Source: a virus. Taken from it: 33,653 nt of DNA. Where the stretch lies: the IMG/VR virus record IMGVR_UViG_3300020159_000733, positions 1-33,653 of that record; one strand, written 5' to 3'. How positions within the stretch are numbered: position 1 is the first letter of the stretch; every line of letters starts with the position of its first letter. The notes under the pieces are model-generated. The model made no database searches. It saw only the letters and a list, made by a program, of their open reading frames with translations, and was not told the origin of the DNA. Made by a program: the position numbers and the translations under genes. Of the stretch, positions 1 through 33,653 are shown piece by piece.

Positions 1-1
1 A

Positions 2-169
2 GACGGAATAGGGTTGCATGACGATAGCACCTTAGCCTTAAGCGCAGCAGACTATAGCGTGAGCATGGGCGATGGAGAGCCCCCCCGGCAGGGCGATTCG
101 GGCGGGGCGGCTGCATATGCACCCCCCGCTGTCGATACACTCCAAAATCCATCAACCGACGAAAAATAA
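2..169 (+). CDS. C-terminal end of an unidentified gene (partial)
   Basis: An open frame runs without a stop from the left edge to TAA at 167-169, giving about 55 residues that end in NPSTDEK. The tail is Gly/Ala/Pro-rich and looks unstructured (APPAVDTLQ). Its position upstream of terL is where many phages carry the small terminase subunit, so a TerS C-terminus is possible, but nothing in the residues proves it. The true start lies outside the window. The frame might also be chance, because it is short. About 80 nt of C-rich then AT-rich noncoding DNA separate it from the HNH gene that follows. Confidence 0.45.
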   Translation, partial: DGIGLHDDSTLALSAADYSVSMGDGEPPRQGDSGGAAAYAPPAVDTLQNPSTDEK

Positions 170-248
170 AAAGGTTTACGCCAACACCCCCCTTCCCCCC
201 TTATATCATATATGTCATCCTCATTTTTTATAAAAAAGGAGATGCCAT

Positions 249-725
249 ATGTCCCGCAAAAAGAGTGTTGAGGAGAAGATTGAAGACCATTTGTTTAGAA
301 AGACCAGACGAGATGAGAAAGGCTGTTTACTTTGGGTTGGTCCGACAAACCCAAGTGGATATGGCAAGATGGATTTTGAAAATGGCAAAAAACGCATGAG
401 GCTTACTGCACATAGAGCAGCATATACAATTGCATATGGAAAAATACCTGACGCAAGCTATGTCTGCCACAAGTGTGATGTGAAAATATGCTGTGAGCCG
501 TCTCATTTATTTTTAGGAACAGCCAAGATTAACTACAATGATATGATTCAAAAAGGCCGAGGCCGTAGGTCTGGTGAGTCGGAATTGCAAAAGAAGGTTA
601 GGGAAATGTGCCTTCGCGGGGAGCGCCCTTCGACAATCAGGAAGATGCTTGGGGTAGATCAGGAGTCAATTTATCGCCGCGCAGCAGACCTTTGGTTCGA
701 GCATATCAGCTCTCAGAAAGGCTAG
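249..725 (+). CDS. Free-standing HNH homing endonuclease (HNH_3 type)
   Basis: A 158-residue protein with the HNH_3 layout: GCLLW near residues 25-29, NPSGYG at 34-39, AHRAAY at 54-59, HKCD at 74-77, CCEPSHL at 81-87 and the trailing GTAKINYNDMIQKGRG. HKCD and NPSH-like residues form the metal/catalytic core of this family. After residue 120 a small helix-turn-helix (STIRKMLGVDQESIYRR) probably binds DNA, as in homing endonucleases. The start is set by AAGGAG at 237-242, six bases before ATG. The gene is visibly richer in A and T than terL five bases downstream, suggesting recent acquisition. Function is likely homing into HNH-free relatives. A role in packaging, proposed for some terminase-adjacent HNH proteins, is possible but less likely for this subfamily. 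Confidence 0.87.
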   Translation: MSRKKSVEEKIEDHLFRKTRRDEKGCLLWVGPTNPSGYGKMDFENGKKRMRLTAHRAAYTIAYGKIPDASYVCHKCDVKICCEPSHLFLGTAKINYNDMIQKGRGRRSGESELQKKVREMCLRGERPSTIRKMLGVDQESIYRRAADLWFEHISSQKG

Positions 726-729
726 GCCA

Positions 730-2121
730 ATGTCCCAAAAAAATACATTCATTGAGTTCATCGAGCTGTACGGGGACGACCCTGTTGGCTTCGTGACGAA
801 CGTCCTGGGGGCGAAGCCGCAGCCGTGGCAGGAGGAGTTCCTGAAGAAGATCGCGCGCTCGGAACGGCGAATCAGCGTGCGAGCGGGACACGGTGTCGGG
901 AAGTCCACGGCGTGCTCATGGGCGCTGATCTGGCACATGTGCTGCCGTTATCCACAGAAATCTATCGTGACTGCACCGACTGCAAGCCAGCTTTTTGATG
1001 CTTTGTTTGCGGAGCTGAAGTCCTGGCTGAACAAGCTGCCGCCGGTCCTACGCGAGAGCTTTGAGGTCTACAGCGACAAGATCACGTTCAAGGCCGCGCC
1101 GGAGAGCAGCTTCATCAGCGCGAGAACGAGCAGCAGCGAGAGGCCGGAGGCGTTAGCTGGAGTTCACTCGGAGCATGTCTTGCTGGTGGTTGACGAGGCG
1201 AGCGCTGTGCCTGAGCCAATATTCGAGGCGGCGGCTGGCTCGATGTCGGGACACAGCGCGACGACGATCCTGATTTCCAACCCGACCAAAAACAGCGGTC
1301 TTTTCTACAAGACGCATCATGAGCTGTCGTCTGACTGGAACCGGATGCATGTGAGCTGTCTGAACAATCCGCTCGTTGCTGCTGACTTCGTGGCGCAGAT
1401 CAAGGCGACGTATGGGGAGGAGAGCAACGCTTTCCGCATACGTGTGCTTGGCGAGTTTGCGCTTGGGGATGACGACACGCTGATCCCTGCGGAGCTGGTG
1501 GACGGCGCGATGATCCGGGACATCACGGTGAGCCCCAGCGAGCCGATGATCTACGGGATCGACGTTGCGCGCTTTGGCACGGACAGGACGGCGCTGTGCA
1601 AGAGACGCGGGAACGTGGTGATTGAGATCAAGTCCTGGGGCGGCTTGGACCTGATGCAGACCGTTGGCGTCGTTGTGAACGAAGCGAAGATGGATAGCCC
1701 TGACGAGATCTGCGTGGACACGATTGGCCTTGGGGGCGGAGTTGCAGATCGTCTTCGCGAGCAGGGTTTCAATGTGCGGGATGTAAACGTCTCGGAAAGT
1801 ACAGCGATGAACCCGAACGCGCATCGTTTGCGGGACGAGCTGTGGATGTCGGTCAAGGACTGGCTGGCGACCCGTGCGGCTAAGCTGCCGAAGGACGACG
1901 GTCTGCGGCATGAGCTGGTTGCGCCCAGGTACACGTTCCAGAGCAACGGGAAGATGGTGGTTGAGTCCAAGGATTCGATGCGGAAGAGGCGGATGCGGTC
2001 GCCAGACTTGGCGGATGCGCTGTGCCTGACATTTGCTGGCACTGCTGCTATGGTAGGTGGACGGGCGTTGGCGTGGAAGCCGGGTAAGCCTTTGTCTCGT
2101 GGGATACGGGGTATTGTGTGA
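730..2121 (+). CDS. terL: Terminase large subunit (packaging ATPase/nuclease)
   Basis: A 463-residue packaging motor. The N-terminal ATPase has Walker A GHGVGKST at residues 53-60 and Walker B LLVVDEAS at 151-158. The C-terminal RNase H-like nuclease has acidic motifs GIDVARFGTD (276-285), CVDTIGLGGG (328-337) and SPDLADAL near 440. It docks on the portal, pumps DNA into the procapsid and cuts concatemers. Length and domain order are normal. The start is the first ATG after the HNH gene and keeps the usual N-terminal adenine-binding region (KPQPWQEEFLKKI). A small terminase is not identified inside the window; it may be the truncated gene at the left edge. Confidence 0.96.
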   Translation: MSQKNTFIEFIELYGDDPVGFVTNVLGAKPQPWQEEFLKKIARSERRISVRAGHGVGKSTACSWALIWHMCCRYPQKSIVTAPTASQLFDALFAELKSWLNKLPPVLRESFEVYSDKITFKAAPESSFISARTSSSERPEALAGVHSEHVLLVVDEASAVPEPIFEAAAGSMSGHSATTILISNPTKNSGLFYKTHHELSSDWNRMHVSCLNNPLVAADFVAQIKATYGEESNAFRIRVLGEFALGDDDTLIPAELVDGAMIRDITVSPSEPMIYGIDVARFGTDRTALCKRRGNVVIEIKSWGGLDLMQTVGVVVNEAKMDSPDEICVDTIGLGGGVADRLREQGFNVRDVNVSESTAMNPNAHRLRDELWMSVKDWLATRAAKLPKDDGLRHELVAPRYTFQSNGKMVVESKDSMRKRRMRSPDLADALCLTFAGTAAMVGGRALAWKPGKPLSRGIRGIV

Positions 2122-2136
2122 TGGCGTGGCTAACTT

Positions 2137-2165
2137 TTGTCTCTTTAGGGCGGCTGTGCTAGATT
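2137..2165 (+). promoter_or_regulatory. Candidate promoter for spike/fibre operon
   Basis: TTGTCT at 2137-2142 and TAGATT at 2160-2165 are separated by 17 bases and lie in the short gap between terL and the next gene. The arrangement fits a sigma70-type promoter. The call rests only on spacing and similarity and no second copy was found. Confidence 0.35.
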
Positions 2166-2193
2166 GCTTGCGGTATTTCTTGGGAGTTGAGCC

Positions 2194-2433
2194 ATGTCCG
2201 GTCCTGGTGTTCAGGCAGCTATTCCGACGTATGCTGAGGCAATTACGAAATCGGATACGGCGACCAATGCGTTTTCTTACATCTACGTTGGAACGACCGG
2301 AAACGTCGTTGTGACGACCGAGGACGGGCAGGTTGTGACGTTCACGGCTGTCCCTGCTGGTCAGTACATCTGGGTGCGGACGCGCCGTGTGATGGCTGCA
2401 ACCACGGCCTCCAACATGGTTGGGTTGCGCTGA
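2194..2433 (+). CDS. Small spike-base-like structural protein
   Basis: 79 residues with the pattern AFSYIYVGTTGNVVVTTEDG, then VTFTAVPAGQYIWVRTRRV and a terminal TASNMVGLR. This resembles the small phage spike-base proteins found beside fibre genes (the RCAP_Rcc01079 type), which are beta-rich and assemble at the base of a spike. GGGAG at 2182-2186 is seven bases before ATG. Its TGA overlaps the ATG of the following large spike/fibre gene, implying translational coupling and joint assembly. The family call is from memory of the motif; the structural role is inferred. Confidence 0.7.
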   Translation: MSGPGVQAAIPTYAEAITKSDTATNAFSYIYVGTTGNVVVTTEDGQVVTFTAVPAGQYIWVRTRRVMAATTASNMVGLR

Positions 2434-4220
2434 TGCTTCTGGGGATGCGGTCGGCACTGCTGGGGTCAGTCCCCGCCCTCAACCTGCCGTTCGCCCTGAC
2501 CGGCACGCTCGATCCGCGCATCACGTTCTCGCGCCCGTCGCTGGCGACGATGTACGACAGCACGGGGAAGCTGACGTATGCGCCGAATAATTTGCTCTTA
2601 CATTCTAACACGTTCACAAACGCAGTATGGACCAAGACGAACTCGCCAACGCTGTTGGCTGGTGTTGCAGATCCTGTTGGCGGCACTGCGGCCACGCGCA
2701 TTACCACAACCGCAAATGACACTTTTTTGTACAACTCTGTAACAGCGCAGACCGGCGTTTCGACTTTGAGTTCGATATGGGTTCGGCGCGTCAGCGGAAG
2801 CGGCCAAGTTATTTTATTCACGACGATTAGTAACGTCGGGTCAGTAATTACCCCCACGTCAACGTGGGCGCAATATTCCACAAGCGGCCCTATTTCGACA
2901 GGGACGGATGTTTATTGCGGTTTGATCGTCGCAACGGCAGGCGATGTGCTAGAAGTGTATGCGGCGACGGCTTCTGTCACCACTTATGAAACCGCGCCTC
3001 GCACTGCAGATCAGGTCATTACCACCTCCGCCGCCTACTACGGCCCTCGCTTTGATTACAACCCGGCCACGCTGGTCGCGCGCGGCCTGCTGATCGAGGA
3101 AGCGCGGACGAATATTTGTTTGCGCTCGCAAGAGATGGACAACGCTTCGTGGATAGCGGTTTCTGCATCGGTTACGCCTAACGCACTAACCGCGCCGGAT
3201 GGCACCACGTCCGCTGAAAAAATAATAGAAAACTCACTTAATGCAACCCACTATATCTATCAGAGTATAACATTTACAACAGCGGCATATACTTTATCGG
3301 TGTATGCTAAAGCGGGCGAGCGTTCGTGGTTGCGTTTTCGTTATGATGGCGGGATCGAGGTAGCGACTTATTTTAACCTCGCCACTGGTACGATTGGAAC
3401 AGTAGGTGCAAGCCATACAGCCACGATGACCGCTGTTGGCAACGGTTGGTATCGCTGCACTGTTACAAGGACGGCGACGGCTGGAACAGAGTATATCGTC
3501 ATAGGCCCAACGACTGGGGATGCAGTATCGTCATACCTTGGTGACGGAGTTTCAGGAATTTACGCATGGGGTTCTCAAGCCGAACTCGGCTCCTTCGCCA
3601 CCAGCTACATTCCCACCGCAGCAAGCGCTATCGCTCGCTCGGCGGACAGCGTGAGCATGACGGGGACGAACTTCTCAAGCTGGTATAACCAGACGCAGGG
3701 GACGTTTGTTGTAAACTCATCAACATTCAGGGCCGCTGGGTCTTCTTATGGTTCGATCATTGAGCCAAATGACGGAACAGCATCCAACAGAATATCGCTC
3801 GGCAACGTCGGTGTGAGCGGTTATCAAGAAGTTCAAGCATCAGGCGCGCAGCAAGCCTTGTGGAACGAAGGGACGGCGAACAACAACAATGCTTACGCCA
3901 GCAACGCTTCTGTAAAACTTGCATTGGCATATGCAACAAACGATGCAAATAGAGCCTTGGACGGAACGCTTGGCACAACCGACGCGACTTTCACGCCGCC
4001 CGTTGTTAATCGCATGGATATAGGAAGCGATTTTGCTACGCGCAGGCTCAACGGCCACATCGCCTCCCTCGCCTACTACAACACGCGCCTCCCGAATGCG
4101 ACTTTGCAGAGCCTGACGCTTCCCGTCATTGCTGATTACTATTTCCTTGTGACCGCAGGCGGCGACCAGCTTACTGACGCGAGCGGCAACGCTCTCTACA
4201 CCATCCCGCTTTATTCGTGA
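2433..4220 (+). CDS. Head-spike/tail-fibre-like adhesin
   Basis: 595 residues, rich in Ser, Thr, Ala and Gly with alternating beta patterns. Two copies of a jelly-roll-like module can be seen: one starts NNLLLHSNTFTNAVWTKTN and the second TNICLRSQEMDNASWIAVS, followed by TAAYTLSVYAKAGERSWLRF and NGWYRCTVTRTAT. These are the signatures of phage head-spike fibre/carbohydrate-binding modules. The C-terminus (NGHIASLAYYNTRLPNATLQSLT) is like a concanavalin-type lectin fold. It probably binds the host surface. It starts by TGATG overlap with the spike-base gene. Whether it sits on the head or the tail cannot be decided from sequence. Confidence 0.72.
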   Translation: MLLGMRSALLGSVPALNLPFALTGTLDPRITFSRPSLATMYDSTGKLTYAPNNLLLHSNTFTNAVWTKTNSPTLLAGVADPVGGTAATRITTTANDTFLYNSVTAQTGVSTLSSIWVRRVSGSGQVILFTTISNVGSVITPTSTWAQYSTSGPISTGTDVYCGLIVATAGDVLEVYAATASVTTYETAPRTADQVITTSAAYYGPRFDYNPATLVARGLLIEEARTNICLRSQEMDNASWIAVSASVTPNALTAPDGTTSAEKIIENSLNATHYIYQSITFTTAAYTLSVYAKAGERSWLRFRYDGGIEVATYFNLATGTIGTVGASHTATMTAVGNGWYRCTVTRTATAGTEYIVIGPTTGDAVSSYLGDGVSGIYAWGSQAELGSFATSYIPTAASAIARSADSVSMTGTNFSSWYNQTQGTFVVNSSTFRAAGSSYGSIIEPNDGTASNRISLGNVGVSGYQEVQASGAQQALWNEGTANNNNAYASNASVKLALAYATNDANRALDGTLGTTDATFTPPVVNRMDIGSDFATRRLNGHIASLAYYNTRLPNATLQSLTLPVIADYYFLVTAGGDQLTDASGNALYTIPLYS

Positions 4221-4229
4221 GGGCCTGAC

Positions 4230-5315
4230 ATGCCTAACATACCCATTTCCGCATTCACCGTCCCAGCGAACACCGTCGGCATCGGGGCCACTGGCTACTC
4301 GCTGACGGGCTCTGCGTCTGCGAGCTTCGTGGACCTCGCGGGCACGTGGAACACATCCGGCACGCCCACCGCGATCAAGCTCAACATCACCGACACGGCG
4401 AGCAATGCGGCCTCGCTGCTGATGGATTTGCAGGTGGGGGGTGCGAGCCAAGCGTCTATTGATAAGCGCGGAACATTTACTTTTGCTGCTCCTGCGTCTG
4501 GCACGGCCCCAAGCCGCCCCGGCGTTGGGAACTGGTTCGGTAGCCTTGCTCTTTTTGGCAACAGTGGCACGTTGGCAGCTACGGTTTCAAACACTGCTAT
4601 GAATTTTGGGACTAGCTATCAGCTTGCTTGGAACCTCGACCTCATCCTCACCCGCCGTGGCGCTGCGAACCTGCGCCTTGGCGCTGCGGACGCCGCAACG
4701 CCCGTCGCGCAGACCCTCAGCGTCCAGAGCGTGGTCGCAGGCACGACGAACACCGCCGGGACGAACCTCACCATCACCGGCTCTCAGGGCACCGGCACGG
4801 GCGCTGGCGGCTCGCTGATCTTTCAGGTTGCGCCTGCTGGGTCGAGCGGCTCGGCGCAGAATGCGTTGGCGACGGCGCTGACGATTGGAAGCGACCGCAA
4901 CATCACAATGTGGGGCAATGGCGCTGCGTTCTACTTTGAGTCAGCAAGCGGCTTTGAGTATTCTGGCAGCGGCACCATAGCCGTTCGCTCGGCTGGCGCG
5001 CGTATGGCCGCTTTTAAGGTCACAGGCTCTGGGCAGGTTTGCTTTAGCGTCGGTGCGGTAGTTGGTTTTACATCTGGAGCTGCCGAGTCAACGTCGCTCG
5101 ACACCATCCTCGCCCGCGAAGCCGCTGGTGTAACTGGCGTGCGCGGGGCTAACACGACGACCGGAGGCGCTCTCGGCTTTATCGAGCAGACCGCTCCCGC
5201 CGCACCAGCAGCCAACGGCGTCCGCATCTACGCGGTTGATAACGGTTCAGGTAAGACACAGTTGATGGCGCTCTTCGCCACGGGCGCAGCGCAACAGATC
5301 GCGATTGAGCCATAA
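4230..5315 (+). CDS. Fibre-like structural protein
   Basis: 361 residues dominated by small and hydroxylated residues. The middle part contains TNTAGTNLTITGSQGTGTGA then a stretch ending GSAQNALATALTIGSDRNI, a pattern seen in phage fibre and appendage proteins. The C-terminus (APAAPAANGVRIYAVDNGSG then KTQLMALFATGAAQQIAIEP) is a typical fibre tip module. No enzymatic motif is visible. It lies nine bases after the adhesin gene and probably belongs to the same appendage. ATG at 4230 follows a weak GAGGG. Confidence 0.62.
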   Translation: MPNIPISAFTVPANTVGIGATGYSLTGSASASFVDLAGTWNTSGTPTAIKLNITDTASNAASLLMDLQVGGASQASIDKRGTFTFAAPASGTAPSRPGVGNWFGSLALFGNSGTLAATVSNTAMNFGTSYQLAWNLDLILTRRGAANLRLGAADAATPVAQTLSVQSVVAGTTNTAGTNLTITGSQGTGTGAGGSLIFQVAPAGSSGSAQNALATALTIGSDRNITMWGNGAAFYFESASGFEYSGSGTIAVRSAGARMAAFKVTGSGQVCFSVGAVVGFTSGAAESTSLDTILAREAAGVTGVRGANTTTGGALGFIEQTAPAAPAANGVRIYAVDNGSGKTQLMALFATGAAQQIAIEP

Positions 5316-5356
5316 TGCAGCACATCGCCACTATTCCCGTCATTAAGAGAAACCAC

Positions 5357-5530
5357 ATGCTCACAGTAACTTTCACGCAAGAAGACCTAAACTCGCTTTC
5401 TGCCTTACTCGATGTCGCAGTGAAGGCATCCGGCATCCAAGGCGCTCGCGCCGCGCTGCCGATCATCGACAAGCTGGAGAGGGCCGTGGCTCAGGCCAAC
5501 GCGCCGCAACCTGAAGTGGAGACTGAATAA
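5357..5530 (+). CDS. Small conserved phage protein
   Basis: 57 residues beginning MLTVTFTQEDLNSLSALLDV, with a helical middle and an acidic end. The family is not recognised by function; similar short proteins often sit beside fibre genes. An upstream in-frame ATG at 5315 overlaps the previous stop (TAATG) and would add 14 residues. 5357 is preferred because an AAGAGA element precedes it and its product begins directly with the beta-strand/helix unit. Its last base overlaps the next ATG (TAATG). Confidence 0.6.
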   Translation: MLTVTFTQEDLNSLSALLDVAVKASGIQGARAALPIIDKLERAVAQANAPQPEVETE

Positions 5531-5922
5531 TGGCTATCATCGACTACGGCGTCAAAAGCCCTAACCTCACTCTTGATGTCGAAATGGAGCTGTCCGACGC
5601 GGACAGCGAGCGCGTCGTCACGTACCTGATGGCCGCAACGCCCTACGGCACGGTGACCGAGAATGTCATCACCGACATCCCGAACCCGGCCTACAGCCCC
5701 GACCAGCCCGATCCGCTCGATCCGCCCGAATACATCCAGCAACAGGCGTGGGTGTCGCGACAGGCTACGCCGACAGAGGCAGTTACGGCTTACGCTGAGG
5801 CCGTCATTAACGACATCTTCAATCAGGCGTTCGCGTGGGATCAGTCTCAGGCCGCTGCCGCCGCCGCCGCTGCCGTGCCGCCGATCACGCCGATCAGCCC
5901 GCCAGCTCCAGTGCCAGCCTAA
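5530..5922 (+). CDS. Hypothetical protein with Ala tract and Pro-rich tail
   Basis: 130 residues. The first 45 look folded (MAIIDYGVKSPNLTLDVEME). A proline-rich linker (NPAYSPDQPDPLDPPEY) follows, then a helix, a run of eight alanines and a proline-rich end. It lies in the appendage gene cluster with TAATG junctions on both sides, so it is probably co-translated with its neighbours. The function is unknown; a chaperone or minor appendage part is possible. Confidence 0.6.
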   Translation: MAIIDYGVKSPNLTLDVEMELSDADSERVVTYLMAATPYGTVTENVITDIPNPAYSPDQPDPLDPPEYIQQQAWVSRQATPTEAVTAYAEAVINDIFNQAFAWDQSQAAAAAAAAVPPITPISPPAPVPA

Positions 5923-6809
5923 TGATCCTGACGCAGATGGGAGAAGCGTTCACGCGGGTAGAGATACCTGCGTTGACGCAGTATCACCCCTGCAACCCGT
6001 CGATCATCAAGCACGGCAACGAATATCTCGCGACGGTTCGCGGCTGCAATTACGACTTGCAACGCGGCTATCACTTCACGATTGGATCATCGCCCTCCAG
6101 GACGCCGGACAGCCAGAACTACCTGGCGCAGCTCACATCCGATCTGTCGGTCTACAAATACTGGTTCATCGAGGATCGGCATATACGCTCTGACCCCAGG
6201 GCGCTTGATGGGCTGGAGGATCTGCGGCTTTTCGAGTATCAGGGCGAGACGTGGGTGATGGCGTCCGCACTGCATTACACCCCAACGCCCAAAAACATCA
6301 TCGTCCTGTGCGTGCTCAAGGATAACGTCTTGCGCAGCCCGATCTTTATTGAGTCGCCAAAGAACGCGCCCGTTGAGAAGAACTGGATGCCGCTCGTCAA
6401 AGGCAATGACCTGTATTTCGTCTACAAGACATCGCCTTACGAGCTGTACAAGCTAACCAGCGGCAAGCTGACGAAGATCGACACGCAGAACACCACCGAG
6501 AACTGGCCTGAAGAGTTGTCGGGATCATCCTGCGTTGTTCCCTATGAGGACGGCTACATCGCCGTTGTGCATCGCAAAACGATAGACCAGAGAAAGCGGC
6601 TGCATTTCTACCGGCACCATCTCATCAAGTTCGATGCGAACATGCAGCCGAGCCGATTTGGTCAGCGTTTCTCGTTTGAAGACGAGCGTGTTGAGTTCTG
6701 TTCAGGGATTGCATTTGATGGTGATGATGTCCTGCTGAGCTATGGACTTATGGATCAAAAAGCTGTTCTCCTGAAGATGTCAAAAGACAGTTTGAGGAGG
6801 CTGTTTTGA
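5922..6809 (+). CDS. Beta-propeller glycosidase/phosphorylase-like protein
   Basis: 295 residues with repeated blade-like segments: NPSIIKHGNEYLATVRG, LEDLRLFEYQGETWVMAS, EKNWMPLVKGNDLYFVYKTS, GSSCVVPYEDGYIAVVHR and VEFCSGIAFDGDDVLLSYGL. This recalls the five-bladed propeller of GH130-type mannoside phosphorylases and related glycosidase-like proteins (the NP, ED(L)R, W.P and EFC..I positions). The substrate is unknown. It is followed with a 4-base overlap by a glycosyltransferase, so the two may build or trim a surface or virion glycan. ATG 5922 overlaps the preceding stop; a longer GTG start at 5835 would lie inside the previous gene and add an Arg-rich unnatural leader. Confidence 0.62.
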   Translation: MILTQMGEAFTRVEIPALTQYHPCNPSIIKHGNEYLATVRGCNYDLQRGYHFTIGSSPSRTPDSQNYLAQLTSDLSVYKYWFIEDRHIRSDPRALDGLEDLRLFEYQGETWVMASALHYTPTPKNIIVLCVLKDNVLRSPIFIESPKNAPVEKNWMPLVKGNDLYFVYKTSPYELYKLTSGKLTKIDTQNTTENWPEELSGSSCVVPYEDGYIAVVHRKTIDQRKRLHFYRHHLIKFDANMQPSRFGQRFSFEDERVEFCSGIAFDGDDVLLSYGLMDQKAVLLKMSKDSLRRLF

Positions 6810-7480
6810 ACCTATCTATTTGCATTCCTGCACGAGAAACCGTGCATTCTGCGTTTGCGTATGATCTGTGCCTGCTTTCAACTTATTGGTACGCCAAGAG
6901 CCCGCCAGGCTCCGCGCTTAACATCCACATGGTCAACGGGACTTTGATCGCAGACCAGCGGCAGAAGCTGGCGGTAATGGCCTTGCAGCACAAAGCCGAT
7001 TACGCGCTGTTTTTGGATAGCGACATGCGGTTTCCGCGAGATATTGCGCATCGTCTCATGGCGCATGATAAGGACATCGTGGCCTGCAACTACTCGACGC
7101 GCAGGATGCCGCCAAAAACCGTGGCGTGGTCGGACTTCTCGATGCAGAAGTTCATCACGTCGCATGATCGCGAAGGGATTGAGCCCATTGACGCGATTGG
7201 CATGGGGGCGATGCTGGTAAAGACCGAGGTCTTCCAGAAGCTGCCCCCGCCTTGGTTCCAAGTCGTTTACTCCAAGGGCGCGCAGGCGTTCATTGGCGAG
7301 GATATCTACTTCTGCCAGTTGGCGAAGGCGCACGGGTTCAAGATCCACGTTGACCATGACGCCAGCAAGCAGGTCCGACACATTGGGTCTTTTGAGTTCA
7401 GCCACGATCATGTGGCTGCTTTCCAGGAGAAAGACGATGAAGGGCATGAAGGGTCAGAAGAAGGTGGCCTCTGTACTTAG
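6806..7480 (+). CDS. Glycosyltransferase (GT-A, family 2-like)
   Basis: 224 residues beginning MNLSICIPARETVHSAFAYD, with YALFLDSDMRFP carrying the DxD metal/nucleotide-sugar motif and IGMGAMLVKTEVF plus FIGEDIYFCQLAKAHGF, which are acceptor-side features of GT-A enzymes. It likely transfers a sugar to a phage or host glycan in the cytoplasm. The start is TTG, overlapping the previous stop as TTGA, and is supported by GAGGAGG a few bases upstream. No ATG upstream would preserve the N-terminal strand. The C-terminus overlaps the next small gene by 44 bases. Confidence 0.78.
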   Translation: MNLSICIPARETVHSAFAYDLCLLSTYWYAKSPPGSALNIHMVNGTLIADQRQKLAVMALQHKADYALFLDSDMRFPRDIAHRLMAHDKDIVACNYSTRRMPPKTVAWSDFSMQKFITSHDREGIEPIDAIGMGAMLVKTEVFQKLPPPWFQVVYSKGAQAFIGEDIYFCQLAKAHGFKIHVDHDASKQVRHIGSFEFSHDHVAAFQEKDDEGHEGSEEGGLCT

Positions 7481-7598
7481 AGAGTTTAAGGGCGGCTCCC
7501 TGCATAGTGGCAAGGGCGGTCCTGTGGTAAAGTCGCCTAAGCAGGCGGTTGCCATCGCGCTTTCTGAAGCGGGCATGGCGAAGAAGAAGAGGAAGTAA
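7437..7598 (+). CDS. Small basic DUF6496-like protein
   Basis: 53 residues, strongly basic: MKGMKGQKKVASVLREFKGG, then LHSGKGGPVVKSPKQAVAIA and a Lys-rich end (MAKKKRK). The SGKGGPVVKSPKQAVAIALSEAG core is recognised from small phage and bacterial proteins of the DUF6496 type. Function is unknown; the basic ends suggest nucleic-acid contact. AGGAGA lies a few bases before ATG 7437. It overlaps the glycosyltransferase end by 44 bases and ends two bases before the portal start. Confidence 0.72.
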   Translation: MKGMKGQKKVASVLREFKGGSLHSGKGGPVVKSPKQAVAIALSEAGMAKKKRK

Positions 7599-7600
7599 CG

Positions 7601-9886
7601 ATGGCCCAAGGCTATGATCCCGACTTGATCCCGCAGGGCGCTGGGGGAGCAACCAATCTTGGCTACGACCCCAAGACGGGCTTTGCCTTGGGTTCCAATA
7701 ACCGTTCCAAGTCAGAAACGAAGCTCGAAGACGGAAAAATGGAGTACGAATACGAGCGCGAGAACGAAGACGAGGGAGACTACGAAAGCGAAGATGAAGG
7801 CGAAACTGAACTTGATCCTATGGACGAGGAGGAGTTCCGCTATACCGTCAAGCAGGCGATAGAGGACTCCCAGACCTACATCGACAGCTACCTCGCTCCT
7901 CAGCGTGAGCGGGCGATGGCCTATTACCTGGCTGAACCCTTCGGCAACGAAGAGGACGGTCGCTCTCAGGTTGTTCTGACCGAGGTCCGCGACACCGTTC
8001 TGGCGATGGTTCCGTCTCTGCTGCGTATCTTTACCGGCGGAGACAAGGTAATTGAGTTTGTGCCAAAGTCGCAGGAAGACGTTGCTCCTGCTGAGCAGGC
8101 CACCGATCTCCTCAACCACATCTTCTATCAGGAAAACCCTGGCTTCCGTATTCTCCACGACGCCATCAAAGACGGCTTGCTGCTAAAGACTGGCATCCTG
8201 ACTTGGTACAAGTTGGATGACGAGAAAGTTGAGCATTACTCCTACTCGGGCCTGTCGCGCGAAGAGGCAATCTTCATCACGCAAGACGCTGACGTTCAGA
8301 TCGACGAGTACGAGGAAGAAACGGATTTGATGACCGGCCAAACGCAGGTCGAAATGAAAATCCGGCGCATTCGTAAGAATCCTCGTTACATTGTCGAATC
8401 AGTCCCGCCTGAGCAGTTCCTGATCGACAACGAGGCGACCTCGATTGACGATGCGATTTACGTCGCTCGCCGCAAGCTGACGACTATTTCTGAGCTGGTG
8501 GCGATGGGCTACCCGCGCGATATCATCGAGATGAACGCTGGAACCGGCGGCTTCGAGATGAACGGCGAGGTGATTACCCGAAACCCGGCTGACCAGTCGT
8601 TTTTCGGCATCACCAGCAGCACGGATGAGTCCACGGACAAGGTGTTCTACGTTGAGAGCTACATCAAGGCTGATAAGGACGGCGACGGCATAGCGGAGCT
8701 GCACAAGGTCTGCACAGTCGGTAATGGCGCGTACATTCTCTATGAAGAGATCGTACAGGATGTGCCATTTGCGCTGCTTGAGCCCGATCCGACGCCGCAC
8801 ACGATCTTTGGTCAGTCCGTTGCCGATCAAACAATGGACATCCAGCTCATCAAGTCCAGCATCATGCGCAACACGCTCGATAGCCTTGCGCAGTCGATCC
8901 ACCCGCGCACGGTCGTCGTCGAGGGTCAGGTCAACATTGATGATGTTTTGAACGTCGAAACAGGAGCTATCATCAGGGCGCGAGCACCTGGGATGGTGCA
9001 GCCGTTGACGGCTCCGTTCGTCGGCCAGCAGGCTCTTGGCGTGATGGCGTACCTGGATGAGATCAAAACCCAAAGGACCGGCATCTCTCGCGCTTCTCAG
9101 GGCCTCGACGCTGAGGCTCTTCAATCCACGACGAGGTCCGCTGTACAGGCGCAGCTTTCGTCGTCCCAAGAGCGAATTGAAATGATTGCCCGCCTCTTCG
9201 CGGATGGCCTGAAGCGTTGCTTCAAGGGCGTCCTGAAGATGGTGATCCAGCATCAGGACAAGCCGAAGATCATCCGGCTGCGCAATCAGTTTGTTCCGGT
9301 TGATCCGCGAGGCTGGGACTCCTCGATGGATATGATCGTCAACATCGCTCTGGGCCGTGGGTCTGATGAACAGCGCATGGTCTTCCTGCAGGGCATCCTA
9401 GCCCAGCAGAAAGAGATCATCGCGAACTTCGGACCTTACAATCCGCTTGTGTCCTTGGAGCAGTATCGCGACACGCTGTCTGAGATCACCAAGCTGTCGG
9501 GCTACATGGACCCGTCCAAGTTCTTCAAGGAGGTCTCGCCGCAGGAGGTGGAAGCCTTCATGCAGCAACAGCAGCAGAAGCCTCAGCAGCCTGATCCGGC
9601 AACGCTTCTCGCTCAGGTCGAGGCCGAAAAGATCAAGGCCGACATCGTGATTAGCGCCGCTAAGCAGGAGCTGGAGCGTCAGAAGGCTGCGGCTCAGGCC
9701 GACTTCGAGCGCGACAAGCTGTATGTTGATGCGATGCTTCGGGCTACGGAAATCGAGGCGAAGTACAACACCCAAGTCGATATGGCGCTCATCAAGGGCG
9801 AGGTTGAGCGTCAGCGAGCTGAGATCCAGCAGATGTTCAAAACCGCTCAGGCTCCTGCGCCTGCAGACATTGGAGGGTTTCAGTGA
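7601..9886 (+). CDS. Portal protein
   Basis: 761 residues, the size of P22/SU10-like podoviral portals. An acidic N-terminus (about residues 40-80) leads into a long helical region (QAIEDSQTYIDSYLAPQRER, MVPSLLRIFTGGDKVIEFVP) with DLLNHIFYQENPGF and IRKNPRYIVESVPPEQFLID typical of this group. The last 130 residues form a Gln-rich coiled coil (EVEAFMQQQQQKPQQ and KQELERQKAAAQADFERDK), corresponding to a barrel/crown region. It forms the dodecameric DNA gateway between capsid and tail and docks TerL. A 4-base GTGA overlap links it to the next gene. Confidence 0.92.
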   Translation: MAQGYDPDLIPQGAGGATNLGYDPKTGFALGSNNRSKSETKLEDGKMEYEYERENEDEGDYESEDEGETELDPMDEEEFRYTVKQAIEDSQTYIDSYLAPQRERAMAYYLAEPFGNEEDGRSQVVLTEVRDTVLAMVPSLLRIFTGGDKVIEFVPKSQEDVAPAEQATDLLNHIFYQENPGFRILHDAIKDGLLLKTGILTWYKLDDEKVEHYSYSGLSREEAIFITQDADVQIDEYEEETDLMTGQTQVEMKIRRIRKNPRYIVESVPPEQFLIDNEATSIDDAIYVARRKLTTISELVAMGYPRDIIEMNAGTGGFEMNGEVITRNPADQSFFGITSSTDESTDKVFYVESYIKADKDGDGIAELHKVCTVGNGAYILYEEIVQDVPFALLEPDPTPHTIFGQSVADQTMDIQLIKSSIMRNTLDSLAQSIHPRTVVVEGQVNIDDVLNVETGAIIRARAPGMVQPLTAPFVGQQALGVMAYLDEIKTQRTGISRASQGLDAEALQSTTRSAVQAQLSSSQERIEMIARLFADGLKRCFKGVLKMVIQHQDKPKIIRLRNQFVPVDPRGWDSSMDMIVNIALGRGSDEQRMVFLQGILAQQKEIIANFGPYNPLVSLEQYRDTLSEITKLSGYMDPSKFFKEVSPQEVEAFMQQQQQKPQQPDPATLLAQVEAEKIKADIVISAAKQELERQKAAAQADFERDKLYVDAMLRATEIEAKYNTQVDMALIKGEVERQRAEIQQMFKTAQAPAPADIGGFQ

Positions 9887-10539
9887 AACCCTTTAATGCA
9901 GAGCAGATAGAAGCGCCTACTGCTTTGATGATGGAAAACGGTATCTATTTCTTCCATGTGCATCGGTTTGCGCATGACGATGTTGCGCACGCTCTGAAGA
10001 TGTTCAAGTGGGCCGATCCTCCCAAGGGAGCGCGCATCTTGGACATCGGCTGCGGTGTTGGGGCGATGGCTATCTCATGGTCTGCCTTTGACGAGACGAT
10101 GAAGTTCTCATGCCTGAACATTAGCGAATATCAGCTTTCCTTAGTCCCTGATGTGTTCGATAGGGTGCATGGCGACATGCACGATATGCCGTTTAAGGAC
10201 AAAACCTTCGACGCAGCTATCTGCTGCTTCACCATCGGGCATGGAAATCATCGGCAGGTTTTTGAGGAAGCTGCGCGCGTCCTGAAGGTTGATGGCGTCT
10301 TCTTCCTATACGACATGATACCTGCTGACGCGGACTACACCCGCCTGCACGATCTCAGCTACAACCTGCTACCAAAGTCTGAGATAGAGAGCATGGCTAG
10401 GGCGGCTGGGTTCGCTTTGGACTTTTACATGGAGCCGCAGGACAACGGAGATTTGTTCGAGCGTCTCCCAATAGCCAAGCCTGTTTTCTCTGGAATGCGC
10501 CCGGCAATCTGGCGCTTTGAAAAGAGGGATGATGTCTAG
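9883..10539 (+). CDS. Class I SAM-dependent methyltransferase
   Basis: 218 residues with a Rossmann methyltransferase core: motif I ARILDIGCGVGAMAI (about 46-60), an acidic strand-2 region, GDMHDMPFKDKTFDAAICCF (motifs II/III) and EEAARVLKVDGVFFLYDM. It resembles the UbiE/Methyltransf_11 group, so a small molecule or a sugar is a more likely substrate than DNA. It begins with GTG overlapping the portal stop; GGAGG precedes it. Its place between portal and scaffold is unusual and suggests a moron-like insertion or a virion-modifying role. The substrate is unknown. Confidence 0.82.
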   Translation: MKPFNAEQIEAPTALMMENGIYFFHVHRFAHDDVAHALKMFKWADPPKGARILDIGCGVGAMAISWSAFDETMKFSCLNISEYQLSLVPDVFDRVHGDMHDMPFKDKTFDAAICCFTIGHGNHRQVFEEAARVLKVDGVFFLYDMIPADADYTRLHDLSYNLLPKSEIESMARAAGFALDFYMEPQDNGDLFERLPIAKPVFSGMRPAIWRFEKRDDV

Positions 10540-10786
10540 TTTCGAGAGTGAAGATCTCTGGCGCGCAGCCAAGCTGATTAACGGCGACAAGGCCGTGCAT
10601 GAGGTTTTTGACCGGATCGAGTCTCGTTGCGTGGAGGACTGGAAGGGTTCCAGCCCCGACAACGAGGCCAAGAGGATGGAGGCGTACCACATGGTGCGCG
10701 CCATAGCTGCACTGAAGTCTGAGCTAACAGCCTTGGCGGCTGAGCCTGACATTATGCAGTTTAACAGACGCTTGAAGAGAGCGTAA
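10532..10786 (+). CDS. Small helical hypothetical head-module protein
   Basis: 84 residues, mostly helical (MSSFESEDLWRAAKLINGDK ... MEAYHMVRAIAALKSELTAL). It overlaps the methyltransferase end by 8 bases and is followed 15 bases later by the scaffold. Two adjacent ATG codons (10529, 10532) are possible; the second leaves better spacing from AGAGG. Proteins like this are common between portal and scaffold genes but I cannot assign a function. Confidence 0.68.
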   Translation: MSSFESEDLWRAAKLINGDKAVHEVFDRIESRCVEDWKGSSPDNEAKRMEAYHMVRAIAALKSELTALAAEPDIMQFNRRLKRA

Positions 10787-10801
10787 CCGAGGAGTACATT
10801 A

Positions 10802-11827
10802 ATGTCAGAAGTCGAGCAATCGCAGCCTAGCGAACTCGGCCTTGCAGAAGCTGCATCGCGCATTTCCTTGCTGATGGACGGTTCGCCGCAACCGAAAGCA
10901 AAGGGAAACACGGGTAGCCCTGCCGAAGTCGAAGAGACTGAGGCGACAGCAGAGGCCGCTATTGACGCGCCGGAAGAGTCCGAGCAGGCATCGTCAGAAG
11001 ACGATTCGGAATATTCAGGTGATGCGGACGAAGCTGATGGTTCCGAAGACGCTCAGGACGAGCAAGAAGAAGATAACTCTCTCTACACCATCGTAGTCGA
11101 TGGCAAGGAACAGAAGGTTACGCTTCAAGAGGCTCTGGCGGGGTATCAGAGGCAATCAGATTACACCCGAAAAACGCAGGAGGTTGCGGAACGAAGCAAG
11201 GCCATCCAGGCGCAAGAGCAGCACATTGCTCAGGTGCGGTCGCAGTATGAAGCCTCAATCAATATGCTTGCGCAGGAGATGCAACGTTATCTCCCTCAAG
11301 AGCCTGATTGGGAAAAACTTCATCAAGACGATCCCATCAACTTCCCGATTATCGAGAAACAATGGCGAGACTACAAAGCAAATGCCGCAGCAGTGCAGCA
11401 AGAGCAGCAGCGTCTTCAGCGAGAAGTCTCTCAAAGGGAAGTCGAGCAGCGTCAGAAAATCATCGAGGAAGGTACGAAGTACATCTTCGAGCAGGTGCCT
11501 GAGTGGAAGGATCAAACTAAGTGGAATGAGGCGCGCGGTAAAATGCGCGAATACGGCAAGAAGATCGGCTATTCTGAAGACGAGCTTAATGCCGCCCTCG
11601 ATCCTCGCGCGATCCTGGTCCTTGATAAAGCGCGACGTTGGGATGCTCTACAGGCCAATCGGCCCCAGCCACAGAAGGCTGTCGCGCCGAAGCCTATGAG
11701 ACCCGGTACGCAAGCGTCTTCGCCTCGCAAGCAAACCGACGTGATGAGGGTGAAACAGCGTCTCAAATCGTCCGGCAGTGTCGATGATGCTGCTGCATTC
11801 TTCATGATGCTCGACTCCAAGAGGTAA
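10802..11827 (+). CDS. Capsid scaffolding protein
   Basis: 341 residues. Residues 30-95 are extremely acidic and low in complexity (EETEATAEAAIDAPEESEQA and DEQEEDN). Then comes YTIVVDGKEQKVTLQEALAG and YQRQSDYTRKTQEVAER, a signature of phage scaffold proteins, followed by long coiled coils (QQEQQRLQREVSQREVEQRQ). The C-terminus is basic, as expected for the segment that binds the capsid protein. It acts inside the procapsid and leaves before packaging. Its place directly before the capsid gene fits. GAGGAG precedes ATG 10802. Confidence 0.9.
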   Translation: MSEVEQSQPSELGLAEAASRISLLMDGSPQPKAKGNTGSPAEVEETEATAEAAIDAPEESEQASSEDDSEYSGDADEADGSEDAQDEQEEDNSLYTIVVDGKEQKVTLQEALAGYQRQSDYTRKTQEVAERSKAIQAQEQHIAQVRSQYEASINMLAQEMQRYLPQEPDWEKLHQDDPINFPIIEKQWRDYKANAAAVQQEQQRLQREVSQREVEQRQKIIEEGTKYIFEQVPEWKDQTKWNEARGKMREYGKKIGYSEDELNAALDPRAILVLDKARRWDALQANRPQPQKAVAPKPMRPGTQASSPRKQTDVMRVKQRLKSSGSVDDAAAFFMMLDSKR

Positions 11828-11832
11828 CTACT

Positions 11833-13817
11833 ATGGCATCTGTAACCAAAGTCACCACCTACGACAGCGTTAACGCGATCCGTGAGGATCTCGCGAATTG
11901 ACAGCTTAGCTGATCTCAGTTAGGTCATAGTTCGCTTGTTGTGAACGGCCTGGTGGGGATCATGGAAGACTGGAAACGGGTAGACCGAGAAAAAATGCAA
12001 CAGCTTGTGCAGCAATATCCAGGAACGGCTATCGCCTCTATGTACGGGGTGACATCTGGTGCTGTTTATTTCCGCATGAGGACTTACGGCATACAGCGTG
12101 GAGATCATGTTCGTGGTCCGAAAAAGAGCTTTGACCCTCCGAAAGAGGAATTAGAGCGCGCAATTTCGGAAATGAGCATGGCCAAAATCGCTGAGAGATA
12201 TGGCGTAAGTGAAACCGTTGTGTTTACTCGGTTGAAGCAGCTTGGGATTGAAGGGCCGTCTCGCTCTGAGCGCCTCAAGCGGCATGTTCGAACACCAGAG
12301 CACAACGCCAAGATAGCCGACGCTCTCACAAAGCGTACCGGTGAGTTGGCTAACAACTGGAAGGGCGGAATATCCGCTCGCGACAAGTTGGCTCGTTCGA
12401 ACAGGCAGTATTCTGCATGGAAAATGTCCGTTCTAACTCGGGACGGATTTAAGTGTATCGAGTGTGGCGTCGAGCAGGGCAAAATCTGCCAGTGCTGCGG
12501 AGCGAAAACACTTCTTCACGCGCACCATGTAGTCCCGTTCTCAAAAGCGCCTGAGCTTCGCTATGAAGTTTCAAACGGCGTGTCTCTCTGTGGTCAATGC
12601 CATTGGAAGTCACATCATGGAAAACCGGGTGAATTGCTGGAAACCCCTGAGAGCCATACAGCCACAGCGGAGCCGGTAACGGCAGACGTGAGGGCTTGAA
12701 AATGTATGGATTGGGCAATCAGCAGCCAAGCGTCCAAAGTAGGGTTCTCTCCCCAGAGTGGATGAAGGTTCAACGACTAGGCGGTGACGAAAGAATAATC
12801 CGCCCACGAGCGCCCGGCCCGATTAAAAGGGATGATATAGTCTGGACTCGTCGGAAACGGCGAGAAGCAGTGAATAAACATCGCTGCGGTAACAAATCGG
12901 TGATCTACGATATTTCGCCCGTCGATACTCCGTTCATGTCCAATATTGGCCGCGACACCGCGTCCAACACATACTTCGAGTGGCAGACCGACGCTCTTGC
13001 TTCGGCTGACACAGCGAACTTCGCCGTCGAAGGCGCGGACGCTGGCAACGCAGACTTCGACCCGACGCTTCGTGTCGCCAACTACACCCAGATCAGCACG
13101 AAGGTGATCTCGGTGTCTGGCACCGCCGATGCGACGAACAACGCTGGTATGCGCACTGTTATGGCGTACCAGACGGCGAAGAAGGCTAAGGAGCTGAAGC
13201 GCGACATGGAGGCGATCATCACCTCCAACCAAGCTGGCGCTGCTGGCTCTGGCACCTCGACCGCGCGCAAGACCGCTGGCCTTCCGACGTGGCTCATCAC
13301 CAACTCGCAGGCGAACGGCGCGACCGTTTCTGCGATGTCGGGTGCGGGCGGCAACGGCTATCCTAGCACCGCTTGGACAAACCTCTCGACGGCGACCGAC
13401 GTTGCCTTTACCGAGACGATGCTCAAGACGGCTATCCAGGAAGTCTGGACGGAAGGCGGCGACCCGAAGATCCTCATGGTCAATGCTTACAACAAGACCG
13501 TGGTTTCGGCCTTCGCTGGTCTTGCTGAGCAGCGCATTACGTACAATCGCGCTACGCCCCTGAAGATCATCGCCACGGCTGATATCTACCTTGGCGACTT
13601 CGGTGAAGTGTCGATTGTTCCGAACCGCTTCTCGCCGGGTAACTTCGCGTTCGTCCTCGACCCCGAGTACGCCTCCGTGTCCTACCTCCGCCCCTTCCGT
13701 ACGTACGACATCGCCAAGACCGGCGATTCGGACAAGAAGGAGATGGTGGTGGAATATGGCTTGCGGGTGCGTAGCGAGAAAGCACACGCTGTGGTGGCCA
13801 ACCTCATCGCCTCCTAA
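11833..13817 (+). CDS. Major capsid protein, split by a group I intron (join 11833-11898, 12900-13817)
   Basis: Exon 1 encodes 22 residues (MASVTKVTTYDSVNAIREDLAN), ending at the splice site. Exon 2 begins VIYDISPVDTPFMSNIGRDT and continues for 305 residues. Joined, REDLAN-VIYDISPVDTPF restores the usual N-terminal arm of DUF5309/SU10-type HK97-fold capsid proteins, and the total of 327 residues is normal for the family. Later motifs include YEWQTD-like FEWQTD, GTADATNNAG and FVLDPEYASVSYLRPF. GAGG at 11821-11824 serves the exon 1 ATG. In unspliced RNA, exon 1 is followed directly by TGA at 11899. A long open frame starting at 12696 fuses intron core to exon 2 and is not the real protein: its first 68 residues are intron RNA sequence. 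A terminator follows at 13827. Confidence 0.92.
11899..12899 (+). ncRNA. Group I self-splicing intron in the capsid gene
   Basis: 1001 nt. Exon end GCGAAU (11893-11898) pairs with guide GUUCGC (11930-11935), with the U.G wobble at the 5' splice site. An 8-bp hairpin (11905-11912 / 11917-11924) fills the P1 loop. P4 can be drawn from UUGGGC (12711-12716) and GCCAA (12724-12728), with the familiar GGGCAAUC..GCAGCCAAG sequence. P7 is GACUA (12775-12779, in UUCAACGACUAG) with UAGUC (12838-12842, in GAUAUAGUCU). GGCGG/CCGCC (12780-12784/12800-12804) forms an extra stem. P9 is 12847-12864 with a GAAA loop, and a further stem is 12867-12872/12882-12887. The intron ends in G (12899). Possible P10: GGUCAU (11923-11928) with exon 2 GUGAUC (12900-12905). 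The subgroup is not assigned. Confidence 0.93.
11962..12699 (+). CDS. Intron-encoded HNH homing endonuclease
   Basis: 245 residues. Two helix-turn-helix units lie at about 22-44 (GTAIASMYGVTSGAVYFRMR) and 73-96 (AKIAERYGVSETVVFTRLKQ), followed by NNWKGG (131-136), a DNA-contact element common in phage HNH enzymes. The HNH core has C165/C168 and C176/C179, HAHHVVPFS (186-194), N205 and CGQCH (210-214). It probably cuts intronless alleles of the capsid gene so that the intron copies itself. The ATG at 11962 follows GGTGGGG; a GTG at 11941 would add seven residues. The gene lies between P1 and the catalytic core, and its stop (12697-12699) runs into the likely P3 strand. Confidence 0.9.
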   Translation: MEDWKRVDREKMQQLVQQYPGTAIASMYGVTSGAVYFRMRTYGIQRGDHVRGPKKSFDPPKEELERAISEMSMAKIAERYGVSETVVFTRLKQLGIEGPSRSERLKRHVRTPEHNAKIADALTKRTGELANNWKGGISARDKLARSNRQYSAWKMSVLTRDGFKCIECGVEQGKICQCCGAKTLLHAHHVVPFSKAPELRYEVSNGVSLCGQCHWKSHHGKPGELLETPESHTATAEPVTADVRA

Positions 13818-13826
13818 TGACTAGAG

Positions 13827-13860
13827 TGAGGGGCCGTGTTAATATCGGCCCCTCATTTCT
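13827..13860 (+). terminator. Intrinsic terminator after the capsid gene
   Basis: TGAGGGGCCG (13827-13836) and CGGCCCCTCA (13846-13855) form a perfect 10-bp stem with a 9-nt AT-rich loop, followed by TTTCT. It sits ten bases after the capsid stop. Capsid genes are often followed by a partial terminator that keeps their RNA level above that of connector genes. Confidence 0.85.
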
Positions 13861-13871
13861 AGGAGGTTGTG

Positions 13872-14336
13872 ATGAGCGTTTGGGAGCGAATTGAAAAGTA
13901 CACAGTGCCTGAGCCCAATAGCGGGTGCTGGCTTTGGATTGGTGCCTGTGCAGCAGACGGATACCCTCGCATCACCATTGGTAGCCTGACTGATAAATCA
14001 AAGAAATCAGTCCGGGTGAACAGGTTCGTATGCCAGGCTTTCCACGGGTTGCCCGATGGGATGCACGCACTACACAAGTGCGACAATGTTATCTGCATTA
14101 ATCCAGACCATATTTATCCTGGAACAGCTAAGCAGAACACGAAAGACTGCATCGAGAGGCAGCGCAGAACGCAGATCAGGAGAGGCGAAGCAAACGCCAT
14201 GTCCGTTTTGAAAACTGAAGACGTGTTGTATATTCGGGAGAGTGAAAAAAGAGGCGTTGACCTTGCGACTAAATATGGCGTCTCACAGGCCACAATATCA
14301 CTGATTCGCAGCCGCAAGCTTTGGAGGCACATTTAA
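13872..14336 (+). CDS. Free-standing HNH endonuclease (HNH_3 type)
   Basis: 154 residues with GCWLWIGACAADGYPR (18-33), a VNRFVCQAFHGLPDG segment where AHR is usual, HKCDN (68-72), CINPDH (75-80) and GTAKQNTKD (84-92). A C-terminal helix-turn-helix (LATKYGVSQATISLIRSRKL) follows. It is the same subfamily as the gene at 249 but clearly diverged. AGGAGG at 13861-13866 lies five bases before ATG 13872; the GTG at 13869 is too close. The gene is wedged between the capsid terminator and the next head gene, whose ATG overlaps its stop (TAATG). It likely homes to the capsid/connector junction. Confidence 0.87.
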   Translation: MSVWERIEKYTVPEPNSGCWLWIGACAADGYPRITIGSLTDKSKKSVRVNRFVCQAFHGLPDGMHALHKCDNVICINPDHIYPGTAKQNTKDCIERQRRTQIRRGEANAMSVLKTEDVLYIRESEKRGVDLATKYGVSQATISLIRSRKLWRHI

Positions 14337-14665
14337 TGGCTGAAGAATATCGTCCTGGCTCGTTCGTGCTGGATGCAGATAGCCTGACTGGCACTGTCAG
14401 CAAGATGAGCATTACCACCGACCAAAAGCTGATCTTCGAGGATACCGTTGAGATCGACGCTTTGGGCGAGCAGAACCAGACTTTACGCAACGAAATCTCC
14501 CGCAACGAGAAGGTGCCGGATGGGATGGTGAAGGTGGCTTCCTTGCCCATGATGGTGTATCTTGACCTTCGGAAGCGGGGCATTCTTGGCGATAGGTCAG
14601 CTCTCAGACGCTGGCTGAAAACCGAGGAGGCTAGGCCTTATCGGACGCACTGGATGACGAGCTGA
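14336..14665 (+). CDS. Head-module hypothetical protein
   Basis: 109 residues (MAEEYRPGSFVLDADSLTGT ... NQTLRNEISRNEKVPDGMVK ... YLDLRKRGILGDRSALRRWL). The family function is not known to me. Its location between capsid and adaptor suggests a role in capsid completion or decoration. It starts by overlap with the HNH stop and ends by TGATG overlap with the adaptor, so its translation may now depend on the HNH gene upstream. Confidence 0.68.
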   Translation: MAEEYRPGSFVLDADSLTGTVSKMSITTDQKLIFEDTVEIDALGEQNQTLRNEISRNEKVPDGMVKVASLPMMVYLDLRKRGILGDRSALRRWLKTEEARPYRTHWMTS

Positions 14666-15288
14666 TGGCGCAGATCACCAATTACGCGACGTTGCAGTCA
14701 GCAATTGCGGACTACCTCAACCGCCAGGACCTGACATCGCAAATCCCGATGTTCATCCAGTTTGTTGAGGCGGATCTAAGCAATCGGCTTCGTTCGCGTG
14801 AAATGATCGTGGCGGATACGATCACCTCTGTGCTGGGCGATGTGCAGCTTCCTGCCGACTGGCTAGAGGCAATCAACCTCAAAATCGACGGCGGAAAGAC
14901 GCCTATTCGCTACATCACGCTGGATGAAGCTGACCAGATCACGACCTCGCAGTTCTACAGCAAGCCGAACTTCTACACGATAGTTGATGATGTGATCCGG
15001 CTTGTTCCTGCGCCTGGGCAAAACGAAGACATCGACATCCTCTACTATGCAAAGATACCGGCGCTGTCGGATAGCAATACGACAAACTGGCTGCTGTCAA
15101 AGGCTCCTGACGTTTATCTGTATGGCGCTCTTGTCCATGCCGCTCCGTTCCTTTTGGATGACCAGAGGGTCGGTACATTCGGCCAGTTCTATTCCCAGCG
15201 CGTAGACGCAATTGGGCAAGATTCCTATCGCGCTATTCATAGCGGCTCACCCCTGATTGCTAGGACAAGGAGGCCGTACTATGGCTGA
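14665..15288 (+). CDS. Adaptor / head-tail connector protein
   Basis: 207 residues with the recurring podoviral adaptor pattern: [72 protein letters not shown] and a final [18 protein letters not shown]. These match SU10-like and related adaptor proteins that form a ring below the portal. Order (capsid, small gene, adaptor, fibre) agrees. TGATG overlap defines the start. Confidence 0.8.
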
Positions 15289-16492
15289 CAGTTTTACATC
15301 GAACCTGAACCTCACGAAGCCGGAAGTCGGCGCGTCCAAGGATACGTGGGGGACGAAGCTCAACACCGATCTGGACGCCATCGACGCTCTGTTTACTGCG
15401 GGTGGATCGGGAACGTCCGTTGGTCTGAAGGTTGGATCAGGCAAGACGCTGAACGCCACAGACGGAGCTGTTCTGCTTCCCGCTGTTGCGTCTCCAGCTC
15501 AGACGGCTGAAGGTTCCGTCGTTTGGGATACTGACGACGATCTTCTAACCGTTGGCACAGGTGCTGCTCGCAAAACGATGGTAGACACCAACAGCACCCA
15601 GACCCTGACGAACAAGACGCTAACGTCTCCGGTTGTGAATACGCCGACGATCAACGGCTCGGGGGGCGCGCTGACGTTGCCTGCTGGCCCTGAAACTCTT
15701 GTTGGCCGTGCAACGACGGATACGCTGACGAACAAGACGATCAACGGCTCCAGCAACACGATCACAAACGTATCTCTGTCAACCGGCGTTACTGGCACGT
15801 TGCCGGTAGCTAATGGCGGAACTGGGGTGACGACGCTTGCGGCCAACAATGTTCTTCTGGGAAATGGGACTAGCGCTCCGCAGGCTGTAGCGCCTGGGGC
15901 GAGCGGCAATATTTTAACATCTGATGGCACGACGTGGGCATCTTCGACTCCAGCTGCCCCCCTGCCATCACAGACTGGTAACTCTGGGAAGGTGCTGACG
16001 ACAGATGGCACCGCAGCGTCATGGGGCTCCAGCATTGTCGCTGGTACAGCTCAAACGCCGACGACGACTAACGCAGATTTCACGAGTATTCCTTCTTGGG
16101 TGCGCCGCGTCACAATAGCGTTTTCGGACCTTTCTACCAACGCTTCTACGGCGGTCGCGTTGCGCCTCGGAACGGGCGGCGTCTTTGCGACCACCGGCTA
16201 TATTTGCAACATATGGATAGGCGGTTCAGGTAACAGCGGCGCTACATCAACTACCGAATTTCTGCTGGACAGCGTTTCACAATCAGCGACCGTCGCTCGA
16301 AACGGTAGTATTGTGTTGAACAACGTATCCGGTAACATCTGGGTAGCGTCGGGTCTTATCTCGCGCAGTTTTGGCGTAGTCAATTCTATGACAGGAACTG
16401 TCACTATTGGTGGCGTGCTTGACAGCGTCAGATTGCTTTCGGGCAGCGGTAATTTGTTCGACGCAGGCACCGTCAACGTCTTCTGGGAGTAG
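15281..16492 (+). CDS. Tail fibre protein
   Basis: 403 residues. The N-terminus [20 protein letters not shown] then [18 protein letters not shown] is the standard attachment domain of many podophage fibres. [17 protein letters not shown] and [17 protein letters not shown] are repeat units of the shaft, followed by [20 protein letters not shown] and a beta-rich distal region of about 150 residues that probably binds the receptor. AAGGAGG precedes ATG 15281, and the start overlaps the adaptor end by eight bases. Confidence 0.88.
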
Positions 16493-16495
16493 AAG

Positions 16496-16933
16496 ATGCT
16501 TAGCCCTCGCTCAGAACGCAATCTGCAAGGTGTTCACAAGGACCTTGTGAGTGTGGTGCGGCTCGCCGGGAAGCGGGCCGACTTCATCGTGACGGAAGGC
16601 GTCAGGACGATGGGGCGGCAGAAGCAGCTCGTTGCGGCGGGCGCATCTAAGACGCTCAACAGCCGACATCTTACGGGACACGCGATTGATGTTGCTGCGC
16701 TCGTTGATGGCGATGTTCGCTGGGATTGGGAACTTTATGTTGCTATAGCAAACGTAATGAAAGATGCAGCGAAAGAGCTTAAGATACCTGTTGAGTGGGG
16801 GGGTACATGGCGGCTCTTAAATACTGTTGATGGGCCTATCACATCGAAAATGCTCAGTCGTAGTTTTCCAGATGGACCACATTTTCAGTTGCCTTTGTCT
16901 CAATACCCCGCCTCTCAAGGACGCGTCGTATGA
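16496..16933 (+). CDS. Endolysin, M15-type L-Ala-D-Glu/D-Ala peptidase
   Basis: 145 residues with the M15 zinc peptidase layout. SRHLTGHAIDVAA (56-68) supplies zinc ligands H58 and D65; EWGGTW (100-105) and GPHFQL (127-132, H129) complete the site. The opening LSPRSERNLQGVHKDLVSVV is typical of phage endolysins that cut the peptide stem of peptidoglycan. There is no signal peptide, so a holin must release it. The last 80 bases overlap tail-to-tail with an HNH gene on the other strand. Confidence 0.92.
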   Translation: MLSPRSERNLQGVHKDLVSVVRLAGKRADFIVTEGVRTMGRQKQLVAAGASKTLNSRHLTGHAIDVAALVDGDVRWDWELYVAIANVMKDAAKELKIPVEWGGTWRLLNTVDGPITSKMLSRSFPDGPHFQLPLSQYPASQGRVV

Positions 16934-17405
16934 CAGCTCCTATTTCCTTCATCTCATCAAACGTAAACCTGTCTCCTCTGGCGAAGTTGCATGGCGCGCA
17001 AGATGGGACAACGTTCCCCTTTATGTGCGGCAAATCATTGTTTATTCGGTCTAAACCCCTGTTACTCAAGGTGGTGCCGCAATGAGCGCATGGTTGCGTA
17101 ATCAGCTCGACAACTTCAGATACTGTCAGATCGCATTCATCAATGCGCTGATAGGCTTTGCGAAGAAATATAGCTCGCCCTTTCGTCGTTCTGCTGTATT
17201 TTTGGTTTCGCGCCCGCGCCCTCAGTTTTTGTTCGGGAGACATGTTCGACCAGCGTTCACATCGACGATCTCGCCCCTTTTTGCGAGTCGAGTGACAGGG
17301 GCGGCACTCATACGCGATGCCCATAGGTCTGGATTTGTCACCGACAAAATGTTCTTTTGTGGCAGGCTTTTCAATCTTACAGCGGTGACAAGTTCTTGTG
17401 GTCAT
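16854..17405 (-). CDS. Antisense HNH endonuclease
   Basis: 183 residues with three cysteine pairs: TCHRC near the start, YECRPC at about 32-37, and QPCAHCGTT in the HNH core, followed by GLDRINNDLPHIKGNVVPSC and APCNFARGD, the typical zinc-finger HNH fold with the DRIDN-like and NVVP..C..CN parts. It is the only minus-strand gene in the late region. Its last 27 codons lie antisense to the endolysin end, and its start is 16 bases from the GTG of the lipoprotein gene. No good ribosome site precedes ATG 17405. It is a different HNH subtype from the other three. Confidence 0.82.
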   Translation of the reverse strand: MTTRTCHRCKIEKPATKEHFVGDKSRPMGIAYECRPCHSTRKKGRDRRCERWSNMSPEQKLRARARNQKYSRTTKGRAIFLRKAYQRIDECDLTVSEVVELITQPCAHCGTTLSNRGLDRINNDLPHIKGNVVPSCAPCNFARGDRFTFDEMKEIGAVIRRVLERRGIETKATENVVHLENYD

Positions 17406-17421
17406 CTAAGGAGTATACGTC

Positions 17422-17529
17422 GTGGGGAAACATAAAGCAACTGCGGCCCCCATGAAGCTGCTCATCCTGCTTCTTCCCTTCGCATTGACTGGTTGCGGTG
17501 TCATCCGCGATCTTCCGAAATACTGGTAA
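17422..17529 (+). CDS. Small lipoprotein of the lysis cassette
   Basis: 35 residues encoded from GTG 17422, eight bases after AAGGAG (17408-17413). MKLLILLLPFALTGC (from residue 11) is a complete lipoprotein signal with lipobox LTGC, leaving a tiny mature peptide CGVIRDLPKYW. It may anchor in the inner or outer membrane. ATG 17452 is an alternative start that gives a more classic signal peptide. It lies between endolysin and holin-like genes, so a lysis role is likely. It is too small to span the periplasm as a normal Rz1. Confidence 0.65.
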   Translation: MGKHKATAAPMKLLILLLPFALTGCGVIRDLPKYW

Positions 17530-17539
17530 GGAGAACGTC

Positions 17540-17710
17540 ATGGACAAGGATATGTTCGAGCGCCTGTTTCGCACGGCGCTGCAGGTTGTCGGAGCGGTCG
17601 TCGCCACCCGCTATGTGGGAGAAGAGAACTGGGCTGCCCTGTCTGGCGCAATCCTGACAGGCGGCACGACCATGTGGACGATCTACGCCGCCAAGAAGGT
17701 AGCGAAATGA
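17540..17710 (+). CDS. Putative holin (Pam3-gp28-like)
   Basis: 56 residues: MDKDMFERLFRTALQVVGAV, then a glycine-rich hydrophobic region (GAILTGGTTMWTIYAAKKVAK). Two short membrane segments are likely at about 11-24 and 33-50, with a basic end. The pattern resembles the Pam3-gp28 family of phage holins. AAGGAG lies six bases before ATG 17540. ATGA overlap with the next membrane gene. The assignment rests on topology and context. Confidence 0.7.
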   Translation: MDKDMFERLFRTALQVVGAVVATRYVGEENWAALSGAILTGGTTMWTIYAAKKVAK

Positions 17711-17919
17711 TTAGCGATCAGGTCGTAGCGCAGGTTGCCGAAGCCTACAAGGCGAGCCCTCTCCTGACGGGCATTCTCTTGATGAACGTAATGACGTTTG
17801 TCGGCATGGGCTACTACACGATCCACGTTCAGGAGGGCGCGGGCGCGTTTATCGAGAAGCTGGAGATGCAGGTTCTCGAAATGGCAAAGAGCTGCGGCAA
17901 TGCGGGAGAAAAAGGATGA
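17707..17919 (+). CDS. Small membrane protein of the lysis cassette
   Basis: 70 residues with one clear membrane helix at about 18-38 (SPLLTGILLMNVMTFVGMGY) and a helical, amphipathic tail (GAFIEKLEMQVLEMAKSC). It starts and ends with ATGA overlaps, between the holin-like gene and the i-spanin gene. It could be a second holin, antiholin or accessory lysis protein. Sequence alone does not decide. Confidence 0.65.
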   Translation: MISDQVVAQVAEAYKASPLLTGILLMNVMTFVGMGYYTIHVQEGAGAFIEKLEMQVLEMAKSCGNAGEKG

Positions 17920-18125
17920 AGCGGATCATCTCGGCGCTCGGCGCGCTTTTTGGCATGTTTGCGCTTTATTGGAAAGCCCGCAGCGACGGTAAAGAGGTTC
18001 TGCGGCTGGAGCAGGAAGCAGAGTCCCACAGGAGAATGCAAAATGCGGTTGAAGCTGATGTCCGCGCTCGTGAGCGGATTGCTCGTGGCGAGTTGCTCAC
18101 AAACGACGGGCACAGGCGGGACTAG
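17916..18125 (+). CDS. i-spanin-like protein (Rz)
   Basis: 69 residues: an N-terminal membrane anchor (IISALGALFGMFALYW) then a charged helical periplasmic part (GKEVLRLEQEAESHRRMQNA, VEADVRARERIARGELL). This is the topology of Rz inner-membrane spanins, though short. A second gene with a lipobox is embedded in its +1 frame from 18043, which is the classical Rz/Rz1 arrangement and the main support for this call. Confidence 0.75.
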   Translation: MKRIISALGALFGMFALYWKARSDGKEVLRLEQEAESHRRMQNAVEADVRARERIARGELLTNDGHRRD

Positions 18126-18240
18126 CTGTCTCGTCTGGAGGCCGATATCGTGGTCGTCGAAAGATACGCCGCAGACTATTGAAGAAGTAAAGCTTAACAA
18201 CGCGCGGCAAGGGGCATGGTGTGGAAATGAGCGACGCTGA
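18043..18240 (+). CDS. o-spanin-like lipoprotein (Rz1), partly embedded in Rz
   Basis: 65 residues starting MRLKLMSALVSGLLVASCSQ, a lipoprotein signal with lipobox LVASC. The mature part has CLVWRPISWSSKDTPQTIEE followed by VKLNNARQGAWCG, a conserved small phage protein pattern (C.W.PI..S..DT..T...I..NN). AGGAGA at 18030-18035 is eight bases before ATG 18043. The first 83 bases overlap the Rz gene in another frame and the rest runs beyond it. It should act with Rz to fuse inner and outer membranes at lysis. Confidence 0.82.
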   Translation: MRLKLMSALVSGLLVASCSQTTGTGGTSCLVWRPISWSSKDTPQTIEEVKLNNARQGAWCGNERR

Positions 18241-18439
18241 TTTACACCGAGAGAATGGTTCCCTGCTCACGCATGTTGAGACGCTGAACCGTGAAGTCAA
18301 AGAGCTAAAGGCTGATGTCAGAGAAATGCGCGACGACTTCAATGCCATGAAGGGCGGAAGCCGTGTTATGATGGGCATAGCCGCTACTCTGGGCGGGGGC
18401 CTGACGTGGGCTCTGACCTACTTCTTTGGGAAGCACTGA
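18227..18439 (+). CDS. Coiled-coil, tail-anchored membrane protein (XhlA/holin-like)
   Basis: 70 residues: a charged coiled coil (LLTHVETLNREVKELKADVREM) then a single C-terminal membrane helix (MMGIAATLGGGLTWALTYFF). This resembles XhlA-type hemolysin/holin accessory proteins. The start ATG 18227 overlaps the Rz1 end; GTG 18221 would add two residues. The TGATG junction with the next gene closes the lysis operon. Confidence 0.65.
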   Translation: MSDADLHRENGSLLTHVETLNREVKELKADVREMRDDFNAMKGGSRVMMGIAATLGGGLTWALTYFFGKH

Positions 18440-20394
18440 TGCCTCTTGCTCCGCTCAATCTCCCGCCAGGCGTCGTCAGAATGGCGACACCTCTTCAGGT
18501 AAAGGGGCGTTGGTACGACGCCAATCTTATCCGCTGGCGGTCAGGTAAGCTGCTGCCTGTCGGCGGCTGGGAGCGCATTACAAGCTCGCCTCTGTCCTCT
18601 ACGGTGCGCGGGCTGTTTGCATGGTCTACGAACGCAAACACGCCGCTGGTGGCTGTAGGCCTCAGCAACGGGCTGTCTGTGCTGGAAGGCGCAACATTCA
18701 CCGACATCACGCCGTCTGGCTTTGTTGGAGAGCAGACCGGCCTTTCGGGAGCCTATGGCGCGAGCGATTACGGTGATCTGTACTACGGGCTGGATAACCC
18801 GATGTACACGATCTCGACGGCTGTCCGCGCATCGAATGTCGTCACCATTACGACCTCGACGAACCACCAATTCCAGACTGGAACCTCTGTCGTTATCGCA
18901 GGTGTGACGACCTCCAGCTTCAACGGCACATTCACGATCACGCGGACGGGAAACACCACGTTCACCTACGCGCAGACTGCTGCGAATGCTTCCTCGTCTG
19001 GTGGGACGGCAACGCTGCCGACAGCAGATATTCGGCCTGCATCTTCCGCTTTTATTCCGTCTTTCTCCTGGACCTTCGACAACTGGGGTGGAGACATGCT
19101 TGCTGTTGCGTCGAGCGACGGTCGGCTCCTGCACTACGAGGAGGGCGAAGTCCCGGCCAATCTAGCTGGCATTGAGCCCTTAGCATCCGGTAGCCGTGTC
19201 TCTAACGTCATCACGTTCACGACCAGCAGCAATCACGGCTATGGCGTGGGAGATGTGGTGATTGTTACGGGCAACACAGAGAGCACGTTTAACGACACGT
19301 TTACCATCACCACCGTGCCTTCTCTCGACACGTTTACGGTTGCTGATGCTGGTACGAACCAGACAGGTACTGGTGGCACAGCTACCATCAGCCCAGCAGT
19401 CCCGGTCAACAATCGCGCTGTCATCGTCACCCCTGAGCGCCATGCTGTGATGATCGGAGTCGGCGGGAACAGGCGGCGTGTGGGCTGGTCCTCTCGCGAA
19501 GATTATACGGATTGGGATTTCTCCAGCGTCACGAACACGGCTGGCTATCTGGATATTGATACCTCTAGCCAGCTTGTGATGCTTGCGCCTGTGCGCGAGG
19601 GAACGCTGATCTGGACGCAAGATGAAGCCTGGCTGCTGCGGTATATCGGCCTGCCTTATGTTTACAGCATCGAGCGCATTGGCTTTGGTTGCGGACTGAT
19701 CGCGCCAAAAGCGTTTGTCACCTATGCAGGACGCTGCGTGTGGATGGGTGCTGAGAGCTTCTGGGTCTATGACGGCGGCGTTGTAAAGCCCTTGGGCTGC
19801 GATGTCGGCGCTTACGTCTTTGAGAACATAGACAAGGACTATGGATCTCGCGTGACGCATGGCTCAGAGAACAACATCTTTTCTGAAGCATGGTTCTGGT
19901 ATCCCAGCACAGGCCAATCCACGCCTGATCGTTATGTCGTCTACAACTACGCAGAGGGCTGGTGGTCGATAGGCGAGATGGATCGCACAGCGGGCTATGG
20001 CGCTGGCGTCATGCCGTATCCAATAGCCGCTGACAGCAGCAACGAACTCTACTTCCATGAGGTTGGCTGGACGGCTGCTGGCGTTCCGATTGAAACGGAT
20101 CGCTTTGCCGAGACGGGTTCTCTGAACATCCAGAGCGGCGGCTTAGTGTCCTTTGTTCGCCAGGCCATCACCGATAGCGGATATGGCTACGACAGCACGG
20201 AGCTGACGTTGTTCTCGTCCTTCACATCAGAGGGCACGGAAACAACCTCTGGTCCATATATGCCGCGTTCAGATGGCTACACGGATATTCGTGTGACGGG
20301 CCGCGACTTCAGGATCAAGGTGGCTTCGACCGAAGATGCGCCGTGGAGCATAGGCGAGATGCGGCTTGATTTCACGGCTAGGGGTGGTCGATGA
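18439..20394 (+). CDS. Large tail hub/stopper-type virion protein
   Basis: 651 residues beginning MPLAPLNLPPGVVRMATPLQ, then GRWYDANLIRWRSGKLLPVG and GWERI, a strongly recurring start in podophages. Propeller-like blades follow (LFAWSTNANTPLVAVGLSNG, MLAVASSDGRLLHYEEGE, EDYTDWDFSSVTNTAG, RYVVYNYAEGWWSIGEMDRT). Two Ig-like inserts repeat SNV(V/I)T(I/F)TTS.NH and SFN/TFN.TFTIT (DNA about 18820-19020 and 19190-19400). It probably forms part of the tail tube or nozzle. The start overlaps the previous TGA. Confidence 0.78.
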   Translation: MPLAPLNLPPGVVRMATPLQVKGRWYDANLIRWRSGKLLPVGGWERITSSPLSSTVRGLFAWSTNANTPLVAVGLSNGLSVLEGATFTDITPSGFVGEQTGLSGAYGASDYGDLYYGLDNPMYTISTAVRASNVVTITTSTNHQFQTGTSVVIAGVTTSSFNGTFTITRTGNTTFTYAQTAANASSSGGTATLPTADIRPASSAFIPSFSWTFDNWGGDMLAVASSDGRLLHYEEGEVPANLAGIEPLASGSRVSNVITFTTSSNHGYGVGDVVIVTGNTESTFNDTFTITTVPSLDTFTVADAGTNQTGTGGTATISPAVPVNNRAVIVTPERHAVMIGVGGNRRRVGWSSREDYTDWDFSSVTNTAGYLDIDTSSQLVMLAPVREGTLIWTQDEAWLLRYIGLPYVYSIERIGFGCGLIAPKAFVTYAGRCVWMGAESFWVYDGGVVKPLGCDVGAYVFENIDKDYGSRVTHGSENNIFSEAWFWYPSTGQSTPDRYVVYNYAEGWWSIGEMDRTAGYGAGVMPYPIAADSSNELYFHEVGWTAAGVPIETDRFAETGSLNIQSGGLVSFVRQAITDSGYGYDSTELTLFSSFTSEGTETTSGPYMPRSDGYTDIRVTGRDFRIKVASTEDAPWSIGEMRLDFTARGGR

Positions 20395-20621
20395 GGTTTC
20401 AGGTCCCTAACCCTCCTCAGACGTATGACGCCGGGTTCTTCAATCGCGCTTTTGCAATGATCGGACAGTCGCTCACCTTCACTGTCACGCGCATTGAGGC
20501 TGTGGACAACATCTTGCTCCAAGCGCCTGACGGTAGCGTTTGGAAGGTGACGGTTGATAATGCGGGCAATCTTGTAACCACATCGGTGCCACTTGGACAA
20601 TCGGGAGCGCCTCCTTACTAA
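20391..20621 (+). CDS. Small tail-associated protein
   Basis: 76 residues (MRFQVPNPPQTYDAGFFNRA, FAMIGQSLTFTVTRIEAVDN, then ILLQAPDGSVWKVTVDNAGN). A short beta-rich protein found in similar positions after the hub gene of other podophages. No known activity. ATGA overlap with the hub gene; the next gene follows at once. Confidence 0.68.
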   Translation: MRFQVPNPPQTYDAGFFNRAFAMIGQSLTFTVTRIEAVDNILLQAPDGSVWKVTVDNAGNLVTTSVPLGQSGAPPY

Positions 20622-20622
20622 A

Positions 20623-20955
20623 ATGGGAAAAGCCCTGCGCCTGGCGGGGGACACACATACTGTCTCCGACGTGGTTGAGGCTCTCCAAGAAGGGAAGATG
20701 CAGGCATTCTGGTCCGACAGCGCTGCTGTTATCACCCAGATCGTCACTCATCCTCGGAAGAAGGAATTGAACGTGTTCTTGGCGTTTGGTGATCTGGAAG
20801 AGGTGATGGCGATGCAGCCACGAATCGCTGATTTTGGCCGTCAACACGGATGTTCTTTTATGGTAATGTCAGGCAGATTGGGGTGGAAAAAGGTTCTGCC
20901 TGAGCATGGCTGGTCGCAAGTTGGCGTGACATACGCCCTGCCTTTGGAGAATTAA
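20623..20955 (+). CDS. GNAT-like virion-module protein (T7 gp13-like)
   Basis: 110 residues with EGKMQAFWSDSAAVITQIVT, KKELNVFLAFGDLEEVMAMQ, IADFGRQHGCSFMVMSGRLG and WKKVLPEHGW. This is the acetyltransferase-like fold of phage proteins near internal virion genes such as T7 gp13. The acetyl-CoA loop (R/Q..G.G) is not obvious, so catalysis is uncertain and a structural or assembly role is possible. ATG 20623 is preferred over an upstream start in the preceding gene. Confidence 0.7.
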   Translation: MGKALRLAGDTHTVSDVVEALQEGKMQAFWSDSAAVITQIVTHPRKKELNVFLAFGDLEEVMAMQPRIADFGRQHGCSFMVMSGRLGWKKVLPEHGWSQVGVTYALPLEN

Positions 20956-20956
20956 C

Positions 20957-21892
20957 ATGGGTAAAAGCTCCGCGCCGCAACAGACTGTTCAGAAGACAGA
21001 GCTGCCTGAGTGGCTGAACGAGGCCGCGCAGAAGAACCTTGGTATTGCTGACGAGCTTGCGAGCCGTCCGTATCAGCCTTATGGCGGATCTACTCTTGCT
21101 GGATTTGCGCCAGAGCAGCAGCAGGCTTTCGGCATGGCTCAGCAGAATGTGGGCGCTTACCAGCCCGCTTTGACTGCGGGCATGGGCGCTGCAGCGCGCG
21201 GCGCTTACTACGATCCGCAGATGGTGTCTGCGCCCAGCTTCTTGCAGGGCAACATCCAAGAGTACATGAACCCCTACATCTCTGAGGTTGAGCAGCGCGC
21301 GACATCGAACGCAGAGCGCGCCTTGCAGCAGCAGATGAACCAGATTTCGGGGCAGGCGATCCAGTCGCGTGCGTTTGGCGGTTCTCGCCAAGGAATCGCG
21401 GAAGGCGTAGCTGCGGCTGAAGGCGCACGCGGGATTGGCGATCTGTCCGCCCAACTTCGCGCACAGGGCTTCCAGCAGGCTGCGGCTCTCCAGCAGGCGG
21501 ATCAAGCGCGCCAGATGCAGGCGTCTCTTGCGAACCAGCAGGCGGGATTGTCTGGGGCCAGCCTTGGTCTGCAGGGTGCGGGCGTTCTTGGAGGACTTGC
21601 TCAGCAGCGTCAGCAGATGGGGCTCACAGACGTGGGCGCTGTTGGCGCGATTGGCGAGGCTCAGCAGGCTCAGGCGCAGCGGGCTTTGGACGACGCTTAC
21701 GCCCGGTTTGTCGAGCAGCGCGACTTCCCGACGCAGCAGCTCAACCTGCGGCTTGCGGCTGTCGGCGCTACGCCCTATGGGCAGACGACGACGCAGACAT
21801 CGACAGGCGGGCCGCAGGGAAGCGGCCTTGCATCTGGGCTGGGTGGGGCTGGCAGCTTCCTTGCTGGGCTGGCTGCGATTGGCACGTTCTAA
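20957..21892 (+). CDS. Internal virion / ejection protein, Gln-Ala-rich
   Basis: 311 residues. The start MGKSSAPQQTVQKTELPEWL, followed by YQPYGGSTLAGFAPEQQQAF, YMNPYISEVEQRATSNAERA and SRAFGGSRQGIAEGVAAAEG, is a familiar set of motifs in podophage virion proteins. The rest is Gln/Ala helix and ends in a hydrophobic Gly-rich tail (GLASGLGGAGSFLAGLAAIG) that may insert into membrane. It probably forms part of the DNA-ejection apparatus. Its TAA overlaps the ATG of the PP-loop gene. Confidence 0.74.
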   Translation: MGKSSAPQQTVQKTELPEWLNEAAQKNLGIADELASRPYQPYGGSTLAGFAPEQQQAFGMAQQNVGAYQPALTAGMGAAARGAYYDPQMVSAPSFLQGNIQEYMNPYISEVEQRATSNAERALQQQMNQISGQAIQSRAFGGSRQGIAEGVAAAEGARGIGDLSAQLRAQGFQQAAALQQADQARQMQASLANQQAGLSGASLGLQGAGVLGGLAQQRQQMGLTDVGAVGAIGEAQQAQAQRALDDAYARFVEQRDFPTQQLNLRLAAVGATPYGQTTTQTSTGGPQGSGLASGLGGAGSFLAGLAAIGTF

Positions 21893-22578
21893 TGGAAACA
21901 ACTCTGCTGTTTTCGGGTGGTAAGGACAGCTTGGCCTGTCTTTACCTATATCGCGACATCTGGGATCGTTTGCCCGTCATCTGGGTAAACACCGGAGCGG
22001 TATACCCTGAGATGGTGGAGTACATGGATGGCTGGAAGAAGCGGCTTCCTCACTTCATCGAGGTGAAGTCGGACCAGCCTGCGAATGTCGCCCAGCATGG
22101 GTGGCCGGTCGATGTTCTTCCGATCAGGAACACGGCTCTGGGCGTGTCTCTGTATGGCGATGCGCCTTTGATGCAGCCCTATCTGAACTGCTGCGCGGAG
22201 AACATCTGGTTTCCGTTGCACAAGGCGCTTTTGGACAGCGGCGTTAAGCGGGCGATTAAAGGCCAGAGGAAGGCTGACGATCACAAGTCCACGGCCAAGG
22301 ACGGCGATACGGTGTACGGCATCACCTACCTGATGCCGATCTACGACTGGTCTACGGAAGATGTGTTTTCCTACCTGAAGGAAGTCGGGGCCGAGCTGGC
22401 TCCTGGCTACAAGGCTGGCGAGAAGACGGGCCGCGATTGCTGGGATTGCACAGCCTATCTCGATGACAACCGGCAGCGAATTGAGAACCTGCCGCAAGAT
22501 AAGAAATTGGAGATTAAGCGTCGTCTTGGTATTATAGATCAAGCCGTTCGCGAGCAGTGGAGCATGTCTGGTGGCTGA
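21892..22578 (+). CDS. PP-loop ATPase, PAPS reductase-like
   Basis: 228 residues with the PP-loop LFSGGKDSLACLYLY (6-20), strand-2 PVIWVNTGAVYPEMVEY, IKGQRKADDHKS and WSTEDVFSYLKEVG. This is the PAPS reductase/DndC superfamily. Cysteines NCCAEN and GRDCWDC could bind metal or act in sulfur chemistry. The classical ECGLH tail of sulfate reducers is absent, so it may activate another substrate, for example in nucleic acid sulfur modification. It overlaps both neighbours and sits among internal virion genes, which is odd for a metabolic enzyme. Confidence 0.82.
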   Translation: METTLLFSGGKDSLACLYLYRDIWDRLPVIWVNTGAVYPEMVEYMDGWKKRLPHFIEVKSDQPANVAQHGWPVDVLPIRNTALGVSLYGDAPLMQPYLNCCAENIWFPLHKALLDSGVKRAIKGQRKADDHKSTAKDGDTVYGITYLMPIYDWSTEDVFSYLKEVGAELAPGYKAGEKTGRDCWDCTAYLDDNRQRIENLPQDKKLEIKRRLGIIDQAVREQWSMSGG

Positions 22579-23374
22579 CGTTAATTCCATCGCCTCATAC
22601 ATCTACAATCGTGCGCGCGAAGTAGGCGTAAACCCAAACCTCGCGCTGGGCATTGCGCGGTATGAAGGGTTGAACCCCAACACGTTGGGATCACCTACGT
22701 TCGGCAACCGGGACGCTAAAGGATATTCGTTCGGCCCGTTTCAGCTTTTCTCTGGATCTCCTGATCCGAATACGATTGCGCCTGGCGGCATGGCGTATGA
22801 GTTTCAGCAGAAGTTTGGCGAAGCTCCGTCCGCAGGAAACTGGCAGAAGCAGGTTGATTTCTCGCTTGATCGTATGCGCCGCAGCGGTGTTGGCCCGTGG
22901 TACGCTGTGGGAGCCCAAGGTGGCCCAGAAGCAATCACGCAGAAGGGCGCTCTGTTCGCTCGCCAGATCGGATTAGATGGGGGAGCCGCTGTCGCCTATT
23001 CTCCACGTTCTATTGCTGAGGATCAGGCGCAGGTTGGGTCTCCTGCTGCCCCGACATCCCGGCAGCAGATGGCGCAGCCAGTCTACGCCAACGACTTTGG
23101 AACGACGGCGCAGAGGTTCGGCAGCTTCCTGACTGGCGGGGCAATCGAGGCTCCGCAGCCTCTTACGCCGGATCAGGCTCAGGCCCAGATCGCGCAGGAG
23201 CGGCAGCAGCAGGCAGGCATGTCGCAAACGAATGACGCGATGCGCGCCTTCTCTGCGCTATCCTCGCTTGGAGCTGCGCAGGAAGCACAGGCCAACAGGC
23301 CGATGTCACTGCTACAGCCTTCGATTGTGCGTGGGCAGTATCGACCAATCACTATGGGAAGAGGATTACTCTGA
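22571..23374 (+). CDS. Internal virion protein with lysozyme-like domain
   Basis: 267 residues. Residues 5-130 look like a lysozyme/transglycosylase fold: ASYIYNRAREVGVNPNLALG, IARYEGLNP with the probable catalytic Glu, then YSFGPFQLFSGSPDPNTIAP. The rest is Gln/Ala-rich linker. It likely travels in the virion and opens peptidoglycan during DNA entry. The start is GTG 22571, inside the end of the PP-loop gene, without a strong ribosome site, so coupling is likely. TGATG overlap at its end. Confidence 0.76.
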   Translation: MADVNSIASYIYNRAREVGVNPNLALGIARYEGLNPNTLGSPTFGNRDAKGYSFGPFQLFSGSPDPNTIAPGGMAYEFQQKFGEAPSAGNWQKQVDFSLDRMRRSGVGPWYAVGAQGGPEAITQKGALFARQIGLDGGAAVAYSPRSIAEDQAQVGSPAAPTSRQQMAQPVYANDFGTTAQRFGSFLTGGAIEAPQPLTPDQAQAQIAQERQQQAGMSQTNDAMRAFSALSSLGAAQEAQANRPMSLLQPSIVRGQYRPITMGRGLL

Positions 23375-23922
23375 TGGCGAGCCTCATGGACATGATTATG
23401 ATGCAGCGGGCTGGCATGGATGATCCGCGTGCTGCGGCGAACATGCAGGCAATGGAATTGCAGAACATGGCTCGCACGGCGCAACAGCCTGCGGCTTCTT
23501 CTTTCGGCAACCTACCGCCTCCGGCTTTCGCGGGTGGCCTTCCTCCGGTTCAGTCTTTCGCGCCCCGCGCCCCTATGATGATGGGAGCGCCTATGCCGCA
23601 GATGCTTTCTGCTCCCAGTGTCCCGCCGCTTGAGCCTATGCGTGACATTGGCGCGGCTCCTGGCATGGGTTCACCTATGACGCAGCCGCGCCCTTCCGCG
23701 CCTATTGCTCCTGCTGGAGCGCCGATGCAGCTTGCATCTGCCGCGCCTTCTGTGCGGGAGAGCTTCATGCAGCGGCTTCTCAGCGGGCCTAACTATCAAT
23801 CGAACAGTATGCCTGTGATGCCGCAGGGCGCGACGACACCGCAGCAAATCAACTGGGGCGACCCAGAAAGCGCTGCTGATTTCGTCCGTGCGAATCAGGC
23901 GTATATGGGCCTTCTGGGCTAA
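23374..23922 (+). CDS. Pro/Ala/Met-rich hypothetical virion protein
   Basis: 182 residues of low complexity: a helical start (MASLMDMIMMQRAGMDDPRA), then a long stretch rich in Pro, Ala, Met and Gly (PPPAFAGGLPPVQSFAPRAP), ending in a short helix (ADFVRANQAYMGLLG). It lacks a known domain and is probably a flexible internal virion component, judging by its position between two such genes. Confidence 0.64.
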   Translation: MASLMDMIMMQRAGMDDPRAAANMQAMELQNMARTAQQPAASSFGNLPPPAFAGGLPPVQSFAPRAPMMMGAPMPQMLSAPSVPPLEPMRDIGAAPGMGSPMTQPRPSAPIAPAGAPMQLASAAPSVRESFMQRLLSGPNYQSNSMPVMPQGATTPQQINWGDPESAADFVRANQAYMGLLG

Positions 23923-23933
23923 GGAGATTAGAG

Positions 23934-25424
23934 ATGGCTGACGGTATCCTCGACGGGATCAGCAATGCGGTCAGCGGTGCTGGCGACTTCTTCCTGAACC
24001 GTGGGAGGTACGCCGACCCGAACGCCATGAACGCGCAGTTTGGCGTCCCTGAGCAGGATGTTCGACAGGCTGGCATCAACACGCTGGCGAACGTGTCTGC
24101 TCTGCTTCTTGCTGCTGGTCAGCCGATGACGGGTGCGCAGCGTGCGCAGTTGCTTTCGGGTATCGGGCCTGCTCTGGGCGGGATGCAGGGCGACATCCAA
24201 AAATCTTTCCAAGCCCGCCGCGCAGCAGAATTGTTCCCATTGCAGCGTAAGCAACTTGAGCAGACAATTTCTGGGCAAGAATTGCAGCAGCGCGTCCTGC
24301 AGCAGCAAATCGCGCAGCAGCAGGCTGAGCGTGCGTCTAGGCAGCAAATAATGCAGCAGATATTCGGTGGATCGCCGGTTGCTCCTCCCCCCGTAGTGGG
24401 TGGTGGTGCGCGTCCTGCGTCTCCGATGATTTCTCCACAGGTGTCTGGCTCTCAGGGCGAGGCTGTTCCTTCTGCTGGGCTCCCTGCTCCTGCGGCTTCT
24501 ATGCAGGCAGCTCCTGTGAGCCAAGCGCCTGGCATGGCTCCTGCGCCGGGAGGTATTAACCTTCCTGCTGACTCTGTTTTGTCAGCCTTGCCGCCTGATG
24601 TTCTCAAGACGTTTCTTTCTGATCCGTCCGTGAAGATCACAGACATCTACAAGCAAGCGATGGAATCTCAGTCTGCATCTGGGAAGGAGCGGTTTGACCA
24701 AGCTGCAAAACTGCGCGGCGAATTTGATAAGGTCGCTGTTCCGTTTAACGACAGACAGACAGCGTTCAAGACGATGGTGGATCTGGCGCAGAATAAGGCA
24801 GGCACAAGCGACGTTTCTCTCCTCTTGTCACTTATGAAGGTTTACGATCCGACATCGACAGTTACTGCGGGTGAAGTAGCGACCGCACAAAACGCGGCTG
24901 GTGCACCGTCTTGGTTGATGGGACGATATAATCAGTTACTGGGCGGTGGCGTACTAGATGACAAGGCGCGCAAGGAGATTGTTAGGGCTGGTGAAACGCG
25001 ATTTGAGCGGGAAATGGACAAGTTCGAACAGGACTTTGCTAGGTACGGAGCGCTCGCTGGGCGCAACAAGATAGCGCTTGAAGACGTTGTTACCGACTTT
25101 CGTGATCCAGAAATAAAACAAGCGCGCCAGATGAAGAAGGACTTCGATCTGGCTTCTCGCAGATTGACGGTTGATGACCTTTCTCAGCTTCCGATCAACA
25201 TGCTCGACAAGCTCAATCCGCAGCTAATGGAAAGAAGCGTTGCTGAAGCATACAAGCGCAGAGTTGATGAACTAACTCGCGTTGGTGTCGCTCCTGCTGC
25301 GCCTGCGGCTGCAACGACGCCACAAAACCCATATGGCGTTGGGCAGAATCCGCTTGGGCGTGCGATGCAGCAATATCCTGGTGGGCTGTTGCGGTCTAAC
25401 CAGCTCCCAACGCCCCAGTTTTAA
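23934..25424 (+). CDS. Internal virion protein
   Basis: 496 residues. N-terminal MADGILDGISNAVSGAGDFF then long Gln/Ala helices (QLEQTISGQELQQRVLQQQI) and a Pro-rich linker at about 140-205. The C-terminal half is helical with DLAQNKAGTSDVSLLLSLMK and VYDPTSTVTAGEVATAQNAA, a segment also seen in other phage ejection or structural proteins. It probably belongs to the injectosome. GGAGATTAGAG precedes ATG 23934. Confidence 0.7.
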   Translation: MADGILDGISNAVSGAGDFFLNRGRYADPNAMNAQFGVPEQDVRQAGINTLANVSALLLAAGQPMTGAQRAQLLSGIGPALGGMQGDIQKSFQARRAAELFPLQRKQLEQTISGQELQQRVLQQQIAQQQAERASRQQIMQQIFGGSPVAPPPVVGGGARPASPMISPQVSGSQGEAVPSAGLPAPAASMQAAPVSQAPGMAPAPGGINLPADSVLSALPPDVLKTFLSDPSVKITDIYKQAMESQSASGKERFDQAAKLRGEFDKVAVPFNDRQTAFKTMVDLAQNKAGTSDVSLLLSLMKVYDPTSTVTAGEVATAQNAAGAPSWLMGRYNQLLGGGVLDDKARKEIVRAGETRFEREMDKFEQDFARYGALAGRNKIALEDVVTDFRDPEIKQARQMKKDFDLASRRLTVDDLSQLPINMLDKLNPQLMERSVAEAYKRRVDELTRVGVAPAAPAAATTPQNPYGVGQNPLGRAMQQYPGGLLRSNQLPTPQF

Positions 25425-25436
25425 GTAGAGGTCGAA

Positions 25437-27428
25437 ATGGCACAAGAAAGCGCTCTCGACATCCTGAATAAGTATCAGGGGCAGTCGGCTGGATCTCAGC
25501 GGGACACAGCAGCCATAAACACGCAGTTGCGTTCTCGCGCCGGGTTGCCTGGTCAATCATCATTTTTCGGTGATGTTTTGCTGCGGCAGCTTATTGGTCA
25601 GGGCGCACTAATGGGCGCGGGAGATGAGGCGGAGGCCTATATCCGCTCCGCTGCTCGCGGCACTAGCTACGCAGATGAGCTTGCTGCATTACGTCAGCAG
25701 ATGTCGGTGACGCGCAGTGAGAGGCCAATCGCCAGCACAGCAGCAGAGATCGCTGGTGGACTAATCCCTGCTGCTGCGTTGACTGCCGTAACTGCAGGAG
25801 CAGGCGCACCTATTGCGGCTGCTAGAGCAGCAAGCCTTGCTTCTCAGGTTGGTCGGCTTGGTGCGGCAGGAACAGTAGCGGGTGCTGCTCAGGGTGGCAT
25901 TGAGGGCTTTGCTAAGTCAGAAGCAGACACAGCCATTGGTCGTCTCGACAAAGCTGCAGAGGAAGCTGTTCAGGGTGGATTGTTTGGTGGCGCAGTAGGC
26001 GCTGCTGTTCCTGTTGTCGGGGGCGCTGTGCGCGCGTTCCGTCGCTCCCCAGACGAGTTGGCTGCTGGCGTCATGCAAAGAACGCTTCAGCAGGAGAACC
26101 TCACCCCTGACGAGCTGGTTCGCCGGTATCAGGCCAGACAGGCCACAGGCGTAAAGCCTGAGATCGCAGCGGAGGTTCTTCCTCCCGGCAGCTCGCTTGA
26201 GGCTCAGTCTCGCCTTGTCGCTCAGGGAGCTGGAGCAGATCGCGGCGCAATCGCTGAAGCAATGCAGCAACGAGCTGCTGGGCAACCGACGCGACTGGCT
26301 CAGGAATTTGAAACGGCTATTGGACCACAGAAGAATATCTTCTCGTCTCTTGACGACCTCGCTGCGGCTCGCGAGCAGATAGCCAGACCTTTGTATCAAA
26401 AGGTCGATCCTATGAGCGCTCGTTCTAACGAGATCGACGATTTAATTAAGAAGGTTCCGCAAAGCATCTTTAATGAAGTCGAAAGCGTTGCGAGCATTAC
26501 AGGCATCAGTCCGGCTGGTATCATTTCGCGTGGGGAAGATGGAGCTAAAAGCATCTCTCGCAACTATACGTTTGCAGAGGTCGATTCTATCCAGAAGGCT
26601 CTGGATGATGCCGCATCTTCTGCCTACGCAGGAAACAAGGCCAATCTTGGAGGCCAACTAAAAAGCCTGAGAGATGAGATCGTTTCAGCGGCTGAAAACA
26701 AAAGCGCAGACTATAAGAAAGCCCGTGAAGTATGGGCAGGCTCTCGCGCGGCTGAGCGTCAGCTTGAGGAAGGCCAGAAAATCTTCAGGACGCGACCGGA
26801 ACAGATTGAGCGCAACGTCGCGAAGATGTCCCAGGCAGACAAGGACGCCTATCTGGTCGGTGTGTTTGACGCATTCAACAACGTTCTGACGGGGCGCGTC
26901 GTTGGCGAAGATGTGACGAGGGCGTTTAGAACTGGGCGTGCAAAAGACCAGATGGAGTCGGCCATCAAGGCCGCGTGGAACGACCCCGCTGAAGCTAAGC
27001 GCGTAACGGATCAGCTTTTTACTAACATCGAGCGTGAAGCGCGCATGATGTCGAGCCGAAATAAAATCATGGGCGGATCTCAGACAGCGCAAACAATGCT
27101 TCAGCAAGAAGCCAATGTCGGGATGATGAGCCCTCTTGCGTCTTTGGCTGGCGATCTCGCTACAGGTACGCCCCCAGTTGGCGCTATCGGTCGCTTCGCT
27201 CAGGGTGTCGGTCAGGCATACCAAAAGGGCGCAACGGCTGGGAAGCGCGAAGCAACAAACGAATCCCTGCGGCGTGTTCTGTTCGCGCAAGATGCCGGTA
27301 CTCTGGAGCGCGAACTGAAAAAAATGCAATCGCTCATGGCATCGCGTGGCTATCAAGCTCCAACAGGTGCTAGAGCTTTTGTGCCAGGCATCCTGGGAGC
27401 GGATATTTCTGGCGCTTTAGGCCAATAG
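25437..27428 (+). CDS. Large internal virion / DNA-ejection protein
   Basis: 663 residues. It has MAQESALDILNKYQGQSAGS, then FGDVLLRQLIGQGALMGAGD and several Ala/Gly-rich hydrophobic stretches at about 105-150 and 180-200 (IAGGLIPAAALTAVTAGAGA; GGLFGGAVGAAVPVVGGAVR) that could insert into membranes. The rest is long alpha-helical. Such features fit proteins that leave the capsid ahead of the DNA. It is the last gene of the late block; its end overlaps the convergent integrase gene by 12 bases. Confidence 0.72.
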   Translation: MAQESALDILNKYQGQSAGSQRDTAAINTQLRSRAGLPGQSSFFGDVLLRQLIGQGALMGAGDEAEAYIRSAARGTSYADELAALRQQMSVTRSERPIASTAAEIAGGLIPAAALTAVTAGAGAPIAAARAASLASQVGRLGAAGTVAGAAQGGIEGFAKSEADTAIGRLDKAAEEAVQGGLFGGAVGAAVPVVGGAVRAFRRSPDELAAGVMQRTLQQENLTPDELVRRYQARQATGVKPEIAAEVLPPGSSLEAQSRLVAQGAGADRGAIAEAMQQRAAGQPTRLAQEFETAIGPQKNIFSSLDDLAAAREQIARPLYQKVDPMSARSNEIDDLIKKVPQSIFNEVESVASITGISPAGIISRGEDGAKSISRNYTFAEVDSIQKALDDAASSAYAGNKANLGGQLKSLRDEIVSAAENKSADYKKAREVWAGSRAAERQLEEGQKIFRTRPEQIERNVAKMSQADKDAYLVGVFDAFNNVLTGRVVGEDVTRAFRTGRAKDQMESAIKAAWNDPAEAKRVTDQLFTNIEREARMMSSRNKIMGGSQTAQTMLQQEANVGMMSPLASLAGDLATGTPPVGAIGRFAQGVGQAYQKGATAGKREATNESLRRVLFAQDAGTLERELKKMQSLMASRGYQAPTGARAFVPGILGADISGALGQ

Positions 27429-28325
27429 CCCATCCATTGCTTCCGCCAGTTCGGCATCATCGGAAGCGAACACATGGGCGTAGGTGCGCAGGGTGGTGGT
27501 CACGTCCGCGTGACCTAGCCGCTGGGACACCGCTTTGACCGGCAGCTTTTTGCGCAGCAAAGCTGTGGCATGAGAATGTCGGGCTGAGTGTAAGCAATAC
27601 CCATCACCCAGCCCGACTTCCATCATGCATTCGCGCACGGAGCGTGAGAGATGCGCGAGCGACGGACGCCCGCCCTGAGCGGAGAGGAGGATCGGCTCAG
27701 TCGGACCCCTGGATAATGCCCGAAGCTCCTCCAAAAGACTAGCAGGCAGGGACACCACACGCACAGCCGAAGCCGTCTTGGGCTTGCTAACGCGCTCGCA
27801 CCCTCCGACCTTCACGATTGCCTTGGTCACGAAAAGTTTACCTGTGGATAAGTCAAGATCGGCTCCTGTCAGTGCGGCGATCTCGCCCCGACGCAATCCG
27901 GTCGCCAGGGCGATGCGGATGCAAAGCCCGACCATCGGCTTGGCTACGACGTGATCCAGCAGCTTGCGAATCTCCTCTTCCGTCAGAGCCTTGCGCTCTG
28001 TTTGCTCCTTGCGGGGAGGCTTAACCTTGAGCATAGGAGAGTTAAGCAAATCACCCTGCTCAGCGCACCACGAAAAGAAGCCGCAGAGGACGACATGGGC
28101 GGTTCTTACGGTCGAGGACGAGCAGGTCTTCAGCCGCTTGATGTACCATGCGGTGACGATCTGCGGCGTGATCGAAGCCACGTCCGCACGACCATGATCG
28201 GCTAAGAACGCTGCGCAGAACTCCCTGTAATTCCTAGCCGTTGTCTCTGCGATCAGGCCAAGACCGTGACGCTCTTCCAGCCAGTTCGTAAACCGTTCGT
28301 TCATCATTTGAAGTTGCTCACTCAT
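27417..28325 (-). CDS. int: Tyrosine recombinase / phage integrase
   Basis: 302 residues from ATG 28325. A SAM-like core-binding domain (to about residue 105) is followed by the catalytic domain with R145 in TGLRRGE, K183, H246-x-x-R249 in LHSARHSH, H272 in LGHADVTTTL and the nucleophile Y282 in TYAHVF. All catalytic positions are present, so it should be active. It integrates the phage by site-specific recombination; attP was not located. A TTG start six codons upstream is possible. It is transcribed against both the late and the early block. Confidence 0.93.
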   Translation of the reverse strand: MSEQLQMMNERFTNWLEERHGLGLIAETTARNYREFCAAFLADHGRADVASITPQIVTAWYIKRLKTCSSSTVRTAHVVLCGFFSWCAEQGDLLNSPMLKVKPPRKEQTERKALTEEEIRKLLDHVVAKPMVGLCIRIALATGLRRGEIAALTGADLDLSTGKLFVTKAIVKVGGCERVSKPKTASAVRVVSLPASLLEELRALSRGPTEPILLSAQGGRPSLAHLSRSVRECMMEVGLGDGYCLHSARHSHATALLRKKLPVKAVSQRLGHADVTTTLRTYAHVFASDDAELAEAMDGLLA

Positions 28326-28333
28326 TTGGAGAC

Positions 28334-28363
28334 TTGACGACAATTAAAATATGCACCTATTCT
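28334..28363 (+). promoter_or_regulatory. Probable rightward early promoter
   Basis: TTGACG (28334-28339) and TATTCT (28358-28363) are 18 bases apart in the divergent gap between the integrase and the first rightward gene, whose ATG lies 30 bases downstream of the -10. The AT-rich spacer supports a sigma70-type promoter. The integrase should have its own leftward promoter in the same gap, but none is clear. Confidence 0.6.
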
Positions 28364-28393
28364 ACGAGCGTCAACCCGGTCGAGGAGGACCGC

Positions 28394-28588
28394 ATGATTG
28401 ATCTGACGAAGAACGACGACGGCACTTACACTCTGCGCTATCGCGAGCGGGAAGTGGGCTACATTTCCAAGGTTGTCAGATATGCTGATAGCCAGCGGCT
28501 TTGGCGGCTTGTTTCGGTACATGGGCAGATTGAGTATGCGCGCTCGCTACAGCGCGCGAAGAGCAGACTGATGGAAATCTTGCACTGA
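28394..28588 (+). CDS. Small hypothetical early protein
   Basis: 64 residues: a beta-rich start (MIDLTKNDDGTYTLRYRERE, VGYISKVV) and a basic helix at the end (YARSLQRAKSRLMEIL). No family recognised. GAGGAGG at 28382-28388 is five bases before ATG. As first gene after the divergent promoter it could be a regulator, but no helix-turn-helix is visible. Confidence 0.65.
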   Translation: MIDLTKNDDGTYTLRYREREVGYISKVVRYADSQRLWRLVSVHGQIEYARSLQRAKSRLMEILH

Positions 28589-28598
28589 GGAGAAAGAG

Positions 28599-28853
28599 AT
28601 GACGGTGGTGAGCATAAACAAAACGAACAAGCCGATGGAGGACTTTGTGAAGTCATCCAATCTATCTCAGATGTTGAAGCTCGATTTCCGTTGCTTAAGC
28701 GACCGGGAGTCAATGAACCCACATCAAAGGGAAGCGATTGACCAGATCCTTTCTTTGATCTCGCGGGCTGCAACAACAGAAGCCAACAACATCGAAGTAT
28801 GGCGCGACATCGCGCGGCACGCCAATTTCATCACTGCAGACCTGGGAGAGTGA
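28599..28853 (+). CDS. Hypothetical early protein
   Basis: 84 residues (MTVVSINKTNKPMEDFVKSS, then HQREAIDQILSLISRAATTE and VWRDIARHANFIT), mostly helical after residue 40. Function not recognised. GAGGAGAAAGAG precedes ATG, ten bases after the previous gene. It is probably co-transcribed with the GapR-like gene that starts one base after its stop. Confidence 0.65.
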   Translation: MTVVSINKTNKPMEDFVKSSNLSQMLKLDFRCLSDRESMNPHQREAIDQILSLISRAATTEANNIEVWRDIARHANFITADLGE

Positions 28854-28854
28854 G

Positions 28855-29130
28855 ATGATTAACAACCAACTTCAATCCATCGTTGATCGCATCGAGAAGC
28901 TGGAAGACGACCGGGCGTTGCTCGCGACTGACATCAAAGAGATCTATGCAGAAGCCAAGAGCAACGGCTTCGACCCTAAGATTCTCAAGAAGGTGATCGC
29001 CATTCGCAAGAAGAACCGCGAAGAGGTGGAGATGGAGGATCAGCTTGTCCAGACGTATATGTCTGCGCTTGGGATGCTTTCCGATACGCCGCTTGGTCAA
29101 GCCGCTCTGCGCCGTGAAGGTATCGCCTGA
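28855..29130 (+). CDS. GapR-like DNA-binding protein (DUF2312)
   Basis: 91 residues with NQLQSIVDRIEKLEDDRALL, ATDIKEIYAEAKSNGFDPKI and LKKVIAIRKKNREEVEMEDQ, then LVQTYMSALGM. This is the DUF2312/GapR fold, two long helices that clamp overtwisted DNA in Caulobacter and relatives. Phage copies are known and may act in replication, compaction or host takeover. The family is nearly restricted to Alphaproteobacteria and their phages, so it is the best host clue here. The stop overlaps the next ATG. Confidence 0.9.
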   Translation: MINNQLQSIVDRIEKLEDDRALLATDIKEIYAEAKSNGFDPKILKKVIAIRKKNREEVEMEDQLVQTYMSALGMLSDTPLGQAALRREGIA

Positions 29131-29888
29131 TGAAGTGGGTCAAGACAAAGACGCACTTTGGCTCCTACATCTGGGTATGCCTTGAAGATCATGGCGTATC
29201 CAGCGCGATCCTTCACACGGGTCGATGGGAGCCGCATGTCGAGAAGCTGCTGCATGAGTATGTGTATCGAGACCTCACGTTTCTCGATATAGGCGCTAAT
29301 GTCGGCTACTTCTCGCTGTCCGTTGCTAACAAGATGCGGGATGTTGGAGCAGGTCGCGTGATTGCGATTGAGGCCAATCCGCTCGTTGTGCCGTACCTGA
29401 TGTCTTCTGTGGTCGAGTCAGGCTTCGACGACACCATCGAGGTTTTGCCTTACGCGGTGTCGGAGGAGAACGGCCTAATCGAGATGCTGGCTGAGTTTGG
29501 AGACAACCTCGGCGGCTCCACGATTAGGAAGCTATCACGCAATAGCGCAGGCAAGAACGTCATCCCATGCGTCAAGCTGGATGATGTCCTGGCTGATGTT
29601 CCGCACATCGACCTTGTTAAGATGGACATCGAAGGTGCGGAGTTGCTTGCGCTGCATGGCATGAAAGCGATCATCATCAAGCACAAGCCAGACATCGTGA
29701 TGGAGATCAACAAGGATTGTCTCTCAGGCGTTTCTGGCGTTTCCGTTGCGACACTTGCTAATCACATGAAGTTGATCGGTTACGAAGCCTTCGACTTTTG
29801 CGACGATAAGAGGAAGCTGGCTATAGAAGAGATCGTCCAGATTGTTGACGCGAACAATTACTACGACTTTTTGTTTCGCCCCAAGTGA
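29130..29888 (+). CDS. FkbM-family methyltransferase
   Basis: 252 residues with LTFLDIGANVGYFSLSVANK (SAM motif I), RVIAIEANPLVVPYL (motif II), CVKLDDVLADVPHIDLVKMD and IEGAELLALHGM, the complete FkbM signature. Known FkbM enzymes O-methylate sugars or antibiotics; a sugar on host surface or virion is the likely target. It is unusual in an early operon beside DNA-binding genes. The start overlaps the GapR-like stop. Confidence 0.88.
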   Translation: MKWVKTKTHFGSYIWVCLEDHGVSSAILHTGRWEPHVEKLLHEYVYRDLTFLDIGANVGYFSLSVANKMRDVGAGRVIAIEANPLVVPYLMSSVVESGFDDTIEVLPYAVSEENGLIEMLAEFGDNLGGSTIRKLSRNSAGKNVIPCVKLDDVLADVPHIDLVKMDIEGAELLALHGMKAIIIKHKPDIVMEINKDCLSGVSGVSVATLANHMKLIGYEAFDFCDDKRKLAIEEIVQIVDANNYYDFLFRPK

Positions 29889-29898
29889 GGAGAGAGCC

Positions 29899-30228
29899 AT
29901 GAACCCGAAAGAAATCCTGGACGCAGCAGCAGCTTTGATCGCGGAACGCGGCGTCAACTACGGCGGCATCGAAGCCAACTTCGAGCGCGCAGCTTCGTTG
30001 GCTACCCTGAAGCTCGATAAGTCGATCAGCGCCTACGATGTCGCCATCGTGCTGGAGTCAGTCAAAGACGCAAGGCGCGCAACATGCCCAGATCATTACG
30101 ACAGCCACATTGACGGCATCAACTACCGGGCGTTTGCTTTGATGCTATCTGGCGCAGACAAAGATCGTGCGACAGTGCAGGAGATGATCGTCAAGCTAAG
30201 CCGGGGTGAAGCAGATGCCCCACGTTGA
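29899..30228 (+). CDS. DUF6378-like phage protein
   Basis: 109 residues: MNPKEILDAAAALIAERGVN, YGGIEANFERAASLATLKLD, SAYDVAIVLESVKDARRA and HIDGINYRAFAL. This resembles the DUF6378 phage family, often found near nucleotide and replication genes. The YG..E.NF..A and D..KDARR residues are the conserved ones. The function is unknown. GGAGAGAG precedes ATG 29899. Confidence 0.75.
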   Translation: MNPKEILDAAAALIAERGVNYGGIEANFERAASLATLKLDKSISAYDVAIVLESVKDARRATCPDHYDSHIDGINYRAFALMLSGADKDRATVQEMIVKLSRGEADAPR

Positions 30229-30463
30229 TCTGGAGGAACGCCGCAAATGCAAGCGCGAGTCAAAAGCGCGGATGCGTGAGAAACGGCGCGAGGAATACCG
30301 CTCAGTTGCGCCCGCGTTTAATATCGTCGAGCGCAAACGCAAACCGATAGTGCATCAATACAACCTGTACCCGCCCCCGATCTCACTTGCGCCAGTCAAC
30401 ATCCTGACGCTGGCGGAGATCGAGGCGAAGTATGGTTCTGTCAATGAGGGGAAGAAAGCATGA
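30215..30463 (+). CDS. Basic hypothetical protein
   Basis: 82 residues. The N-terminal half is extremely basic (LEERRKCKRESKARMREKRR), followed by VHQYNLYPPPISLAPVNILT. Function not recognised; nucleic-acid binding is possible. ATG 30215 lies in the end of the previous gene; GTG 30206 would add three residues. ATGA overlap with the next gene. Confidence 0.58.
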   Translation: MPHVDLEERRKCKRESKARMREKRREEYRSVAPAFNIVERKRKPIVHQYNLYPPPISLAPVNILTLAEIEAKYGSVNEGKKA

Positions 30464-30909
30464 CCCGCGCCCTCGCCCTAGCCGCCATGCTGTCCGCCTC
30501 ACCCGCCGCTTCACCCGCCGCCGCGTCCGTGCAGCAGATGATCGCGACGGAGACAACGCGGCAAATAGGGGCGCAGTGGACGCCGACAGCCTTGCGGATC
30601 GCAAAGCTGGAGAGCGGCTACCGCTGCAACGCGACAGGCCCCAAGACGCGGCATGGCAGGGCGAGAGGGGTGTTTCAGGTTATGCCTGCAACGGCGCGCG
30701 GCATGGGCTACAATCCCGCACGGCTGCATGAGTGCGGATATGGGATCGCAGCGGGCGTCACGCACATGAGGCTCTGCATCGCGTCTGGCGTGCGCACGCA
30801 GGCGCAAATGGCGTCATGTCATGTCGCAGGAACACACGGCTGGAAGGTGCGGCTTAAGCCACGCGCCGAACGGTACAAACAGAAATACGTGCAGCGTTCT
30901 GCACGATAG
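30460..30909 (+). CDS. Secreted lysozyme/transglycosylase-like protein
   Basis: 149 residues with a probable Ala-rich signal peptide (MTRALALAAMLSASPAASPA). The SLT-type core has IAKLESGYRCNATGPKTRHG, in which Glu of LESGY is the likely acid catalyst, then ARGVFQVMPATARGMGYNPA, LHECGYGIAAGVTHMRLC. Four cysteines could form disulfides in the periplasm. Export from an early operon suggests a job before lysis, such as entry-region remodelling or superinfection exclusion; this is inference. Confidence 0.8.
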   Translation: MTRALALAAMLSASPAASPAAASVQQMIATETTRQIGAQWTPTALRIAKLESGYRCNATGPKTRHGRARGVFQVMPATARGMGYNPARLHECGYGIAAGVTHMRLCIASGVRTQAQMASCHVAGTHGWKVRLKPRAERYKQKYVQRSAR

Positions 30910-30911
30910 AG

Positions 30912-30948
30912 CTTCGGCGCGAGCCGAAGGCGTCGGGATATCCCGGCG
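30912..30948. repeat. Two adjacent inverted repeats in the early intergenic region
   Basis: CTTCGGC (30912-30918) and GCCGAAG (30923-30929) form a 7-bp stem with a GCGA loop. Next to it CGGGATATCCCG (30934-30945) is a perfect palindrome, extendable to 18 bases with one G.U pair. They lie just after the lysozyme-like gene. They could be RNA hairpins or an operator. No T-run follows. Confidence 0.6.
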
Positions 30949-31006
30949 GCTGGAGATGATGACAGGTGTGCGCACCCAGATTCAACTCTGTACGTCCCTT
31001 GACTTG

Positions 31007-31042
31007 CCCCCTGGCGCGTCGGAAGCCCGTCAGGGGGTCTTT
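31007..31042 (+). terminator. Terminator or attenuator before the DnaA-like gene
   Basis: CCCCCTGGCG (31007-31016) and CGTCAGGGGG (31028-31037) form a 10-bp stem with one G.U pair and an 11-nt loop, followed by TCTTT. It lies 18 bases before the next ATG and probably reduces readthrough into the replication genes. The 150-base gap 30910-31059 contains this, the repeats above and no gene. Confidence 0.75.
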
Positions 31043-31059
31043 CCTCAAGTGAGAGAGCC

Positions 31060-31425
31060 ATGAATTACCAGGAGCAAATGGAGCATTACAAAGCGGTGCG
31101 TTCTCGCCTCATCAACGGCGCACCAAGGGCTGCAATAGCGCAGGAGGCGCAGGCGCAGAGCATCGCCGTGCCTTTCGTAGAGAAAGATCCACGGCGCCAG
31201 ATACTGATGGATTGCGCGAATGAATGCGGATGTTCCGTCGCTGATCTGATGGGCCATTCAAGGAGGTTGGAAATCGTCCATGCACGGCGCAAGGCGATGT
31301 ACCTGATCTACAACCGGGGCAAGATGTCGAAGGCTGGGGTTGGGCGCTTCATGAACAAGGATCACACGACAGTGATGCACGCGCTGAAAAAGTACGAACA
31401 GGAAAACGGAGGATCGAATGGATAG
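31060..31425 (+). CDS. DnaA domain IV-like DNA-binding protein
   Basis: 121 residues. The C-terminal part reads VHARRKAMYLIYNRGKMSKA, then GVGRFMNKDHTTVMHALKKY, matching the helix-turn-helix and signature loop of DnaA domain IV (G..F..RDHTTV.HA). No AAA+ ATPase domain is present, so it cannot unwind DNA itself. It might bind DnaA boxes at a phage origin or compete with host DnaA. GAGAGAG lies before ATG 31060. Its end overlaps the next small gene by eight bases. Confidence 0.82.
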   Translation: MNYQEQMEHYKAVRSRLINGAPRAAIAQEAQAQSIAVPFVEKDPRRQILMDCANECGCSVADLMGHSRRLEIVHARRKAMYLIYNRGKMSKAGVGRFMNKDHTTVMHALKKYEQENGGSNG

Positions 31426-31591
31426 TTGCATGACCTGCAAGTACACACTCATCAAAGACGGAGGGAGCTTGACTTGTAATAGGTTCCCGAAAGCGCAGCG
31501 TGTCGCTAGGGATTACGTGTGTGGGGAATGGCGTCCCGATATTCAAAAGGAGCGGAAAAATGGAACTGAGAAAAAACCTGCCAGCAAGTGA
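31418..31591 (+). CDS. Small four-cysteine protein
   Basis: 57 residues starting MDSCMTCKYT, with C4/C7, C20 (LTCNRFPKA) and C35 (VCGEWRPD). The CxxC...C...CGEW pattern is a small zinc-binding phage protein type. GGAGG at 31408-31412 is five bases before ATG. It overlaps the DnaA-like gene and the nuclease start in other frames. Function unknown. Confidence 0.7.
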   Translation: MDSCMTCKYTLIKDGGSLTCNRFPKAQRVARDYVCGEWRPDIQKERKNGTEKKPASK

Positions 31592-32363
31592 GTATCACCA
31601 GATCAGGGCGTTGAGCGCATCGACAGCCAAGACGTTGCTGAAGTCGCCTGCGCATTATCTTGCGAGCCTGGCGAACCCCAGAGAGCCGACAGCAGCTATG
31701 CGGCTGGGTACGCTCTGCCATACGCTGGTGTTCGAGCCGGATAACTTCGCGCAAGAGTTCGCGATCATGCCGAAGGTGGACAAGCGCACCAAGTTCGGGA
31801 AGGAGGCTGCTGCATCTTTCGAGGCTGACAACGAAGGCAAGATCATTCTGGACGAGTACCAGTATGAGAAGGCCAGAGCCATTGCCGACAGCGCGCTCGC
31901 CCATCCTCTTGTGTCGGAATACATGACTGGCGGCGATGCGGAAGTCACGATGCTGTGGGAGCAGTACGGCATCCCTTGCAAGGCGCGCGTCGATTATCTC
32001 TGCGGCGATGTGATGTTTGATCTCAAGACCTGCCAGGACGCATCGCCGGAAGGCTTCGCCCGACAGATCGGCGCGTTCCAGTATCACCTGCAAGCCGCGC
32101 ATTACGCAAACGGCTATGAGGCGATCATGGGCAGGCCGCTGGAGCGTTTCGTCTTTATCGCAGTGGAGAGCGAGGCCCCGTTCGTGACCGGCGTCTACGT
32201 AATCAACAGCGTGGGGCTGCAATCTGGTCGCGCGTTTATGAACAAGGCAGCGCGAGCGTTCAAGGACGCGCAGGAGCCATCGAAGGTGAAGGCGACCTAC
32301 TCGCCCGATCTTGTGGAGCTGAACCTGCCCAACTGGGCGTTGTCGCAACCTTTCTGCGAGTAA
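31560..32363 (+). CDS. PD-(D/E)XK exonuclease, RecE/DUF3799-like
   Basis: 267 residues: YHQIRALSASTAKTLLKSPA, AMRLGTLCHTLVFEPDNF, then KARVDYLCGDVMFDLKTC with catalytic D145, D154 and K156, and QIGAFQYHLQAAHYANGY, the Q...Y element. This is the exodeoxyribonuclease VIII-like group that makes 3' single strands for annealing. ATG 31560 is preceded by AAGGAG (31547-31552) and overlaps the four-cysteine gene. No RecT-like annealase is visible in the window; it may lie to the right. Confidence 0.87.
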   Translation: MELRKNLPASEYHQIRALSASTAKTLLKSPAHYLASLANPREPTAAMRLGTLCHTLVFEPDNFAQEFAIMPKVDKRTKFGKEAAASFEADNEGKIILDEYQYEKARAIADSALAHPLVSEYMTGGDAEVTMLWEQYGIPCKARVDYLCGDVMFDLKTCQDASPEGFARQIGAFQYHLQAAHYANGYEAIMGRPLERFVFIAVESEAPFVTGVYVINSVGLQSGRAFMNKAARAFKDAQEPSKVKATYSPDLVELNLPNWALSQPFCE

Positions 32364-32378
32364 GTAACAACTTTAGTT

Positions 32379-32409
32379 GACGGCTTAGGTTGGCATCTGC
32401 AAACGTCAT
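32379..32409. promoter_or_regulatory. Possible operator upstream of the XRE gene
   Basis: TGACG (32379-32383) and CGTCA (32405-32409) are inverted. Within and beside them TTTAGTTGACGGC resembles CTTAGGTTGGCATC as an imperfect direct repeat. TTGACG could be a -35, but no matching -10 is clear. Suggestive only. Confidence 0.3.
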
Positions 32410-32424
32410 TAGAGGAGGTGAAAC

Positions 32425-32631
32425 ATGCAAGTGAAAACGAGCCGTCAGCTTTTCGATATTTTCGACAAGGAGCGCAAGCGAGCGCAGCGATCTGATCGGG
32501 ACATTGCGCGGGCTGTGAACATATCTGGAGCGACTGCTTCGTCGATCAGGAAGCGAGGCGGGAATATGCAGACCGACACGATGCTTGCGCTGGCGAAGGA
32601 ACTGGGGCTGACGGTGAAGGTGGAGAAGTAG
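32425..32631 (+). CDS. Small XRE-type helix-turn-helix regulator
   Basis: 68 residues with RSDRDIARAVNISGATASSI, RKRGGNMQTDTMLALAKELG, a five-helix Xre/Cro-type domain. It lacks a C-terminal domain, so it is more like Cro or an antitoxin-like regulator than a CI repressor. GAGGAGG precedes ATG. It could control its own operon through the repeated sequences in 32370-32410. Confidence 0.82.
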   Translation: MQVKTSRQLFDIFDKERKRAQRSDRDIARAVNISGATASSIRKRGGNMQTDTMLALAKELGLTVKVEK

Positions 32632-32632
32632 T

Positions 32633-33547
32633 GTGACCGCCTACTATAACGAGATTGAACCGTATGCGGCTGAATGGTTGCGCAACCTCATCAAGGCAGG
32701 ACTGATAGCTGATGGCGAAGTCGATACCCGTTCAATTGTCGATGTTCAACCTGACGACCTCAGAGGCTTCGAACAGTGCCACTTCTTTGCAGGCATCGGC
32801 GGCTGGGCATACGCCGCTCGCCTCGCTGAGTGGCCCGACGATAGGCCCTTGTGGACAGGCAGCGCCCCTTGCCAGCCTTTTTCCGTCGCCGGAAGGCAAA
32901 AAGGCACGGAAGACGAAAGGCACCTCTGGCCCGTCTTCTTTGAGCTTATCCGCGCCTGTCGGCCCCCTGTCCTCATGGGAGAACAGGTTGCGGCAGCGGT
33001 TGGAAAAGATTGGCTCGACGGAGTGTGTGCTGACCTGGAAGGCGTCGGTTACGCCTGCGGGGCGACCGTTGTCCCGGCTTGTGCCGTCGATGCGCCCCAT
33101 CGAAGAGATCGCCTCTGGTTTGTGGCCGACGCCGTGCGCGGTGGACCGGGTTCGCAGCGAAGAGACGATGGCGAAATGCGCGGAGTTTCGGAAGCGCAAC
33201 GCGGGCCAGAACACAGTGCCTTTGTATCTGGGCGAGGTAGTGATGCGGACAGCCCTTTGGACGACGCCGATGGCTCACGAAGCGCGGCTTGGCTACCAGC
33301 GCAGGATGGGGGACTCGAAGGGCTCGCAGAAGTCACTGACGACCGAAACAACAGACGCGCTGGGGCTTGGGGAGAATGTGACTGGATTGCGGGCGCAGAC
33401 GGAAAAGCCCGGCGCGTTGAACCCTCCATTCGTCTGCTGGCTCATGGGGTTCCCGCCCGAGTGGGACGCCTGCGCGCCTACGGCAATGCCATCGTCCCGC
33501 AAGTCGCGGCAGAAGTGATCGCCGCGTTCATGGAGACAGCACAATGA
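32633..33547 (+). CDS. C5 cytosine DNA methyltransferase
   Basis: 304 residues with motif I FAGIGG (52-57), motif IV PCQPFS (79-84, Cys nucleophile), motif VI as EQV (117-119, usually ENV) and motif VIII HRRDRLWFVA (156-165). The end (YGNAIVPQVAAEVIAAF) is motif X. The region 185-265 between is hydrophilic and may hold target recognition. It probably protects phage DNA from host restriction. GTG 32633 starts it after GGAGAAG. An overlapping gene covers most of it in the +1 frame, and its stop overlaps the RuvC-like start. Confidence 0.88.
   Translation: MTAYYNEIEPYAAEWLRNLIKAGLIADGEVDTRSIVDVQPDDLRGFEQCHFFAGIGGWAYAARLAEWPDDRPLWTGSAPCQPFSVAGRQKGTEDERHLWPVFFELIRACRPPVLMGEQVAAAVGKDWLDGVCADLEGVGYACGATVVPACAVDAPHRRDRLWFVADAVRGGPGSQRRDDGEMRGVSEAQRGPEHSAFVSGRGSDADSPLDDADGSRSAAWLPAQDGGLEGLAEVTDDRNNRRAGAWGECDWIAGADGKARRVEPSIRLLAHGVPARVGRLRAYGNAIVPQVAAEVIAAFMETAQ
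32712..33518 (+). CDS. Overlapping +1-frame protein within the methylase gene
   Basis: 268 residues wholly inside the methyltransferase gene. Its sequence is not random: GPCGQAAPLASLFPSPEGKK, SSWENRLRQRLEKIGSTECV, LTWKASVTPAGRPLSRLVPS, SGLWPTPCAVDR and ALNPPFVCWLMGFPPEW all look like a phage protein family that I recognise from other genomes, usually without function. The GFPPEW part recalls a methylase C-terminal element. No strong ribosome site precedes ATG 32712, and the methylase motifs are clear in the other frame, so both frames may be used. Confidence 0.6.
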   Translation: MAKSIPVQLSMFNLTTSEASNSATSLQASAAGHTPLASLSGPTIGPCGQAAPLASLFPSPEGKKARKTKGTSGPSSLSLSAPVGPLSSWENRLRQRLEKIGSTECVLTWKASVTPAGRPLSRLVPSMRPIEEIASGLWPTPCAVDRVRSEETMAKCAEFRKRNAGQNTVPLYLGEVVMRTALWTTPMAHEARLGYQRRMGDSKGSQKSLTTETTDALGLGENVTGLRAQTEKPGALNPPFVCWLMGFPPEWDACAPTAMPSSRKSRQK

Positions 33548-33653
33548 TTCTTGGCATAGACCCAGGTTTGCACGGAGCGCTTGCTTTCTTCGACTATGAG
33601 GCAGGGACGCTGGTGGTGCACGATATGCCGACTGTCACGGTGGAGCGTGGTGG
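33544..33653 (+). CDS. RuvC-like Holliday junction resolvase (partial)
   Basis: 36 residues run off the right edge: MILGIDPGLHGALAFFDYEA is the first strand of the RuvC/RNase H-like fold with catalytic Asp6 and the GIDPG motif. It is likely a phage Holliday junction resolvase that cleans branched DNA before packaging. ATGA overlap with the methylase stop. Confidence 0.8.
   Translation, partial: MILGIDPGLHGALAFFDYEAGTLVVHDMPTVTVERG

Follow-up and report, generated by a model that had tools for sequence, protein, structure and literature searches.

A group I intron, mobile and probably self-splicing, with an HNH endonuclease gene in the SU10-type major capsid gene of an uncultivated phage

Described phage introns and the locus under study

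Introns in capsid genes are already known in a few phages. In the Cluster J mycobacteriophage LittleE, a group I intron interrupts the capsid gene and its splicing has been demonstrated by RT-PCR and by the N-terminus of the protein (PMC3706429); an intron in the capsid subunit gene of the lactococcal phage Tuc2009 is cited in the same publication. Equally, the endonuclease gp210 encoded by an intron of phage Phi-PA3 has been shown to harm a competing phage (PMC11620839). The locus considered here is part of a virus record of 33,653 nt (IMGVR_UViG_3300020159_000733 of IMG/VR, positions 1 to 33,653), which in its entire length is called the window and which was compared with relatives on metagenomic contigs. 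It resembles LittleE in that a group I intron with a homing endonuclease open reading frame (ORF) interrupts the gene for the major capsid protein (PMC3706429). However, LittleE is an actinobacterial phage with an HK97-type capsid and an ORF in the opposite direction related to the LAGLIDADG enzyme I-CreI, whereas the window encodes an SU10-type capsid and an HNH-type ORF on the same strand. Tuc2009, as far as that citation describes it, shares the intron in a capsid gene but is an unrelated phage. With Phi-PA3 the window shares a group I intron that encodes an HNH enzyme and sits in a conserved essential gene (PMC11620839); Phi-PA3, though, is a jumbo phage with the intron in an RNA polymerase gene. 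Similar intron cores are found in Pseudomonas phage LP14, where about 100 nt are 82% identical and lie between the genes annotated as RNAP1 and RNAP2, and in Staphylococcus phage PT1-4, where about 160 nt are 71.5% identical and lie between two pieces of a lysin gene. Since LittleE, with its proven splicing, and Tuc2009 have been described, a capsid intron as such is of a known kind; for the recurrence in SU10-type capsid genes, no report was found in the searchable literature.

Anatomy of the split capsid gene

The capsid gene starts with ATG at 11833, exon 1 ends with GCGAAT at 11898, an in-frame TGA opens the insert at 11899, and after the last inserted base, G12899, exon 2 begins with GTGATC and extends to the stop codon at 13815–13817 (Table 1). 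Exon 2 alone matches the Pfam profile PF17236 with 309 bits over positions 18–291 of 292, a near-full match which identifies the gene product as an SU10-type major capsid protein. Joined exons read REDLAN-VIYDISPVDTPF, as do the intronless relatives. The first-pass annotation of this DNA had proposed two capsid pieces of 22 and 305 codons around a 1001-nt insert from TGA to G, with the REDLAN- reading restored by splicing, and all these coordinates and motifs were recovered. It had also predicted that intronless capsid genes join at 11898/12900. In the intronless viral contig L005, 65 of the 66 nt of exon 1 are identical and join exon 2 at exactly this position, and the homologous junction is uninterrupted in the 242 relatives scored as intronless, which supports 11898 and 12899 as the borders of the intron. 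Nine loci initially flagged as interrupted (L191, L194, L196, L210–L212, L216, L267 and L269) are in fact contiguous, the motif test having been too strict.

Table 1. Features of the interrupted capsid locus, in window coordinates
Feature	Position	Strand	Details
Exon 1, major capsid gene	11833–11898	+	22 codons, MASVTKVTTYDSVNAIREDLAN; runs on into exon 2 in L005 and in 242 relatives scored intronless
P1	11893–11935	+	exon GCGAAU (11893–11898) with guide GUUCGC (11930–11935), U.G at the junction
Group I intron	11899–12899	+	1001 nt; RF00028; empty sites; same-site introns in other contigs
P1 extension hairpin closing the loop	11904–11912/11917–11925	+	
Possible P10 strand	11923–11928	+	GGUCAU, six pairs with exon 2 GUGAUC (12900–12905); read from sequence, weak
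Intron ORF, HNH endonuclease	11962–12699	+	245 aa; N-terminal helix-turn-helix segments; C-terminal HNH at about 12487–12618
Core helices P3, P4, P5, P5a, P6, P6a, P7.1	12625–12817	+	P3 is 12625–12631 with 12811–12817
P7	12775–12779/12838–12842	+	GACUA with UAGUC; invariant in nine introns
P7.1	12780–12784/12800–12804	+	
P8	12818–12820/12829–12831	+	covaries
P9, GAAA loop	12847–12864	+	both-side changes in six of seven pairs
P9.1	12867–12872/12882–12887	+	both-side changes in three of six pairs
Exon 2, major capsid gene	12900–13817	+	305 codons and stop; Pfam PF17236 SU10_MCP, 4.6e-92
Free-standing HNH endonuclease gene, directly after the capsid gene	13869–14336	+	Pfam HNH_3; PHROG 59, 1.1e-26

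The Rfam group I model RF00028, proposed as a check by the same annotation, matches 12576–12864 with 76.6 bits (curated threshold 50; E 5.8e-18), and neither another RNA family nor a second intron was found by Rfam within the window, even at E 0.5. P1 folds as had been described (-19.2 kcal/mol, z -3.95, with no shuffle equally good), and the U.G at the junction and the terminal G, by which a group I intron is recognized, are both present. Exon and guide covary in a compensatory manner, with GAAU/GUUC in the group of the window versus GGAU/GUCC in divergent same-site introns. Equally, the P7 strands and the P9 with its GAAA loop were located, whereas the suggested P10 held only in part: its six pairs exist in the window, but visual inspection of the divergent same-site introns revealed no equivalent, and P10 is therefore graded as possible only. 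In an alignment of nine distinct same-site introns, with 56 pairs drawn on the window sequence, standard pairing occurs in 97.5% of cells and both-side changes in 22 of the 56 pairs, including compensatory changes in P3, P5a, P6a and P7.1; none of 500 shuffles scored as high, and versions slid along the alignment were 30–44% paired, a comparison in which drawing the structure on the window sequence favours it over the slid controls. Two relatives have a mispair in P5, and the window is the only sequence in which the outer pair of P6b holds. The helices are thus seen to be under selection at the RNA level. Subgroup IA is recognized by extra helices P7.1/P7.2 between P7 and P3; here, one covarying helix (12780–12784/12800–12804) is present.

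The intron ORF, which the first-pass annotation left without mention although it is located inside the interval described, matches Pfam PF01844 (6.6e-8), HTH_50 (1.7e-6) and PHROG 8446 (9.4e-25). Its start is most likely ATG 11962, preferred over GTG 11941 because an indel in L087 lies between the two, and its last codons overlap P3–P5a of the ribozyme. With a dN/dS of 0.25 between window and L085 and of 0.12 between window and L087, the endonuclease protein is kept by purifying selection. The structure predicted for this protein carries moderate confidence (pLDDT 73, pTM 0.37); the search of the predicted fold against the PDB gave no match at E < 0.001, and the sequence search gave only weak matches to HNH nucleases (5h0m, 0.00084).

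Two other readings of the insert have been weighed. Splice sites one base later (11899/12900), resulting in REDLAN-LIYD, would equally preserve the frame and leave a G at the intron end, but would place U-A at the junction instead of the usual U.G and encode leucine at residue 23; as, of the 242 intronless relatives, 228 have V or I at this residue, 241 have one of V, I, A, M, T and F, and a single one has L, the shifted splice is disfavoured and highly improbable. That the insert is decayed and does not splice, with the capsid gene broken or restarting inside it, draws on the frame of exon 2 being open back to TTG 12696, which yields a frame of 373 aa (12696–13817). The 68 extra residues are, however, the ribozyme core read as protein, stops interrupt that frame in the same-site introns of L088, L092 and L093, capsid dN/dS stays at about 0.1 among the intron-bearing copies, and the helices are maintained by compensatory changes, which leaves a broken gene scarcely conceivable. 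It is nearly certain that 11899–12899 is a mobile group I intron that, judged by its anatomy, is probably self-splicing. With one capsid gene in the window, the contig of which is possibly incomplete, it can soundly be argued, as had been claimed, that production of every capsid would depend on splicing.

Recurrence and mobility of the capsid introns

The same intron is carried by L085, L086 and L087, with ORFs 85–94% identical, and a pattern search recovered additional introns at the homologous position in capsid genes only about 50% identical. Those of L092, L093 and L094 contain HNH ORFs 38–57% identical, while the introns of seven contigs (L088–L090, L095–L097 and L103) lack an ORF and measure 294, 321 or 380 nt; in L101, only the 3' end of the intron is visible. 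Wherever the start of a same-site intron is visible, its first codon is an in-frame TGA or TAA preceded by T. The remaining pattern matches (L091, L098–L100, L102 and L104) are chance hits to intronless capsid genes with ATATAGTC upstream. Two further sites are situated 7–8 codons downstream, amounting to at least three sites within nine codons. The site after the ISP codon is occupied in L012, its parent record L282 and the near-identical L286, and in L280, by introns with a different HNH type; the intron of L276, where exon 1 could be followed no further than IIYN, is probably also located there. After ISPT, introns again with an HNH type that differs from that of the window are present in L232 with its parent L284, in L288 and in L277, and an ORF-less intron in L285. 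The very similar introns of L277 (about 920 nt, with ORF) and L285 (279 nt, without) represent a natural pair for ORF gain or loss. L279, L281 and L283 were discarded as capsid loci, having no resemblance to capsid genes. Introns are rare in this capsid gene: scans driven by the major capsid protein found one in 4 of about 246 testable loci, two of the four being the query loci themselves, and intron counts derive from the best 80 of 600 candidate stretches and are not estimates of prevalence. Among phage records, the capsid match of 298 out of 301 covers at least 80% of the query at one single place, and each of the 60 matches listed out of these 301 is one single piece. The introns recovered here show the SU10-type capsid gene to be a repeated intron target across many uncultivated phages.

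Intron and capsid gene are inherited separately. Between window and L085, dS is as low as 0.10 in the intron ORF but as high as 0.59 in the capsid gene, on which ground the intron is considered mobile; overall, the capsid gene of the window is closest to that of the intronless L005 (nucleotide identity 0.867), whereas its intron is closest to that of L085 (0.95). L085 and L087 display the reverse pattern, with a dS of 0.35 in the capsid gene and 0.87 in the ORF while the last 300 intron bases are 98–99% identical, and therefore ORF and ribozyme have recombined. Furthermore, L106 and L095, intron carriers in another clade, share GACGGAT followed across the junction by ATCATTTACGATATTTC, in place of GACCGAC followed by ATCATCTATGACATCTC in 12 intronless relatives among the matches listed. 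Over 21 nt at the start of exon 2, identity is 0.90 between L106 and L095 versus a mean of 0.73 between L106 and intronless copies, and exon 1 ends with GAC in 39 of 43 intronless relatives and with GAT in the carriers L106 and L095. Such silent variants next to the junction fit what would be expected from co-conversion; alternatively, as GAT supplies the U needed for P1, selection for that U could account for it. That the intron has persisted at an old site through vertical descent and not through homing might be read from the ORF-less introns of 294–380 nt which several contigs carry at this same position, but the strong discordance of intron and capsid divergence, the mostly intronless close relatives of the carriers and the three separate insertion sites in use speak against it, and this alternative is regarded as unlikely.

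Proposed intron cycle, consequences and further genes

A cycle of actual splicing, DNA cleavage and homing can be inferred for the mobile intron. Within the mRNA, the last bases of exon 1 would pair with the P1 guide, P7-bound guanosine would attack after U11898, and exon 1 would be joined to exon 2 after G12899, giving, as the anatomy suggests, a capsid protein of 327 residues. Messages left unspliced would be translated only as far as the splice site, since the first intron codon is an in-frame stop. The most likely target of the HNH enzyme is the strongly conserved 5' end of the capsid gene in its intronless form; on repair of the cut, the intron would be copied in, together with short stretches of flanking exon. 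More tentatively, and rather doubtfully, the intron might be a weapon in competition, the HNH enzyme cutting the capsid gene in co-infecting phages that lack the intron and thereby lowering their virion yield, while the carrier's own gene is shielded by the intron; if so, the three clustered sites would reflect repeated selection on a conserved essential target.

The main shell gene of a phage can be a recurrent landing place for introns of the self-splicing kind, with three sites in nine codons, two HNH types, and forms with and without ORF. The natural intron-plus and intron-minus capsid alleles are usable to assess splicing cost, homing and competition. Equally, gene callers will assign a wrong start to such capsid genes, as with the 373-aa frame from 12696 in the window.

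A gene related to the free-standing HNH gene at 13869–14336 follows the capsid gene in L087, with no match there in L005, L085 and L012; its presence only in the window and L087 among those compared suggests that this locus has received a second mobile element, and the gene is probably an element separate from the intron. Elsewhere, the window encodes an HNH_3 protein (249–725, +) as well as a protein resembling endonuclease VII (PHROG 1035; 16854–17405, -), which gives the phage at least four such nuclease-like genes. A tyrosine integrase (PF00589; 27417–28343, -) suggests a temperate phage, and a C5 cytosine DNA methylase (PF00145; 32633–33547, +) is encoded close to the end of the contig.
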